A DNA stretch of 64,000 nt, taken from NCBI GenBank assembly GCA_947649625.1, contig CANSSJ010000002.1, positions 1 to 64,000 on the forward strand. Direction: 5' to 3'. The stretch is from an uncultured Bacillota bacterium. GTDB taxonomy: Bacteria > Bacillota > Clostridia > Oscillospirales > Oscillospiraceae. Position 1 is the first letter of the stretch; the number at the start of each line of letters is the position of its first letter. Shown in pieces: positions 1 to 64,000 of this stretch. The notes beneath the pieces were generated by a model that had not been told where the DNA came from, ran no database searches, and saw only the letters and a program-made list of their open reading frames with translations. Both the position numbers and the translations under genes were made by a program.

Positions 1-2
1 CT

Positions 3-200
3 TTCACCATCCAGACCTCCAACGATGACCAGGCCAGCAGCGTGGGCCGGAGCACTAAGATTTACAATGAGTGCGTGCTGGACGGTGATGTGCTGCTGTC
101 CATGTTCAACGCTGAGGGTGACTTTATTGAGCAGTCCATTGAGGGATTCTGTGATAGCTTTAGCCGCCCGGAGAAATACACCAACCCGTCCTATATGTAA
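3..200 (+). CDS. Phage tail tube protein (XkdM-like), 3' part only
   Basis: Open frame from the window edge: FTIQTSNDDQASSVGRSTKIYNECVLDGDVLLSMFNAEGDFIEQSIEGFCDSFSRPEKYTNPSYM*; positioned before the tail-assembly chaperone. Confidence 0.75.
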   Translation, partial: FTIQTSNDDQASSVGRSTKIYNECVLDGDVLLSMFNAEGDFIEQSIEGFCDSFSRPEKYTNPSYM

Positions 201-235
201 GGATGGCCCATAACCAATAAGGAGGAAACTGATCT

Positions 236-664
236 ATGAGCAAGAATTTGTCCGCTTTTATGCGCTCCAACGTGGAGCAGGTCCCCAATGCCAAGTTTGC
301 CGCCTCCCCCCGTTTCAAGGGGGAGGACGGCGAGCCCCTGGAGTGGGAGATCTGCTGTATCTCCGCCGACGAGTACGCCCGTATCCGCTCCGGCTGCATC
401 CGCCAGGTGCCGGTGCCTGGCAAGAAGAACCAGTTCACCCAGAAGCTGGACACCTATGAGTTCCAGTCCAAGGTGTGCGCCCGCTGTACCGTGTTCCCGG
501 ACCTCAATGATGCCTCCCTCCAGGATGACTGGGGCGTGGCCAAGCCGGAGGACCTGGTGGGCGCAATGCTCATCGGCGGGGAGTTCGACGACTATGTGAC
601 GGAGGTTTTCCAGGTCAACGGCTTCAAGACCGAGAACGAGCTGGTGGATGAGGCAAAAAACTAA
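236..664 (+). CDS. Phage tail assembly chaperone (XkdN-like), short zero-frame product
   Basis: 142 aa ORF between the tail tube and tape measure genes; RBS aaggagg upstream. Confidence 0.8.
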   Translation: MSKNLSAFMRSNVEQVPNAKFAASPRFKGEDGEPLEWEICCISADEYARIRSGCIRQVPVPGKKNQFTQKLDTYEFQSKVCARCTVFPDLNDASLQDDWGVAKPEDLVGAMLIGGEFDDYVTEVFQVNGFKTENELVDEAKN

Positions 665-858
665 TTGAGGACGGTGACCCGGAGGCCAATTTTGCCCACT
701 TCTGTCTGCAAAAATTTGGCTGGGAACCGTCCAAATTTCTTGACTTGTCTATCAAAGAGCGGGCTTTTGTTATGGCCTCTATCAAGGTCCGTTGCGAGGA
801 TGAAAAGAAAAAAGAGGCTGAATTGAAAGCAAAGGCGGCCAAGAAACGCCGCCGATAA
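236..858 (+). CDS. Predicted -1 frameshift extension of the tail assembly chaperone (gpG/gpGT-type); joined 236..661 and 661..858
   Basis: Slippery heptamer A_AAA_AAC (655-661) in the zero frame, directly followed by the TAA stop. The -1 frame stays open for 66 codons (LIEDGDPEANFAHFCLQKFGWEPSKFLDLSIKERAFVMASIKVRCEDEKKKEAELKAKAAKKRRR*). Confidence 0.8.
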
Positions 859-914
859 CACCGGAGCCCCTGTCCATACCGGGCAGGGGCTCTTTTCTCA
901 AAGGTGGTGAACCT

Positions 915-3275
915 ATGGCAACTATCAAATCCCAAATGGTCCTCAATGATGACATGAGCATGGTGCTGAAAAAAATCACGTCTGCTCTGGACACCACGCT
1001 ATCCTCTTTTGAGATGGTCCAGCGTGCCTCCGGCAGCGCCGTGGACGTGGCCAACATTGAGGCCGCCAGAGCCCAGCTTGCGGATGCCAGCCGGGCGGTG
1101 GATGATATGGCCGACAACTGCCGCCGGGCCGCTCAAGAGGAGGAACGGCTAAACGACAGCATCAACCGTGGAGCCTCCGCCATGGACGGCATGGTTACAA
1201 AGGTGGTGTCCCTGGTGGGGGCTTATATGAGCCTGTCCGCCATCAAGAACTTTGCCACCACGTCCATGGACGCCGCCAACACCCAAATCAATGCTCAGGT
1301 ACAGCTCCGCACGGTGCTGGAGAACATGGGCGCTATGGACAGCTATGAGGCCCTTGCCGATGAGGTGAGCGGCAATGAGCTGGAGAACACCTTGACCCTC
1401 AACACCGCTGAGGCGATGGACAATTATGACGCTTTTGCCGCCGGTGTTACCGGCAACACTTTGGAGGTGGGGCTGGTAGTCCAAGCGGACAACAGCCAGG
1501 CGATGTCCGCCTATGACGCCATTGTGGCAAAGGCATCCGAAATCCAAGGCGCTGGCATTTATGGTGATGAGGCCATGATCGCCGGTGCGGCGGAATTTGC
1601 CACCTACTTTAAGGACGCCAATGCCATTCTGTCCATGATGGACACCCTGACCGACTACGCCATGGGTATGAGCGGAGGCGGAGCTTTGGACACCACCGCC
1701 ATGGTGGACTATGCCACCGGCCTGGGAAAGATCATGTCCGGCTCCTATGATGCCATGACCAAAAAGGGCTTTGAGTTTACGGACACGCAAAAGGCCATCA
1801 TTGAGGGCACCGCAACAGAGGCCCAAATCGTGTCAGAGCTGGGCGCTGAATACCTCAATATGAGCTCCGATATGCAAGCCGCCGCCACCATCAATAACGT
1901 CATTGCGGAGGGCTGGGGCGGCCTGTATGAGACGATGAGCAACACCCCGGAGGGCAAGCTCATCCAGCTCAACAACACCCTGGGGGACATCCAGGAGAAT
2001 GTAGGGGCCGGTATCTACCCGGCGGTGGTCAATTTGGTGGATATGGTCCAAAGCAACACGCCGCAAATTGAGAGCCTGGCCATGGGCGTGGCCACAATGC
2101 TGGGCTTTATCATCACTGTGCTTACCGGCATAGCGAATGGAGCGCTGACCGTTGCCGGGGTGATAACGGATAATTGGAGCTGGATTAGCCCCATTATTTA
2201 CGGCATCCTCACCGCCCTTGCCCTCTACGTGGGCTATTTGGGAGTGATGAAAGCCGCCGAACTTTTGAGCACCGGGGCCAAAATTGCCATGGCCGTGGCA
2301 TCTTATGCGCACGCCGCCGCAACAGGCACGGAGGCAAGCGCCACAGCGATGGCCACAGCGGCCCAGTACGGGCTTAACACGGCCCTGCTGGCATCTCCTA
2401 TTACCTGGATTGTCATTGCCGTTATCGCCCTTGTAGCGGGCCTTGTGGCCCTGTGTAACTGGATAGCCAAGACCACCGGCGTGGCTCAGACGGGCTTCGG
2501 AGTTATCACGGGCGGCCTCAATGTGGTCATGCAGTTTTTTGTCAATTTGGGCCTCACTGTGACCAATATCGCCCTGGGTATGTGGAACGCTCTGGGGGCT
2601 GTGTGCTCCAATATCGGCACCGCTTTCCATAACGTGATCGCCAATGTGCAAAGCTGGTTTTACGGGCTCCTCTCCACCGCCTTGACAGTGGTGGCCGGTA
2701 TCTGCGAGGCGCTGAATAAGCTGCCCTTTGTAGAGTTTGACTTTTCCGGCATTACAAGCAAAGCGGATGAATACGCCTCCAAGGCCGCTGAGGCCGCCGC
2801 AAGCAAAGAGGACTATACCAGCATAGCGGACGCCTTTAGTGAGGGCTTTGGCACCTTTGACACTTTCTCTGATGCTTTCAAAGCCGGGGCCGCATGGGGT
2901 GACAGCGTGGCGGACCAGGTGGGCGGTATGTTTGACGACCTTGGCTACGCACCCGGCTCTATTGATGACTACACCAACGCCGCAATGGGCGGCAGCTTTG
3001 CCATGGATGACTTGGGCAGCGACGTGGGAGACATTGCGGAAAATACCGGCAGTATGGCCAAGTCTGTGGACATGACCGGCGAGGAGCTGAAATACCTGCG
3101 GGATATTGCGGAGCGGGACGCCATCAATCGCTTTACAACGGCAGAGGTAAAAATTGACATGACCGGCATGACCAATAAAATTGACGGCGGCGCTGATCTG
3201 GACGGTGTTATCCGTGAGCTCACTGATGGCTTTACTGAGGCGCTGCTGACCGCTGCGGAGGGGGTACACTCATGA
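915..3275 (+). CDS. Phage tail tape measure protein
   Basis: 786 aa, Ala/Gly-rich with central hydrophobic segments, located after the chaperone. Confidence 0.85.
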   Translation: MATIKSQMVLNDDMSMVLKKITSALDTTLSSFEMVQRASGSAVDVANIEAARAQLADASRAVDDMADNCRRAAQEEERLNDSINRGASAMDGMVTKVVSLVGAYMSLSAIKNFATTSMDAANTQINAQVQLRTVLENMGAMDSYEALADEVSGNELENTLTLNTAEAMDNYDAFAAGVTGNTLEVGLVVQADNSQAMSAYDAIVAKASEIQGAGIYGDEAMIAGAAEFATYFKDANAILSMMDTLTDYAMGMSGGGALDTTAMVDYATGLGKIMSGSYDAMTKKGFEFTDTQKAIIEGTATEAQIVSELGAEYLNMSSDMQAAATINNVIAEGWGGLYETMSNTPEGKLIQLNNTLGDIQENVGAGIYPAVVNLVDMVQSNTPQIESLAMGVATMLGFIITVLTGIANGALTVAGVITDNWSWISPIIYGILTALALYVGYLGVMKAAELLSTGAKIAMAVASYAHAAATGTEASATAMATAAQYGLNTALLASPITWIVIAVIALVAGLVALCNWIAKTTGVAQTGFGVITGGLNVVMQFFVNLGLTVTNIALGMWNALGAVCSNIGTAFHNVIANVQSWFYGLLSTALTVVAGICEALNKLPFVEFDFSGITSKADEYASKAAEAAASKEDYTSIADAFSEGFGTFDTFSDAFKAGAAWGDSVADQVGGMFDDLGYAPGSIDDYTNAAMGGSFAMDDLGSDVGDIAENTGSMAKSVDMTGEELKYLRDIAERDAINRFTTAEVKIDMTGMTNKIDGGADLDGVIRELTDGFTEALLTAAEGVHS

Positions 3276-3919
3276 GCTACACCTGCTATCTGGGCGGCAT
3301 GGAGGTCCCCACTCCGGCCAAACTCACCGTAAAGATAAAGGGGAAAAACAAGACCCTTATACTGCTCAATGAGGGAGAGGTCAATTTTTTGCGTACACCA
3401 GGGCTCACGGAGATCACCGTGCCCCTGGTGCTCCCCATGCTGGGTGGTGAGCGCTCCCCGTCCTCTTACCTGGATATGCTGGAGGGGCTTAAAACCGGCA
3501 AGGGGACAACCCAGTTTATTTTGGTGCGCTCCTCCCCGGACGGCAAAAAGCTCTTTGATACCAATATCACGGTAAGCGTGGAGGACTACAACGTGGTGGA
3601 GGACGTAAAGGCCAACGGCCTGGACGTGGCTGTGGATGTCAACCTCAAGCAATGGAGGCCTTACGGGACCAAGACCGCTGTTGTGGAACAGCCCGCTGCA
3701 CCCAGTCAGCCCGCCACCGTTACCGTGGAACAGGAGCGGGAGGCCAGTACGGCCCCCGCTGCCAAAACCTACACAGTGAAAAAAGGTGACAGCCTTTGGG
3801 CCATCGCCGCCAAGTATTATGGCAAGGGCTCCGACTATTCCAAAATCGCCGGAGCTAACACGGATAAAATAAGCAATCCAAATTTAATCTATCCGGGGCA
3901 GGTGCTCACTCTGCCATGA
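3272..3919 (+). CDS. LysM-domain phage tail/baseplate protein (XkdP-like)
   Basis: C-terminal LysM YTVKKGDSLWAIAAKYYGKGSDYSKIAGANTDKISNPNLIYPGQVLTLP. Confidence 0.85.
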   Translation: MSYTCYLGGMEVPTPAKLTVKIKGKNKTLILLNEGEVNFLRTPGLTEITVPLVLPMLGGERSPSSYLDMLEGLKTGKGTTQFILVRSSPDGKKLFDTNITVSVEDYNVVEDVKANGLDVAVDVNLKQWRPYGTKTAVVEQPAAPSQPATVTVEQEREASTAPAAKTYTVKKGDSLWAIAAKYYGKGSDYSKIAGANTDKISNPNLIYPGQVLTLP

Positions 3920-4881
3920 CCTTTGAGCTGCTTATCCAACACAAGGGGACAATTATGCTGCCCCCTACGGTTGAGGGCGTGACCATTGAATGGGAGCGCA
4001 AAGGCCAGCCGGGGAAATTGGTGGCTGATATAGTCAAGACCCCAGGCCTGAGCTTTCAAGAGGGGGACCCCTGCCGCTTTTCCGTGGACGGCACCCCCGT
4101 CTTTTATGGCTTTGTGTTTGATAAGGCCCGCAAGGGCAGCACTCCAAACGTCATCACCATTACGGTGTATGACCAGCTTTATTATTTGAAAAATAAGGAC
4201 ACCTATGTGTACGCCAACAAAACCGCCACCGCTGTTATAAAAATGATTGCGGATGACTTTCAGCTCAAAACCGGGAGCATGGAGGACACCGGGCACGTCA
4301 TTGAGAGCCGGGTGGAGGACAACAAGACCATGTGGGACATCATCCAGACGGCCTTGGACGAAACGCTCAAGGCTACCGGCCAGATGTATGTGCTCTTTGA
4401 CGATGTTGGCAAGCTGACCCTCAAGAGCTTGAGCAGCATGAAACTTGGGATGGTCATAGACGATGAAACCGCCGGGGAGTATGACTATAAAAGCGCTATC
4501 TCCTCACAGACTTATGACAAGATCAAGCTGCTTTATGAAAACAAGGACACCGGCAAGCGTGAAATTTACATTGCCCAAGACAGCAGCAACATCAACCAGT
4601 GGGGAGTGCTCCAATACTTTGAGAAAGTGGACAACGCCACCAACGCAAAAGCAATGGCGGACGCCCTCCTGAACCTCTACAACACCAAGACACGGACACT
4701 CCGGCTCCAAAATGTGTTGGGGGACATCCGGGTCCGTGGCGGCACGCTGCTGGTGGTCACGCTGGGCCTTGGTGACATCAACCTCTCCAACTACCTTATG
4801 GTGGAACAGGTCAAACACACTTTCAATAATGAGCAGCACTTAATGGAAATGAAAATGCGGGGTGGTACGTTTGTCACTTGA
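3916..4881 (+). CDS. XkdQ-like phage baseplate hub protein
   Basis: 321 aa in conserved Xkd order; sequence resembles gpD/XkdQ-type proteins. Confidence 0.75.
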   Translation: MTFELLIQHKGTIMLPPTVEGVTIEWERKGQPGKLVADIVKTPGLSFQEGDPCRFSVDGTPVFYGFVFDKARKGSTPNVITITVYDQLYYLKNKDTYVYANKTATAVIKMIADDFQLKTGSMEDTGHVIESRVEDNKTMWDIIQTALDETLKATGQMYVLFDDVGKLTLKSLSSMKLGMVIDDETAGEYDYKSAISSQTYDKIKLLYENKDTGKREIYIAQDSSNINQWGVLQYFEKVDNATNAKAMADALLNLYNTKTRTLRLQNVLGDIRVRGGTLLVVTLGLGDINLSNYLMVEQVKHTFNNEQHLMEMKMRGGTFVT

Positions 4882-5293
4882 CATCAATGAGCTGGTGCGT
4901 GCGGTAAAACAAGCCGCCGTGGAGGCTGTGCGGGCTGACAGCCCAATGATGATGTGCCACGGCACGGTCACCAGCGTGGGGCCGCTCAAAATCATGGTAG
5001 ACCAAAAGAAAACCCTGGAGGAGCCCCAGCTCATCCTTACGGATAACGTGCGGGACTTCAATGTGGTGCTGTCCACCATTGAGGGGGAGGGTAAAAGCCA
5101 GGGCCCTCATTACACAGAGAATGAGAGCGGCGGCTCCGGGGATGCCGCCTTTGCCTCCCACCGGCATAAATACCAGGGCCGAAAAAAGTGGCGGGTCCAC
5201 AACGCTCTTAAAACAGGGGAAAAAGTCATCCTGCTCCGCTGTGATGGGGGGCAAAAGTACATTGTTCTGGACAGATGGGAGGCAAGAGAGTAA
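4862..5293 (+). CDS. DUF2577 (XkdR-like) phage protein
   Basis: Xkd gene order; GTG start. Confidence 0.7.
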   Translation: MVRLSLDINELVRAVKQAAVEAVRADSPMMMCHGTVTSVGPLKIMVDQKKTLEEPQLILTDNVRDFNVVLSTIEGEGKSQGPHYTENESGGSGDAAFASHRHKYQGRKKWRVHNALKTGEKVILLRCDGGQKYIVLDRWEARE

Positions 5294-5703
5294 TGGGCGT
5301 TTTACCTACAACCGGGGATGACCTGGACCTCATTGCTTTCCAGTTTAATGTCCAGCCGGGCTTGACTCACAAGCTGGACATTGACCGGGACCGGGTGAGA
5401 GGTATGACAGACGGGCGGGATGCCGTTCTCCAAGCTGTGTATCTCATTTTGAACGTGGAGCGCTACGCTTACCCTATCTACTCCCGCAATTACGGCTCTG
5501 AGCTGTCTGATCTGATAGGCAAGCCAAAGAACTACGCCATGAGCGAAATAAAGCGGCGCATTACGGAGGCTTTGATGCAGGATGACCGTATTACAAGCCT
5601 GAGTGACTGGGACTTTGAGCCGGGCCGGAAAAGCGTGCGGGCCAGCTTTGTGGTCCATACCATCTATGGGGACGTTGAGGCCACAAAGGAGGTTGATGTG
5701 TAA
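5293..5703 (+). CDS. DUF2634 (XkdS-like) baseplate protein
   Basis: MGVLPTTGDDLDLIAFQFNVQPGLTHKLD...; Xkd order. Confidence 0.75.
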   Translation: MGVLPTTGDDLDLIAFQFNVQPGLTHKLDIDRDRVRGMTDGRDAVLQAVYLILNVERYAYPIYSRNYGSELSDLIGKPKNYAMSEIKRRITEALMQDDRITSLSDWDFEPGRKSVRASFVVHTIYGDVEATKEVDV

Positions 5704-6910
5704 TGTATGAAGATCGCACCTATGAGGCGCTGGTCAAGCGGGCCCTGGCCAGAGTGCCCCCGTCCTTGGACAAGCGGGAGGGCTCCATGGTATTCAACGG
5801 CGTGGCCCCGTCCATGGCAGAACTGGCCCAGCTCTATATTGAGGCGGACTTTATCTTTAAGGCCACCTATCTGCTCACCGCCCCCCGTGAATATCTCATA
5901 AAGCGGGCCTCTGACCGTAACATGGCCCCCTATCCGGCCAGCGCTGCCGTGTTCCGGGCAGAGTTTAACATTGAGGTCCCCGCCGGGACACGTTTCTCCT
6001 GCGAGGACCTTAATTTTGTGGTCACCGCCCGGATGGAGCCAGAGGATGACACGCCAACCGGGCTGAGTCACCGGGTCACCTGTGAAACGGCGGGCAACGC
6101 TGCCAACCACTACACCGGCCAGCTCATTCCCGTGGAATATGTGGACGGGCTGACCCATGCAGAGCTGGTGGAGCTGCTTATCCCCGGAGATGACGAGGAG
6201 GAAACGGAGGTTTTCCGTCAAAGGGTGCTGGACAGCTTTCAAAGCCAGGCATTTGGTGGAAACCAAGCGGACTACAAGGAAAAGGTGCTTGCCATCCCCG
6301 GCGTGAGCGCCGTTAAGGTCCACCCCGTTTGGAATGAGGACTTGAGGCCCACATCTCTCATCCCCAATGAGGAGGTGGCGGCATGGTATAAAGCCGTTGC
6401 GGCCACTTTGGAGCCCGCTGTGGCGGCCTGGCTGGGTGCCGTGTATCTGGGCTGCTGACCGTGGGCGGGACCGTCAAGCTGGTCCTTATGGCCTCCGACA
6501 ACACCGCCCCCACGGACACGCTGATTGATGACGTACAAACGGCGGTAGACCCCACGGAGAACGCCGGAGAGGGTCTGGGGCTGGCCCCCATTGGCCACGT
6601 GGTCCACGTGACCGGCGTGACCCCGGAGCCCGTTGACATCACGCTCCATTTAACCTATGCCCCCGGCTGGAGCTGGGAGGCTGTTCGGAGCTATGTGGAG
6701 GCCGTCCTGGATGCCTACTTTGCGGAACTGGCCCAGGCCTGGGCCTCCTCTGATTTTCTCACCGTCCGCATCTCTCAAATTGAAAGCCGCATCCTGTCCG
6801 GGTGTTCTGCCATGGTCGCTGACATAGGCGGCACGGAGATCAACGGGGAGGAGAGTAACCTGACGCTGGACCCGGACAGCATCCCGGTGAGGGGGGACGT
6901 GAGTGGATAG
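5703..6910 (+). pseudogene. Baseplate J/XkdT-like protein split into two frames (5703..6458 and about 6461..6910)
   Basis: The first ORF ends AVAAWLGAVYLGC*; the next ORF, in another frame, resumes with TVGGTVKLVLMASDNTAPTDTLIDDVQTAVDPTENAGEGLGLAPIGHVV, which fits the downstream half of XkdT-like proteins. Confidence 0.65.
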
Positions 6911-7709
6911 AAAGCTCATCAACTACCTGCCCCCGGTGCTCCGGGAAGTGCTGGAGCTCAAAGCCGTCAATGAGGCCAATGAGCCGGAAATCTCCCTTGC
7001 GTGGGACGCTCTGGCCCTTGTCATGGCCAATCAGTTTTTGGAGGAGGCAGATGAGCGGGGCGTGTCTGTGTGGGAGAAAGAGCTGAAAATCTTTCCAAAA
7101 GATACGGACACCATGGAGCTCCGCAAGGCCCGCATAAAGGCCATGTGGAATTTAGAAATTCCCTATACAGTCCCTTGGCTCAAAAACTGGCTTACAAGTA
7201 TCTGCGGCCCCACTGGGCATGAGGAAACCATCCGGGACTATACCATTGCCATTGAGCTTGACTACACCAAGCTGCCGGACGCTGACAGCCTGGCGGCGGA
7301 AATCCTCAAAATGCTGCTGGCGGTACGGCCCTCCAATATGCGGGTGCTCATGGCCGCTTTTTTGCAGTCCTATGGCACCGTTTCCTTTGGGGTTACCACG
7401 GAGGTGGCCCGTGACGTGGCGGTCTACCCGTGGATTGTGAGCAAGCTGGAGAGCACCGGCGGCGTGGCCATCGGAGCCTTTGCGGAAAGCGCCCACCAGG
7501 TAGACATTTACCCCAGTCTGGTGAGCAAGCTGGAAAGCACCGGCACCGTGCGCTGCTGCGCAACTTTGGAAAGCGTCAACCGTGTGGACGTGTGGCCTTG
7601 TCTGGTCCGCAACATGGAAAGCCAAGGCTCCGCCGCTATGGTGGGCGCTCTGGAATACCACAACACCGTTGAAATTTACCCAACAGAACAGGAGGAGCAA
7701 AATGCCTAA
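6903..7709 (+). CDS. DUF2313/YmfQ (XkdU-like) tail protein with a C-terminal tandem-repeat tail
   Basis: Follows baseplate J. Last third has about 28-aa repeats (YPWIVSKLESTG.., YPSLVSKLESTG.., WPCLVRNMESQG..). Confidence 0.7.
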   Translation: MDRKLINYLPPVLREVLELKAVNEANEPEISLAWDALALVMANQFLEEADERGVSVWEKELKIFPKDTDTMELRKARIKAMWNLEIPYTVPWLKNWLTSICGPTGHEETIRDYTIAIELDYTKLPDADSLAAEILKMLLAVRPSNMRVLMAAFLQSYGTVSFGVTTEVARDVAVYPWIVSKLESTGGVAIGAFAESAHQVDIYPSLVSKLESTGTVRCCATLESVNRVDVWPCLVRNMESQGSAAMVGALEYHNTVEIYPTEQEEQNA

Positions 7710-8529
7710 CACAGAAAATCAGATTGCCGAGGAGGTCCGCTCCTACGGCACCAAGATCACCACCCAGGGGGCTGCGCTGCTTGCGGACTGTCTCCTCAAG
7801 GGTGAAATGCTGCAAATCACGGAGGCCGCCGCCGGTGACGGCGGAGGGGCCTATTATGAGCCCACCGTGGACCAGCAGGAGCTCAAAAATGAGAAGTGGC
7901 GGGGGCTGATTGCGTCCGCTCAACTGAGCCCCACCACCCCCAACATGATTGATGTCAAAATCGTCATTGAGGATATGGTGGGCGGCTTTACCATCCGTGA
8001 AATGGCCCTCTATGCTGACGACGGTACGGAGGAGGGCCTGATGCTGGCCGTATGTAACACCCCGGACACGGAAAAGGTGGCAATCTCCCAGGGCGTGTCT
8101 GGCAAGCTGACTATGATGATGCACATTGTAGTGGCAGACGCCTCCATCCTGGAGTTTACCATCAACCCCTCCCTGGACACGGTGAGCCGTCAGGAGATGG
8201 AGGCCGCCCTGCTGGACCACGACACCAGCGACACCAGCCACGCCGACATCCGGCAGCTTGCCCTCAACTCCGCCCAGATGGACCAGGTATTTACCAAGGA
8301 GGAAACCACTGAGGCCCTGGAGGACGCTATTGCCGCCCACAACAGTGACGGCACCGCCCATGCCTCTCTGCACGTCATGGTCACCGGCATTGACAGCCGC
8401 CTCAAAACCTTGGAGCTGAAATACGGCACCAACGTGACTGGCAACTCCTTTGAGGTCACGTTTACCAACCTCACCGGGCTGGTGGTGACCGGCGTGTGGA
8501 ATGAGACTTATGCAAGGGTGGAGTTTTAA
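7702..8529 (+). CDS. Phage tail fibre/collar-type protein
   Basis: ATG at 7702 with RBS aggagg. IAEEVRSYGTKITTQGAALLADCLLKGEMLQITEAAAGDGGG... and VGGFTIREMALYADDG resemble phage tail-fibre N-terminal domains. Confidence 0.75.
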   Translation: MPNTENQIAEEVRSYGTKITTQGAALLADCLLKGEMLQITEAAAGDGGGAYYEPTVDQQELKNEKWRGLIASAQLSPTTPNMIDVKIVIEDMVGGFTIREMALYADDGTEEGLMLAVCNTPDTEKVAISQGVSGKLTMMMHIVVADASILEFTINPSLDTVSRQEMEAALLDHDTSDTSHADIRQLALNSAQMDQVFTKEETTEALEDAIAAHNSDGTAHASLHVMVTGIDSRLKTLELKYGTNVTGNSFEVTFTNLTGLVVTGVWNETYARVEF

Positions 8530-9077
8530 TGCCCAATTATGACATCATACCCATGGCCGCTGATCTGCTGGACTATACCATCCAGCGGGTCAAGGCCGTG
8601 GAACCGGAATATAAGCCGGTGAGCGCCTACGTCATGGAGGAGGGCCAGCTTGTCCAGCGCACGCTCTACAAGAAAGTGCGGGATGACGGCAAGCCTCATT
8701 TCCCGAAAAGCCAAACTTTTCACCTGTGCTCCCGTCTGGAGCAGGGTGCCGCTGACATCCTGGAGCGGTGCATTTCCGCCAATGACCGTTACTTTGAAAC
8801 GGAGTATGAGGAACGCTTGAAAGACCTGGACGTGGTGGTCATGCTCTGTGAGACAATGCTCACCTATATCAATCTGAGCTACAAGAAAAAGTATATTTCA
8901 GATGACCAATGCCACTACTGGACGGAGCTTGTGCGCCCGGTAAAGCAAAAGGCTTTTAACTGGCGGAGAAATGACAGCAACAGAGCGGCAGCTCTGCGGG
9001 AGGCCAAGGCCGCTCAGGAGCTTGCCAAACTGGGGCAAATCGCTCAGCAGATGGCGGAGGCTATGCGCTCCGGCTAA
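8529..9077 (+). CDS. avd: Candidate accessory variability determinant (Avd-like four-helix protein) of the DGR
   Basis: Immediately upstream of TR and RT. Predicted mostly helical and basic (LCSRLEQGAADILERCISANDRYF...ERLKDLDVVVMLCETMLTYINLSYKKKYISDDQCHYWTELVRPVKQKAFNWRR), the layout of Avd proteins. Confidence 0.6.
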   Translation: MPNYDIIPMAADLLDYTIQRVKAVEPEYKPVSAYVMEEGQLVQRTLYKKVRDDGKPHFPKSQTFHLCSRLEQGAADILERCISANDRYFETEYEERLKDLDVVVMLCETMLTYINLSYKKKYISDDQCHYWTELVRPVKQKAFNWRRNDSNRAAALREAKAAQELAKLGQIAQQMAEAMRSG

Positions 9078-9133
9078 AAGGATATACCGGCCAAAGGCCG
9101 TTATATTTGGGTGTGACCTATTTTTTATCCCTG

Positions 9134-9235
9134 CGCTCCCCGAACACGAACAACACCGACAACGCCTGGAACTTGAACTCCAACGGCAACCTCAACAACA
9201 ACAACTGCTCCAACACCAACGGCTCCCGCCCCGCT
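9134..9235 (+). repeat. DGR template repeat (TR)
   Basis: 102 bp with 32 A, 14 AAC codons in the VR reading frame. Aligns gap-free to 10968-11069 with 19 mismatches, all at TR adenines. Confidence 0.96.
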
Positions 9236-9479
9236 CTGATGGTAAGGCCCGACCGAGTAGGCCCAAAGCCGAAAACAGCGCCGTCCATCACATCAAAGGA
9301 GGTCACACCCAGCCCCGGACCACACCGGGGCAAACACATTGCGTTGATGCCACGCACCGCCCGGATGGGAGGTGTGGGGCTGCTGGTCCTGTCAGCCCGG
9401 CACCTAAACAGCGCATGAGGAAAGGACAGCCCGCCGCAAGAACGACAGGGGGCCGCCCGCACGAATAGGTGGGAAACCC
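9236..9479 (+). ncRNA. Candidate DGR spacer RNA between TR and RT (cDNA priming/structural region)
   Basis: 244 nt without a convincing CDS. Contains a perfect 6-bp hairpin CCCCGG-ACCACA-CCGGGG (9313-9330). Position matches the sp region of known DGRs. Confidence 0.5.
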
Positions 9480-10505
9480 GTGACATTTTTACAAATCTGC
9501 ACGTTTGCCGTGCTCTACAAGGCCTATCTGGCCGCACGGAGAGGCAAGCGAACCAGAGCGGCAACCGCCCGCTTTGAGGTCCGGCTGCTGGAGAACATCG
9601 TCAATCTCATCTACATCCTACGCACCAAGATATACAGGCCCGGCGCTTTCCAGGTGTTCTATGTCTTTGAGCCAAAGAAAAGGCTGGTACAAGCTCCGGC
9701 CTTTATTGACAAGCTGGTCCAGCACGCCATAGTGGACAATCTGCTCTATGACCGCATCACTCACGGCTTTATACTGGATAGTTACGCATCCCAAAAGGGA
9801 AAGGGCCTCCATTTCGGCCTTGACCGGCTCAAAGGCTTTTTCACAGAATACTGGAACAAATACCACACGGCTGAGGGCTGGGTCCTCAAGTGTGATGTGC
9901 GCAAATTCTTTGCGAATATAGACCATGACAAGCTCAAGGTTATGCTGAAAAAGCTGGACCTTGAGCCTGTTATTTATGATCTGCTTTGCGTTTACATCGA
10001 CTGCACGGAGGGTCTGCCCCTTGGCTACCAAACCAGCCAGCTCTTTGCCCTGCTTTTCCTCAATGGCTTTGACCACTTTGTCAAAGAGCGGCTCCACATC
10101 CGCTGGTATGGCCGCTATATGGATGACTTTTTCCTCATCCACCCGGATAAAGAATACCTGCAATTTTGTCTCCGGGAAATCCGGGCGTATATGGCAAGCC
10201 TGGGGCTGGAACTCAATGAGAAAACCCAGATTTTCCCCTTGCGCAACGGCATTGACTTCCTGGGCTTTCATACCTACCTCACGGAGAGCGGCAAGGTCAT
10301 CCGCAAGCTGCGGCACAGCAGCATAAAGCGGATGCGGGCCCGCTTGCGCCGGTGGGAAAAGGACTACCCCGCTGGGCTGGTAACCCGTGAGGTGATCCTG
10401 CAATCATGGAAAGCGTGGGACGCTCACGCATCGCATGGCAACACCTGGAACCTGCGCCAAAGGGTGCGGGACCGTGTGCAAAACATTCTAAAGGAGGACA
10501 TCTAA
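9480..10505 (+). CDS. DGR-type reverse transcriptase
   Basis: 341 aa; DVRKFFANIDHD, DGR-hallmark LGYQTSQ in place of QGxxxSP, active-site GRYMDDFFLI, and LGLELNEKTQI...DFLGFHTY. GTG start. Confidence 0.96.
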   Translation: MTFLQICTFAVLYKAYLAARRGKRTRAATARFEVRLLENIVNLIYILRTKIYRPGAFQVFYVFEPKKRLVQAPAFIDKLVQHAIVDNLLYDRITHGFILDSYASQKGKGLHFGLDRLKGFFTEYWNKYHTAEGWVLKCDVRKFFANIDHDKLKVMLKKLDLEPVIYDLLCVYIDCTEGLPLGYQTSQLFALLFLNGFDHFVKERLHIRWYGRYMDDFFLIHPDKEYLQFCLREIRAYMASLGLELNEKTQIFPLRNGIDFLGFHTYLTESGKVIRKLRHSSIKRMRARLRRWEKDYPAGLVTREVILQSWKAWDAHASHGNTWNLRQRVRDRVQNILKEDI

Positions 10506-11726
10506 ATGGCCACAACAACCCTTGGCAACAAAGCGGTAATGAGCACCGTAAAGCTCAAAGAAAACGGCGTGCTGGTGGAGTTTTACATTGCCAGGCACAA
10601 CTATGAGCCCGGCCTGAATGGGCAGGGGCGCACTCTGGTGGTCCGTAAGGACTGCTATGACCAGCGCCAGTGGCACGGCTCCAATGTGAACGCCTACGCC
10701 ACCAGCGCCATTGACACCTGGCTCAACGGTACTTATAAAAACCTGCTGGATGCTGACATCCGGGCGGTCATGGGCACCACCAAGTTTTACTATACCCCCG
10801 GCAACGGCAACACCACCAAAACCACCCTGGAGCGGTCCGTGTTCCTGCTGTCCGCCACAGAACTGGGGCAGACCCACCAGTATCTCAACACTGAGGGCAC
10901 GGCGCTGGAGGGGGCCAACACCCTCAAGATCGCCAATTACAATGGCTCCGCAACGGTCCAGTGGACCCGCTCCCCGTACACGAACCGCACCGGCAGCGCC
11001 TGGTACTTGGACTCCAACGGCGGCCTCAGCGTCGGCAGCTGCTCCGGCACCGGCGGCTCCCGCCCCGCTTTCACTCTCCCCTCCACCCTCTCTGTCAGCG
11101 ATGACGGCTCTGTGTCTGTCAACACCGCCCCCGTTATCTCTGGCAGCGCAACCCCCGGCAGCGACCTTGGCACCAAGGCCGTTGGCTTTAATCTGACCTA
11201 CACCGTGGCGGATGCAGACGGTGACACCGTGACCGTCAAGGAATATCTGGATAACGTGCTCCAGCGAACCTATACGGCCACCCTGGGCCAGACCAACACT
11301 TTCCAGGCTGTCACCGCCGCCAATTTCCAGAAAGTCCTCAACGGGGCCCACACCCTCAAGGTGGTGGCCAATGACGGCAAAGCGGACAGCGCCGCTTACA
11401 CCGTGACCTTTACCAAAAAGGTCACCAGCGCCAGCATCACCCTGGCGGAGCCCCTGGACGCCGATGACGCCATCACCGTCATGGTCCTCAACATCGTGGG
11501 CGCTCTGCCCGTTGACGCCGTGCTCCAGGTCCTGGTCACCAACAACGCCAAGGACGCCGCCCCCGTGTGGGAGGACGCCACGGCGGACATCAAGAGCGGA
11601 GCCAACCATGTCTTTGAGAACAAGACCGCCGCAAATGGCTTTGCGTTCAACTTCAAGCTGGACGTGAGCCGGGGGGGCAGTGACACCGGCGGCTATATTT
11701 CCAGCATCGGAGGTGCCTTTGAATGA
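10506..11726 (+). CDS. DGR variable protein: DUF6273/C-type-lectin-like domain with internal VR, plus C-terminal Ig-like region
   Basis: VR encodes residues 155-188 (RSPYTNRTGSAWYLDSNGGLSVGSCSGTGGSRPA). Followed by NTAPVISGSATPGSDLG...YTVADADGDTVTVKEYLDNV, an Ig-like adhesin-type region. Confidence 0.9.
   Translation: MATTTLGNKAVMSTVKLKENGVLVEFYIARHNYEPGLNGQGRTLVVRKDCYDQRQWHGSNVNAYATSAIDTWLNGTYKNLLDADIRAVMGTTKFYYTPGNGNTTKTTLERSVFLLSATELGQTHQYLNTEGTALEGANTLKIANYNGSATVQWTRSPYTNRTGSAWYLDSNGGLSVGSCSGTGGSRPAFTLPSTLSVSDDGSVSVNTAPVISGSATPGSDLGTKAVGFNLTYTVADADGDTVTVKEYLDNVLQRTYTATLGQTNTFQAVTAANFQKVLNGAHTLKVVANDGKADSAAYTVTFTKKVTSASITLAEPLDADDAITVMVLNIVGALPVDAVLQVLVTNNAKDAAPVWEDATADIKSGANHVFENKTAANGFAFNFKLDVSRGGSDTGGYISSIGGAFE
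10968..11069 (+). repeat. DGR variable repeat (VR)
   Basis: Gap-free 102 bp match to TR. 19 substitutions, all at TR-A (15 A>G, 3 A>T, 1 A>C). 3' end carries an identical 16 bp GC-rich run CGGCTCCCGCCCCGCT (candidate IMH). Confidence 0.96.
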
Positions 11727-12181
11727 GCGTTGAATACACCCAGAATAGCCTCAAGGCCATCAATGAGGCCAAGCTCTACGCCAAGCAGCGGGAGGACGCC
11801 GCCGCCATCGCCTTTGTGGTGCTGGCGGAAAACGGCCAGATTGACGCCGTGACCGCTGCCGAACAGTCCACCCTCTTTGCGGAGTGGGTGCCCGGCGTCA
11901 ACTACGCCGTGGGCAACCTCCGCCGGTATGGCGGCACCCTTTACCGCTGTGTCCAGGAGCACACGTCCCAGGAGGGGTGGGAGCCGGACAAGGCCGCCTC
12001 CCTCTGGGCGGTGACCTCTGACCCGGCGGAGGAGTGGCCCGCCTGGAGCCAACCCCTGGGGGCCCATGACGCATACAGCGCCGGGGCTAAGGTGAACCAC
12101 AAAGGCAAGCATTGGACCTCTACCGTGGACGGCAACGTCTGGGAGCCCGGCGTCTATGGCTGGGATGAGGTCACCGAATAA
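11723..12181 (+). CDS. Phage protein with carbohydrate-binding (CBM5/12-like) modules
   Basis: W-rich YAVGNLRRYGGTLYRCVQEHTSQEGWEPDKAASLWAV and WSQPLGAHDAYSAGAKVNHKGKHWTSTVDGNVWEPGVYGWDEV. Confidence 0.75.
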   Translation: MSVEYTQNSLKAINEAKLYAKQREDAAAIAFVVLAENGQIDAVTAAEQSTLFAEWVPGVNYAVGNLRRYGGTLYRCVQEHTSQEGWEPDKAASLWAVTSDPAEEWPAWSQPLGAHDAYSAGAKVNHKGKHWTSTVDGNVWEPGVYGWDEVTE

Positions 12182-12194
12182 GGAGGGGGACATC

Positions 12195-12527
12195 ATGGTC
12201 ATTGAGCTTTCTGTCGGGGGCCTGGTCACGCTGCTGGGCCTCCCCACCGCCATTACTGCCTTTTGTTTTTGGCTGCTCCAGCAGCGCATCACAAAGCGGG
12301 ACAAGGCCCAGGAGGAGCGGGAGCAGGCCCGTGAGAAAAACGAGGTGCTTATCATCAAGGGCATGGGGGCCGCCATCGCTCTGGGGGAGGCCACGGCGGA
12401 GGCCGTCCAGCGCATCCCGGATGCCCATTGTAACGGTGATATGCACGCCGCTCTGGAGTACGCCCGCAAGGTCAAGCATGAGCACAAAGAATTTTTGACA
12501 GAGCAGAGCGTCCAGGCGCTCTATTGA
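12195..12527 (+). CDS. Small phage membrane protein, unknown function
   Basis: N-terminal TM segment plus helical tail; in the lysis region. Confidence 0.55.
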   Translation: MVIELSVGGLVTLLGLPTAITAFCFWLLQQRITKRDKAQEEREQAREKNEVLIIKGMGAAIALGEATAEAVQRIPDAHCNGDMHAALEYARKVKHEHKEFLTEQSVQALY

Positions 12528-12820
12528 GGGAGGCGGGCGCTGTGGAGTTTTCCAAGAAAATGCTGGTGCTGCATATCTTCATCTCTGCGGCCCTGTGCGG
12601 TATCACCGTAGCCGGGACCCTCCGGGGGTGGGATGTCAGCGCCGTGGCCGTCCTTGCGGGCACCTCCCTGGTGACAGACGGCACCTGGGGCGGCTTTTAC
12701 CTGTGGAAATCCAAAAATGAAAACCGGGCCAAATACGCCCAGCGCTTTCTTAATCGCTTTGCGGACAAGTACGGGGCGGACATCGCCCTCCGGGCCGCTG
12801 AGATCGTGCTGAAAGACTAA
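12524..12820 (+). CDS. Small phage membrane protein, unknown function
   Basis: Two predicted hydrophobic segments; overlaps the previous CDS by 4 bp. Confidence 0.5.
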   Translation: MREAGAVEFSKKMLVLHIFISAALCGITVAGTLRGWDVSAVAVLAGTSLVTDGTWGGFYLWKSKNENRAKYAQRFLNRFADKYGADIALRAAEIVLKD

Positions 12821-12836
12821 AGGAGGAAATCACACC

Positions 12837-13868
12837 ATGAGCAAGATGAACGCTCAGACCCTTGTGGACAAGGCGGTGGACATCGCCAAAAACTACAAGA
12901 CGCTGTATGTTATGGGGTGCTTTGGGGCACCCCTCACTGGCAGCAACGTGACCCGCTACCTCAAAAATCACGACTACAACAAAGACGCCCAGCGGCAAGC
13001 CATGATTAAGGCCGCCGCCAACCAGAGCCCGCCCGTCTATGGCTTTGATTGCGTCAACCTCATCAAAGGCATCCTGTGGGGATGGCGTGGGGACCCGTCC
13101 AAGACCTACGGCGGGGCGGGCTACGCTGTCAACGGCGTGCCGGACGTGGGAGCGGACGGCATGATTAAAAAGTGCCTGGAGGTAAGCACTACCGGCTGGG
13201 CCTCCATGCTGCCGGGTGAGGCCGTCTGGTGCTCCGGGCATATCGGCATTTATATTGGCAACGGCCTGGCGGTGGAGTGCTCCCCCCGGTGGGAGAACAA
13301 GGTGCAAATCACCGCCGTGGCCGGATGCGGCAAAAAGGCCGGGTACAACACCCGGACCTGGACCAAGCACGGCAAGCTGCCCTGGGTGGACTATACGGGG
13401 GCCGTGGCGGGCGGGGACGCCGGGGAGGTGTCCAAGCCTACCCAGCCCACGGAGAGCGCCCAGGGGCCCGCTGTGGGGGCTGTGGTGACCTTTACCGGCT
13501 CCCGCCACTATGTCAGCTCCGGCAGCACCAACGCCAAGAGCTGCAAGCCCGGTGAGGCCAGGGTCACCGCCGTGGCCAAGGGTGCCCGGCACCCCTATCA
13601 CCTCATCAAGACCACCGGCAGCTCCTCCACCGTCTACGGCTGGGTGGACGCCGCTGACATCGCCGTGGAGGCCTCCGCCGCCATCGCCAAGGGCTCCACC
13701 GTCAAGGTCAAGGCCGGAGCCAAGACCTACACCGGCGGGGGCCTGGCCTCTTTCGTCTACGCCAACACCTACACGGTGCTGGAGCTGTCCGGGGACCGGG
13801 CCGTCATCGGCCAAGGCAAGGCGGTCACCGCCGCCATCAACATCAAGGACCTCACCCTTGTGGGGTAA
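12837..13868 (+). CDS. Endolysin (NlpC/P60- or CHAP-like) with SH3-like C-terminus
   Basis: GFDCVNLIKGILWGWRGD...AWCSGHIGIYIGNGLAVECSPRW (Cys...His cell-wall hydrolase pattern), next to a holin. Confidence 0.8.
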   Translation: MSKMNAQTLVDKAVDIAKNYKTLYVMGCFGAPLTGSNVTRYLKNHDYNKDAQRQAMIKAAANQSPPVYGFDCVNLIKGILWGWRGDPSKTYGGAGYAVNGVPDVGADGMIKKCLEVSTTGWASMLPGEAVWCSGHIGIYIGNGLAVECSPRWENKVQITAVAGCGKKAGYNTRTWTKHGKLPWVDYTGAVAGGDAGEVSKPTQPTESAQGPAVGAVVTFTGSRHYVSSGSTNAKSCKPGEARVTAVAKGARHPYHLIKTTGSSSTVYGWVDAADIAVEASAAIAKGSTVKVKAGAKTYTGGGLASFVYANTYTVLELSGDRAVIGQGKAVTAAINIKDLTLVG

Positions 13869-13890
13869 AATAACCGGGAGGTAAAAAGTT

Positions 13891-14205
13891 ATGGAAAGCA
13901 TTTTCGACTGGTCCGTCATTCTCAGCATCGTGGGCGTCCTGGTGGTGCTCACCAACATCATCGTCCAGGTCCTCAAAAAGCTCACCTGGGACCGGCTGCC
14001 CACCAACATCCTGGCTGTGCTGGTGGCTATGGCCCTCACGCTGGTGGCATTTTTCGCCTATTGCCAGATCAGGGGCGTGGCCGTCCTGTGGTACATGGTA
14101 GTGGCCGCCGTTGTGGTGGGCTTTATGGTGGCCTATGCGGCAATGTTCGGCTTTGATAAGCTCAAAGAGGCCATCATGCAGATGGAAAGCAAAAGGGCCC
14201 AGTAA
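13891..14205 (+). CDS. Phage holin
   Basis: 104 aa with multiple TM segments directly after the endolysin. Confidence 0.7.
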   Translation: MESIFDWSVILSIVGVLVVLTNIIVQVLKKLTWDRLPTNILAVLVAMALTLVAFFAYCQIRGVAVLWYMVVAAVVVGFMVAYAAMFGFDKLKEAIMQMESKRAQ

Positions 14206-14301
14206 GGCGCACAGAGGGCCACAGAACGCTCCTGGTGATATAGGGCGGGTGTTTATACTACCCACCACTTAACCGGGGCCGTTTTTTCCAATGGAAAAAA
14301 G

Positions 14302-14340
14302 AGCGGGAGAGGTCTGTGCTGACCCCTCCCGCTTTTCTTA
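14302..14340 (+). terminator. Rho-independent terminator ending the late operon
   Basis: AGCGGGAG...CTCCCGCT followed by TTTTCTTATTT. Confidence 0.7.
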
Positions 14341-14341
14341 T

Positions 14342-15001
14342 TTACAATAGCGTCTCCGTGTCATAGATCGTTTTATTATAGGCCTCCTCCACGTCCATAA
14401 AGTCTGCCTTGTGCTCCCGTAATTTAGAAAGGTAAGCCTCAAGCCGTTTGCGCTTTCCTGCCTGTGTTTTAAGCAGCATGGCCTCATTTGTTTCCTTTAT
14501 GTAGGTATTATAAAGGAAATTAACCTTTGCACTTTTGGCCCCCTCTAAGGCTTTCTCACACGTCTCTCTTGTCCCCGGTTGAATACCACGGCAACCGGCC
14601 TTTTCCGCTTGCAACAGCGTCAAGGCGCTCCGCTGAACTATGCCAAGACGGCTGAGAAATGTATCAAAATTTGTGGTCTGTTGAATAAGGTGGAGGCTTT
14701 CCTGCATAATGCGGGCATCTTCCTGAGCCTGTATTGCCGTATAATTTCTCCGCATTTCTTGGAGTGTTTCCTCCGGGGCGTCCGGGGCACAGCTTGAGGA
14801 CTGGACCGGGGTGGGGCGCTGGATTTTAGCCCCCCGCTCTTTTTTGGACCTCAGCAGGAAATAGGCGGGAACCGCAAACACCACCGCACCGGCCACCATC
14901 TCCAGTTTGTGCTCCGTTATAGCTAAGACCGCAAATGCCACCACAAACACCACGCACACGGCCCCAATGGCTATTTTAATAAATCGCCCTGCTTTTTTCA
15001 T
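14342..15001 (-). CDS. Prophage-encoded membrane/coiled-coil protein of unknown function (moron candidate)
   Basis: 219 aa with two N-terminal TM segments and a long helical domain; antiparallel to the phage late genes. Confidence 0.65.
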   Translation of the reverse strand: MKKAGRFIKIAIGAVCVVFVVAFAVLAITEHKLEMVAGAVVFAVPAYFLLRSKKERGAKIQRPTPVQSSSCAPDAPEETLQEMRRNYTAIQAQEDARIMQESLHLIQQTTNFDTFLSRLGIVQRSALTLLQAEKAGCRGIQPGTRETCEKALEGAKSAKVNFLYNTYIKETNEAMLLKTQAGKRKRLEAYLSKLREHKADFMDVEEAYNKTIYDTETLL

Positions 15002-15149
15002 ATTCTCCGCCCTCCGCTTTCTTGTCTATTCCCGGCTTTTCTTGTTTTTATTATAGCCGTGTACCTCCAGAGTGTCAAGGGATAGAGCCTATTTGATAAT
15101 GACTTGACGGGTGTGCCAAGTATAATTATTCTGAGAGGAGGCGCTGCGG

Positions 15150-15434
15150 ATGATAGCAGACAAAATAAAGGCACTCCGAGAGGCACGGAGCTGGACACAA
15201 GCAGAGCTTGCCCGCCGTATGGGCATCACCCGCAACGGCGTGAACTCCTGGGAGCAAGGGCTTTCCATCCCGTCCCCGGCCAGCATCGTGGAGCTGGCAA
15301 AGACCTTTTCCGTGTCTACGGATTACCTTCTGGGCCTGGAGCCGTTGGCCAGCATTAACGTGTCCGGCCTGGATGAGCGGGACGTTGCAACACTTGCCAT
15401 GCTTGCGGACCGGCTGAGGGCCACAAAGGATTAA
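15150..15434 (+). CDS. XRE-family HTH regulator
   Basis: IKALREARSWTQAELARRMGITRNGVNSWEQGLSIPSPASIVELAKTFSVSTDYLLG. Confidence 0.85.
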   Translation: MIADKIKALREARSWTQAELARRMGITRNGVNSWEQGLSIPSPASIVELAKTFSVSTDYLLGLEPLASINVSGLDERDVATLAMLADRLRATKD

Positions 15435-15479
15435 AAAATTGCCCGGCAAAATTTCTTTTTGCACGGGCTTTTTTCTATC

Positions 15480-15508
15480 TTGACATTATATACCTTTTGG
15501 TATATAAT
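15480..15508 (+). promoter_or_regulatory. Sigma-A promoter with embedded operator palindrome
   Basis: TTGACA (15480-15485), 17 bp, TATAAT (15503-15508). Perfect inverted repeat ATTATATACC-TTTT-GGTATATAAT at 15485-15508. Confidence 0.85.
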
Positions 15509-15539
15509 TCGTTTATAAACATCAAAGGAGGCCGCACCT

Positions 15540-15785
15540 GTGGACAGCAGACTAAAAACAGCCCGCCTTGCACATGACCTGTCACAGTCACAATTAGCCA
15601 AGGCCGCTGGCATCAACCTCCAAATGCTCCAGCACTATGAGCAAGGCGTGAGGGACCTGAGTGGTGCCAAGCTGGCCACGCTGCTCAAGCTGTGCAGGGC
15701 GCTCCAGTGTTCTTTAGAGGACATCCTGCCAGACGGAGAAACAACGGAGCTATTGAGGCTATACACAGCAGAGCAAGCGGGGTGA
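15540..15785 (+). CDS. XRE-family HTH regulator
   Basis: MDSRLKTARLAHDLSQSQLAKAAGINLQMLQHYEQGVRDLSGAKLATLLKLCRALQCSLEDIL; GTG start. Confidence 0.85.
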   Translation: MDSRLKTARLAHDLSQSQLAKAAGINLQMLQHYEQGVRDLSGAKLATLLKLCRALQCSLEDILPDGETTELLRLYTAEQAG

Positions 15786-15800
15786 ACAGCCCCGCTTTTC
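15776..15800 (+). terminator. Rho-independent terminator overlapping the 3' end of the second XRE gene
   Basis: AGCGGGG-TGAACAG-CCCCGCT-TTTC. Confidence 0.65.
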
Positions 15801-15822
15801 TTATTTTCTGGAGGTGCTATAA

Positions 15823-16863
15823 ATGAACCACAAAGGAGCCACCCATTTCACACTCAATGACCGGCAGACCCTGGAGCGGATGCTGAGAAAAGGCTTTTCA
15901 AAGCCCGCTATTGCGGAGGCCCTGGGCAAGTGTGAACGGTCTATCTACTATGAAATAGGCCGGGGCCTGTGCGTCCAGCGCACCACGGACCTCATTGACG
16001 TTGAGGTCTATTGTGCGGACGTGGCACACCGCAAATACAAGGCTTTCCTCAAGGAAAAGGGCAAGGAGCTCAAAATCGGCCATGACCACGCCCTGGTCCA
16101 ACGGCTGGAGGAGCTCATCATGGTCCAAGGCTTTGCCCCTGGTGCCGCCCTTGCGGAAATCCGAAACAACGGAGAGCATTTTGACACGGAAATCTGTGAG
16201 AATACGGTCTATAATTACATCTACCGTGGGGACGTGTTCCTCTTTCTGACCCCGGAGCACCTGCATGACAAAGGCCGCCGCCACTACGCCGCCAAGAGCA
16301 AAAAGGAGGCGGCCAGGGCTCCCCGTGGCCAGAGCATCGAAAAGCGCCCGGAGGAGGTCAAGAGCCGGGGCAGTTTTGGGCACTGGGAGATGGACAGCGT
16401 TATGGGGTGCAAGGGCTCCAAGCAAGCCCTCCTGGTGCTGACAGAGCGGAGGACCCGCATGGGGATTGTCCTGCTGGTGGAGGACCACACGGCGGCCAGC
16501 GTGGTCAAGGCCATCAACGGCCTGGAGCGGCGCTTTGGCAAGCTGTTCTATAAACTTTTTAAGAGCATAACTGTTGACAACGGCTGCGAATTTCAAGACT
16601 TTGAGGGCATAGAGATGTCCCACCGGCGCAAGGGCAAGCGGACCATTGTGTTTTTCTGTCACCCATATAGCGCTTATGAGCGGGGGAGCAATGAGAACAT
16701 GAACCGGCTAATTAGACGGTTTTTCCCCAAGGGCACCAACTTTGATGAGGTCACAAAGGAGGAGGTGATGACTGCGGAGAGGTGGGTCAATAACTACCCC
16801 CGCAAGATACTGGGGTGGAAATCCGCCGCCATGCTCTTTGACCAGGAGCTCCAAGCGGCGTGA
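15823..16863 (+). CDS. IS30-family DDE transposase
   Basis: HTH N-terminus, HWEMDSVMG, SITVDNGCEF, HPYSAYERGSNENMNRLIRRFFPKGTNF, WVNNYPRKILGWKSA. Confidence 0.92.
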   Translation: MNHKGATHFTLNDRQTLERMLRKGFSKPAIAEALGKCERSIYYEIGRGLCVQRTTDLIDVEVYCADVAHRKYKAFLKEKGKELKIGHDHALVQRLEELIMVQGFAPGAALAEIRNNGEHFDTEICENTVYNYIYRGDVFLFLTPEHLHDKGRRHYAAKSKKEAARAPRGQSIEKRPEEVKSRGSFGHWEMDSVMGCKGSKQALLVLTERRTRMGIVLLVEDHTAASVVKAINGLERRFGKLFYKLFKSITVDNGCEFQDFEGIEMSHRRKGKRTIVFFCHPYSAYERGSNENMNRLIRRFFPKGTNFDEVTKEEVMTAERWVNNYPRKILGWKSAAMLFDQELQAA

Positions 16864-16980
16864 CCGTTTGACCTCATACAAACGTACCAGCCGAATGGGA
16901 TTGACCCATCCGGCTGGCTTGCTATGTCATTTTGTTGTGAAAACGCATAAAAAGCGATTGCGTCACTTGTGCAGGGTGCT

Positions 16981-17017
16981 AATTTTTCTTGACTTTTGCA
17001 AATTTCTCTTGACTTTT
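16981..17017 (+). repeat. Two 17-bp direct repeats, 20-bp period, at the prophage right boundary
   Basis: AATTTTTCTTGACTTTT (16981-16997) and AATTTCTCTTGACTTTT (17001-17017), 16/17 identical. Confidence 0.75.
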
Positions 17018-17043
17018 AGCCCAACTCCGCCAAAAAGGAGAAA

Positions 17044-18933
17044 TCAGGGCTGAACATCCCGATAGGGGGCCAGTTCCTCCGCGCCGGGGTCGTTGAAGAC
17101 TTTGGCGAAAGTCTCCGCGTCCATGGTCTCGTGGTCCAGCAGGTACCGGGCGGTGACCTCCAGTTCATGGCGGCGGAGCGTCAAAATGCGCTCGCAGTCG
17201 GCGTAGGCCGCGCTGATCAGGGCGCTGACCTCCTGGTCAATGAGGGCGGCCACCTCCTCGGAGTAGCTCTTGGCCTGGGCCATGGACCGGCCGATGAACA
17301 CCTCGTCATGGCCCGTCTCAAAGACCACGCTGCCCAGCTTCTCGCTCATGCCGTAGCGCATGACCATGTTCCGGGCGATGGAGGAGGCCCGCTGGATGTC
17401 GCTGCCCGCGCCGGTGGAGATGTCCCCCAGCACCAGCTGCTCCGCCGCCCGGCCGCCCAGGCAGCGGGTGATCTGCTCCATCAGTTCCTTTTTGGACTGA
17501 TAGGCCGCGTCCTCCTGGGGCAGAGAGATGGTCATGCCGCCCGCCTGTCCCCGGGGAACGATGGTGATCTGGTGGACCGGGTCTGCGGTGGGCAGCTCGT
17601 GGATGACCACCGCATGGCCCGCCTCATGGTAGGCGGTGAGCTTTCGGGTGTGCTCAGTGACCACCCGGCTGCGCTTCTCCGGGCCGGCAATCACTTTGAG
17701 CATAGCCTCGTGGAGGTCGGTGCGGGTAATGAACCGCCGGTCGCCTCGGGCGGCCAGCAGAGCCGCCTCGTTAAGCAGGTTCTCCAGGTCGGCCCCGGTG
17801 AAACCGGATGTGGCCCGGGCCACATCCCTGAGGTCCACGTCCTCAGCCAGAGGCTTCTCCCGGGCGTGTACCTTTAAAATATCCTCCCGGCCCCTGATGT
17901 CGGGCAGTCCCACATAGATCTGCCGGTCAAACCGGCCGGGCCGCAGCAGGGCGGGGTCCAGAATGTCCTGCCGGTTGGTGGCGGCGATAACGATGACCCC
18001 CTCGTTGGAGGCAAAGCCGTCCATCTCCACCAGCAGCTGGTTCAAGGTCTGTTCCCGCTCGTCGTGTCCGCCCCCCAGACCGGTCCCGCGCTGGCGGCCC
18101 ACGGCGTCGATCTCGTCAATGAACACGATGGCCGGCGCGTCCTTCTTGGCCTGGTCAAAGAGGTCCCGGACCCGGGAGGCGCCCACGCCCACATAGAGCT
18201 CCACAAAGTCAGAGCCCGAGATGGACAGGAACTGCACCCCGGCCTCCCCGGCCACCGCCTTGGCGATCAGGGTCTTGCCGGTGCCCGGAGGGCCCACCAG
18301 CAGCACCCCCTTGGGGATGCGGGCCCCCAGGGAGGTAAATTTCTGGGGGTCCCGGAGGAACTCCACAATCTCCTGCAGCTCCTCCTTCTCCTCCTCCGCC
18401 CCGGCCACGTCCCGGAAGGTGACCTTCTTCCCCTGGTCGGACAGGGTGCGGGTGCGAGCCCGGCCAAAGCGGGCCGCGCCGGGCGCGCCCCCTCCGCCGC
18501 CGCCCGCGCTGCGCTGGCGGACCAGGAGAAAGTAAAACAAACACAGCACCGCCGCCGCCACCAGGTAGGGGATCAGGTTGTACCACCAGGAGCTCTCCAC
18601 GCCGGGGGGGTAGTCATACCCCTTGAGCACGCCGTCCTCCAGCTGCTCGTTGACCAGCTCCCGCATATCGTCGTAAAACAGGCTGGGGTCGGCCACCCGG
18701 TAGACGACCCGGACAGGTCCGGCTTCGTTCTGCCCCCGGAGGGTAAGGGTAAGGGTCTTGTCCTCCAGGGTAAAATACTCCACCTGCTTCTGGAGGAAGA
18801 GGGTTCTGATCTGGCTGTAGGTGGGAGCATCCTTTTGATCCATCTGCCGGAGGGCGGAGAAGGTAAAAAATATCATCAGCGCCAGCAGAATGTAGATGGT
18901 GATGTCCCGGAGGCCAAAGCGTCTCATAGGCAT
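17044..18933 (-). CDS. ftsH: ATP-dependent zinc metalloprotease FtsH
   Basis: [25 protein letters not shown]+ SRH, zinc motif HEAGHAVV. Confidence 0.97.
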
Positions 18934-18946
18934 GGTCCTTTCGTGT

Positions 18947-19513
18947 TTATCCCCCGTATACCTCGGGCTTCAAAATGCCGATGTAGGGCAGGTTGCGGTA
19001 CTTTTCCGCGTAGTCCAGGCCGTAGCCCACCACAAAGGCGTCGGGGATGGTAAAGCCGCAGTAGTGCAGATCCACCGGTCTGGTCCGCCGCTCCGGCTTG
19101 TCCAGCAGGGTGCACAGCCGGACAGAGGCGGGGTGGCGGTGCTGAAGTATTTTTAAAAGATAGCTCAGGGTGTTGCCGCTGTCCAGAATATCCTCCACCA
19201 CAATGACATGGCGGCCGGTGATGTCCTCGGTCAGGTCCTTGGTGATCTGCACCTGGCCGCTGGAGGTGGTGCCGGTGCCGTAGGAGGAGACCGCCATGAA
19301 GTCCAGGGTACAGGGCAGGTCGATGGCCCGGCACAGGTCGGCCATGAAAATGAAGGAGCCCCGAAGTACACTGATGAGCATGATCTCCCTGCCGGCATAG
19401 TCCGCCTCGATCTGCCGGGCGATCTCGTTTACCCGGGTTTTTAATTGCTCCTCTGTAAATAATATCTCCTGAATGTCCTTCTCTAACATGGAAATTTTCT
19501 TCCTTTCATTCAA
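18947..19513 (-). CDS. hpt: Hypoxanthine phosphoribosyltransferase
   Basis: [19 protein letters not shown] motif; [13 protein letters not shown]. Confidence 0.95.
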
Positions 19514-20897
19514 TGTTGGACACCGTGATATGCCAGGCGCTACGCCCCTCCCGGGCGGCGAAGGCCCGGTCGGGCCCCAGGCCGGCCACGGCGGCGGCCT
19601 GTCCCCCGCAGTCCAAGACGGGCAGCACCTCCCGCTGGAAGCGGGGCAGCTTTTCCTCGATCATCCATTTTTTCACCGTCTTGCCCAGCCGCCCCGGCGG
19701 AGTAAGGCGGTCGCCGGTGCGGCGGGAGCGGAGGGTCAAAGCGGGGACGGCCTCCCGGTCCAGCCAGAAGTCCCAGGGGCCTTGGGGCTGGCTGCGGTAG
19801 TCCTCCTGGGTGCAGGCGACATGCCAGGGACCGCAGTCCAGGCTGCCAGGCAGGGGCAGAGGCCCCTCCTCCAGGGGGATGGGGCCCAGCCGGGGGGCCA
19901 GCAGAAGCCTGTCATAGACCCGGCGGGCATCGGTGCTGTGGGGGAGGTGCAGCTCCCCGGAGGGGTCGTCCCCCCGGCACAGCCTCAGCAGGGCGTTGAG
20001 ATGGGCGGCGGAGCAGTTCTGGTCGCCCCCCCACAGCCGGCCCAGCAGCAGCCGGAGGGCCCGGCTGGCGATGGGGTCGGGGGCGGAGGCGACGGCCGCC
20101 GCATCAATGGCCAGCCCGCCGTCCTGAGGAACCGCCCGGGACGCGATCTCCTGGGCCAGGCCGGTGAGGCAGGCCTCGTCCGCCCGGAGGAGGGCGGCGG
20201 TGTCCGCCATTCGGGCCAGGAAGCCGGGGGAGACGTCCTCCAGCACGGGCAGCACCTGGTGGCGGATGCGGTTGCGGGTGTAGTCGTCGTTCTGATTGGA
20301 GCTGTCCTCCATGTGGGGCAGGGAGTGGCGGCGCAGATAGTCCTCCACCTGGGGGCGGGTGACGGTGAGCAGGGGGCGGATGATGTTGTCCCGCTTGGGA
20401 AGGATCCCCCCCAGCCCCCGCAGGCCGGAGCCCCGGGCCAGGTGGAACAAAATGGTCTCCACGTTGTCGCTGGCGGTGTGGGCGGTGGCGATGAGGTCCG
20501 CCCCCGCCTCCTTCGCCGCATCCCGGAGGAAGGCGTAGCGCATGTCCCGGGCGGTCTCTTCAATGCCGGTTCCCCGCAGTCTGGCCTGTCCGGCCACATC
20601 GCCGGAGTCCATGTACAGGGTGACGCCGGGAAGAAAGCTCCCGTCGGCCAGGCGGTGCTGTCCGCAGCACAGGTGGACAAACTGGTCCACAAACCGGGCG
20701 TCCCGGTCGGACTCCGCCCCCCGCAGCCTATGGTTGTAGTGGGCGGCCGCCAATTGGAAGCCCAATTTACTCCGGAGCCGGTAGAGGATATGGAGCATGG
20801 CGATGGAGTCCGCCCCGCCGGACACGGCGCACAGCACGATGGCCCCGGGCGGGATCAGGTCCTGCTCCCGAATAAAGCGCTCTATCTCCTTCAGCAT
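19506..20897 (-). CDS. tilS: tRNA(Ile)-lysidine synthetase
   Basis: CAVSGGADSIAML PP-loop; start placed at MLKEIERF. Confidence 0.93.
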   Translation of the reverse strand: MLKEIERFIREQDLIPPGAIVLCAVSGGADSIAMLHILYRLRSKLGFQLAAAHYNHRLRGAESDRDARFVDQFVHLCCGQHRLADGSFLPGVTLYMDSGDVAGQARLRGTGIEETARDMRYAFLRDAAKEAGADLIATAHTASDNVETILFHLARGSGLRGLGGILPKRDNIIRPLLTVTRPQVEDYLRRHSLPHMEDSSNQNDDYTRNRIRHQVLPVLEDVSPGFLARMADTAALLRADEACLTGLAQEIASRAVPQDGGLAIDAAAVASAPDPIASRALRLLLGRLWGGDQNCSAAHLNALLRLCRGDDPSGELHLPHSTDARRVYDRLLLAPRLGPIPLEEGPLPLPGSLDCGPWHVACTQEDYRSQPQGPWDFWLDREAVPALTLRSRRTGDRLTPPGRLGKTVKKWMIEEKLPRFQREVLPVLDCGGQAAAVAGLGPDRAFAAREGRSAWHITVSNIE

Positions 20898-20917
20898 AGC
20901 AGGACCTGCCTTTCTAT

Positions 20918-20941
20918 GTAGGGGCGGCCTGTAGCCGCCCG
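20918..20941. repeat. Half copy of the GTAGGGGCGGCC palindromic repeat
   Basis: GTAGGGGCGGCCTGTAGCCGCCCG is 23/24 identical to the arm inside addA at 44272-44295. Confidence 0.8.
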
Positions 20942-20958
20942 CCGGATACGGGTAACAA

Positions 20959-21708
20959 TCAGGGGATGGGAGTGATTTCCGCCACCAGATGGAAATTAGA
21001 GGTATAAGTAACTTCATACTGCTGGACATGCTCCCAGTTCCAGCCCCAGGTCTGGCCGGCGACACAGAAGCTGTCCGGAACGGGGGTGAAGTCCAGTCCG
21101 TCGGGAAAACGGAGGGTCACCCATTCAAAATTGGTGTCCTGGCCGGCTGCTCCCCGGCGGTGAAGGGTCAGGTCATCCGATGGAGCGCCGGGCATATGGT
21201 CCGGGACAGATTTTTCATCCAGAAGCAAGGTCATCCGCTCCACCTCCCCGGCCTCGATCTGGCGGATGTCCGCACTGTACTGGCCGCAGAGCTTGGGCAG
21301 CTCCCCCCTCCACAGCACGGCACCCCAGGCACCGGCCGCCACCGAAAGCAGGAGAACCCCGGCGAGTATGGTGAAGGCGGGAACACTCAGCAGGGTGGTC
21401 TTACGGCCCAGTTTGTGTCCCCAGACACGAAACAGCCAGACAACCAAGGCCCCATAGAGAAACGGGGCCAGCAATGCCAAGGCGCTGGAGATCAGATGCC
21501 CGGTGCGGTAGGCCCGCAGTAGCGCCAGCGCGGGAGATTTTTCGGAATCGCCCAGAAGGAGCAGGCTGGGGATGCCGGTAGAGAGGACCAGCGCCCCCAG
21601 CACCGCCAGACAGGAGCCGAAGGGGACCCCGATAATCAGGAGCAGGGACTGCGGAGGCAGGACCTCCTGACTCCAATCGTCCGGATTGAAATACGGGTGA
21701 ACCGGCAT
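20959..21708 (-). CDS. Hypothetical membrane protein
   Basis: 249 aa with several hydrophobic segments. Confidence 0.65.
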   Translation of the reverse strand: MPVHPYFNPDDWSQEVLPPQSLLLIIGVPFGSCLAVLGALVLSTGIPSLLLLGDSEKSPALALLRAYRTGHLISSALALLAPFLYGALVVWLFRVWGHKLGRKTTLLSVPAFTILAGVLLLSVAAGAWGAVLWRGELPKLCGQYSADIRQIEAGEVERMTLLLDEKSVPDHMPGAPSDDLTLHRRGAAGQDTNFEWVTLRFPDGLDFTPVPDSFCVAGQTWGWNWEHVQQYEVTYTSNFHLVAEITPIP

Positions 21709-21709
21709 C

Positions 21710-23068
21710 TCAATATTCCTCCCGCCGCCACTCCATATCGGTGAAGGTGGTGAACTCGGGGGTCCATTGCAGCTCCACCTTGCCCGTCTCGCCGTGGCGG
21801 TTCTTGGCGATGATGCACTCGGCCAGGTTGGGGTTTTCGGTATCGGCGTTGTAGTAGCCCTCCCGATAGAGGAAGAGAACGATATCCGCGTCCTGCTCGA
21901 TAGCCCCCGACTCCCGCAGGTCGGACAGCATGGGCCGCTTGTCCTGCCGGGACTCGTTGGCCCGGGACAGCTGGCTCAGGCACAGCACGGGGACGTTCAG
22001 GTCTTTGGCCATGATCTTCAGGGAGCGGGAGATGTCGGAGACGATTTGCTGCCGGTTCTCCCCCCGAGTGTTGGACTTGCCCCCGGCGGACTGCATCAGC
22101 TGGAGGTAGTCGATGACGATGAGTCCCAGGTCCTCCACCCGGCGGCATTTGGCCAGGATGTCGGCCACGGTGATGTTGGAGTCGTCGTCGATGAGGATGG
22201 TGGAGCGGTTGAGAGAGTCGGCGGCGGCGGCCACGCTCTCCCAGTCCTGGTCGGACAGCTTGCCGGTGACCAGCTTCTTGTTGTCCACAAAGCACTCGCT
22301 GGAGATCAGCCGCAGGGCCAGCTGCTCCCGGCTCATCTCCAGAGAGAAGAAGGCCACCTTTTTCCCCGATTTCTTGCCCGCGTCCAGCAGGATGTTCAGG
22401 GCCATGGAGGTTTTGCCCATACCGGGCCGGGCGGCCAGCAGGATCAGGTCGGAGTTGTTCAGGCCGGAGATGGCCCGGTCCAGGTCCCGCAGCCCGGTGG
22501 ACAGCCCGGGGATGGCCCGGTCGCTGGAGGCCAGCTCCTCCAGCCGGTCGTAGACGTCGATAATGACGTCGGAGATAGGGATAAGCCCCCGGGCGGCCCG
22601 GCCCTGGCGGATGGCATAGACGCGCTGCTCCGCCGCCTCCAGAATGTCTTGGCCGGTGGCCGTTCCCTCCTGGATCATGGCGGTGAGCTCCCCCGCTGTC
22701 TCAGCCACCCGGCGCAGCAGGGTCTTGTCCTTGATGATCTCGATGTACTCCCCCACATTGGCGGCGGTGGGAGTGGTGTCCATAAGCTGGAGCATGTAGC
22801 CCCGGGACTGGTTCTCGTCGTAGTAGCCGTTCTGCTTCATGCTCTCCAGCACCGTCACCGGGTCGATGGTGAGGGAGTAGTTGAACATGGAGTAGATGGT
22901 CTCGTAAATTTCCTTATTCTGGCGGATGTAGAAGTCGTCGGTGCGCAGCTTGTCGATGACCTCGGAGACACACCGGGGGTCGATGAGCATGGAGCCCAGC
23001 ACCGCCTGCTCCGCCTCTACGCTGTGGGGCAGCTGTTTGAGCAGTAATTCATCTGTCTCTGTGGGCAT
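21710..23068 (-). CDS. dnaB: Replicative DNA helicase
   Basis: LPHSVEAEQAVLGSMLID..., ARPGMGKTSMALNI. Confidence 0.96.
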   Translation of the reverse strand: MPTETDELLLKQLPHSVEAEQAVLGSMLIDPRCVSEVIDKLRTDDFYIRQNKEIYETIYSMFNYSLTIDPVTVLESMKQNGYYDENQSRGYMLQLMDTTPTAANVGEYIEIIKDKTLLRRVAETAGELTAMIQEGTATGQDILEAAEQRVYAIRQGRAARGLIPISDVIIDVYDRLEELASSDRAIPGLSTGLRDLDRAISGLNNSDLILLAARPGMGKTSMALNILLDAGKKSGKKVAFFSLEMSREQLALRLISSECFVDNKKLVTGKLSDQDWESVAAAADSLNRSTILIDDDSNITVADILAKCRRVEDLGLIVIDYLQLMQSAGGKSNTRGENRQQIVSDISRSLKIMAKDLNVPVLCLSQLSRANESRQDKRPMLSDLRESGAIEQDADIVLFLYREGYYNADTENPNLAECIIAKNRHGETGKVELQWTPEFTTFTDMEWRREEY

Positions 23069-23090
23069 GAGGCCACCTCCCGATTGGACC

Positions 23091-23165
23091 GTAGGGCGCG
23101 ACGACCCCGGCGCGCCGCGTTAAAAAGGCATCTTCATGACGGCGCGCCGAGTCGTTGCGCCCTAC
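23091..23165. repeat. Intergenic palindromic repeat (GTAGGGCGC...GCGCCCTAC family)
   Basis: Arms GTAGGGCGCGACGACCCCGGCGCGCCG and CGGCGCGCCGAGTCGTTGCGCCCTAC are near-perfect reverse complements. Confidence 0.85.
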
Positions 23166-23172
23166 ACGCAGA

Positions 23173-23619
23173 TTATCCCTCCACCACCAGCACGTTCACC
23201 GTCCCGCTGATCTCATAGCCCAGCTTGGCCTTGATCTGATAGCTGCCGCAGGACTTGATGGGCTCGTCCAGCACCAGCTTGGTCTTGGGGATGGTGATGC
23301 TGTGCTGGGCGGCGAGAGCGTCGGAGATCTCCTTGCCGGTGACGGCGCCAAAGAGGCGGCCCCCCTCTCCCGCCTTGGCGGGGACCTTTACCATCAGGCC
23401 CTCCAGCTGCTTGGACAGGGCCTCGGCCTCCGCTTTCTCGGCGGCCTCCTGGGCCTTTTTGGCCTTCTCCTGCTGCTTCATGGTGTTCAGGTTCTCGGCG
23501 GTGGCGATCACCGCCAGCTTCCGGGGCAGGAGGAAATTCCGGGCGTAGCCGTCGGAGACCTCCACCAGCTGGCCCTTCTTCCCCTGGCCGCGTACATCCT
23601 GCTGTAAAATGACTTTCAT
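23173..23619 (-). CDS. rplI: 50S ribosomal protein L9
   Basis: MKVILQQDVRGQGKKGQLVEVSDGYARNFLLPRKLA. Confidence 0.96.
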   Translation of the reverse strand: MKVILQQDVRGQGKKGQLVEVSDGYARNFLLPRKLAVIATAENLNTMKQQEKAKKAQEAAEKAEAEALSKQLEGLMVKVPAKAGEGGRLFGAVTGKEISDALAAQHSITIPKTKLVLDEPIKSCGSYQIKAKLGYEISGTVNVLVVEG

Positions 23620-23657
23620 GTGAATCAAATCCTTTCTTGGTTTGGTGTTGCTTTGCT

Positions 23658-23728
23658 GTGGGACCCGACCACCTGGGCGGGTCATATTTGGTGAAGCGGA
23701 ATGACCCACCGAGGTCGTCGGGCCCCAC
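23658..23728. repeat. Intergenic palindromic repeat (GTGGGACCCGAC...GTCGGGCCCCAC)
   Basis: 71 bp inverted repeat with arms GTGGGACCCGACCACCTGGGCGGGTCAT / ATGACCCACCGAGGTCGTCGGGCCCCAC; followed by a half-end ...GACGCCCCTAC (to 23751). Confidence 0.75.
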
Positions 23729-23757
23729 GGACGGCCGCAGGACGCCCCTACATGGAT

Positions 23758-25743
23758 TTACTCCTCCTCCAGATACTGGTCGATGGCCCGGGCCAGGTCC
23801 CTGGCTACTTCGTCCACCGATTTGCCGGTGATCTGCCCGCCGGCGGCGGCGGCGTTGCCCCCGCCCCCCAGCTTCTCCAGAATAAGCTGGACATTGGTGT
23901 CCCCCATGGAGCGGCCCGAGATGTTCACCCGCTCCCCGTCGGGGGAGATGACGAAGGAGGCGTCGATGCCGATGATGTTCAGCAGCTCGTCCGCCGCCTG
24001 GGCGGCGGTGACCCTCCCCACCGGGTGGTCGGCCACCGCCACGGCGATGCCGTCCCGGTAGAGCTTGGCGTTCTGGATGATGGAGTACTTGGCGATGGTG
24101 CCCGCCAGGTCGTTCTGGAACAGCTTTTTCACCTCGGCGGTGTCCGCCCCGGAGCGGCGGAGGAAGGCGGCGGCCTCAAAGGTACGCCCGCCGGTGCGCA
24201 TGGTGAAGTTCTTGGTGTCCAGCACGATTCCGGCCAGCAGGGCCTCGGCCTCCGCTCGCAGCAGATGGTTGGGCTCCATGACGTATTGCAGCAGCTCAGT
24301 GACCAGTTCGGAGGCGGAGGAGGCGTAGGGCTCGTGGTAGTTCAGAGCCGCCCCCTCGATGTAGGTGGCCGCCCGCCGGTGGTGGTCGATGACCGCCACC
24401 CGGTTGCAGGACTGGAGCACCTCCAGGGCCTGGACCTGTTCGGGGCGGTTGGTGTCCACCACCACCACCAGGGAGCGGTTGTCGGCGATGAGCAGGGCCT
24501 CCTGGGCGGAGAGGAAGCAATCGTGGTACTCGGGCAGCTGCTGGAGCCGGTCGATCAGCTCCTGGGAGGGCGGAGTTCCGGCCTCCCGGATGATGTGGGC
24601 GGGGACGCCGTTCTTCCGGCACAGGGCGCACACCCCGGCGGCGGCCCCCACCGCGTCGTTGTCCGGAGCCTTGTGGCCCATGATGAACACCTGGGAGGAG
24701 TCGGAAACCAGGGAGGACAGGGCGTTGGCCATCACCCGGCTCTTCACCTTGGTGCGCTTCTCGGTCTCCTTGGACCGGCCGCCGTAGAACTCAAAGGTAA
24801 ACTTGTTGCGGATCACCGCCTGGTCGCCCCCCCGGGACAGGGCCATGTCCACCGACAGGTTGGCGAAGTCCAGCAGCTCCCGGAAGCTGTCGCCGTCCAG
24901 CCCCAGTCCGATGGACAGGGAGGCGTTCATCCCGCTGGGGTTGACCACCTGATGGATGGCGTCCAGGATATCGAACTTGCTGTCAATAAATTTCTCCAGG
25001 TAGCGCTGTTCAAAGACGAACAGATACCGCTCCCGCTGGTAGCGGCGCAGGATGCCCCCGGTGTCGGCCACCCAGCTCTCGATGCGGCTGTCGATCTCGG
25101 CCATGATGGTGGAGCGGTCGTTTTCCGAGAGATTTTTCAGCAGGTCCTCGTAGTTGTCCAGCAGCAGCACGGCCACCACCGGGCGGCTGGCCTGATACCG
25201 GTCCCGGGTGAGGGCCAGCTCGGTCACGTCCACCCAGTAGGTGGTGGCCAGAAAGCCGCCTCCCCGTCCCCCGGTGCGCACCAGATGGCCGTATACCAGG
25301 AAACGCCGGCCGGCGTAATCCACCTCGCCGGGGCACTGGCTCTTTCCCTCCATCAGCCAGCGGACGTCGAAGCCGGGGACCAGGGCGGACAGCTTGGCGT
25401 CGTACAAATGCTCCCGCTGGCCGGTGAGCTGGAGGAACCGGTCGTTGCTCCAGATGACGTCGTCGCTCTCCGGGCGGAAGAGCACCATGGGCAGCGGGGA
25501 GTTGACCATGGTATCTTTGGATGCGGTCTCCACGTTGCCGGTGTAGCTGTCCAGATATCTGTTGATCTCCCGGCGCCGGCGGCGGGAGGCCTCACGGCTG
25601 TACAGGCCCAGACAGGCCACCACGGCCAGCTCGGCCCCGGCCAGGGGCCAGGAGAAGGCGGCGGACAGCAGTGCGAAAACGATCAGGCACAAAAAGTACA
25701 GGCGGAAGCTGGGTTGAAGCAGCTTATTCAGCTTTCGGTTCAA
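23758..25743 (-). CDS. gdpP: c-di-AMP phosphodiesterase GdpP-like (TM, PAS/GGDEF-like, DHH/DHHA1)
   Basis: FIMGHKAPDNDAVGAA, VVVDTNRPEQVQ, VIDHHRR DHH motifs; 661 aa. Confidence 0.92.
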   Translation of the reverse strand: MNRKLNKLLQPSFRLYFLCLIVFALLSAAFSWPLAGAELAVVACLGLYSREASRRRRREINRYLDSYTGNVETASKDTMVNSPLPMVLFRPESDDVIWSNDRFLQLTGQREHLYDAKLSALVPGFDVRWLMEGKSQCPGEVDYAGRRFLVYGHLVRTGGRGGGFLATTYWVDVTELALTRDRYQASRPVVAVLLLDNYEDLLKNLSENDRSTIMAEIDSRIESWVADTGGILRRYQRERYLFVFEQRYLEKFIDSKFDILDAIHQVVNPSGMNASLSIGLGLDGDSFRELLDFANLSVDMALSRGGDQAVIRNKFTFEFYGGRSKETEKRTKVKSRVMANALSSLVSDSSQVFIMGHKAPDNDAVGAAAGVCALCRKNGVPAHIIREAGTPPSQELIDRLQQLPEYHDCFLSAQEALLIADNRSLVVVVDTNRPEQVQALEVLQSCNRVAVIDHHRRAATYIEGAALNYHEPYASSASELVTELLQYVMEPNHLLRAEAEALLAGIVLDTKNFTMRTGGRTFEAAAFLRRSGADTAEVKKLFQNDLAGTIAKYSIIQNAKLYRDGIAVAVADHPVGRVTAAQAADELLNIIGIDASFVISPDGERVNISGRSMGDTNVQLILEKLGGGGNAAAAGGQITGKSVDEVARDLARAIDQYLEEE

Positions 25744-25903
25744 AGGAGGCGCCCCCCTCTTGTGAATATTTATAACAAAGGTATTTTATTATATCAAATA
25801 AGCGGTGGAAGTACAAGCATAAAATGCCGGTACAGGCCTTGACCGGAGGAAAAATGCTGTTATAATAGAGGTTACCCTATAATGGAAACAGGAGTGAACT
25901 GCT

Positions 25904-26965
25904 ATGGAAATCAAAATCACCCGTGCCGCGACCCTGAAGGAGAAGCCCGATTCCTCCACCCTGGTGTTCGGCAAAGCCATGACCGACCATATGTTCATCG
26001 TGGATTACGACGCCGGCCAGGGCTGGCACGACCCCCGCATCGTCCCCTACGGCCCCCTGCAGATCGACCCCGCCGCCAAGGTGCTCCACTACGGTGAGGA
26101 GATCTTCGAGGGCCTGAAGGCCTACCGCACCGCCGACGGCTCCGTCCAGCTGTTCCGGCCCAAGGACAATATCGCCCGGATGAACGGCTCCGCCGACCGG
26201 CTGTGCCTGCCCCAGATCCCCGAAGAGCTGGCTCTGGCCGGCATCACCGAGCTGGTGAAGACCGAGATCGACTGGGTCCCCAGCGAGGAGGGCACCTCCC
26301 TGTATATCCGGCCCTTCATGATCGGCCTGGACGCCGCGCTGGGGGTCCACTCCTCCAAGCACGTGCAGTATATCGTGGTGGTGTGCCCCGTGGGCGCCTA
26401 CTACCCCGAGGGCCTGAATCCCGTGAAGATCTATGTGGAGGAGAAGGACGTCCGCGCCGTCAAGGGCGGCATGGGCATGGCCAAGACGGGCGGCAACTAC
26501 GCCGCCTCCCTCCGGGCCGGCGACCTGGCCGAGAAGGCCGGCTACAGCCAGGTGCTGTGGCTGGACGGCGTCCACCGCAAGTACATCGAGGAGGTGGGCT
26601 CCATGAACGTGATGTTCAAGGTGGCCGGCAAGATCCTCACCCCCGACCTGAACGGCTCCGTGCTGGACGGCATCACCCGCCGGTCCTGCATCCAGCTGCT
26701 GAAGGACTGGGGCTATGAGGTGGAGGAGCGCCGCATCTCCGCCGAGGAGCTCTTCGCCGCCGCCGAGGACGGCACTCTGGAGGAGGCCTGGGGCACCGGT
26801 ACCGCCGCCGTGGTCTCTCCCATCGGCGAGCTGGCCATGGGGGACAAGAAGGTCACCGTCTCGGGCAACCAGATCGGCCAGATCACCCAGAAGCTCTACG
26901 ACGAGCTCACCGGCATCCAGTGGGGCCGGGTGGCCGACCCTCACGGCTGGATCATGAAGCTGTAA
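25904..26965 (+). CDS. ilvE: Branched-chain amino acid aminotransferase
   Basis: YGEEIFEGLKAYRTADGSVQLFRPKDNIARMNGSADRLCLP...GTAAVVSPIGEL. Confidence 0.95.
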   Translation: MEIKITRAATLKEKPDSSTLVFGKAMTDHMFIVDYDAGQGWHDPRIVPYGPLQIDPAAKVLHYGEEIFEGLKAYRTADGSVQLFRPKDNIARMNGSADRLCLPQIPEELALAGITELVKTEIDWVPSEEGTSLYIRPFMIGLDAALGVHSSKHVQYIVVVCPVGAYYPEGLNPVKIYVEEKDVRAVKGGMGMAKTGGNYAASLRAGDLAEKAGYSQVLWLDGVHRKYIEEVGSMNVMFKVAGKILTPDLNGSVLDGITRRSCIQLLKDWGYEVEERRISAEELFAAAEDGTLEEAWGTGTAAVVSPIGELAMGDKKVTVSGNQIGQITQKLYDELTGIQWGRVADPHGWIMKL

Positions 26966-26980
26966 GGCAATATGTATTCA

Positions 26981-27005
26981 GGGGCCCCGGTTGGGGCCCC
27001 TTTTT
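26981..27005 (+). terminator. Rho-independent terminator of ilvE
   Basis: GGGGCCCCGGTTGGGGCCCCTTTTT. Confidence 0.85.
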
Positions 27006-27028
27006 ACTTCGTGGGGAGGTATACAATT

Positions 27029-27373
27029 ATGGATCACGTGCCATTTATGCGGGAAAACGGCATTGCTGCCTTTGCGGAGGCTGACCGCTCGACCGGAGTA
27101 ATCCGGGTAGAAAAGATAGGGAGCCTGGAGTATTGGAGCCTGTTTCAAGAGTTGGTGCTGTATTCCGACGCGGACCGGCTGTACGAAAGCACAGGAGATG
27201 AGTTCCCTTTCCGAATCTGGGGGCAGGGAGAAATTGGATGCCTGGTCTCCCGTATCACGGAGGACCTGGCTGCGGCCCTGTTTTTTAACAGTGCGTTAAG
27301 TGGAAAAGCTCAGATTGATTGGATCGAGGAGCTGGACAAAAAGGTGCGCGCGCTGTATGAAGGGGCGGATTGA
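27029..27373 (+). CDS. Hypothetical protein
   Basis: ATG at 27029 with ggggagg upstream; 114 aa. Confidence 0.6.
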   Translation: MDHVPFMRENGIAAFAEADRSTGVIRVEKIGSLEYWSLFQELVLYSDADRLYESTGDEFPFRIWGQGEIGCLVSRITEDLAAALFFNSALSGKAQIDWIEELDKKVRALYEGAD

Positions 27374-27394
27374 TTTGCAGAAGACTGTCGAGAC

Positions 27395-27476
27395 AAAAAA
27401 GACCCCCCGGAGAACTGCCTTTCTCCGGGGGGCCGCCTTTTGTGAATGCACTGGACGCTCAATAGGTTTCTTAACT
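27395..27476 (-). ncRNA. Candidate orphan small RNA with the same promoter module as the type I antitoxin-like RNA near 29.7 kb
   Basis: Minus-strand promoter TTGCAT-18-TATAAT (27512-27483). Ends in hairpin CCCCCCGGAGAA-aggcag-TTCTCCGGGGGG followed by TCTTTTTTG. Confidence 0.6.
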
Positions 27477-27591
27477 GCGTTCATTATAGCACATCTGCCC
27501 TGGCCTATGCAAGAGGAATTTTTCTTGATACCTGCAGCAGGTTATGGTACAATAACTTGCCAAAGTAGCATGATGGGAGGGATGGTTCGCC

Positions 27592-29433
27592 ATGAGCAGC
27601 CGAGGGAACCGCCGGTCCGCCGCGGTCTGGTCCATTTTGTGCGCCCTGCTGGCGGGCATTGCTGTCTGGCTGGCGGCCACCGCCCTCTGGGAGGCCAGGA
27701 ACTGGAGCGACCTGAAAATGGAGGAGGTGGTCTATCAGCTCTCCACGCTGGAGGGCGTGGGCGGCCACATGGTCACGGAGTACCTCCTCACCGTCGTCCT
27801 GCCCGGTTTCGCGGCGGCGGCCGGAGTGGGAATCATTCTGTTTCTCCTCAAAAACCCGAGGGCGGCCCGGACGGGGGCGCTCTGCTCCCTGTGCGCCATC
27901 GCCGGGCTGGCGGTCTACGGCTGGAACCTGCTGGACGTGGGGGAGTATCTGGCCAACATCAACACGGAATCGGAGTATATCGAGCACAACTACGCCGATC
28001 CCGCCCAGGTGGAGCTGACCTTCCCGGAGAAAAAGCGCAATCTGATCTATATCTGGCTGGAGTCGGTGGAGTCCACCTTCACCGACCCGGAGCACGGCGG
28101 GGCGTTTCCATACAACACCATCCCGGAGCTCACCCGGATCGCGGAGGAAAACGTCAGCTTCACCGGGACAAAAGGCGGGGTCAACGGCGGCCGCTCCCTC
28201 ACCGGGTCTACCTGGACGGCGGGGGCCCTGTTCGGCCAGACCACCGGCCTGCCCCTGAAGATCCCCATCGCGGAAAACGCCATGGGCAGCCAGGCGCAAT
28301 TCTTCCCCGGCGTTATCAGCCTGGGGGATATTTTGGCGGACCAGGGCTACCGGCAGGCGCTGCTCATCGGCTCCGACGCCGACTTTGGGGGCCGCAGGCA
28401 GTACTTTACCCAGCACGGCAATTATAAGATGTGGGACCTCCTGTACAGTAGGGAGACCGGAGAAATCCCCTCCGATTATTACGTGTGGTGGGGCTACGAG
28501 GACGAGAAGCTGTTCCGGTTCGCCCGGGACCACCTCACCGAACTGGCCGCCTCCGACGCCCCCTTCAATCTGTCTATCCTCACGGTGGACACCCACTTCT
28601 CCGACGGCTACGTCTGCCCCCTGTGCCGTGACGAGTTCGGCGCCGACCAGTACTCCAACGTAATGGCCTGCTCCAGCCGGCAGGTGGCGGACTTTGTGGC
28701 CTGGATTCAGGAGCAGCCCTTCTACGAGAACACCACTGTCATCCTCTGCGGGGACCACACCACCATGGATGTGGATTACTGCGACAACGTGAGCCCCGAC
28801 TACCCCCGGCGGGTGTACACCACCATCCTCAACCCGGCCGCCGAGGTGGCCGACCCCCAGCGTTATCGGGAATATACCACCTACGACATGTTCCCTACCA
28901 CCCTGGCGGCCATGGGGGTGGAGATCAAGGGGGACCGGCTGGGACTGGGCACCAACCTCTTCTCGCTGAAAAGCACCCTTCTGGAGCGGGACGGCGTGGA
29001 GCTGATGGAGCAGGAGCTGAAACGGCAGTCGGAGTTTCTGAACGCCCGCTCGGGCATCGACCCGGAGATGTACCGCATCTCGGAGGCCTTCGCCGGGACC
29101 TATGTTCAGCTGGACGTGGACTTCCAGGAGGACACCCTGATCTATACGCTCAACGGTCTGGAAGAGATCGAGAAGGACTTTACCAAGATCGAGGTCTTCG
29201 CCGAACATATGAACGGCGAGCTGCGGACCTCGCTGTGGTTCCGGCCGGCCAAGCGCCAGCCCGACGGCAGCTATGTGATCGACATGCCCATATGGGTGCT
29301 GGGAGACAATCCGGTCTTTAACGTCCATTTTTACGGTACCACTGTAGGCGGCCGGATCAAGATCGACACGGGCTACGTGTGCGACACGGCAAACCGAACG
29401 CTGGTCAGGGAGCCCGAGCCGGCGGCAGACTGA
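27592..29433 (+). CDS. LTA synthase/phosphoglycerol transferase family sulfatase-like membrane protein
   Basis: N-terminal TM helices; FTGTKGGVNGGRSLTGSTWTAGALFGQTTGLPL..., ILCGDHTTMD. Confidence 0.85.
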   Translation: MSSRGNRRSAAVWSILCALLAGIAVWLAATALWEARNWSDLKMEEVVYQLSTLEGVGGHMVTEYLLTVVLPGFAAAAGVGIILFLLKNPRAARTGALCSLCAIAGLAVYGWNLLDVGEYLANINTESEYIEHNYADPAQVELTFPEKKRNLIYIWLESVESTFTDPEHGGAFPYNTIPELTRIAEENVSFTGTKGGVNGGRSLTGSTWTAGALFGQTTGLPLKIPIAENAMGSQAQFFPGVISLGDILADQGYRQALLIGSDADFGGRRQYFTQHGNYKMWDLLYSRETGEIPSDYYVWWGYEDEKLFRFARDHLTELAASDAPFNLSILTVDTHFSDGYVCPLCRDEFGADQYSNVMACSSRQVADFVAWIQEQPFYENTTVILCGDHTTMDVDYCDNVSPDYPRRVYTTILNPAAEVADPQRYREYTTYDMFPTTLAAMGVEIKGDRLGLGTNLFSLKSTLLERDGVELMEQELKRQSEFLNARSGIDPEMYRISEAFAGTYVQLDVDFQEDTLIYTLNGLEEIEKDFTKIEVFAEHMNGELRTSLWFRPAKRQPDGSYVIDMPIWVLGDNPVFNVHFYGTTVGGRIKIDTGYVCDTANRTLVREPEPAAD

Positions 29434-29515
29434 CCGCCCTTGCGGCTCCTGTCGAAAGCTGGTATAATGGCTTTGCTGTCCTCTCCTATACTGGCGGCAG
29501 AAGGAGGTGGAGCTG

Positions 29516-29611
29516 GTGGAAAACGCAATCAGTTTTATCGTGTCTGCCGCAGCAAATGTAGCCGCCTATTACATTTGCAAATGGCTTGACAGACACGGAA
29601 AAGGACAGTAA
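29516..29611 (+). CDS. 31-aa hydrophobic peptide, candidate type I toxin
   Basis: GTG start 8 nt after AAGGAGG. MENAISFIVSAAANVAAYYICKWLDRHGKGQ: one TM helix plus charged tail. Promoter TTGCGG-17-TATAAT at 29440-29468. Confidence 0.65.
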   Translation: MENAISFIVSAAANVAAYYICKWLDRHGKGQ

Positions 29612-29716
29612 AAGCCTGCCACCGCAAGAAGCAGCCCCTCGGAGAGCGCCTATCTCTTCCGGGGGGCTGCTTCTTGCGGTGGGATGGTGGAATTTACAAT
29701 CAGTTTGGCTTTCGCC
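29605..29716 (-). ncRNA. Candidate antisense antitoxin RNA overlapping the 3' end of the 31-aa toxin mRNA
   Basis: Minus-strand promoter TTGCAT-18-TATAAT (29752-29723) reads into a 20-bp perfect hairpin CCACCGCAAGAAGCAGCCCC/GGGGCTGCTTCTTGCGGTGG (29619-29682). Confidence 0.6.
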
Positions 29717-29835
29717 AATGTCATTATAACACACCAACCCCAGCCTATGCAAGTGGAATTTTTTCTTGCCGTTCGGGGCAAGTTGTGGTACAATGGCTTG
29801 CCAAACAGGAAATAAATGTGAGGGAGTGACCCCCT

Positions 29836-31443
29836 TTGTCGAAATACGAAGCGGAAATCAAGCGCCGGAGGACCTTCGCCATCATCTCCCACCCGGACGC
29901 GGGCAAGACCACCCTGACGGAGAAGTTCCTCCTCTACGGCGGGGCCATCGCCCAGGCGGGGCAGGTGAAGGGGAAAAAGAACACCCGGGCGGCCACCTCC
30001 GACTGGATGGAGATTGAGAAGCAGAGGGGCATTTCGGTGACCTCCTCGGTGATGCAGTTCCAGTACGAGGGCTTCTGCATCAACATCCTGGACACCCCCG
30101 GACACCAGGACTTCTCCGAGGACACCTACCGCACCCTGATGGCGGCGGACAGCGCCGTCATGGTCATCGACGGGGCCAAGGGCGTGGAGGCCCAGACCCG
30201 GAAGCTGTTCAAGGTGTGCGCCATGCGGGACATCCCCATCTTCACCTTCATCAACAAGATGGACCGGGAGGCCCGGGACCCCTTCGAGCTGTGCGAGGAG
30301 CTGGAGCACGAGCTGGGCATCGACACCTACGCCATGAACTGGCCCATCGGCTGCGGCAGGGAGTTTATGGGCGTCTACGACCGGCAGAACCGGAAGGTGA
30401 TCCACTTCACCTCCAACACCAACGCCCGGGCGGCCACCGCCACCCAGATCGAGCCCGACGACCCCGCCCTGGCCGACCTCATCGGCGCGGGGAAGCGGGA
30501 CCAGCTGGTGGACGAGATCGAGCTGCTGGACGGGGCCTCCTGCGACTTCGACCTGGACCGGGTGCGCCACGGCAAGCTGTCCCCGGTGTTCTTCGGCTCC
30601 GCCCTCACCAACTTCGGCGTGGAGCCCTTTTTGGAGGAGTTTCTCCGCATGACCACCGCTCCCCTGGCCCGCAGGGCGGGGGACGAGGTGGTGGACGCCT
30701 TTGACGATGACTTCTCCGCCTTCGTCTTCAAGATTCAGGCCAACATGAACAAGGCCCACCGGGACCGCATCGCCTTTATGCGGGTGGTGTCCGGCAAATT
30801 TGAGGCGGATAAGGAAGTTTACCACGTTCAGGAGGGAAAGAAGATCCGCCTGTCCCGGCCCCAGCAGCTCATGGCCGCCGAGCGGGAGATCATCGAGGAG
30901 GCCTACGCCGGGGACATCATCGGCGTGTTCGACCCGGGCATCTTCTCCATCGGGGACACCCTGTGCGCCCCGGGGAAGAAGTTCGCCTTCGACCCCATCC
31001 CCACCTTCGCCCCGGAGCACTTTGAGCGCATCCGCTCGGTGGACACCATGAAGCGCAAGCAGTTTTTAAAAGGTGTGGAGCAGATCGCCCAGGAGGGGGC
31101 CATTCAAATTTTCAAGACCCCCTACTCCGGCATGGAGGAGGTCATTGTGGGGGTGGTGGGCACATTGCAGTTCGATGTGCTGGAGTACCGCCTGCGGTCG
31201 GAGTACAACGTGGAGCTGTACAAGGAGGGCCTGCCCTTCGAGTACCTGCGGTGGATTGTCCGGGAGGACGAGGAGGCCCCGCCCCTGAAGGAGGAGGACC
31301 TGCTGCTGCCCGGCGACGCCAAGCTGGTGGAGGACTACAAGGGCAATCAGCTGCTGCTGTTCGCCTCCCAGTGGTCCATCCAGTGGGTCACCGAGCGGAA
31401 CAAGGGGCTCAAGCTGGCCGAGTTCGGCGGGGCGAAATTCTAA
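29836..31443 (+). CDS. prfC: Peptide chain release factor 3
   Basis: RRRTFAIISHPDAGKTTLTEKFLLYGGAI...; 535 aa translational GTPase. Confidence 0.96.
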   Translation: MSKYEAEIKRRRTFAIISHPDAGKTTLTEKFLLYGGAIAQAGQVKGKKNTRAATSDWMEIEKQRGISVTSSVMQFQYEGFCINILDTPGHQDFSEDTYRTLMAADSAVMVIDGAKGVEAQTRKLFKVCAMRDIPIFTFINKMDREARDPFELCEELEHELGIDTYAMNWPIGCGREFMGVYDRQNRKVIHFTSNTNARAATATQIEPDDPALADLIGAGKRDQLVDEIELLDGASCDFDLDRVRHGKLSPVFFGSALTNFGVEPFLEEFLRMTTAPLARRAGDEVVDAFDDDFSAFVFKIQANMNKAHRDRIAFMRVVSGKFEADKEVYHVQEGKKIRLSRPQQLMAAEREIIEEAYAGDIIGVFDPGIFSIGDTLCAPGKKFAFDPIPTFAPEHFERIRSVDTMKRKQFLKGVEQIAQEGAIQIFKTPYSGMEEVIVGVVGTLQFDVLEYRLRSEYNVELYKEGLPFEYLRWIVREDEEAPPLKEEDLLLPGDAKLVEDYKGNQLLLFASQWSIQWVTERNKGLKLAEFGGAKF

Positions 31444-31445
31444 CA

Positions 31446-31480
31446 AAAAGCGGTCGGATGGAATGTATCCGGCCGCTTTT
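31446..31480 (+). terminator. Rho-independent terminator of prfC
   Basis: AAAAGCGGTCGGAT...ATCCGGCCGCTTTT. Confidence 0.8.
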
Positions 31481-31616
31481 GCGCAAAAACAGCCACTCGA
31501 CTGCCGGTCGAGGGGGAAAAACGGCCCGATTTCTTGACAATTTCCCCGCCGGGGGCTACAGTGGTGCCAGCGGTTCTGACGCGGCCGCCATTCCAACCCC
31601 TACAGGAGGTATCCCC

Positions 31617-32417
31617 ATGGAAGAGAAAAAACCCTTTGGCGATTACATCCGAAAGAAGCGCCTGGAGGCGGGGCTGACCCAGAAGGAGCTGGCCGGACGG
31701 CTGTTTGTCACCGAGTCCAGCGTGAGCAAGTGGGAGCGCAGCCTGTCCTATCCAGACGTCTCCCTGGTCACGGCCATCTGCCGGGAGCTGGGCATCTCCG
31801 AGCACGAGTTTTTCACCGCCTGCGACGACCACCAGGCCCACGCCCAGGCCCGGGCGGCGGCGGCATGGCGGGGGATGGTGACGGGCTGCCGCCGGTGCTG
31901 TCTGGCGGGCTGTATCATCGCCATTCCCGTCTGCCTTGTGGTGAATCTGGCGGTTTTTCACACCCTGGACTGGTTCTGGATCGTGCTGGCTTCGGTGGCC
32001 CTGCCCCTGGGCTGGCAGGCCCTCTGGCACTTCGGCGGGAGGCACGCGCCGGCCCTCTGCACGGCCCTGACCTCGGTGTGGGTCTTCCCCCTGCTGGCGG
32101 TGATTCACGGCTACACCGGCGGGGGCTGGCTGTGGACGGCGGCCTTTCCCCTGTCCGCGCTGGGAGTGGTGTTCCTGTGGGCCTACTTCCTCTGCCTGAC
32201 CTGCCTGCCCACAGGACCCTGGCTGAAGGCGGGGGTGTGCGCCCTGATTACCGCCGTGGCCTCCCCTGCCTTCAACTGGCTGTGCCGGCGGGTGGTCCCC
32301 GGCACGGCCCAGCCCTGGCTGCTGGACTGGCTCACCACAGCCGCCCTGCTGGTGCTGGCCCTGGTCCTGGTGACGGTGGGTCTGATGAAGGAACAGCGGC
32401 GGCACCGGATTCGGTAA
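31617..32417 (+). CDS. XRE-family HTH protein with C-terminal membrane domain
   Basis: FGDYIRKKRLEAGLTQKELAGRLFVTESSVSKWERSLSYPDVSL, then TM segments; aggaggt RBS. Confidence 0.85.
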   Translation: MEEKKPFGDYIRKKRLEAGLTQKELAGRLFVTESSVSKWERSLSYPDVSLVTAICRELGISEHEFFTACDDHQAHAQARAAAAWRGMVTGCRRCCLAGCIIAIPVCLVVNLAVFHTLDWFWIVLASVALPLGWQALWHFGGRHAPALCTALTSVWVFPLLAVIHGYTGGGWLWTAAFPLSALGVVFLWAYFLCLTCLPTGPWLKAGVCALITAVASPAFNWLCRRVVPGTAQPWLLDWLTTAALLVLALVLVTVGLMKEQRRHRIR

Positions 32418-32512
32418 TTTTGCCCTTTCTTTTTGGCGGGATTTGTGATATACTGCCCTCTATCATCAGAAACCGGACGCGCCCCCGCCAACCGGCGGGG
32501 GCGCAGAATTGA

Positions 32513-33892
32513 TTGGAGGAAAACCACTTGTCCCAGTCCCACAGAAGCGAGGAGGCGCTGGCCAGCGCCCCCATCGGCTCGCTGATGTTCAAGCTGGCCC
32601 TGCCCGCAGTGGCCGCCCAGCTCATCAACATGCTCTATAACATTGTGGACCGCATCTATATCGGCCATATCCCGGAGGTGGGCCGCACCGCCCTCACCGG
32701 TTTGGGGATCACCTTCCCCATCCTCATGCTGATCTCCGCCTTCACCGCCTTCGCCGGCATGGGAGGCGCCCCTCTGGCCTCCATCCGCCTTGGGGCGGGG
32801 GACCGGGAGGGGGCGGAGAAGATCCTGGGCAACTCCACCACCCTGCTGCTCTGCCTGGCCGTGGTGCTGACCACGGTGTTCTCCATCATCAAGGAGCCTG
32901 TCCTCATGGCTTTCGGCGCCTCGGAGGACACCATCGGCTACGCCCTGGACTATATCTCCATCTATCTCATGGGCACCGTCTTTGTCCAGCTGGCCCTGGG
33001 CCTCAACGCCTATATCACCGCCCAGGGCCAGGCCCTGGTGGCCATGGCCTCGGTGCTCATCGGGGCGGTGCTGAACATCGCCCTGGACCCGGTGTTCATC
33101 TTCGGCTTTCACATGGGGGTGCGAGGTGCGGCCCTGGCTACCATCCTCTCCCAGGGGGTAAGCGCCTGCTGGGTGGTGGGCTTTCTGTGCTCCAAGCGGT
33201 CGGGCCTGCGCATCCGCCCGGCCAACATGCGGCTGAGCGGCAGGGTGATCGCCAGCATCGCCGCCCTGGGCATCGCCCCCTTCATCATGCAGTCCACCGA
33301 GAGCCTGGTAACGGTGGTGCTCAACTCCGGCCTTCAGCACTACGGCGGCGACCTGTATGTGGGCACCGTCACCGTGATGCAGAGCGTGATGCAGATGGTG
33401 GTCATGCCCGTCCAGGGGATCACCCAGGGGGTCCAGCCCATCATGAGCTACAACTTCGGGGCGAAGAACTACCAGCGCGTGCGGCAGGTTTTCCGGCTGC
33501 TGCTGCGCACCACCCTCACCGTGACCATCACCGCCTTCCTGGTGGTGACGGTCTTCCCCCAGCCCCTGGCCCTCATCTTCAACGACGACCGGGAACTGGT
33601 GGAGCTGGTGGGGAAGGTCATGCCCATTTTCTTCGGGGGCATCTGGGCCTTCGGGGCGCAGATGGCCTGTCAGTCCGCATTTATGGCTATGGGTCAGGCC
33701 AAAACCAGCCTGTTTCTGGCCCTGCTGCGGAAGGTGATTTTGCTGGTGCCTTTGGCCATCCTCCTGCCCATGGTCACTCAGAACGTCATGGGCATCTATG
33801 TGGCCGAGCCGGTGGCCGATATCCTGGCCTCCGCCACCACCCTGACCCTCTTCCTCCGCAAGCGGAAAACCCTCCTGCCGGAGGACAAATAA
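32513..33892 (+). CDS. MATE family efflux transporter
   Basis: 459 aa; GSLMFKLALPAVAAQLINMLYNIVDRIYIGHIPEVG..., 12-TM pattern. Confidence 0.92.
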   Translation: MEENHLSQSHRSEEALASAPIGSLMFKLALPAVAAQLINMLYNIVDRIYIGHIPEVGRTALTGLGITFPILMLISAFTAFAGMGGAPLASIRLGAGDREGAEKILGNSTTLLLCLAVVLTTVFSIIKEPVLMAFGASEDTIGYALDYISIYLMGTVFVQLALGLNAYITAQGQALVAMASVLIGAVLNIALDPVFIFGFHMGVRGAALATILSQGVSACWVVGFLCSKRSGLRIRPANMRLSGRVIASIAALGIAPFIMQSTESLVTVVLNSGLQHYGGDLYVGTVTVMQSVMQMVVMPVQGITQGVQPIMSYNFGAKNYQRVRQVFRLLLRTTLTVTITAFLVVTVFPQPLALIFNDDRELVELVGKVMPIFFGGIWAFGAQMACQSAFMAMGQAKTSLFLALLRKVILLVPLAILLPMVTQNVMGIYVAEPVADILASATTLTLFLRKRKTLLPEDK

Positions 33893-33942
33893 GGGCGGCT
33901 CCCGCCGCCCTGTTTTGAGTTTTGAATTGGTCTATTTATTGT

Positions 33943-34398
33943 TTAAAAACCATAGCCCATTTCTTCGGCATAGATACTCCACATATTATGCTCGTCCATA
34001 AGTGCTGATGGGTCTATTCTCTGTATATAACTCCGAAATTCCGATTCGCGTTGTTCACTATTTTTCATATCGTATTCATGATACATTTCTAAATACTTTC
34101 TGCTTATAAGAAGAAATTGCTCAAAACTATTTGAACAATATTGGTAAATCTCAAACATGGGTAAAGTTGCTCTAAATACTTTACCAGTTAAATCAATAAC
34201 AAGACAAATACTCCCATTATACCCAGGGCTTTCCTCTGCTACGACAAGAAGTTCCTGTTCTCTACATTTTTCAATATGCCACTCCGAAGGCGAAAGAAAA
34301 GTCAGCGGTTCAATTTCACCTTGTAAGAGTTGTAATTTCGATAATTGGTTTTTAATTCTATCCCACTTTTTATTCATCTTAACATTGCTCCTAAACAA
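33943..34398 (-). CDS. AT-rich SMI1/KNR4 (SUKH)-like protein, possible immunity protein
   Basis: SEWHIEKCREQELLVVAEESPGYNGSICLVIDLTGKVFRATLPMFEIYQYCSNSFEQFL resembles SUKH folds; flanking region AT-rich. Confidence 0.45.
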   Translation of the reverse strand: MFRSNVKMNKKWDRIKNQLSKLQLLQGEIEPLTFLSPSEWHIEKCREQELLVVAEESPGYNGSICLVIDLTGKVFRATLPMFEIYQYCSNSFEQFLLISRKYLEMYHEYDMKNSEQRESEFRSYIQRIDPSALMDEHNMWSIYAEEMGYGF

Positions 34399-34563
34399 CC
34401 ATAATTATCCATATTTTGTTTTACTAATGCGCTCTGAAAAGTTCGCAAAATCACTACTATTTCACAAAAATAAACTTGTCAAGTATTCATTTTGAGTATA
34501 ACATATCGCTTCACTACAAGCAATCCCCATTCTATGTCCGCTCCGACTACCCAGACCGTCAAA

Positions 34564-34595
34564 AACCCGCCCATCTCACAGGAGATGGGCGGGTT
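34564..34595 (-). terminator. Rho-independent terminator of the CapA-like gene
   Basis: AACCCGCCCATCTC/GAGATGGGCGGGTT with a T tract on the minus strand. Confidence 0.85.
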
Positions 34596-34599
34596 GGTC

Positions 34600-35883
34600 T
34601 TATTCAGAGGGCTTGTCCCCGTCGGCCCCCAGCACCTCATGGCACAGGTCCCGGGCCAGCTGGAGCTGCTTGTAGGAGTTCTGGTCAATGATGGTCTCGG
34701 CGCCGGCCTCATAGTCGGCGATGGACTGGTTGACGTTCACCAGATTTCGGCGCTCGCCCGCCGGCTTGTTGTTCCGGTGGACCATGTAGTAGGGGGTGTA
34801 CCGCACATCGGTGAGGGCGGTGTTCCCCTCCGGGTCCTTTGTCAGCTCCAAATCCAGGATGGCGGTGGTCTTGGTTGCCAGGTCCTTGTTGGCGTCGTCA
34901 AAGTTCTGGTTGGAGATGAAGTTGCCCAGGGAGTAGATGACAAAGCCGGTCCGCTCCTGACCGTCCTCGCCGGTGACGGTAATGGTGTCGTAGGGCTGGA
35001 GGACGTGGGGGTGCCCCCCCAGCACCAGGTCGGCCCCTTGCTCCACCAGGAACTGAGTCAGCTTCTCCTGGTGGCCGTTCTGCTTGGTGCGGTACTCGAT
35101 GCCCCAGTGGGTGATGACGGCGATGAGGTCGGTGTCCAGCGCCCTGGCGGCGGCCAAATCCTCGGCCAGCATGTCGTAGTCCGGGTTGGACACGGAGGTG
35201 TAGTAGTCGGTGTTGAAGACGTTGGCGGCGTAGGGCTTGTCGTCGGGCAGGCGGTGGCCGTTGAGGCCGTAGGTGTAGGCCAGGAAGGCCACCGAAATGC
35301 CCCCCACGTCGGCCACATGGATGCCGTGGTTCTCGTCCCGCTCCTCCTGGGAGCGGTGAGTGCCCACATGGGGGATATTCACCTGGTCCAGCACGTCCAG
35401 GGTGCGGTCCAGGCCGGCGATCCCCTTGTCCAGGCAGTGGTTGTTGGTGGTGCACAGCAGGTCGAAGCCGGCGTCCTTGATGTTGTAGGCCAGCTCGTCG
35501 GGGGAGTTGAACCTGGGGTAGCCCGAATACTCCGGTCCGCCGGCCAGGGTGGTCTCCAGATTGCCCACAGCGAAGTCGGCCAAAGATAACTGCTCCGCCG
35601 CCTCCCGCATGACGTGGGTGTAGTCGTAGGAGTCGGTCTCCTTCACGTAGCAGTCGTTGGTGAGGGGCATATGGCTCATGATGTCCCCTGCCACCATCAG
35701 GTGGGCCACCACGGGCTCCGGTTCAGGTTCGGGCTCCGGCTCAGGGTCCGGGGTGACGGCGGGCTGCTGGGACTGGGCGGGAGGCTGGGAGATATCAGCG
35801 GACTGGTCCGCGTCCACGGGCTGGCTGGGGGCGCACCCCCCCAGCAGGACGAGGCCCAGCGCCAGGGCAAGAAAGCGTCTCAT
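34600..35883 (-). CDS. CapA family (poly-gamma-glutamate synthesis-like) lipoprotein
   Basis: Lipobox LLGGCAPS; VAGDIMSHMPL...TNNHCLDKG...HWGIEY...GGHPHVLQP. Confidence 0.9.
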   Translation of the reverse strand: MRRFLALALGLVLLGGCAPSQPVDADQSADISQPPAQSQQPAVTPDPEPEPEPEPEPVVAHLMVAGDIMSHMPLTNDCYVKETDSYDYTHVMREAAEQLSLADFAVGNLETTLAGGPEYSGYPRFNSPDELAYNIKDAGFDLLCTTNNHCLDKGIAGLDRTLDVLDQVNIPHVGTHRSQEERDENHGIHVADVGGISVAFLAYTYGLNGHRLPDDKPYAANVFNTDYYTSVSNPDYDMLAEDLAAARALDTDLIAVITHWGIEYRTKQNGHQEKLTQFLVEQGADLVLGGHPHVLQPYDTITVTGEDGQERTGFVIYSLGNFISNQNFDDANKDLATKTTAILDLELTKDPEGNTALTDVRYTPYYMVHRNNKPAGERRNLVNVNQSIADYEAGAETIIDQNSYKQLQLARDLCHEVLGADGDKPSE

Positions 35884-37256
35884 ACAGGCTGTTCCTCCAT
35901 CTTCTCGTAAAGGATCTCCATCAGGTCATAGCACAGGGCGTACATGCCGTGCTCGTTCATGTTCCGGGAGGCGCCGGTGGTGATGACCACCACGCCGTTT
36001 TGGGTCACCGGGTTGTAGGTCATCAGGGAGAACACCCCGTAGGCGCTTCCGGTGTGGTAGTAGAGCACCTCCTGGCCCATCACGTCCTCCTGACGGCGGA
36101 GAATGAGGCACTGTTCAAAGGGGGCGTAGCCCTCCAGGTCCACGGTGAACTGTGGGGTCTCCATCTCGGCCACCGACGCCTCGGTGAGCAGCCGGGTCTC
36201 CTTGAACTTGCCCGGGAGGGACTCAGACACCGCCAGCTGCTCTCCGGTCTCCGCGTTCTCCACCACGGTACAGAACTCGACCGGCTCCTTGTACACCCCG
36301 TCGTTGGCCAGCACGGCCACCAGCTTGGCCATATCCACGGCGCTGGTGGTGTACCCCCCGGGGAAGTAGGAGGCGGCGTCCCCGATCCTGGAGGGAACCC
36401 GCTGGCCGGCGTGCTCGGCGGCGGAGCGGCCCACCCCGCCGGCGGTGTACAGGGTGGCCACCTCGTTTACGTCCAGCTTGCCCCCGCAGAAGGAGGCCCT
36501 GGCTCCGATGGGCTCCAGAAAGCGTTTTTGTAAGTAGTCATCCAATAGCTGGTCGGAGGCCAGCTCCAGGGTGGTGCCTAAAATGCACATGCCGAAGTTG
36601 CTGTAGGACCAGTATCCCCCGTTTCCCGGCTCCATAGACCGCCAGGAGGACCTGCTCTGAAGGATGCCCTTCAGCTTGGACAGCCCCCGGGTGGTGTCCA
36701 GATTCCGGATGGAGGAGGTGTGGGTCATAAAGGTGCGGGCGGTGGGCTGGCCCTTGCTGTAGGGGTTGGCCGCCCCCTTGCCCCAGTAGTCGGATATGGG
36801 GGCATCCAGGTCGATGAGGCCGTCCTCCGCCATGGCTATGGCGCACATGCCGATGACCACCTTGCTGATGGAGGCGATGCGGATCTTGGTGTCAGGGGTC
36901 ATCTCCCGCTGGTTCTTCACCGCCCAGCCCCAGGCGCCGGACTGGCTGAGCTGTCCCAGCTCCACGGTGGCCACCGTCACCCCGGCGGCCTTGTAATGTT
37001 CCATCACCTGGGCCAGGGCCTCGTCCACGTCCTCCTGGGTGAGGACAGGCACGGGCTCCGGTTCGGGTTCCGGCTCGGGGGAAATGACGGGGAGGGCGTC
37101 CAGGCCCTGACCCGGTTCCCCGCCGGTACCGGCGGGCGGCTCTTCCGGCAGGGAAGAGCCCGAGCCCTTCGCCAGGGAGGAAGCGGGGGCGCAGGCGGTG
37201 AGCAGCAGCGTCAGGATGAGAAAAAGGGCGCTCAGGCGGGACAGCGGGGCGCGCAT
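35880..37256 (-). CDS. Beta-lactamase-family serine hydrolase (lipoprotein)
   Basis: IASISKVVIGMCAIAM (SxxK), YSNFGMCILG (YxN). Confidence 0.88.
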   Translation of the reverse strand: MRAPLSRLSALFLILTLLLTACAPASSLAKGSGSSLPEEPPAGTGGEPGQGLDALPVISPEPEPEPEPVPVLTQEDVDEALAQVMEHYKAAGVTVATVELGQLSQSGAWGWAVKNQREMTPDTKIRIASISKVVIGMCAIAMAEDGLIDLDAPISDYWGKGAANPYSKGQPTARTFMTHTSSIRNLDTTRGLSKLKGILQSRSSWRSMEPGNGGYWSYSNFGMCILGTTLELASDQLLDDYLQKRFLEPIGARASFCGGKLDVNEVATLYTAGGVGRSAAEHAGQRVPSRIGDAASYFPGGYTTSAVDMAKLVAVLANDGVYKEPVEFCTVVENAETGEQLAVSESLPGKFKETRLLTEASVAEMETPQFTVDLEGYAPFEQCLILRRQEDVMGQEVLYYHTGSAYGVFSLMTYNPVTQNGVVVITTGASRNMNEHGMYALCYDLMEILYEKMEEQPV

Positions 37257-37444
37257 GGCAAAAACTCCTTTCGGATGGGACCTTTTGTCTGGTTTTGTCT
37301 ATTATAGACGGCTTTCGGTGAAAAGTAAAGGGGGTCTGCCGCCGTTTGACCGCCATTCCAATGGCTTTTTTGCAAAGGGATGGACAATCTCCAAAAAATA
37401 GCTATAATATAGAGTGATAGATTATACAGAAGAGGGATACGACT

Positions 37445-38620
37445 ATGGAGATAAACGGGCAAACTGTCAGCGGTACAGGCCGCTACGACCAGATGGGGCT
37501 GTCCTCCGAGCTGATGCGGGCCATCGAAAAGAAGGGCTATGTGGAGGCTACCCCCATTCAGACCGGGGCAATCCCCTGGTTCATGGACTGGAAGGACGTC
37601 ATCGCCAAGGCCCCCACGGGGACGGGCAAGACCTTCGCTTTCGGCATCCCTATGGTGGAACACACTGACCCCGCGTCAACCGACGTCACCGGCCTGGTGC
37701 TGGCCCCCACCCGGGAGCTGGCCATCCAGATCCAGGACGAGCTGCGGGACCTGTGCGCCTTCAAGGAGGGGGTGCGGGTGGTGTGCCTCTACGGCGGCCA
37801 GCCCATCGGCGGGCAGATCAACCAGTTGAAGAAAAAGCCCCAGATCGTGGTGGCCACCCCGGGGCGGCTGATGGACCACATGAAGCGGCGCACCGTCCGG
37901 CTGGACAAGGTGGAGACGGTGGTGCTGGACGAGGCCGACCGGATGCTGGACATGGGCTTTGTCCGGGACGTGACCCACATCCTGGACCAGATGCCCAAGC
38001 GGAAAAACCTGGGGATGTTCTCCGCCACCATCTCCCGGGAGGTGCTGGATATCTCCTGGGTCTACCAGCGGGAGCCGGTGGAGATCACCGTCCAGGCCGA
38101 CCAGGAGAACCGGCCCGACATCGCCCAGTACCGGCTGGACGCGGACCGGGGGGAGAAGGCGGACATCATGGCCCGGCTGCTGGAGATGGGGGACTACGAG
38201 CGGGTGATTGCCTTCTGCAACACCAAGAATATGACCGACCGGCTGGCCGGGCTGCTGGGGATGCGGGGCATCTCCTGCGAGGCCATCCACGGCGACATCA
38301 CCCAGTCCCTTCGGGAGCGGACCCTGCAGAAGTTTCGGGACGGGAAGATCCGCGTTCTGGCCGCCACCGACGTGGCCGCCCGGGGGCTGGACATCGACGA
38401 CGTGGACGCGGTATTCAACTACGACGTGCCCGACGAGAACGAATATTACATCCACCGCATCGGCCGCACCGGCCGGGCCCGCCGCCACGGGGTAGCGTTC
38501 TCCCTGGTGTCCTCCATCACCGAGGGCCTGCGGATGGACGATATCGTGAAGTCCACCGGCAGTCAGGTCCGCACGGTCTACTTTAATGAGAATGGCGACC
38601 TGGTGGCCGCCGCGGAGTAA
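37445..38620 (+). CDS. DEAD/DEAH box RNA helicase
   Basis: APTGTGKTFAFGIPM, VLDEADRML, SATIS, HRIGRTGRARR. Confidence 0.95.
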   Translation: MEINGQTVSGTGRYDQMGLSSELMRAIEKKGYVEATPIQTGAIPWFMDWKDVIAKAPTGTGKTFAFGIPMVEHTDPASTDVTGLVLAPTRELAIQIQDELRDLCAFKEGVRVVCLYGGQPIGGQINQLKKKPQIVVATPGRLMDHMKRRTVRLDKVETVVLDEADRMLDMGFVRDVTHILDQMPKRKNLGMFSATISREVLDISWVYQREPVEITVQADQENRPDIAQYRLDADRGEKADIMARLLEMGDYERVIAFCNTKNMTDRLAGLLGMRGISCEAIHGDITQSLRERTLQKFRDGKIRVLAATDVAARGLDIDDVDAVFNYDVPDENEYYIHRIGRTGRARRHGVAFSLVSSITEGLRMDDIVKSTGSQVRTVYFNENGDLVAAAE

Positions 38621-38622
38621 AA

Positions 38623-39198
38623 ATGAGCCAAAAAACAACTCATTTCTGGCTGGACTTCTTTGCCTGCTTCCTCATCCCGGCCTACACTCTCCTCTTTGCC
38701 GGGAGCGTGCAGTGGTTCGGCACCAACTTCTCGGTGATCGCCGTCACCGGCCCGGACCACTACCGGGGGTTTGTCTACTGGGGGATCTTAGCGGGGAGCT
38801 ACTTCTTCGTCATGCTCAGCCGGACCGCCTTCGTCCTCCCGCTGCGTGGCGCCAGGGTCCTGGTACGGCTGCTGACGGTGTGCGCCGTCCTCTCCCTGGC
38901 CTACGCCGTTGCCATCCCCTATCTGCCCGCCTACTTCCCCAGATACGCCGCCCTTCATGTGGCCCTGGCCGCGGGAGCCTGTGTGCTGCTCATGCTGGCC
39001 CTGCTGGTGGTCCTGCTGGCCTTGCGCCGGACGGACCAGGAGCGCTGGAGGAAGCCTCTGCGGGGCTGGGGCCTCATCGTGGCGGGCAGCGCCGTACTGT
39101 TTCTCATCCCCATGATGGTCTCCACCGCCCTGGAGGTCTTCTTCACCATTTCCGCCGCCCTGCTGACCCGGAGAATCTGGCTGCTGGCGAAATTTTAA
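38623..39198 (+). CDS. Hypothetical membrane protein
   Basis: 191 aa with multiple hydrophobic segments. Confidence 0.65.
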   Translation: MSQKTTHFWLDFFACFLIPAYTLLFAGSVQWFGTNFSVIAVTGPDHYRGFVYWGILAGSYFFVMLSRTAFVLPLRGARVLVRLLTVCAVLSLAYAVAIPYLPAYFPRYAALHVALAAGACVLLMLALLVVLLALRRTDQERWRKPLRGWGLIVAGSAVLFLIPMMVSTALEVFFTISAALLTRRIWLLAKF

Positions 39199-39298
39199 TC
39201 CATCTTTTATCTTTTTCCTATGGTATTTTCAATCCTCGGGGCGTATGATGTATTTCAGAAACAGGCCTCAAACGACTTTGAAAAGGAGCGATTTTAGA

Positions 39299-39508
39299 AT
39301 GGGAAACAAGAGACTGTACCGGACCGAGGGCCCCTATAAGATGCTGTGCGGCGTGTGCGGCGGCATCGCGGAGTACTTCGACATCGACCCCACTCTGGTG
39401 CGGGTGGGCTGGGTCATCGCCTTTTTCTGTGCCAGCGTGGGCTTCTGGGCCTATCTGATCTGCGCCCTCATCATGCCCAAGAAGAGCGACATCTACCCGG
39501 ATTACTGA
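39299..39508 (+). CDS. PspC-domain protein
   Basis: KRLYRTEGPYKMLCGVCGGIAEYFDIDPTLVRVGWVIAFFC. Confidence 0.92.
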   Translation: MGNKRLYRTEGPYKMLCGVCGGIAEYFDIDPTLVRVGWVIAFFCASVGFWAYLICALIMPKKSDIYPDY

Positions 39509-39519
39509 TTTACAGGCGT

Positions 39520-39650
39520 GTAGGGCGCGACGGCCCCTACCCCTTTTGGCCTTCGGCCATTTCCCCCTGACAGGGGGAATCGGCCCCGGCGCGCCGTCCG
39601 TGTTATCTGCCGCACCAAAAAGGCGGGCCGCCGAGGTCGTCGGCCCCTAC
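39520..39650. repeat. Long intergenic palindromic repeat (GTAGGGCGCGACGGCCCC...GTCGTCGGCCCCTAC)
   Basis: Ends are imperfect inverted repeats of the same family as 23091-23165, with an extra internal hairpin TTTCCCCCTGACAGGGGGAA. Confidence 0.75.
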
Positions 39651-39674
39651 AAGCGAAAAACGGGAGGATTCCCT

Positions 39675-40550
39675 ATGATAACCGTCCGCCCCTCCGTCCC
39701 GGAGGATGTTCCCGCCCAGCGGGAGCTGTGGAAGCTGGCCTTCGGCGACAGCGACGCCTATATTGACAACTTCTACAACACCTGCTACCGCCCCGAGCGG
39801 GTGGTGGTCCTGGAGGAGGACGGGGCGGTCAGGTCCATGACCGCCTGGTTCGACACCACCTTTGTGGTCCCCGGACAGGGGGAGTACCGGGCGGCCTACC
39901 TCTACGCCGTGGCCACCCACCCCGACTGCCGGGGCCGGGGGCTGGCGGCACAGCTGCTGGCCGGGGCGGACGAATATTTCCGCTCTTTGAGCATCCCCGC
40001 CGTCACCACCGTGCCGGCGGAGCCCTCCCTCCACAACTTTTTCGGGGCTAACGGCTTCCGGGAGTGCTTCCGTATTTTGGGCGGGACATTGCGCCGGGAA
40101 GAGATTCCCCTGCCGCCCTCCAACCTCCTCCGCCCCGCCCTGCCGGAGGAGTACGGCCAGGTGCGGGAGGCCCTTCTCAAGGACATCCCCCATATTGCCT
40201 ACCCGGAGGACGCCCTGACCTATCAGGCCGGGTGCTGCGCTCTGGGGGACGGCGGGCTGTTTGTAGGGGACGCCCCTGCGGGCCCCGTCTGCCTGTGCGC
40301 CGAGCGGGCAGACGACAGCCTGGTTGTCATCAAGGAGTGTCTGGGAGCCGACAAGCGCCCGGTCTTTCTGGACCTGCCCCGTATTGCCCCCGCCCGGCGG
40401 TGGGAGATACGGGGGCCCCGACCCCGGAACGAGAGGCCAGACCTCCGGGGGAATCTGGGCAGATTTGGGATGCTCAAGTGGCTGGACCCGGCGCTGGAAC
40501 AGGCCTGGGACTGGGACACCGTGGGCTATCTGGGGCTGGCCTTTGACTAA
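39675..40550 (+). CDS. GNAT family N-acetyltransferase
   Basis: AAYLYAVATHPDCRGRGLAAQLLAGADEYF. Confidence 0.88.
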   Translation: MITVRPSVPEDVPAQRELWKLAFGDSDAYIDNFYNTCYRPERVVVLEEDGAVRSMTAWFDTTFVVPGQGEYRAAYLYAVATHPDCRGRGLAAQLLAGADEYFRSLSIPAVTTVPAEPSLHNFFGANGFRECFRILGGTLRREEIPLPPSNLLRPALPEEYGQVREALLKDIPHIAYPEDALTYQAGCCALGDGGLFVGDAPAGPVCLCAERADDSLVVIKECLGADKRPVFLDLPRIAPARRWEIRGPRPRNERPDLRGNLGRFGMLKWLDPALEQAWDWDTVGYLGLAFD

Positions 40551-40709
40551 CTTCTTGCATATTGCCCAAAAACGGCCGTTTCATTTTGTGGAAACGGCTG
40601 TTTTTTGTGTCTCTCACGGGGCACCACAGTCATATAGTTGTGGAAACCCCCACAAAATCCATGCTTTACTCCTTCCAATTTTATGCTATACTATACATAT
40701 AGTAGCAAA

Positions 40710-40767
40710 ACGGCGCCCTTTCTCTGGGCGTTTTCCCCAATTCCCGCCCAAAATGAAGGAGCGCCGT
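40710..40767 (+). promoter_or_regulatory. Structured 5' leader of gdhA
   Basis: Nested stems ACGGCGCCCTT/AAGGAGCGCCGT and GGGCG/CGCCC just upstream of gdhA. Confidence 0.45.
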
Positions 40768-40806
40768 CAAAACCACCGGACAATATATTTTAGGAGGAAT
40801 GCTGTT

Positions 40807-42159
40807 ATGAACCAGTACATCGAGAGAGTCCTGAACGCCACCAAGGCCAAGAACGCCAACGAGCCCGAGTTCCTGCAGACCGTGGAGGAGGTCTTCTCCT
40901 CTCTGGAGCCCGTGATCAACGCCCACCCTGAGTACGAGAAGGTCGCCCTGCTGGAGCGGATGGTGGAGCCCGAGCGGGTCATCGAGTTCCGGGTGACCTG
41001 GGAGGACGACAACCATGTGTGGCAGGTCAACCGCGGCTACCGCGTGCAGTACAACGGAGCCCTCGGCCCCTACAAGGGCGGCATCCGCTTTGACCCCTCC
41101 GTCAACCTGTCCATCATCAAGTTCCTGGGCTTTGAGCAGGTGTTCAAGGACGCCATGACCGGCCTGCCCATCGGCGGCGCCAAGGGCGGCTCCGACTTCG
41201 ACCCCCGGGGCAAGAGCGACGCTGAGGTCATGCGCTTCTGCCAGGCCTTCATCACCGAGCTGTACCGGCACATCGGCCAGGACATCGACTGCCCCGCCGG
41301 CGACCTGGGCTGCGGCGGCCGTGAGATCGGCTACATGTACGGCCAGTACCGCCGCATCGTGGGCGCCTCCGAGTTCGGCGCTCTGTCCGGCAAGGCTGTT
41401 TCCACCGGCGGCTCCCTGATGCGTCCCGAGGCCACCGGTTTCGGCGCTGTGTACTATCTGGTCGAGGCCCTGAAGCACGACGGCGAGGACATCAAGGGCA
41501 AGCGGATCGCCATGTCCGGCTACGGCAACGTGGGCTGGGGCATCATGAAGAAGGCGGCCGAGCTGGGCGCGAAGGTGACCTACTTCGCCGGCCCCGACGG
41601 CTACATCCACGATCCCGACGGCGTGGACACCGAGGAGAAGCTGAACTACATCCTGGAGATGCGGGCCAAGGATCCCATGCACTGCGCCCCCTACGCCGAG
41701 AAGTTCGGCTGCGAGTTCGTGCCCGGCCAGAAGTGCTGGGGCGTGAAGGACGTGGACATCTACATGCCCGCCGCCACCCAGAACGACGTGAACATGGACT
41801 GGGCTGAGAAGATCGCGGCCTCCGGTGTGAAGTACTACATCGAGGTGGCCAACATGCCCACCACCAACGACGCCCTGGAGTTCCTGAAGAAGCAGGCTCA
41901 CATGGTGGTCGCCCCCTCCAAGGCCGTCAACGCCGGCGGCGTGTCCGTGTCCGAGCTGGAGATGGCCCAGAACGCCGAGCGCCTGTACTGGACCGCCGAA
42001 GAGGTGGACGAGAAGCTGAAGGGCATCATGAAGAACATCTACCACTCCTCCGTGGAGGTGGCCGAGCGCTACGGGCTGGGCTACGACCTGGTGGCCGGCG
42101 CTAACATCGTGGGCTTCCAGAAGGTCGCCGACGCCATGATGGCTCAGGGTATCTTCTAA
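40807..42159 (+). CDS. gdhA: Glutamate dehydrogenase
   Basis: GPYKGGIRFDPSVNLSIIKFLGFEQVFKDAMTGLPIGGAKGGSDFDPRGKSDAEVMRFCQ. Confidence 0.97.
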   Translation: MNQYIERVLNATKAKNANEPEFLQTVEEVFSSLEPVINAHPEYEKVALLERMVEPERVIEFRVTWEDDNHVWQVNRGYRVQYNGALGPYKGGIRFDPSVNLSIIKFLGFEQVFKDAMTGLPIGGAKGGSDFDPRGKSDAEVMRFCQAFITELYRHIGQDIDCPAGDLGCGGREIGYMYGQYRRIVGASEFGALSGKAVSTGGSLMRPEATGFGAVYYLVEALKHDGEDIKGKRIAMSGYGNVGWGIMKKAAELGAKVTYFAGPDGYIHDPDGVDTEEKLNYILEMRAKDPMHCAPYAEKFGCEFVPGQKCWGVKDVDIYMPAATQNDVNMDWAEKIAASGVKYYIEVANMPTTNDALEFLKKQAHMVVAPSKAVNAGGVSVSELEMAQNAERLYWTAEEVDEKLKGIMKNIYHSSVEVAERYGLGYDLVAGANIVGFQKVADAMMAQGIF

Positions 42160-42181
42160 GGACTCTCTCAAAGCAGACAAA

Positions 42182-42215
42182 GACCCGGGCGTCCCTTGTG
42201 GGCCGCCCGGGTTTT
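42182..42215 (+). terminator. Rho-independent terminator of gdhA
   Basis: GACCCGGGCG...CCGCCCGGGTTTT. Confidence 0.8.
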
Positions 42216-42219
42216 AACT

Positions 42220-45200
42220 TTACAGTTCCACGGCGGTATCAGTGGCAAAAAACCACAGCACCTGCCGGTTAACCGGCCGGCCCAGAATGGCGGACAGGGC
42301 CAGACTGTAGGCGTCCAGCTGGGGACGGTACTCCTCTGCCCGCACCTGCTCTCCGCCGGGGCGGACCCGGTCGCTCTTGAAGTCCACCACCGTCACGGCG
42401 CCGTCCTCCCCCTCGAACCAGGCGTCAATAACCCCCTGGAGGAGGACCTCCTCCCCCTTCCCCTCGGGGAAGTAATTCAGGGCGGAATCCAGAACGGAGA
42501 ACTTGAACTCCCGACGGCATTTCTCCCCCGCCGCAGCCATGGCCTGACCCAGAGAGCTAGTCAAAAAGGCGGACAGCCGCTCAGGCTCCACCGCCTCCCG
42601 CTGGAGTCTGGTGAGAAATCCCGTCTCCGTCAGCCGGTCCAGCTCCGCGGCTACGGCTTCGGGTGCGCTGTCTCCGTCCAGAGGAAAATACTGCATAGCC
42701 AGATGGAGGGCGGTCCCCCGCTGGGCGGGGGTAAGGCCCCGCTCCTCCGCGATGAAATTGGGCCGGGTGATGGGCTGGCCCCGGCGGACGGGCGGAGCGG
42801 TCCCCTCCGCCGCCTCCTGGTCCAGGGCACGGCCCTTGATCTGGGTGGCGGTGAGCTTGGAGGGCAGGCAGGCCGCCGGCAGGTGGGGGTAGGTCCAGGC
42901 CAGACGGGCGGCCAGACCGTCATCAACGGCCTCTTCCCGGGGCAGGTCGGTGTAATGGTTCTCTACTTTACGTTCCTCTCCCAGTGGGGCTCCGTCCACC
43001 CAGCGGATGTCCCAGGCGGGACCAAGGCCCTCCGCCGTTACTTCGGGCAGTCCGGCCAGGGCCCGGAGGGCGTCCCCCTCAGGCCGGGTGAGGGCGTGGA
43101 GGAGCACCCAGGCCCCCACGCTCTGCTGCTGTTCCAGGGACAGGGGCGAGATGGGCAGGCTCTCCCCCAGCCGGGCCAGGGCATCCGCTCCTTCGGGCAG
43201 AACTGCCGTGAGGATCAGCTTCTCCCGGGCACGAGTCATGGCCACATAGAGCAGCCGCAGCTCCTCGGCCAGCATTTCCCGTTCCAGCCGGCGAGCCACC
43301 GCCCGCCGGGCCAAGGTGGGGTACTCCACCATCCGCTCCCGGTCCAGCCCCCGGGGCCCCACCCCCAGCTCCGGGTGGAAGAGCACCGGGCGCATCAGGT
43401 CGTCCCGGTTCAGCCGCCGGGTGAGACCGCACACCAGTACCACCGGCTTCTCCAACCCCTTGGAGCGGTGGATGGACAGAATGGACACCCCTTCCCCCTC
43501 CCGGCCATTTCCGGCAGAAGCTCCCAGGCGGGAACCGGCCTCCTTCAGCCGGTCCAGCCGCAGGAGGAACTGGAACAGAGTGCGGCAGCCGCTGTCCTCC
43601 AGCTGGCCGGCCAAGGCGTATAGGGACAGCAGGTTGCTCTGCCGCTCGCCGCCCCCCTCCATGGCGCCGAAGACACCCAACAGGTTTGTCTTCTCAAAGA
43701 CATGCCACATGAGCTGGCGGCAGGTGCGGTCCCCCGCGTCGAAGCGCAGCTCCTCCAGATTGTCCAAAAAATCCCGGCACTCCCGATCGCCCTCCGCCGC
43801 CGCGTGGGCCACGGCGCTGTAAAAGTCTTCCCCCTTACAGTCCGCCCGCAGCAGGGCCAGCTTGTCCCCGGAGAAGCCGTATACCGGAGAGCGCAGGGCG
43901 GCGATGAGAGGTACGTCCTGCCGAGGGTTGTCCACGATCTGGAGAATGGCCAGGGCCACATTGACTTCGGTGGTCTCGAAAAAGTCCTCCCCGCTGTCGG
44001 CGGTCCAGGGGACGCCCTCCTCATTGAGGGCCTGGAGATAGTGATGGAGCACCGGGCCGGGACTGCGCAGAAGAATCATTATGTCCGAGGGCCGCAGCGG
44101 CCGGAGCCCCTCTCCCTCCTCAATCAGCAGCGGTACATCCAGCAGCTCCCGGATACGCCGGGCGGAAAACCGGGCCTCCAGCAGGTTTTTGTCCTCCTTC
44201 TCCCCCTCCTGTTCCCCCAGGAAGGACAGGTCGATGGCGTCCAGCTCCAGGGCGTAGGGGTCATTTTGTCCGTAGGGGCGGCCTGTGGCCGCCCGTTTTT
44301 GGTCCTCCGCGCCGGTATCGGGCGGCCACAGACCGCCCCTGCACGATTCCGCCGTTAAAAATACCTTCCCCGGCACCAGCTTCTGGCTGTCGTCGTAGTC
44401 CAGCTCGCCGAATTCAGTTGACATAATATTCCGGAACAGGTCGTTGCACCCCTCCAGCACCTGGGGCCGGGAGCGGAAATTTTTGGACAGCACCCGCTTC
44501 CGGGGTTCCCCCTCCGCCGCCCGGTCCCCGTCCGGAAAACGGCGGTATTTATCCAGAAAGATGGATGGATCCGCCAGCCGGAAGCGGTAGATGGACTGTT
44601 TCACATCCCCCACCTGGAACAGCTTCCGCCCCCCGTCGGAGATAGCGGTGAAGATGGCGTTCTGGACCTGATTGGTGTCCTGGTATTCATCCACCAGCAC
44701 CTCGTCGAACCGACCGCCCCAGTATTGGGCCAGCTCGGTGGGGTTTCCCTCCCCGTCGGTGAGCAGCTTGACGGCAAAGTGCTCCAGATCGGAGAAATCC
44801 AGCAGCCCCCGCCGGGCCTTTTCCCGGGAAAAGGCGGCCTGGAAGTCCAGCACCAGGTCCATCAGCGCCTCCACCACCGGGGCGGACAGGGCCAGCTCGT
44901 CCACTTGGACGGCGGTGTCGCTGGAAAAGGGCTCCGCCGCCCTCTCCAGTGTCTTTTTGCACCGGTCCCGGATATTTTTCACCCGCTCCTTGGCCCATTC
45001 CGCCCGTTCCTCCTGCAAAGGACCCATGGCCAGCGTCCGCTTCCGTTTCCTTCCCACCGCCGGAAAGGGGATGGGCAGCCGGGAACAGGCCCCGTCCCAG
45101 CTCTGCTCCCGGAGAAAGTCCTCTATTCCCTCCAGGACAGCGGAGATGGACGGGGCGTAGTTGCTCTGAAGCAGCTCGTCCTCCCCGCACAGCTCCAGCG

Positions 45201-45900
45201 CCCGGAGCAGGCGGCCCCGACAGGCCCGGATCTGCCGCCGGGCGTCCTCCAGCAGGGGCGCTCCCCAGGGGGTCTGAGTCAGGTCGGAGATGCTTTCCAA
45301 CCGCCACAGTTCCTTCTGTTCCTCCAGCCACCGGGCGGGGTCAGGGTGGCTCTGCACCCGGCCGAAGACGTCCACCACGATCTGGGCCAGCCGGCTGTCG
45401 TCCCGTCCGGTGGACAGGGTGTCCACCAGCAGGGCAAAAGGGCTGTCCGGAGTCAGGTCCTCATACCGCCTGTCCAGCACCTCCTCCAGCACCTGGGCCA
45501 TGAGGACGTGGCCCTCTCCCTCGTCGCACAGGCGGAAGTCCGGGTCCAGATTCAGGAGATGGCCGCTCTCCCGGAGGAGAGCGGCGCAGAAGGAGTGGAT
45601 GGTGGAGATCTGCGCCCGGTAGACTAGGGTGGTCTGGCGGCGGAGATGGCGGTCGTTGGGATGCTCCGCCAGCCGGTCGGACAGCTCCTGGGCGATGCGG
45701 CCCCGCAGCTCGGCCGCCGCCGCCCTGGTGTAGGTAATCACCAGAAAGCGGTCAATGTCCAACCCCTCCCCGGTCACCCGGTCCAGCAGCCGCTCCACCA
45801 GCACCCGGGTCTTGCCCGACCCCGCCGCCGCCGACACCAGTAGCTCCCCGCCCCGGTCGTCTACTACTTTTCTCTGTTCGTCTGTCAAGGGAAAGGGCAT
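42220..45900 (-). CDS. addA: ATP-dependent helicase/nuclease subunit A
   Basis: LTDEQRKVVDDRGGELLVSAAAGSGKTRVLVERLL; UvrD motifs; C-terminal nuclease VTVVDFKSD. Confidence 0.95.
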   Translation of the reverse strand: MPFPLTDEQRKVVDDRGGELLVSAAAGSGKTRVLVERLLDRVTGEGLDIDRFLVITYTRAAAAELRGRIAQELSDRLAEHPNDRHLRRQTTLVYRAQISTIHSFCAALLRESGHLLNLDPDFRLCDEGEGHVLMAQVLEEVLDRRYEDLTPDSPFALLVDTLSTGRDDSRLAQIVVDVFGRVQSHPDPARWLEEQKELWRLESISDLTQTPWGAPLLEDARRQIRACRGRLLRALELCGEDELLQSNYAPSISAVLEGIEDFLREQSWDGACSRLPIPFPAVGRKRKRTLAMGPLQEERAEWAKERVKNIRDRCKKTLERAAEPFSSDTAVQVDELALSAPVVEALMDLVLDFQAAFSREKARRGLLDFSDLEHFAVKLLTDGEGNPTELAQYWGGRFDEVLVDEYQDTNQVQNAIFTAISDGGRKLFQVGDVKQSIYRFRLADPSIFLDKYRRFPDGDRAAEGEPRKRVLSKNFRSRPQVLEGCNDLFRNIMSTEFGELDYDDSQKLVPGKVFLTAESCRGGLWPPDTGAEDQKRAATGRPYGQNDPYALELDAIDLSFLGEQEGEKEDKNLLEARFSARRIRELLDVPLLIEEGEGLRPLRPSDIMILLRSPGPVLHHYLQALNEEGVPWTADSGEDFFETTEVNVALAILQIVDNPRQDVPLIAALRSPVYGFSGDKLALLRADCKGEDFYSAVAHAAAEGDRECRDFLDNLEELRFDAGDRTCRQLMWHVFEKTNLLGVFGAMEGGGERQSNLLSLYALAGQLEDSGCRTLFQFLLRLDRLKEAGSRLGASAGNGREGEGVSILSIHRSKGLEKPVVLVCGLTRRLNRDDLMRPVLFHPELGVGPRGLDRERMVEYPTLARRAVARRLEREMLAEELRLLYVAMTRAREKLILTAVLPEGADALARLGESLPISPLSLEQQQSVGAWVLLHALTRPEGDALRALAGLPEVTAEGLGPAWDIRWVDGAPLGEERKVENHYTDLPREEAVDDGLAARLAWTYPHLPAACLPSKLTATQIKGRALDQEAAEGTAPPVRRGQPITRPNFIAEERGLTPAQRGTALHLAMQYFPLDGDSAPEAVAAELDRLTETGFLTRLQREAVEPERLSAFLTSSLGQAMAAAGEKCRREFKFSVLDSALNYFPEGKGEEVLLQGVIDAWFEGEDGAVTVVDFKSDRVRPGGEQVRAEEYRPQLDAYSLALSAILGRPVNRQVLWFFATDTAVEL
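44272..44342. repeat. Palindromic repeat element embedded in the addA reading frame
   Basis: 24-bp arms GTAGGGGCGGCCTGTGGCCGCCCG (44272-44295) and CGGGCGGCCACAGACCGCCCCTGC (44319-44342), 22/24 complementary. Encodes CRGGLWPPDTGAEDQKRAATGRPY in AddA. Confidence 0.88.
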
Positions 45901-45913
45901 GAGGCCGCCTCCT

Positions 45914-46747
45914 TTACTCCGTCAATACGCTCAAATACTTTTCAATGCGGATACCGTTGTTCCGCTGGGCCACATCCTGCTCCAGAAAGATCAGCCGCTC
46001 CAGCAACTCCACAGCCTTTTGGACCGCCTGGGGCAGGGACCTGCCCTTAAGCAGCTGGCCGGTAAGCAGAGAGGTAAAAATGTCCCCGGTCCCGGGGAAA
46101 TGGGCCTTGATAAAGCGGTAGGGAACGGTGAAATACCCCTCAGCCTGCCCATCAAATCCCCAGACCACATGCCGGCCTATCTCCTTCTCCTGGCCGCTGG
46201 TGACCACCACCGACCGGGGCCCCAGATTCCGCAGGCTGTCCAGCACCCGGCAGGCCTGCTCCGCAGTCAGCAGCTCCTCCCCCTCATACAGGCCGGTGAG
46301 AAACTCAGCTTCCGTCAGGTTGGGGACGATCACGTCCGACACGCCGATAAACCGGCGCATGTTGTCCACCGTCTGGCGGGTGGAGCCGTTGTACAGTTTT
46401 CCCCCGTCCCCCATGATGGGGTCGGTGACCACCAGGAAGTCCTCCTTCCGCTGACTGTCGATGAAGTCCCGCAGCAGGTCCACCTGATCCGCCGAGGCCA
46501 GAAAGCCGGTGGTAATGCAGTCAAACTGAAACCCCAGAGTCTGCCAGACCTGGATGGTCTCCCGCATGTAGGCCGTGGTGTCCAGGACGGAGAACTTTCC
46601 GTAGTCGAAGTTATTGGACACCAGGGCGGTTGGCAGGTTGTACACGCTGTGGCCCATGTTGGACAGAATGGGCAGCATCCCCGCAAGGCCCATCTTGCCA
46701 TAGCCGGGCATGTCGCCGATAATTAAGATATTTTTGCTGTTTTCCAT
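45914..46747 (-). CDS. Pyridoxal/pyridoxamine kinase-like protein
   Basis: LIIGDMPGYGKMGLAGMLPILSNMGHSVYNLPTALVSN..., DPIMGDGGKLY, GTGDIFTSLLTG. Confidence 0.85.
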   Translation of the reverse strand: MENSKNILIIGDMPGYGKMGLAGMLPILSNMGHSVYNLPTALVSNNFDYGKFSVLDTTAYMRETIQVWQTLGFQFDCITTGFLASADQVDLLRDFIDSQRKEDFLVVTDPIMGDGGKLYNGSTRQTVDNMRRFIGVSDVIVPNLTEAEFLTGLYEGEELLTAEQACRVLDSLRNLGPRSVVVTSGQEKEIGRHVVWGFDGQAEGYFTVPYRFIKAHFPGTGDIFTSLLTGQLLKGRSLPQAVQKAVELLERLIFLEQDVAQRNNGIRIEKYLSVLTE

Positions 46748-46784
46748 GGATATTACCTCTTGTCAATATTTTCTGTGGTTTTAG

Positions 46785-47147
46785 TTACCACTCGTCATCC
46801 GCCTCAAAATTTTTATAGTAGGCAATAAAGTTTTGCACGATATTCTCTCTGGAATTGACATATTCAGCCTCAACGCCGCCGTTTTTCAGGCTTTCAATCC
46901 ACTCCCCGTCCACCATGCAGCCCACATCCATATTGATGCCGTACTTGGCCTGCTCCAGGAGTGGGACGTCCGTCACGTCTCCGATGCAGTACAGGTATCC
47001 GCACAGCAGCCGGATATACTCCGAGCTGCCCTCCTGAAAATCCTCTATCTCCTGTTCGATCAATTTCCGGATCTCACTCTTAGGAATCGCGGTAAAATCA
47101 AATCTGTATTTCCGGATCAGAGCTTCCGCCCTCTGTTCGTTTGTCAT
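46785..47147 (-). CDS. Hypothetical protein
   Basis: MTNEQRAEALIRKYRFDFTAIPKSEIRKLIEQEIEDFQ...; no confident family. Confidence 0.55.
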   Translation of the reverse strand: MTNEQRAEALIRKYRFDFTAIPKSEIRKLIEQEIEDFQEGSSEYIRLLCGYLYCIGDVTDVPLLEQAKYGINMDVGCMVDGEWIESLKNGGVEAEYVNSRENIVQNFIAYYKNFEADDEW

Positions 47148-50100
47148 ACTTCCTCCTTGATCTGCTCCCAAAATTCCTGGGCGCTCACGTGGGGCAGCCA
47201 GCGCTTGCAGTCCCCACCCCGGCCCGGCTCGAAGTGACAGGCGGCGGCGTAGTCGCAGAAGCGGCAGGCATTTTTCTCCGGGCCCCGCCAGAAGGGATCG
47301 GCGGCGATGCTTCCCCCGGCCAGCTCCTGACAGATGTCCTCCAGCACCCGCTGGACGTGTTTCCCCAGCTTGCCCAGCTGCTCGGCGGAGGCCAGAGCCT
47401 CGCCGGTGATCTGTCCGGTGGTCCTGCTCACCCGCAGGGGGAGAAAGCGGTAGCCGTTCTCTCCCCGCTCCTCCATGGCGTCCAGCACCTTGGGGTCGTC
47501 CACCACCAGGCCGCTGCGCACCAGCTCCTTATCCACCTTTTTCCGCAGTTCCTCGTCGCTCATGGTCCGGCTGCCCCGGATGATGGCCTCCCGGGCGGGA
47601 AGGTAGAGTATCCCCGCCCCCTCCACCGGCAGGCCGTAGAGCTCCCGCCCACGCTCCTCTAAAGTGAAGAGGTAGAGCAGCATCTGCAGCCCCAGGCCGT
47701 TCCACACCTCGGTGAGGTCGAAGGTTTTCCGGCCCGTCTTGTAGTCCACCACCCGCAAATTGAGCCGGCCATTGCCGTCCACCCAGCCGTCCACCCGGTC
47801 CACAAAGCCGGTGACGCTGATGGTGACGCCGTTGTAAGTCAGCTCAACGGGCGGCAGGGGCAGCTCCTTGTCATCTTTTTTGCTTGTTCCAAAGCCCAGC
47901 TCGAAGGAAATGGGCTTGAACTGGGAACTGAGCAGCTCGTCCGCCACGTTGTCCACCACTGCCTGGACCGAGCGGAGCAAACGGCGGAACAGGTACTGGA
48001 ACCGGGCGGTCTGGTTCTCCAGTCCCCCCAGCTCCTCCGCCATATAGCGGTCCACCGCTTCCTTTGTCAGGCGGCGCAGCTTTTTTTTCCTGCCCTCGTC
48101 CTCCATGCCCGGAATGGTGGTCTGAGAAAACATCTCGTCCTGGAGGACATGCTCCAGCACGTAGTGGACAAAGGTGCCGTACTCAGGGGCGGTAAAGCCC
48201 GCCGGTTTGCGGGGCTCAGCCCCCAGGCCGTAGCGCATGAAGTAGGAGAAGTGGCAGGACTTATACTTGTCCATCCGGGAGGCGGACATGGCCACCCGCC
48301 GGCCATACAGCCGGTCCACCGCCTGTCGGGACAGCCGTCCCCGCTCCCAGGCGGCAGCCCGATCCAGCCGCGCCACCTGATCCCCGAAGCCGGGGAGGGC
48401 CTCCAGCGCCCGCCGGGCGGCGATATTCCGCCCCGCCTGCTCCAGGGCGGGCAGGGGGGCCTCCAGCCGGAAGGAACCCTTCAAATCCTCCTCCCGGAGG
48501 GGCTTTAAATCGGAAAACAACAGCCGCAGACGGCTTACCAGAAAGCTGGGACGGCGCTCTTCGCCGCCGGGGCCCTGCGTGGGCCAGGTCACCGCCAGCC
48601 TCTGGCTGGGCCGGGCGCAAATTTGATAGATGGTTGTCATCTCACGGTAGAGCAGCTCCCTCTGGGACTGGGCCAGCTCCAGGCCGTAGCCCGCCAGGAG
48701 GGCCCGGTCGTCGTCAGAGAGCAGGCCGGGGGCTGTCCCTACCTGGGGCAGGGAGGCGTCGTCCGCCCCCAGGAGGAAGAGCGCCTTCACCCGGTGGCCG
48801 GTCTGACGGGTGGTCTCCCCCGCCGTCACCCGGTCCAGGGAGACGGGGATGGTGCCCACGTCGTACTGGGACAGCACCAACCGGAAGAGCAGAGTAAATT
48901 CCTCCAGCTCCATGGGGGCATCCCCCAGCAGCCGGGCGCACTGCTCCAGCCCGCCGCACAGGATGTCCCACAGCTGCCGGTACTCCTCCGCCAGAGTGGG
49001 CCGGTCCCGCCGGAGAAGCAGGTCCACCCGCTCCTCCAGCCGGGCGGGCAGACCGATCTCCTCCAAAAAGGTGTAAAGGGAAACCGCCTGTCCCCTGCCG
49101 GTCTTATCCTGATTTTTCCGCAGGGTCTCCAATGGGGCGGATACCTGCCGCCGGGCGCTGTCCACCCGGGCCAGCAGTGCCCGGTCCTCCTCGCTCCACT
49201 GCAATCCGTAGCCCTTGGGGTGCCAGGACCAGTCCTTACTCTGAGTCCAGCGGCTGCCCCGAACGTCCCATTTCAGGACGTAGTTCTCCAGCAGGTCCAC
49301 ATCCTCCCGGGGCAGACCGGTGAGCCCGGTTTTTAAGTAGCGGAAGACATCATCGTAGCGGTAGCCTCCCGCCACCGTCTCCAGAGCGGCGGTCACCAAA
49401 GCCAGCACCGGCTTTTCCAGGATATCCGTCATGGCGGAGGAGAACACCGGCACCCCGTACCGGCTGAACACCGACTCCACCAGGTCCCGGTAGACTCCGT
49501 AGTTCCGGGCCGCCACCCCGATATCCCGGAAGCGATACCCCTCCTCACGGACCAGCCGCAGGATGCGGGCGGCGGTCCACTCCACCTCACTGCGGGGGGT
49601 AAACGCCTGAAACAGCTCCACTGTCCCCCCGCAGGGCATGGAGGCGGACTCCTGTTGGGCAAAGAGGGCTCCTTCCAGATAGGCCAGCGGCCCCGCCTTA
49701 CCGGCAGAGGGAGTGACAAGATGTTCTACCTCACAGGATATCCCCTCCTCCCGGGCCATCCGGAGCAGAGTATTCCCGGTGCGGCGGGCGGGAGAAAATA
49801 CGCCCGTCCCCCCCTCGTCCTCCTCCAGATGGTCACAGGTGAGGGTGACGGTCATGCTGTGAGCCTGGGCCATCAGCAGCCGCAGCAGCTCCCCCTGCTG
49901 GGGGGTGAAGTCGGTAAAGCCATCCAGCCAGAAGTCAGTCCCCTCCCCCCAGCGGCTCTCCCGCAGCTTGATCGCCGCCCGGGTGAGCCGGTCCCGTGGG
50001 TCCAGGGCGGTGCGGGCGGTGAGGGCGTCGTACTCCCCGAAAATGAGGCCCAGGTCCCGGAGCTTGTCTCCCTCAGGGCCGGAGGCCTCCTCCCCTGCCT

Positions 50101-50509
50101 GGATCAGCGTCTCAGGCGGGACCCGGCAGCTTTTCAACTCGTCCGCTGTGGCTATCAGCGAGGCGAGGAAAGCGGGCCGTCTGGAGGGACGGCCATAAAT
50201 CCTCAGGTCGGCGGCTACACTCTGGACCGCCCGGTACATAAGCAGCAGCCGGCCGCCTCCGTCCAGCTCCTCCTCACCCAGACCGCCGGCGGTCTGAAAG
50301 ACGCGGTTGGCCAGCCGGCTGAAGGACAGCACCTCCGCCCGGAGGTTGATCTGGGGACCGCCGGCGGCGCACAGAGCCCGCTCCGTTTCGTGGGACATCT
50401 GCTCGGGCACCAGCAGCACCTGGGGCCGCTCCCGACCGGCGGTGCACAGCCGGTCCAGCACGGCGGTGGTCTTTCCGCACCCGGCCCGGCCCAATATCAG
50501 TTGAAACAC
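47144..50509 (-). CDS. addB: ATP-dependent helicase/nuclease subunit B
   Basis: VFQLILGRAGCGKTTAVLDRL (GTG start) ... C-terminal 4Fe-4S nuclease CRFCDYAAACHFE. Confidence 0.93.
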   Translation of the reverse strand: MFQLILGRAGCGKTTAVLDRLCTAGRERPQVLLVPEQMSHETERALCAAGGPQINLRAEVLSFSRLANRVFQTAGGLGEEELDGGGRLLLMYRAVQSVAADLRIYGRPSRRPAFLASLIATADELKSCRVPPETLIQAGEEASGPEGDKLRDLGLIFGEYDALTARTALDPRDRLTRAAIKLRESRWGEGTDFWLDGFTDFTPQQGELLRLLMAQAHSMTVTLTCDHLEEDEGGTGVFSPARRTGNTLLRMAREEGISCEVEHLVTPSAGKAGPLAYLEGALFAQQESASMPCGGTVELFQAFTPRSEVEWTAARILRLVREEGYRFRDIGVAARNYGVYRDLVESVFSRYGVPVFSSAMTDILEKPVLALVTAALETVAGGYRYDDVFRYLKTGLTGLPREDVDLLENYVLKWDVRGSRWTQSKDWSWHPKGYGLQWSEEDRALLARVDSARRQVSAPLETLRKNQDKTGRGQAVSLYTFLEEIGLPARLEERVDLLLRRDRPTLAEEYRQLWDILCGGLEQCARLLGDAPMELEEFTLLFRLVLSQYDVGTIPVSLDRVTAGETTRQTGHRVKALFLLGADDASLPQVGTAPGLLSDDDRALLAGYGLELAQSQRELLYREMTTIYQICARPSQRLAVTWPTQGPGGEERRPSFLVSRLRLLFSDLKPLREEDLKGSFRLEAPLPALEQAGRNIAARRALEALPGFGDQVARLDRAAAWERGRLSRQAVDRLYGRRVAMSASRMDKYKSCHFSYFMRYGLGAEPRKPAGFTAPEYGTFVHYVLEHVLQDEMFSQTTIPGMEDEGRKKKLRRLTKEAVDRYMAEELGGLENQTARFQYLFRRLLRSVQAVVDNVADELLSSQFKPISFELGFGTSKKDDKELPLPPVELTYNGVTISVTGFVDRVDGWVDGNGRLNLRVVDYKTGRKTFDLTEVWNGLGLQMLLYLFTLEERGRELYGLPVEGAGILYLPAREAIIRGSRTMSDEELRKKVDKELVRSGLVVDDPKVLDAMEERGENGYRFLPLRVSRTTGQITGEALASAEQLGKLGKHVQRVLEDICQELAGGSIAADPFWRGPEKNACRFCDYAAACHFEPGRGGDCKRWLPHVSAQEFWEQIKEEV

Positions 50510-50528
50510 AGAGGTCCCCCCCTCTTTT

Positions 50529-51602
50529 CTATGGTTTGCATCGGCCGCAGGGCTCGTAGCCCTCCAGAACGGCCTGGAGCCGGGAGTAGAACTCCACCCG
50601 CTTCTCTTCCTGGATATTTTTCGCAGAGGCACAGTCGGGCAGGTGAAATTTTTTCGTCCCCGCATTTCCGATGTACGTCTGCGGGACGGAATTTCCCGTG
50701 GGATTGGTGGCGGTATCCGCCTCTTTCTCTGTGGTAAAGATAACAGCTTTTCCGTCGCTCCGGGCAATGATGTGGCCCTGCATGTCGGTGCGGTAGACCT
50801 CCGCGCCCGCGTCCCGGAAGCGGCTGAGCACCTCGCTGGAAGGGTGGCCGTATTTGTTTCCCTCTCCCACCGAGATCACCGCGTATTCCGGCATGACCTC
50901 CCGGAGAAACCGGTAGCCAGTGGAGGTATCGCTGCCGTGGTGGCCCGCCTTTAAGACGGTGGCGCTCAAATTCGCCCCGGAGTCGATCAGGTCCTCCTCC
51001 GCCTTCGTCTCCATATCCCCGGTAAAGAGGAAGGAGGTCTCCCCATAGTCGATGCGCAGGACAATGGAGGTGTTATTAGTATCGTCATATTCCCGCACCG
51101 GGCCCAGGATCTCCACCCGGGCGGAGCCAAGGCTGAATTTGTCGCCCGGCTCAGGGACTGTTAAGGCCTTTCCCTGTTCACCCAGATACTTCACCATATT
51201 CTGGAATACTTTAGAGCTGTACTCCGTCACCGGACACAGGGCGGCGTCCACCGCGGTGTAGTTCAGCGCGCCCGACAGGCCGCCGATGTGGTCCTCGTGG
51301 GCGTGGGTGGCCACCATATAATCCAGGCGTTTGGCCCCGCGGCGCTCCAGGTAGGAATACACCAGGTCGGAGTCCTCGGCATTGCCGCCGTCGATGAGCA
51401 TATAGTGTCCGTCACAGATCACCAGGGCGGAGTCCGCCTGGCCCACGTCGATAAAGTGGATCTCAAAGCTGCTCCCCGCCGCTGGAGGGGGCGCGGCCTT
51501 CTCCTGCCTGCTGTACAGGACATAGGCCACCGCCAGGGTCAGCATGATAAACAGGAAAATCAGAAGCCAGCCGGACTGCTGCTTTTGTCTCTTTCGGCTC
51601 AT
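50529..51602 (-). CDS. ComEC/Rec2-like metallo-beta-lactamase-fold hydrolase
   Basis: IHFIDVGQADSALVICDGHYMLIDGGN..., ATHAHEDHIGG, KAGHHGSDTST. Confidence 0.9.
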   Translation of the reverse strand: MSRKRQKQQSGWLLIFLFIMLTLAVAYVLYSRQEKAAPPPAAGSSFEIHFIDVGQADSALVICDGHYMLIDGGNAEDSDLVYSYLERRGAKRLDYMVATHAHEDHIGGLSGALNYTAVDAALCPVTEYSSKVFQNMVKYLGEQGKALTVPEPGDKFSLGSARVEILGPVREYDDTNNTSIVLRIDYGETSFLFTGDMETKAEEDLIDSGANLSATVLKAGHHGSDTSTGYRFLREVMPEYAVISVGEGNKYGHPSSEVLSRFRDAGAEVYRTDMQGHIIARSDGKAVIFTTEKEADTATNPTGNSVPQTYIGNAGTKKFHLPDCASAKNIQEEKRVEFYSRLQAVLEGYEPCGRCKP

Positions 51603-51605
51603 AAC

Positions 51606-52370
51606 TCACTCCTCCAATTCCTCAGGCAAGGGACGGCGGCGGTGCTCCGCAGGGCCCCATTCGGGCAGGGGCAGCCGCTGCATGGCTCCGAAGGCCCGGG
51701 CCTTCAGGCCGGGGTAACGGCCCTGGAGCTCGTAGATCAGCTCCTTGATCTCCTGGCGCTTGGTATTCCCGTCGGCGGGACAGCGGTTTTCCACTACGGG
51801 CAGCTCCAGCCGCCGGGCGGTGTTGCGAATGAGATTCTCTCCGCAGTAGAGCAGGGGGCGTACCTGGGTGATCCCCGTCCGATCCAGAAAAGTGACGGGC
51901 TGAAAGCAGGACAGCCGCCCCTCGAAGATCAAGGACATGAAGAAGGTCTCCACCGCGTCGTCGTAGTGGTGGCCCAACGCGATTTTAGAGATTCCCCGCT
52001 CCTGCAGGGCGGCGTGGAGGGCACCCCGGCGCATCTTGGCGCACATGGAGCAGGGGTTTTTCTCCTTCCGCAGGTCGAAGATGATGTGCTGTATCTCACT
52101 GTTTAAGATGGTGTAGGGCACATCCAGCTCCCGGCACAGGGCGGCTATGGGGGAAAAGTCCAAAGGTTCCACCCCGTCGGCGTGGCCCATATCCAAAGTA
52201 AAGGCCTCCACCGTGAAGGGAACGGGGTAAAACTCCCGCAGCCTGGCCAGGGCCATCAGCAGCATCAGAGAGTCCTTTCCGCCCGACACCCCCACCGCGA
52301 TCCGGTCGCCGGGAGCTATCATGTTGTAATCCTCTACGCACCGCCGCGTGAGAGACAGTATCTTATCCAT
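51606..52370 (-). CDS. TtcA-like tRNA 2-thiolation ATPase
   Basis: IAVGVSGGKDSLMLL PP-loop, PCSMCAKMRRG CxxC, LGHHYDDAVETF. Confidence 0.85.
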   Translation of the reverse strand: MDKILSLTRRCVEDYNMIAPGDRIAVGVSGGKDSLMLLMALARLREFYPVPFTVEAFTLDMGHADGVEPLDFSPIAALCRELDVPYTILNSEIQHIIFDLRKEKNPCSMCAKMRRGALHAALQERGISKIALGHHYDDAVETFFMSLIFEGRLSCFQPVTFLDRTGITQVRPLLYCGENLIRNTARRLELPVVENRCPADGNTKRQEIKELIYELQGRYPGLKARAFGAMQRLPLPEWGPAEHRRRPLPEELEE

Positions 52371-52527
52371 ACCGCGCCCTCCCTTGAATACCGGCATTTT
52401 ACCACAAAGCGCCTGTTTTCCGCAAGTAAAAAATCAAAATCAAACGTGAAATATCAGGAGTATTCGAGCGAAAATAAAAGAAAACAAGAGATAAGAAAGA
52501 TTTTATTAAAATTTCTCAAAAAATCCG

Positions 52528-52556
52528 TTGACACCCGGCGGGCGGCGTACTATAAT
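52528..52556 (+). promoter_or_regulatory. Sigma-A promoter of rplM-rpsI
   Basis: TTGACA (52528-52533), 17 bp, TATAAT (52551-52556). Confidence 0.85.
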
Positions 52557-52562
52557 ACAACA

Positions 52563-52648
52563 CGCTCCGCTTGTGGAAAAGCTGGGCAGAACGAGCTATC
52601 GCAAACCGTTCTGGTTGAGATAAGTAGAGGAAATTGGAGGTTTTACCT
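52563..52648 (+). promoter_or_regulatory. Candidate L13 leader (r-protein autoregulatory 5' UTR)
   Basis: About 85 nt between promoter and rplM with stem CAGAACG...CGTTCTG; position matches the Firmicutes L13 leader. Confidence 0.5.
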
Positions 52649-53080
52649 ATGTCCACGTTCATGGCCAAAAAGGGCAGCATCGAGCGCAAGTGGTATGTGA
52701 TCGACGCCGCCGGCAAGCCCATGGGCAAGACCGCTGTTATCGCAGCCGACCTGCTGCGGGGCAAGCGCAAGCCCGAATTCACTCCCAACGCCGACTGCGG
52801 CGACTTCGTCATCATCATCAACGCCGAGAAGGCGGTACTCACCGGCAAGAAGCTGGATCAGAAGTACTACCGCACCCACTCCGGCTGGGTGGGCGGCCTG
52901 AAGGAGACCAAGTACCGCACCCTGATGCAGACCAAGCCCGAGCTGGCTATGCAGCTGGCCGTCAAGGGCATGATGCCCAAGAATTCCCTGTCCCGGGACT
53001 CCCTGACCCGCCTGCACATCTACCGCGGCGGCGAGCACAACCACGCCGCCCAGAAGCCCGAGCTCTGGGACGCCGAGTAA
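52649..53080 (+). CDS. rplM: 50S ribosomal protein L13
   Basis: [23 protein letters not shown]...[16 protein letters not shown]. Confidence 0.96.
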
Positions 53081-53094
53081 GGAGGATTTAGAGT

Positions 53095-53499
53095 ATGTAT
53101 AAGAGCAAGAAGCCTTATTTCTATGGCACCGGCCGCCGGAAGTCCTCCGTGGCCCGCGTCCATCTGTTTGAGAACGGCACCGGCGCCATCACCATCAACG
53201 GCCGCGACATCGACGACTACTTTGGCCTGGAGACCCTGAAGCTCATCGTCCGTCAGCCCCTGGTCGCCACCGAGCAGGTGGGCAAGGTGGACGTGGTCGC
53301 CACCGTCACCGGCGGCGGCGTCACCGGTCAGGCCGGCGCGATCCGCCACGGCATCGCCCGCGCCCTGCTGCTGGCCAACGCCGAGTTCCGCCCCGCCCTC
53401 AAGGCCGCCGGCTTCCTCACCCGCGACCCTCGCATGAAGGAGCGCAAGAAGTACGGCCTCAAGGCCGCCCGCCGCGCCCCCCAGTTCTCCAAGCGTTAA
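53095..53499 (+). CDS. rpsI: 30S ribosomal protein S9
   Basis: [16 protein letters not shown]...[25 protein letters not shown]. Confidence 0.97.
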
Positions 53500-53509
53500 A
53501 AATTTACAC

Positions 53510-53540
53510 GACCCCGGAGCCACTACGGTTCCGGGGTCTT
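53510..53540 (+). terminator. Rho-independent terminator of rpsI
   Basis: GACCCCGGA...TCCGGGGTCTT. Confidence 0.75.
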
Positions 53541-53574
53541 CCCTATCAAGGAGCCATGGCGCCGGAGGTAATTT

Positions 53575-54579
53575 ATGTGGGCAGAAGGCAAGGTAAGGAT
53601 CGTGGATATCGCCAATGAGCTGGGCGTCAGCACCGCCACGGTTTCCAATGTGATCCACGGAAAAACAAAGAAAATCTCCGCCCGGACGGTGAAACGGGTA
53701 CAGGAAAAACTGGAGGAGCGGGGCTATATCCCCAATATGGCCGCGACGCTTCTGGCACAGAACAGCTCCCGCATCATTGGGGTCGTGATCAACGACCATG
53801 AGAAATATGAGGGCCGGGTGCTGACCGACCCCTTTGTCGCGTCAGCCATCAACTATTTGGCGGACGAAATAGAACGCGGCAACTATTTTATGATGATAAA
53901 GAAGACCACCGATCTGATGACGGCGGTTAAATTTGCCTCCATGTGGAACATGGTGGGTATGGTAATCCTGGGCTTCTGTGACCACGAGTACCAGGAGCTC
54001 CGCAGCCGCATCCATATCCCCTTTGTCGTATACGACGGCTATTTTGAAAACAGGGGAAGGATCTGCAACCTCCAGCTGGACGACTGGGACGGAGGCCGCC
54101 AGGTGGGCGAATATCTGCGGGGCCTGGGACATGACAGGGTCCTCTGTATCTCTGATAACCGGGAGTGTATGGACCGGCAGCGCTATGAGGGCCTGTGCGG
54201 CGGTCTGGGCTTTCGGGCGGATCATATGATGGTCCCCATGAAAAAGGAGGAGCGTGACCTCTACTATCGGGAGCGCCTCCACCAATTGCGCCATTACAGC
54301 GCCATTTTCGCTGTGTCGGACTACTACGCTGTGGATCTGATCCGCTTTTTGGAAAACTCCGGCGTCAGAGTTCCCGAAGAGATCTCTGTGGTTGGTTTTG
54401 ACGACAGCGCGATCGGTGAGCAGATGTCCCTTACCTCCATCCGCCAGGACTACAGGGCAAGGGCACAGATGGCGGTCCGTCTGCTGAAACGGATGAGGGA
54501 ACAGCCCGACTACACCGGGGATTTTACCATCCCCGTCACATTGGTAGAGCGGAACAGCAGCCGGAGGTTACGTCTTTAA
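53575..54579 (+). CDS. LacI family transcriptional regulator
   Basis: VRIVDIANELGVSTATVSNVIHGKTKKISARTVKRVQEKLEERGYIPN. Confidence 0.92.
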   Translation: MWAEGKVRIVDIANELGVSTATVSNVIHGKTKKISARTVKRVQEKLEERGYIPNMAATLLAQNSSRIIGVVINDHEKYEGRVLTDPFVASAINYLADEIERGNYFMMIKKTTDLMTAVKFASMWNMVGMVILGFCDHEYQELRSRIHIPFVVYDGYFENRGRICNLQLDDWDGGRQVGEYLRGLGHDRVLCISDNRECMDRQRYEGLCGGLGFRADHMMVPMKKEERDLYYRERLHQLRHYSAIFAVSDYYAVDLIRFLENSGVRVPEEISVVGFDDSAIGEQMSLTSIRQDYRARAQMAVRLLKRMREQPDYTGDFTIPVTLVERNSSRRLRL

Positions 54580-54610
54580 CCCGGCAGGTTATGCGATTAA
54601 CCTATTGAAA

Positions 54611-54656
54611 ACACCCGCCTTTCCCGGTATTCTTAATGGGAAGGCGGGTGTTTGTT
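54611..54656 (+). terminator. Rho-independent terminator/attenuator abutting the MATE start codon
   Basis: ACACCCGCCTTTCCC-N12-GGGAAGGCGGGTGTTT; ATG at 54658. Confidence 0.75.
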
Positions 54657-54657
54657 T

Positions 54658-56001
54658 ATGAAAAAAAGTTCCTTCCTTGTCTCTGTGATCGGAATTGCCG
54701 TTCCGGTCGGGCTCCAATCCATGCTGCAATCCTCGTTCTCCATGATCGACCAGCTGATGGTCGGGCAGCTAGGAAGTACGGCGGTGTCCGCGGTGGAGGT
54801 GGCTGGACGTCCGGCGTTTGTTTACTCCGTTGTGCTTGGGGCGGTAGCCGCCATTGCCGGAATCATGATTTCCCAATACCTGGGCATGGACGACAGAAGG
54901 ACAGCGGATCGAAGTCTTTCGGTCAATCTGACCGCGGCCACAGTCCTGGCCCTGCTGTTTACCGCACTGTGCGCTCTGTTTCCGGGACAGATCGTGGGGC
55001 TTTTCATCAAGGACGACCCGGCGATCCTGGCCGCCGGCCGAAATTATCTGACCTGCATTTTATGGACCTACCTCCCCATGGGTGTATCCTCTATCCTGGC
55101 CGTTATGGTCCGATGCCTGGGCCGGGCTGTCTGGCCCCTGGCCGCCGGCATTGCCTCGGCGGTCGTGAACACCGGGCTGAATTACGGGCTGATATTTGGA
55201 CATTTCGGACTTCCGGCGTTAGGGGTCACCGGCGCGGCGGTGGCCAGTGTGATCTCTCAGTTTGTCAATATGCTGCTGATGCTGGCCATTTTCTACCTGG
55301 TCCGGCTGCGCGGGCAGACGGATTTTCAGTTTTCCCTCTCCCTTGGGGCAGGCGGTTACCGGCAATACCTGATGATGCTGCTCCCTATCCTGATCACAGA
55401 ACTGCTCTGGAGCCTGGGACAGAATGTGAATACCTTTATCTATGGACATCTGGAACAGGGGGATCTGGCCGCCATGTCCATCACCGGCCCGATTCAGGGG
55501 CTGTTCATCGGGGCGTTGAGCGGCGTCTCTCAGGCCGCGGGAATTCTGACCGGCAGGCGGCTGGGCGCAGGCGAATATGAGCAGGCGTATCAGGAGTCCA
55601 AAAAGCTGGTGTGGTACGGCCTGGCGGGTTCGCTGATCTTATCGGCACTCCTGATTGGCCTGAGACGGGCCTATGTGCCGCTCTACCATGTGGAGCCCGG
55701 CGTGCGGGACACCGCCGCCAGGCTGCTGCTCGCCTTTGCTGTTCTGGCGCCCGTAAAGGTCGCTAATATGATCCTGGGCGGCGGCGTGGTGCGAAGCGGC
55801 GGAAAGACCACCTACGTTATGGTGATCGACATGGTGGGCACCTGGCTGGTGGGCGTGCCGCTGGGGCTTATCACCGCTTTCCTGCTCCGCCTGCCTGTGG
55901 AATGGGTCTATTTTATCCTGTCCCAGGAGGAACTGGTCAGGCTCGCCATGACCTTGGCCGTGTTCAAACGCAGAGGCTGGATGAACAGGTTATCGTCTTA
56001 A
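54658..56001 (+). CDS. MATE family efflux transporter
   Basis: MKKSSFLVSVIGIAVPVGLQSMLQSSFSMIDQLMVGQLGSTAVSAVEVAGRP; 12-TM pattern. Confidence 0.92.
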   Translation: MKKSSFLVSVIGIAVPVGLQSMLQSSFSMIDQLMVGQLGSTAVSAVEVAGRPAFVYSVVLGAVAAIAGIMISQYLGMDDRRTADRSLSVNLTAATVLALLFTALCALFPGQIVGLFIKDDPAILAAGRNYLTCILWTYLPMGVSSILAVMVRCLGRAVWPLAAGIASAVVNTGLNYGLIFGHFGLPALGVTGAAVASVISQFVNMLLMLAIFYLVRLRGQTDFQFSLSLGAGGYRQYLMMLLPILITELLWSLGQNVNTFIYGHLEQGDLAAMSITGPIQGLFIGALSGVSQAAGILTGRRLGAGEYEQAYQESKKLVWYGLAGSLILSALLIGLRRAYVPLYHVEPGVRDTAARLLLAFAVLAPVKVANMILGGGVVRSGGKTTYVMVIDMVGTWLVGVPLGLITAFLLRLPVEWVYFILSQEELVRLAMTLAVFKRRGWMNRLSS

Positions 56002-56005
56002 ATAA

Positions 56006-56040
56006 AAAGTGCCTGGAAATTTCAACTTCCAGACACTTTA
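56006..56040. terminator. Bidirectional terminator between MATE and queA
   Basis: AAAGTGCCTGGAA...TTCCAGACACTTTA. Confidence 0.75.
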
Positions 56041-56042
56041 CG

Positions 56043-57107
56043 TCAACAGCGTCCCGGTTGGGCCGTGGCAGTGTTCCCTTCGATATCCCCGATCAGCATG
56101 GCGTCTCCAAAGGAAAAAAACCGGTATTTCTCCCGCACCGCCTCCTCGTAGGCGGCCAGGACGTGTTCCCGGCCCGCCAGGGCGGACACCAGCATGATGA
56201 GGGTGGACTGGGGCAGGTGGAAATTAGTGATGAGGGCATCCAGCGCTTTGAACCGGTAGCCCGGGTAGATGAAAATATTGGTCCAGCCGGAGCGCTCCGA
56301 CAGGGTGCCGTCCTCCGCCGCGAAGCTCTCCACCGTGCGGCAGGAGGTGGTGCCCACGCAGATCACCCGGCCGCCTTTTTTCCTGGTCTCGTTGATGGTG
56401 TCAGCGGTCTCCTGGCTGATTTGGCAGAATTCCGCGTGCATCTCGTGGTCGGTGATCTCCTCTGCCTTCACCGGCCGGAAGGTGCCCAGCCCCACGTGGA
56501 GGGTCACAAAGCAGACCTTCACTCCCATCTCCCGCACCTGTTCCAGCAGTTCCGGCGTGAAGTGGAGACCGGCAGTGGGGGCGGCGGCGGAGCCCACTAC
56601 CTTGGAATAGACCGTCTGATACCGCTCCTGATCCTGGAGCTCCGCCTTGATGTAGGGGGGCAGAGGCATTCTGCCCAGTTCCTCCAGGATCTCCAGAAAG
56701 ATCCCCTGATAGTGGAACCGGACCGCCCGCTTGCCGTCGTTCAGCTCCGCTTCCACGGTGGCGGTGAGCTGGCCATCCCCAAAGATGACCTGGGCTCCGG
56801 GCTTCAGCTTCCGCCCCGGACGGACCAGGCACTCCCACAGGTCCCCTCCTCTGTCCGTCAGGAGCAGCACCTCACAGGCTCCCCCAGTGGGACGGCGGCC
56901 GATGAGCCGGGCGGGCAGCACCCGGGAGTCGTTGAGCACCAGGCAGTCTCCCGGCCGCAGGAACCGGGGCAGGTCGTAGAAATGGTGGTGTCCCACCGCT
57001 CCGGTCCGCCTGTCCAGGGTGAGCAGCCGGGAGGCATCCCGCCTCTCCAGGGGAGTCTGGGCGATCAGCTCCTCCGGGAGGTAAAAATCAAAATCCGCAG
57101 TTTTCAC
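56043..57107 (-). CDS. queA: S-adenosylmethionine:tRNA ribosyltransferase-isomerase
   Basis: [31 protein letters not shown]...[11 protein letters not shown]. Confidence 0.96.
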
Positions 57108-57164
57108 GGGTGTACTTCCTTATCCTTTCAATTTGTATCCCCGCCGGCCGGCGGGAATACATCC

Positions 57165-58955
57165 TCAATAGCGGGTAATATGAACGCCGGGGAAATAGAA
57201 CGTGACGATCTCATCGTACCAGAAGCCCCGGTTAGCCATGGCATAGGCCCCCCACTGGCTCAGCCCGATCTGGTGGCCGTAACCGCTGCCCTCAAAGATG
57301 TAGCTGTTTCCTGAGACTGTCACCGTCCCCGCTCCGGGCTGAGGGGCGGTCTCTCCTTCGCCTTCCCCTCCTGTTTCCAGCGGGGATACCGAGCCAGAGC
57401 CGGAGATGACATAGGGGCTCCCCCCAATCTGGGACACGGTGCCGGAGCCGGATATGACATATTTTCCCTCCAGGCCGCCGGGGGCCGACCCTCCGTTGAT
57501 GGCAATGTCCGCGCCGGAGGGCTTGGGCTCCTGCCCCTCCCCTGTACCCGAGCCGTTGACGGTAAAACGGATGGCGTACACCCCGAACCGGCTCCGGATA
57601 TCCTTCGCACTGACGGTATTGCTCTGGCCGTTGGTCCAGTGGATCACCACCTGGATCACGTTGCCCTGGGGGGAGTAGGTCAGCACCAGATGGTCCACCG
57701 AGGTCCCCGTGCCCAGGCCCTGGCCCCGGAGGCGCTCGGTCAGCTGGGCGGCGGTATAGCTCACCGTCCAGGAGGAGAGGGAGTTCTTGCTGTCCGCGTC
57801 GGCCTCGTAGGGGTCGATCACCCCCCGGAGATAGGGGTGCTCGGTGGCGGTGTTGGTCCCCCACACGTTTTTGGCGTCCTCGCTGGCCCCGCCGAAGCTG
57901 GAGGAGTAGGGAGTTTCGGCCAGCCTGCCGTTGTACATAGCCACCATGCCGGCGGTCTCATCCACTGCCCTCATGCTGACCTCGCTGGGGCCGTAGTCAG
58001 TCCGCTTGCTGCCCATGCCGTGGTAGACCTGACAGCCGGTGGAGGTGCAGATATCAAAGCCATAGCTGCCGTGCTTGTTGAGATATTTCAGTACATAGGT
58101 CCGGGCGCATACAGCCTGGGCCTTCAGGGCCTCCAGAGGCCAGTTGCGGCCCATCTCATAGCAGATAACCCCATCTACATAATCCTCCAGCGGGAGCACG
58201 TTCACCACCGTCAGATTCCCGCCGTTCCGGCGGAAATACTGAAAGCCCCCCCGGTACTTGTAATCGGAGAACCAGGTGCGGGTCTCCCCCGCCCCGGTGA
58301 CGTCGGGCTGAATGGCCAGCTTTCCCGACTCCCCGCAGTCGTACTGGAACAGGATCTGGCTGGTCCCCGTCTTGACCACGCTCATGCCGTAGGAGCTGGT
58401 TCCCACCACGGCGCCGTCAATTCCGGACGCCTGGGCAGCCTCTTTGGAGGGATACGCCCCCACCCGGACCTGATAAGCCCCGTCGATCCAGGCTACAAAG
58501 CCGCCTACGTGCCGCACCGCCTCGGCGGACGCCTCCTGGAAGCTGCCGAAGGTTCCCGGGACCTGGATGTGGTAGCAGCCCACCTGGATATCGCTGGTGA
58601 TGGAGGAGGAGTAGGTCTTCTTTCCGTTCACCGTGCCGTAGCAGAGATTCTGGGTCTTGAGCACCGCCACCTGGATGGTCTTGTCGTCGGTGCGGGCCAG
58701 CTCCACAAAGTTCAGATTACCGTCGTAGTAGCCGAAGCGGTAACCAAAGCCGTATCCGGCGCTGTTGTTGTTCTCCAGGTGGGCGGCCTCCAGCTCTCCT
58801 ACGGCCACATGGCTGTTGGAGGAGGCCAGCCCCACCCGGATCATTACGTCGCCCCCGTCGTTGACCGTCGCCGCACCCGCCGGGGGGACGGCCAGGCTCA
58901 GCGCCAGAACGGCGGCGGCAAGCTGCATAAATCTTTTACCCATAGTATACTCCAT
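57165..58955 (-). CDS. SpoIID/LytB domain protein
   Basis: VVNVLPLEDYVDGVICYEMGRNWPLEALKAQAVCARTYVLKYL...GYGHQIGLSQWGAYAMANRG. Confidence 0.9.
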   Translation of the reverse strand: MEYTMGKRFMQLAAAVLALSLAVPPAGAATVNDGGDVMIRVGLASSNSHVAVGELEAAHLENNNSAGYGFGYRFGYYDGNLNFVELARTDDKTIQVAVLKTQNLCYGTVNGKKTYSSSITSDIQVGCYHIQVPGTFGSFQEASAEAVRHVGGFVAWIDGAYQVRVGAYPSKEAAQASGIDGAVVGTSSYGMSVVKTGTSQILFQYDCGESGKLAIQPDVTGAGETRTWFSDYKYRGGFQYFRRNGGNLTVVNVLPLEDYVDGVICYEMGRNWPLEALKAQAVCARTYVLKYLNKHGSYGFDICTSTGCQVYHGMGSKRTDYGPSEVSMRAVDETAGMVAMYNGRLAETPYSSSFGGASEDAKNVWGTNTATEHPYLRGVIDPYEADADSKNSLSSWTVSYTAAQLTERLRGQGLGTGTSVDHLVLTYSPQGNVIQVVIHWTNGQSNTVSAKDIRSRFGVYAIRFTVNGSGTGEGQEPKPSGADIAINGGSAPGGLEGKYVISGSGTVSQIGGSPYVISGSGSVSPLETGGEGEGETAPQPGAGTVTVSGNSYIFEGSGYGHQIGLSQWGAYAMANRGFWYDEIVTFYFPGVHITRY

Positions 58956-59058
58956 TTCTCCGCTTTCCCTCGATGATTTCTATTGACAACAGGGCCGGGC
59001 CCGTGGTAGGATAGCTGCAATATGGAGGGTTGCGGCCTGCTTTTTGCAGATTGCCCTC
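58956..59058 (-). promoter_or_regulatory. Structured 5' leader of the SpoIID-like gene
   Basis: -10 TATAAT at 59070-59065 (minus). About 100 nt leader with stem GGAGGG/CCCTCC enclosing CTGC/GCAG, and a GGGCCCGGCCC segment. Confidence 0.4.
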
Positions 59059-59198
59059 CCCGACATTATAGTACAAAATCAGCCGCTTGAAAAGCCGCTG
59101 ATTTATTTTTTTCAAATCACACTTTTTCCCGTTCAAACTCAACTATTTTTATGCCGGAACATAGAATGTCCCGGAAAGATGATGGAGGTCGATTCAAA

Positions 59199-60296
59199 AT
59201 GGAAAAATATAAGGTAGGCATTATCGGCGCCACCGGCATGGTGGGCCAGCGCTTCGTCACCCTGATGGAGAATCACCCCTGGTTCCAGCTCACCGTTCTT
59301 GCCGCCAGTCCCCGCTCCGCGGGAAAGCCCTATGAGGAGGCGGTGGCCGGCCGCTGGGCCATGAAGTCCCCCATTCCGGAGGAGGCCAAAAAACTGGTCG
59401 TCATGGACGCCCAGGCCGACGTGGAGAAGATCGCGGGCATGGTGGACTTTGTCTTCTGCGCCGTGGACATGAAGAAGGAGGAGATCCGCGCTCTGGAGGA
59501 GCAGTACGCCAAGGCCGAGTGCCCGGTGGTGTCCAACAACTCCGCCAACCGCTGGACCGACGACGTGCCCATGGTGGTGCCCGAGCTCAACGCCGATCAC
59601 ATCAGGATCATCGACGCCCAGCGAAAACGCCTGGGCACCAAGCGGGGCTTTATCGCCGTCAAGTCCAACTGCTCCATCCAGAGCTACGCCCCCCTCCTCA
59701 CCCCCCTGATGCAGGCGGGCTACGACATCGAGAAGGTACTGGTCTGCACCTATCAGGCCATCTCCGGCGCGGGCAAGACCTTCGAGCGCTGGCCCGAGAT
59801 GGTGGATAACCTCATCCCCTACATCGGCGGCGAGGAGGAGAAGAGCGAGCAGGAGCCCCTGAAGGTCTGGGGCCGCATTGAGGGTGATAAGATCGTCAAG
59901 GCCGACGGCCCCGTTATCACCGCTCAGTGCCTCCGGGTGCCCGTCTCCGACGGCCACACCGCCGCCGCCTTCGTCACCTTCAAGGAGGGCAAAAAGCCCA
60001 CCATTGAGCAGATCAAGGAGATCTGGAAGAACTTCAAGGGCCGGGCTCAGGAGCTGGATCTCCCCTCCGCCCCCAGGCAGTTCATCCACTACTTCGAGGA
60101 GCCCGACCGGCCCCAGGCCCACACCGAGCGGGAGCTGGAGGGCGGCATGGCCATCTCCGCCGGACGCCTCCGTCCCGACACCCAGTACGACTACAAGTTC
60201 GTAGGTCTGAGCCACAATACCCTCCGGGGCGCCGCCGGCGGCAGTGTCCTGCTGGCCGAGCTGCTGTGCGCCGAGGGGTATATTGAGCGGAAATAA
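59199..60296 (+). CDS. asd: Aspartate-semialdehyde dehydrogenase
   Basis: YKVGIIGATGMVGQRFVTLMENHPWF...AVKSNCSIQSY. Confidence 0.95.
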   Translation: MEKYKVGIIGATGMVGQRFVTLMENHPWFQLTVLAASPRSAGKPYEEAVAGRWAMKSPIPEEAKKLVVMDAQADVEKIAGMVDFVFCAVDMKKEEIRALEEQYAKAECPVVSNNSANRWTDDVPMVVPELNADHIRIIDAQRKRLGTKRGFIAVKSNCSIQSYAPLLTPLMQAGYDIEKVLVCTYQAISGAGKTFERWPEMVDNLIPYIGGEEEKSEQEPLKVWGRIEGDKIVKADGPVITAQCLRVPVSDGHTAAAFVTFKEGKKPTIEQIKEIWKNFKGRAQELDLPSAPRQFIHYFEEPDRPQAHTERELEGGMAISAGRLRPDTQYDYKFVGLSHNTLRGAAGGSVLLAELLCAEGYIERK

Positions 60297-60550
60297 TGCA
60301 AATTCAATATACAAAATGGCAGACGCGGCGAAGAAGTTTGCTGGACCAAAAGCATCTGTCCACCGGAGTTCTGATAAAAGCCTGTTCCAGGCTGAATCTA
60401 ACCTGGCAAATATATAATTTAGCAGAGGACGCAGAACAGGGAAAGTTTTATTTTCGGCTGGTCGTCCCTAAAGGGTGCAGATTTAGTCCAGAATTGAAGC
60501 AATTTTTAAAAGAGCATAAACATACGACCGTAAAAAGGGTGGACCGATAG
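60296..60550 (+). CDS. Small AT-rich ORF of unknown function between asd and dapA
   Basis: 84 aa; ATG overlaps the asd stop. Confidence 0.5.
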   Translation: MQIQYTKWQTRRRSLLDQKHLSTGVLIKACSRLNLTWQIYNLAEDAEQGKFYFRLVVPKGCRFSPELKQFLKEHKHTTVKRVDR

Positions 60551-61000
60551 ATGGGGCTGTATCTTTGTATATTTGATGAATGCAACGAAGATATCTGCGG
60601 TGTAGAAGTTGGGCTTTATCAATATTTTGGAGATTTCAGAGATACGGTCGCTAAGTATACGGATAAAGGTTTCGTTTCCAAACTTCTAAATCGTAATCAT
60701 AAAAGATTTTCCTCCCAAATGCCGACTTTATTAAACCATTCCGACTGTGACGGCAACTGGAGTGTCCGTGACTGCAAGCTGCTGAAAGCGGAACTGGAAG
60801 AAATTAAGCAGGTATTTATTGAAGAACCTCCCTCTCCCAAAATCATTGCTTCTAAACAAGATGTCTTTGATTTCTTCGGAATAAAGCCCCAGAATCTGTT
60901 TGAATGCTTTGTGGATTCGGATTGTGAGTTTCTGATTGACAGGTTAATGGAATTATGTGACCTGGCTATAGAAAAAAACAGACCAATCATGTTTCAATAA
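60551..61000 (+). CDS. Imm70-like immunity protein candidate
   Basis: MGLYLCIFDECNEDICGVEVGLYQYFGDFRDTVAKY resembles the Imm70-type N-terminus; 149 aa, AT-rich. Confidence 0.55.
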   Translation: MGLYLCIFDECNEDICGVEVGLYQYFGDFRDTVAKYTDKGFVSKLLNRNHKRFSSQMPTLLNHSDCDGNWSVRDCKLLKAELEEIKQVFIEEPPSPKIIASKQDVFDFFGIKPQNLFECFVDSDCEFLIDRLMELCDLAIEKNRPIMFQ

Positions 61001-61030
61001 TTTTATCTTACCAGAAAGGAAGTACTTTAT

Positions 61031-61921
61031 ATGAGAACTCCCGTCTTTACCGGCTCCTGTCCCGCCCTGGTGACCCCCTTTGACGCCAACGGGATCATCA
61101 ACTACGAGGCTTTCGGCAAGCTCATCGACGCCCAGATCGAAGCCGGCGTGGACGCGGTGTGCGTCTGCGGCACCACCGGCGAGTCGGCCACCATGTCCAT
61201 CCGGGAGCACATCGCCGCCGTGGAGTTCTGCGTCAAGCGGGTGGACCACCGGGTGAAGGTCATCGCCGGTGCGGGAAGCAACGACACCTCCGCCGCCGTC
61301 TACCTGTCCCAGCACGCCCAGGACTCCGGCGCCGACGCCCTGCTCCACGTCACCCCCTACTACAACAAGGCCAGCCAGACCGGCCTCATCAAGCACTACG
61401 AGTACATCGCCGACCGGACCGAGCTGCCCATCATCCTCTACAACGTGCCCAGCCGCACCGGCGTGTCCTTCACCGCCGACACCTACAAGGTGCTGTCCGC
61501 CAACCCCAAGATCAACGGCGTGAAGGAGGCCAGCGGCAACTTCTCCCTCCTGGCCCACACCCGCTACCTCTGCCCCGACGACTTCTACATCTGGTCGGGC
61601 AACGACGACCAGGTGGTGCCCATGATGGCCCTGGGGGCCAAGGGCGTCATCTCGGTGGCCTCCAACATCATCCCGGAGGTCATGCTGAAAATGAGCCACC
61701 TCTGCCTGGAGAACGACTTTGAGGCCGCCTCCCAGCTCCAAATCAGGTACATGGACCTGATCGACGCCCTGTTCTGCGAGGTCAACCCCATCCCCATCAA
61801 GGCGGCCATGAACCTGATGGGCATGGAGGCCGGCCCCCTGCGCCTGCCCCTGTGCGACATCTCCGACAAGAATCTGGCCGTCCTCCGCGCCTCTATGGAA
61901 AGAATGGGACTGCTAAAGTAA
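61031..61921 (+). CDS. dapA: 4-hydroxy-tetrahydrodipicolinate synthase
   Basis: FTGSCPALVTPFDANG...CGTTGESATMS...YYNKASQTGLIKHY. Confidence 0.97.
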   Translation: MRTPVFTGSCPALVTPFDANGIINYEAFGKLIDAQIEAGVDAVCVCGTTGESATMSIREHIAAVEFCVKRVDHRVKVIAGAGSNDTSAAVYLSQHAQDSGADALLHVTPYYNKASQTGLIKHYEYIADRTELPIILYNVPSRTGVSFTADTYKVLSANPKINGVKEASGNFSLLAHTRYLCPDDFYIWSGNDDQVVPMMALGAKGVISVASNIIPEVMLKMSHLCLENDFEAASQLQIRYMDLIDALFCEVNPIPIKAAMNLMGMEAGPLRLPLCDISDKNLAVLRASMERMGLLK

Positions 61922-61934
61922 GGAGTTTTCCGCT

Positions 61935-62690
61935 ATGCTGAAGATAATCATTTCCGGCTGCAACGGCCACATGGGCCGGGTGGTGGCCGGGCTGTGCGAA
62001 GCCGATCCCAATTTGGAGATTGCCGCCGGCTTCGATGTGCTGGGGGCGGCTGACCGGGACTTCCCCGTCTGCACCTCCCCGGCTCAATTCACCGGCGAGG
62101 CAGACGCGGTAATCGATTTCTCCTCCCCCGCCGCCCTGGACGGCCTGCTGGAGTTCGCCAAGTCCCGGAAGATTCCCCTGGTGCTGGCCACCACCGGTTA
62201 CACCCCGGAGCAGGAAGCCCAGGTGGGGGCCGCCGCCTGTGAGACGCCCATCTTCCGCTCCGCCAATATGTCCCTGGGCATCAATGTGCTGCTGGAGCTG
62301 GTGAAAAAGGCCGCCTCCGTCCTGGGGGACAGCTACGACATCGAGATCGTGGAGCGTCACCACCGCCGGAAGGTGGACGCCCCCTCCGGCACCGCCCTGA
62401 TGATCGCCGAAGCGGCGGCGTCCTCCTGCGGTCACGAGACGGAGTATGTCTACGAGCGCCACTCCACCCGCCACCCCCGGGACAAGAAAGAAATCGGCAT
62501 CTCCGCCGTCCGGGGGGGCACCATCGTTGGGGAGCACGAGATCATCTTCGCCGGCCACGACGAGATCATGGAGATACGCCACACCGCCCTCTCCCGGGAG
62601 ATCTTCGCCCAGGGAGCGGTGGAGGCCGCCAAGTTTATCGCCGGTGTGGATAAGCCGGGGCTGTATGATATGAGCTATCTCGTGAAATGA
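61935..62690 (+). CDS. dapB: 4-hydroxy-tetrahydrodipicolinate reductase
   Basis: IISGCNGHMGRVVA...IVERHHRRKVDAPSGTALMIAEA. Confidence 0.97.
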   Translation: MLKIIISGCNGHMGRVVAGLCEADPNLEIAAGFDVLGAADRDFPVCTSPAQFTGEADAVIDFSSPAALDGLLEFAKSRKIPLVLATTGYTPEQEAQVGAAACETPIFRSANMSLGINVLLELVKKAASVLGDSYDIEIVERHHRRKVDAPSGTALMIAEAAASSCGHETEYVYERHSTRHPRDKKEIGISAVRGGTIVGEHEIIFAGHDEIMEIRHTALSREIFAQGAVEAAKFIAGVDKPGLYDMSYLVK

Positions 62691-62692
62691 AA

Positions 62693-62724
62693 AAACGCCT
62701 TTGCAACAGCAGAGGCGCTTTTTT
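62693..62724 (+). terminator. Rho-independent terminator of the dap operon
   Basis: AACGCCTTTGC...AGAGGCGCTTTTTTT. Confidence 0.75.
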
Positions 62725-62738
62725 TAAAGGAGTTTACT

Positions 62739-62945
62739 ATGATGATATGCCCCTTTTGTGGAGAAGGTCCTATCTATGAAGCGGTCGTAAAAGAAAATCT
62801 GGAGACCATCTATATTTGTGCCGAATGTGATACTGTGTGGAAACAGATAAGGCAAGATACCGAAGTCACAAATTTTGCGAATTACATGAGAAAACTGAAG
62901 AAAGCCGCACTATGGAGCGAATTGGAGCTTATTTCCATTGTTTGA
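62739..62945 (+). CDS. Small zinc-ribbon protein of unknown function
   Basis: CPFCGEGPIYEAVVKENLETIYICAECDTVW; two CxxC pairs. Confidence 0.65.
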   Translation: MMICPFCGEGPIYEAVVKENLETIYICAECDTVWKQIRQDTEVTNFANYMRKLKKAALWSELELISIV

Positions 62946-63019
62946 ACGGCCAAACTCTACGGAGCGGCGATTGCGTTTTTCTCAAAAACCTGTTACCCTG
63001 ATTTCGGAGGTGGGGACAC

Positions 63020-63598
63020 ATGGACCAGATCAAAACCGGACAGCTCATCCGCACTCTGCGCAACCAAAAAGGACTGACCCAAAGGGCGCTGGCCGAGGCC
63101 GTCGGCGTGGGCGACAAGGCTGTCAGTAAATGGGAGCGGGGTCTGGGCTGCCCCGACGTGTCCCTCCTTCCAGAAATTTCAAGGGTTTTGGGCGTCGGGC
63201 TGGAGGCATTGCTCTCCGGAGCGCTGAACGCCAATGACCAGGAAAGAGGACATATGAAAAAACTGAATTTTTACGTCTGCCCCGAATGCGGAAACCTCAT
63301 CACCTCCGCGACTGCGGCGGGCGTGTCCTGCTGCGGCAGGACGCTGCTCCCCCTGCAGCCCCAGAAGCCGGAGGAGCCGCTGTCGGTGGAAAAAATCGAC
63401 GACAGTTGGTTTGTCTCCTCCCCTCACCCCATGACCAAGGAGCACTATGTCTCCTTCGTGGCCCTGCTCACCGGGGATACTCTGTTTCTCCGCCGGCTCT
63501 ACCCCGAGTGGGATTTGCAGACCCGCATCCCCGCCTTTGGACACGGAATCTTGCTGTGGTACTGCACCCAGCACGGACTGTTCCGGCATATTATTTGA
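63020..63598 (+). CDS. XRE-family regulator with C-terminal zinc-ribbon-like domain
   Basis: IKTGQLIRTLRNQKGLTQRALAEAVGVGDKAVSKWERGLGCPDVSLLPEIS; later CPECGNLI...CCGRTLLPL. Confidence 0.85.
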   Translation: MDQIKTGQLIRTLRNQKGLTQRALAEAVGVGDKAVSKWERGLGCPDVSLLPEISRVLGVGLEALLSGALNANDQERGHMKKLNFYVCPECGNLITSATAAGVSCCGRTLLPLQPQKPEEPLSVEKIDDSWFVSSPHPMTKEHYVSFVALLTGDTLFLRRLYPEWDLQTRIPAFGHGILLWYCTQHGLFRHII

Positions 63599-63611
63599 GG
63601 AGTGACGCACC

Positions 63612-64000
63612 ATGCCCAACCAATTCATCCGCACCCGCCTGCTCATTGGGGACAAGCCGCTGGAGCGGCTGAACAGAACCAAAATCGCCGTCTTCGGTGT
63701 GGGGGGCGTGGGGGGCTACGCCGTTGAGGCGCTGGCACGGTCAGGCGCAGGCGCTTTACACCTTTACGACGACGACACCGTCTCCGAAAGCAACCTAAAC
63801 AGGCAGATCGCCGCTCTCCACTCCACCCTGGGACAACCCAAAGCGGAAGTCATGGCCCGGCGGGTACGGGACATTAACCCGGACTGTCAGGTGGAGGCTT
63901 TCCGCCTGTTTTACCTCCCTCAGAATGCGGACGAAGTGGATTTGACACAGTATGATTACGTGGTGGACTGCATCGACACTGTAACCGCTAAGCTGGAGCT
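63612..64000 (+). CDS. tcdA: tRNA threonylcarbamoyladenosine dehydratase (ThiF/TcdA family), 5' part
   Basis: NRTKIAVFGVGGVGGYAVEALARSGAGALHLYDDDTVSESNLNRQIAA; runs off the window. Confidence 0.88.
   Translation, partial: MPNQFIRTRLLIGDKPLERLNRTKIAVFGVGGVGGYAVEALARSGAGALHLYDDDTVSESNLNRQIAALHSTLGQPKAEVMARRVRDINPDCQVEAFRLFYLPQNADEVDLTQYDYVVDCIDTVTAKLE

Follow-up and report, generated by a model that had tools for sequence, protein, structure and literature searches.

The window, the 64,000-nucleotide stretch of DNA analyzed here, carries, in a prophage of a gut bacterium, what we judge, at a probability of about 0.97, to be a complete diversity-generating retroelement (DGR) of tentaclin type. 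It offers one clean example of a phage DGR diversifying a tentaclin adhesin, with many close relatives. Its interest lies mainly in an RNA helix that encloses the template repeat (TR): the breadth of this helix across DGRs is apparent from the comparisons below, and its function we infer.

The locus is ordered avd, TR, spacer, reverse transcriptase (RT), target (Table 1). The RT contains the motifs LGYQTSQ and YMDD and matches the PDB 8ub7 series (RT-Avd-RNA of BPP-1) at 4.3e-33. The avd product also matches NCBIfam DivGenRetAVD at 3.7e-7, yet with 30 bits, under the cut-off of 80; BLASTP finds no similarity between it and the Avd of BPP-1. Profile matches identify tail tape measure, baseplate and tail-fibre genes between 915 and 8529, and an endolysin gene follows, placing the DGR in the tail module of a prophage. 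The contig starts inside the phage, and the head genes lie outside the window. The gene after the target (11723-12181) encodes a CBM_5_12 carbohydrate-binding module (2e-14), possibly part of a second tail binding protein. An IS30 family transposase (15823-16863; 5.7e-67) separates the end of the prophage from host genes, among them a minus-strand ftsH-like gene.

Table 1. Features of the DGR and RT-2 matches at other loci (window coordinates unless a locus handle is given)
Feature	Coordinates	Strand	Evidence or remark
avd, accessory variability determinant homologue, 182 aa	8529..9077	+	PHROG 3206 'Avd protein of DGR', 7.8e-25
5' arm of TR-enclosing helix, TGGGTGTGACCT	9108..9119	+	RNAalifold and pair counts
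Template repeat (TR), 102 bp	9134..9235	+	14 AAC codons; realignment and repeat search
Spacer (Sp), TR to RT	9236..9479	+	Covarying RNA structure
Helix just after TR, TGATGG (9237-9242) with CCATCA (9285-9290)	9237..9290	+	6/6 pairs in 13/13 sequences, one compensatory
3' arm of TR-enclosing helix, AGGTCACACCCA	9300..9311	+	Inner base A9300 is Sp position 65
Spacer hairpin, GCCCCGG / CCGGGGC	9312..9331	+	Strong covariation; compensatory change at 5/6 counted pairs
DGR reverse transcriptase (RT), 341 aa, GTG start	9480..10505	+	PHROG 1423, 1.3e-117; RVT_1, 3.4e-18
Target gene, 406 aa	10506..11726	+	DUF6273 (residues 40-193), then Ig-like / Hoc-like region (202-406)
Variable repeat (VR)	10968..11069	+	Target residues 155-188; realignment
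DNA just 3' of VR, TTCACTCTCCCCTCC	11070..11084	+	Coding; clade-invariant save one base in L081
RT-2 match	L057:4686-4909		
RT-2 match	L044:2552-2793		
RT-2 match	L042:1655-1881		
RT-2 match	L061:4723-4935		
RT-2 match	L059:4723-4938		
RT-2 match	L058:4685-4915		

Gap-free realignment of the TR with the variable repeat (VR) gave 19 differences over 102 bp, every one on a TR adenine: 15 A>G, 3 A>T and 1 A>C. Nineteen of the 32 TR adenines are changed and 13 intact, and all 45 C, 15 G and 10 T are unaltered. These are exactly the counts that the sequence-only reading had claimed, including its statement that no C, G or T of the TR is changed. For 19 random sites all to land on the 32 adenines, P = 1.7e-12. 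Similarity drops abruptly beyond both ends of the two repeats, and the pair also emerged as the longest family when repeats were sought without guidance. C-, G- and T-directed versions of the A scan found no pair (0/36 loci). Across the 2.24-Mb draft genome the TR/VR pair is unique, and no second VR was found. In the VR frame the TR has 14 AAC codons, and the codon table bears out the earlier claim that they diversify without producing stops: no A-substitution can create one.

The same reading had taken the pattern as evidence of mutagenic retrohoming. The setting supports this: besides the A-confined TR/VR differences, the TR is flanked by the genes of an Avd homologue and a DGR-type RT, and the VR falls within a DUF6273 target gene just downstream. 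So do sister phages, in which the same TR is found with differing VRs, changed at A.

Sister loci and the substitution spectrum

For comparison, we gathered loci with related RTs (72 on viral contigs and 64 in genomes); related RTs were also found in 22/401 same-family genomes and in 133 phage records. In the close clade, 22 TR/VR pairs showed 362 changes at A versus 4 at other bases, and 83 pairs from more distant DGRs showed 1288 versus 25, ratios that are favored by a pair finder that penalized non-A changes, which leaves the window's own 19/19 unaffected. One TR is found with four different VRs in L013, L014, L015 and L084, another with three in L018, L020 and L021, and a third with two in L022 and L023. 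On this sequence comparison, identical TRs with differing VRs show what appears to be repeated retrohoming in the lineage. Because the VRs of sister phages with the same TR all differ at A, the lineage would be an active one.

The avd-TR-spacer segments of L013-L017, L082, L083 and L084 are identical or nearly so across phage contigs and genomes labeled Angelakisella, Flintibacter muris and Bacillota, with differing VRs. Such sharing across labels would reflect either cross-genus host jumps or binning errors. The TRs of the closest sisters, L009 and L010, differ from the window TR at 3-5 positions, mostly involving A, though these are small numbers. Drift of the TR itself by A-directed events was entertained, as 3/3 TR differences to L009 involve A; the idea was dropped when other sister pairs disagreed.

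Changes in the clade (22 pairs) comprise 65% A>G, 26% A>T and 9% A>C, versus 48%, 32% and 20%, respectively, in other DGRs. The A>G excess that the earlier reading proposed to check against sister strains is thus present, but it is typical of the clade: the window's 15/19 is no different from the clade's 65% (p = 0.23), which rules out a special trait of this locus. At the second A of AAC, clade changes from the 22 pairs go to G in 81% of cases and to C in 1%. BPP-1 in E. coli has the opposite tendency in the same AAC context, with elevated A>C (PMC12875486). The AAC-context bias may serve as a lead on RT error preference, VR figures also including selection on the protein.

A helix enclosing the template repeat

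To characterize the RNA around the TR, we aligned the stretch that runs from the avd end to the RT start in 13 distinct sequences of the clade and folded the alignment unguided with RNAalifold. The fold contains a 12-bp long-range helix that pairs a segment upstream of the TR with the spacer and holds the TR inside its loop. Every one of the 12 pairs persists in 13/13 sequences, and four pairs show compensatory changes. Over the whole structure, 23 pairs show double-sided changes, versus 9.1 in shuffles and 2-9 with partners slid, controls that favor the structure since it was derived from the same alignment.

The breadth of the helix was assessed at 69 dissimilar DGR loci by searching the 45 nt before the TR against the 40-105 nt after it. 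At 40 of the 69, a gapless helix was stronger than 99% of mismatched-locus helices. When TRs and VRs of the same loci were compared, the helix strength attained around 46/66 TRs was attained around 2/66 VRs. Of the strong helices, 45/47 have two G-C pairs in common at the outer end. Each of the four Watson-Crick types occurs among the middle pairs, U-A predominates at the inner pair, and the 3' arm starts with A in 44/47, this inner A lying at spacer position 48-83; since helices were picked for complementarity, these pair-type counts are illustrative, and the mismatch and VR controls bear the statistical weight. A TR-enclosing helix is also present in FP_Brigit, nd12 and MT835552. In most of the DGRs examined, then, an enclosing helix of unrelated sequence recurs around the TR and not around the VR.

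In BPP-1, no gapless enclosing helix was found. There, AGGGCAGGCT before the TR can pair with spacer A56GCC-GGTT-CTGTCCT if a bulge is admitted, a pairing fitted by eye; duplex energies that allow bulges separate real from mismatched loci poorly (6/69 beyond 1%). At the inner end of this bulged helix is A56, which we take to be the reported BPP-1 cDNA priming site. Naorem 2017 and Handa 2018 are the studies said to place cDNA priming of BPP-1 at this base. We propose, by analogy, that A9300 (Sp65) is the counterpart of A56. A 2025 cryo-EM paper on BPP-1 reportedly describes template-flanking RNA that sets an RNA duplex into the active site of the RT. If the enclosing helix is this duplex, as it may be, it would already be known for BPP-1 and its breadth would be the new part.

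Two Rfam families bear on the spacer. Window positions 9243-9351 align to RT-2 (RF03077) at 22.7 bits (E 0.012), below the gathering threshold of 40 and so outside the family. Yet RT-2 matches of 69-127 bits lie directly after the TR in six other DGR loci (Table 1), and RT-2 appears to be a spacer RNA of DGRs. As matched, the RT-2 model begins after the TR and therefore cannot hold the upstream arm of the helix. The BPP-1 spacer matches RF03022, Phage_DGR; the Rfam search gave no match to Phage_DGR in the window.

On balance we lean slightly toward a general model in which a 12-13 bp helix closes DGR template RNAs by joining the pre-TR segment to spacer positions ~48-80. This helix would have invariant outer G-C, G-C pairs and a freely covarying middle, cDNA would be primed at the A of its inner U-A pair, and RT-2 and Phage_DGR would be the 3' halves of this one RNA. 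The helix would thereby tie two separate Rfam families to DGRs. It would also provide a sequence-only route to TR ends and to a predicted priming base in unstudied DGRs.

Mechanism and rival explanations

We envisage that one transcript is made with avd, TR, spacer and RT. The RNA around the TR folds so that the 12-bp helix joins the pre-TR segment to the spacer, as its covariation shows. RT and Avd would prime cDNA within the spacer, with A9300 beside the helix the likeliest site by analogy with BPP-1. Synthesis then copies through the TR with adenines misread, as the A-only pattern shows, and the cDNA would replace the VR in the target gene, a step supported by sisters that have the same TR and different VRs. 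Since the residues that vary belong to a C-type-lectin-like domain of a tail-module protein, the likely purpose would be altered phage binding.

The window genome presents a single VR state, which is also what a decayed DGR would leave, its VR diversified formerly and the element now inactive. This we regard as improbable, given that RT, Avd and target are all encoded by intact frames, YMDD is present, the RNA structure is intact, and relatives with 97-98% identical RT have different VRs. A>G transitions make up the majority of changes, as might be produced by ordinary duplication with A-biased mutation (deaminase-like, for instance) or by gene conversion, either of them operating without reverse transcription. 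Such an origin is barely credible. A>T and A>C account for 35% of clade changes, and the changes end exactly at the TR/VR limits, leaving flanking A bases unaffected; the presence of transversions, together with such abrupt ends, rules out simple A deamination. Moreover, RT and Avd adjoin the pair, and related TRs are common to sisters while VRs differ. Mutagenic retrohoming by an intact DGR is the reading we prefer.

For the helix itself, the alternative is an operon regulatory or terminator structure acting outside the RNP. Phage intergenic helices often regulate transcription, and the arms lie near the end of avd and before RT. We nonetheless consider this role unlikely: the helix spans the TR in unrelated DGRs with little variation in length (12-13 bp) or spacing, is missing around VRs (2/66, versus 46/66 TRs), keeps its GG/CC and inner U-A pairs while other pairs vary, and is without a terminator U-run.

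Target protein, homing site and known systems

The DUF6273 match in the target (9e-26) spans the VR, and the C-terminal region matches a Hoc-like PHROG at 3.5e-88. DUF6273 has a C-lectin fold, and the tentaclin layout has been described, as has the rarity of a VR near the 5' end of the target gene (PMC10743442); the layout also occurs in Faecalibacterium prophages (PMC11792537). The window target has an N-terminal C-lectin/DUF6273 domain with the VR, followed by Ig-like domains that include the conserved C-terminal Ig, as judged from profile and sequence matches. By this layout the target is classed as a tentaclin, and the DGR would belong to an uncommon but published subtype. A structure model of the target (mean pLDDT 67, <50 at residues 141-184) is too weak in the VR region to bear on the fold there. 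In fold searches, the PDB yielded Ig-like matches and the viral models yielded DUF6273 proteins, at low TM-scores. Targets of close sisters are ~406 or ~605 aa (L009:6027-7844, L013:6026-7843 and L023:6026-7834, versus 10506-11726 in the window), as if Ig-like domains had been added or removed and the VR domain left in place.

Homing in BPP-1 needs a GC-rich hairpin 4-34 bp after the VR (PMC3240598). No hairpin of this type was found after the window VR: the best scored 13.5 (6 bp with wobble), versus 24 for the BPP-1 control, and this weak hairpin is missing in L022, L081 and L085. At their 3' ends, TR and VR are identical over the last 16 bp, which are GC-rich (CGGCTCCCGCCCCGCT), as in the BPP-1 type. 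The nearly invariant DNA just beyond the VR (Table 1) may be an extension of the homing signal within coding sequence.

Among the systems most like this one are the tentaclin-type DGR phages nd4 and nd12 (OR777945, OR777946; PMC10743442), whose targets likewise have an N-terminal DUF6273/C-lectin VR domain and then Ig-like domains. The nd12 RT is 48% identical to the window RT, and the C-terminal 217 residues of the targets are 41% identical. A second target gene is present in nd4 as well as nd12, whereas only one VR was found in the window genome, and their targets have three Ig-size units rather than two. The Faecalibacterium phages FP_Brigit and FP_Toutatis and related prophages (PMC11792537, MG711465) have in common with the window the avd-TR-RT-target order and an RT that is 54% identical. 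The Hoc-like target of FP_Brigit is 42% and 54% identical to the window target over two segments, the latter being the C-terminal part, but targets of this type are longer (617 versus 406 aa), with more Ig domains. The prototype, the BPP-1 DGR, has A-only mutagenesis and the combination of Avd, RT and TR in common with the window, and its Brt is 31% identical to the window RT. Its target, Mtd, has the VR at the C-terminus with a strong hairpin after it, whereas the window VR is internal to the gene.
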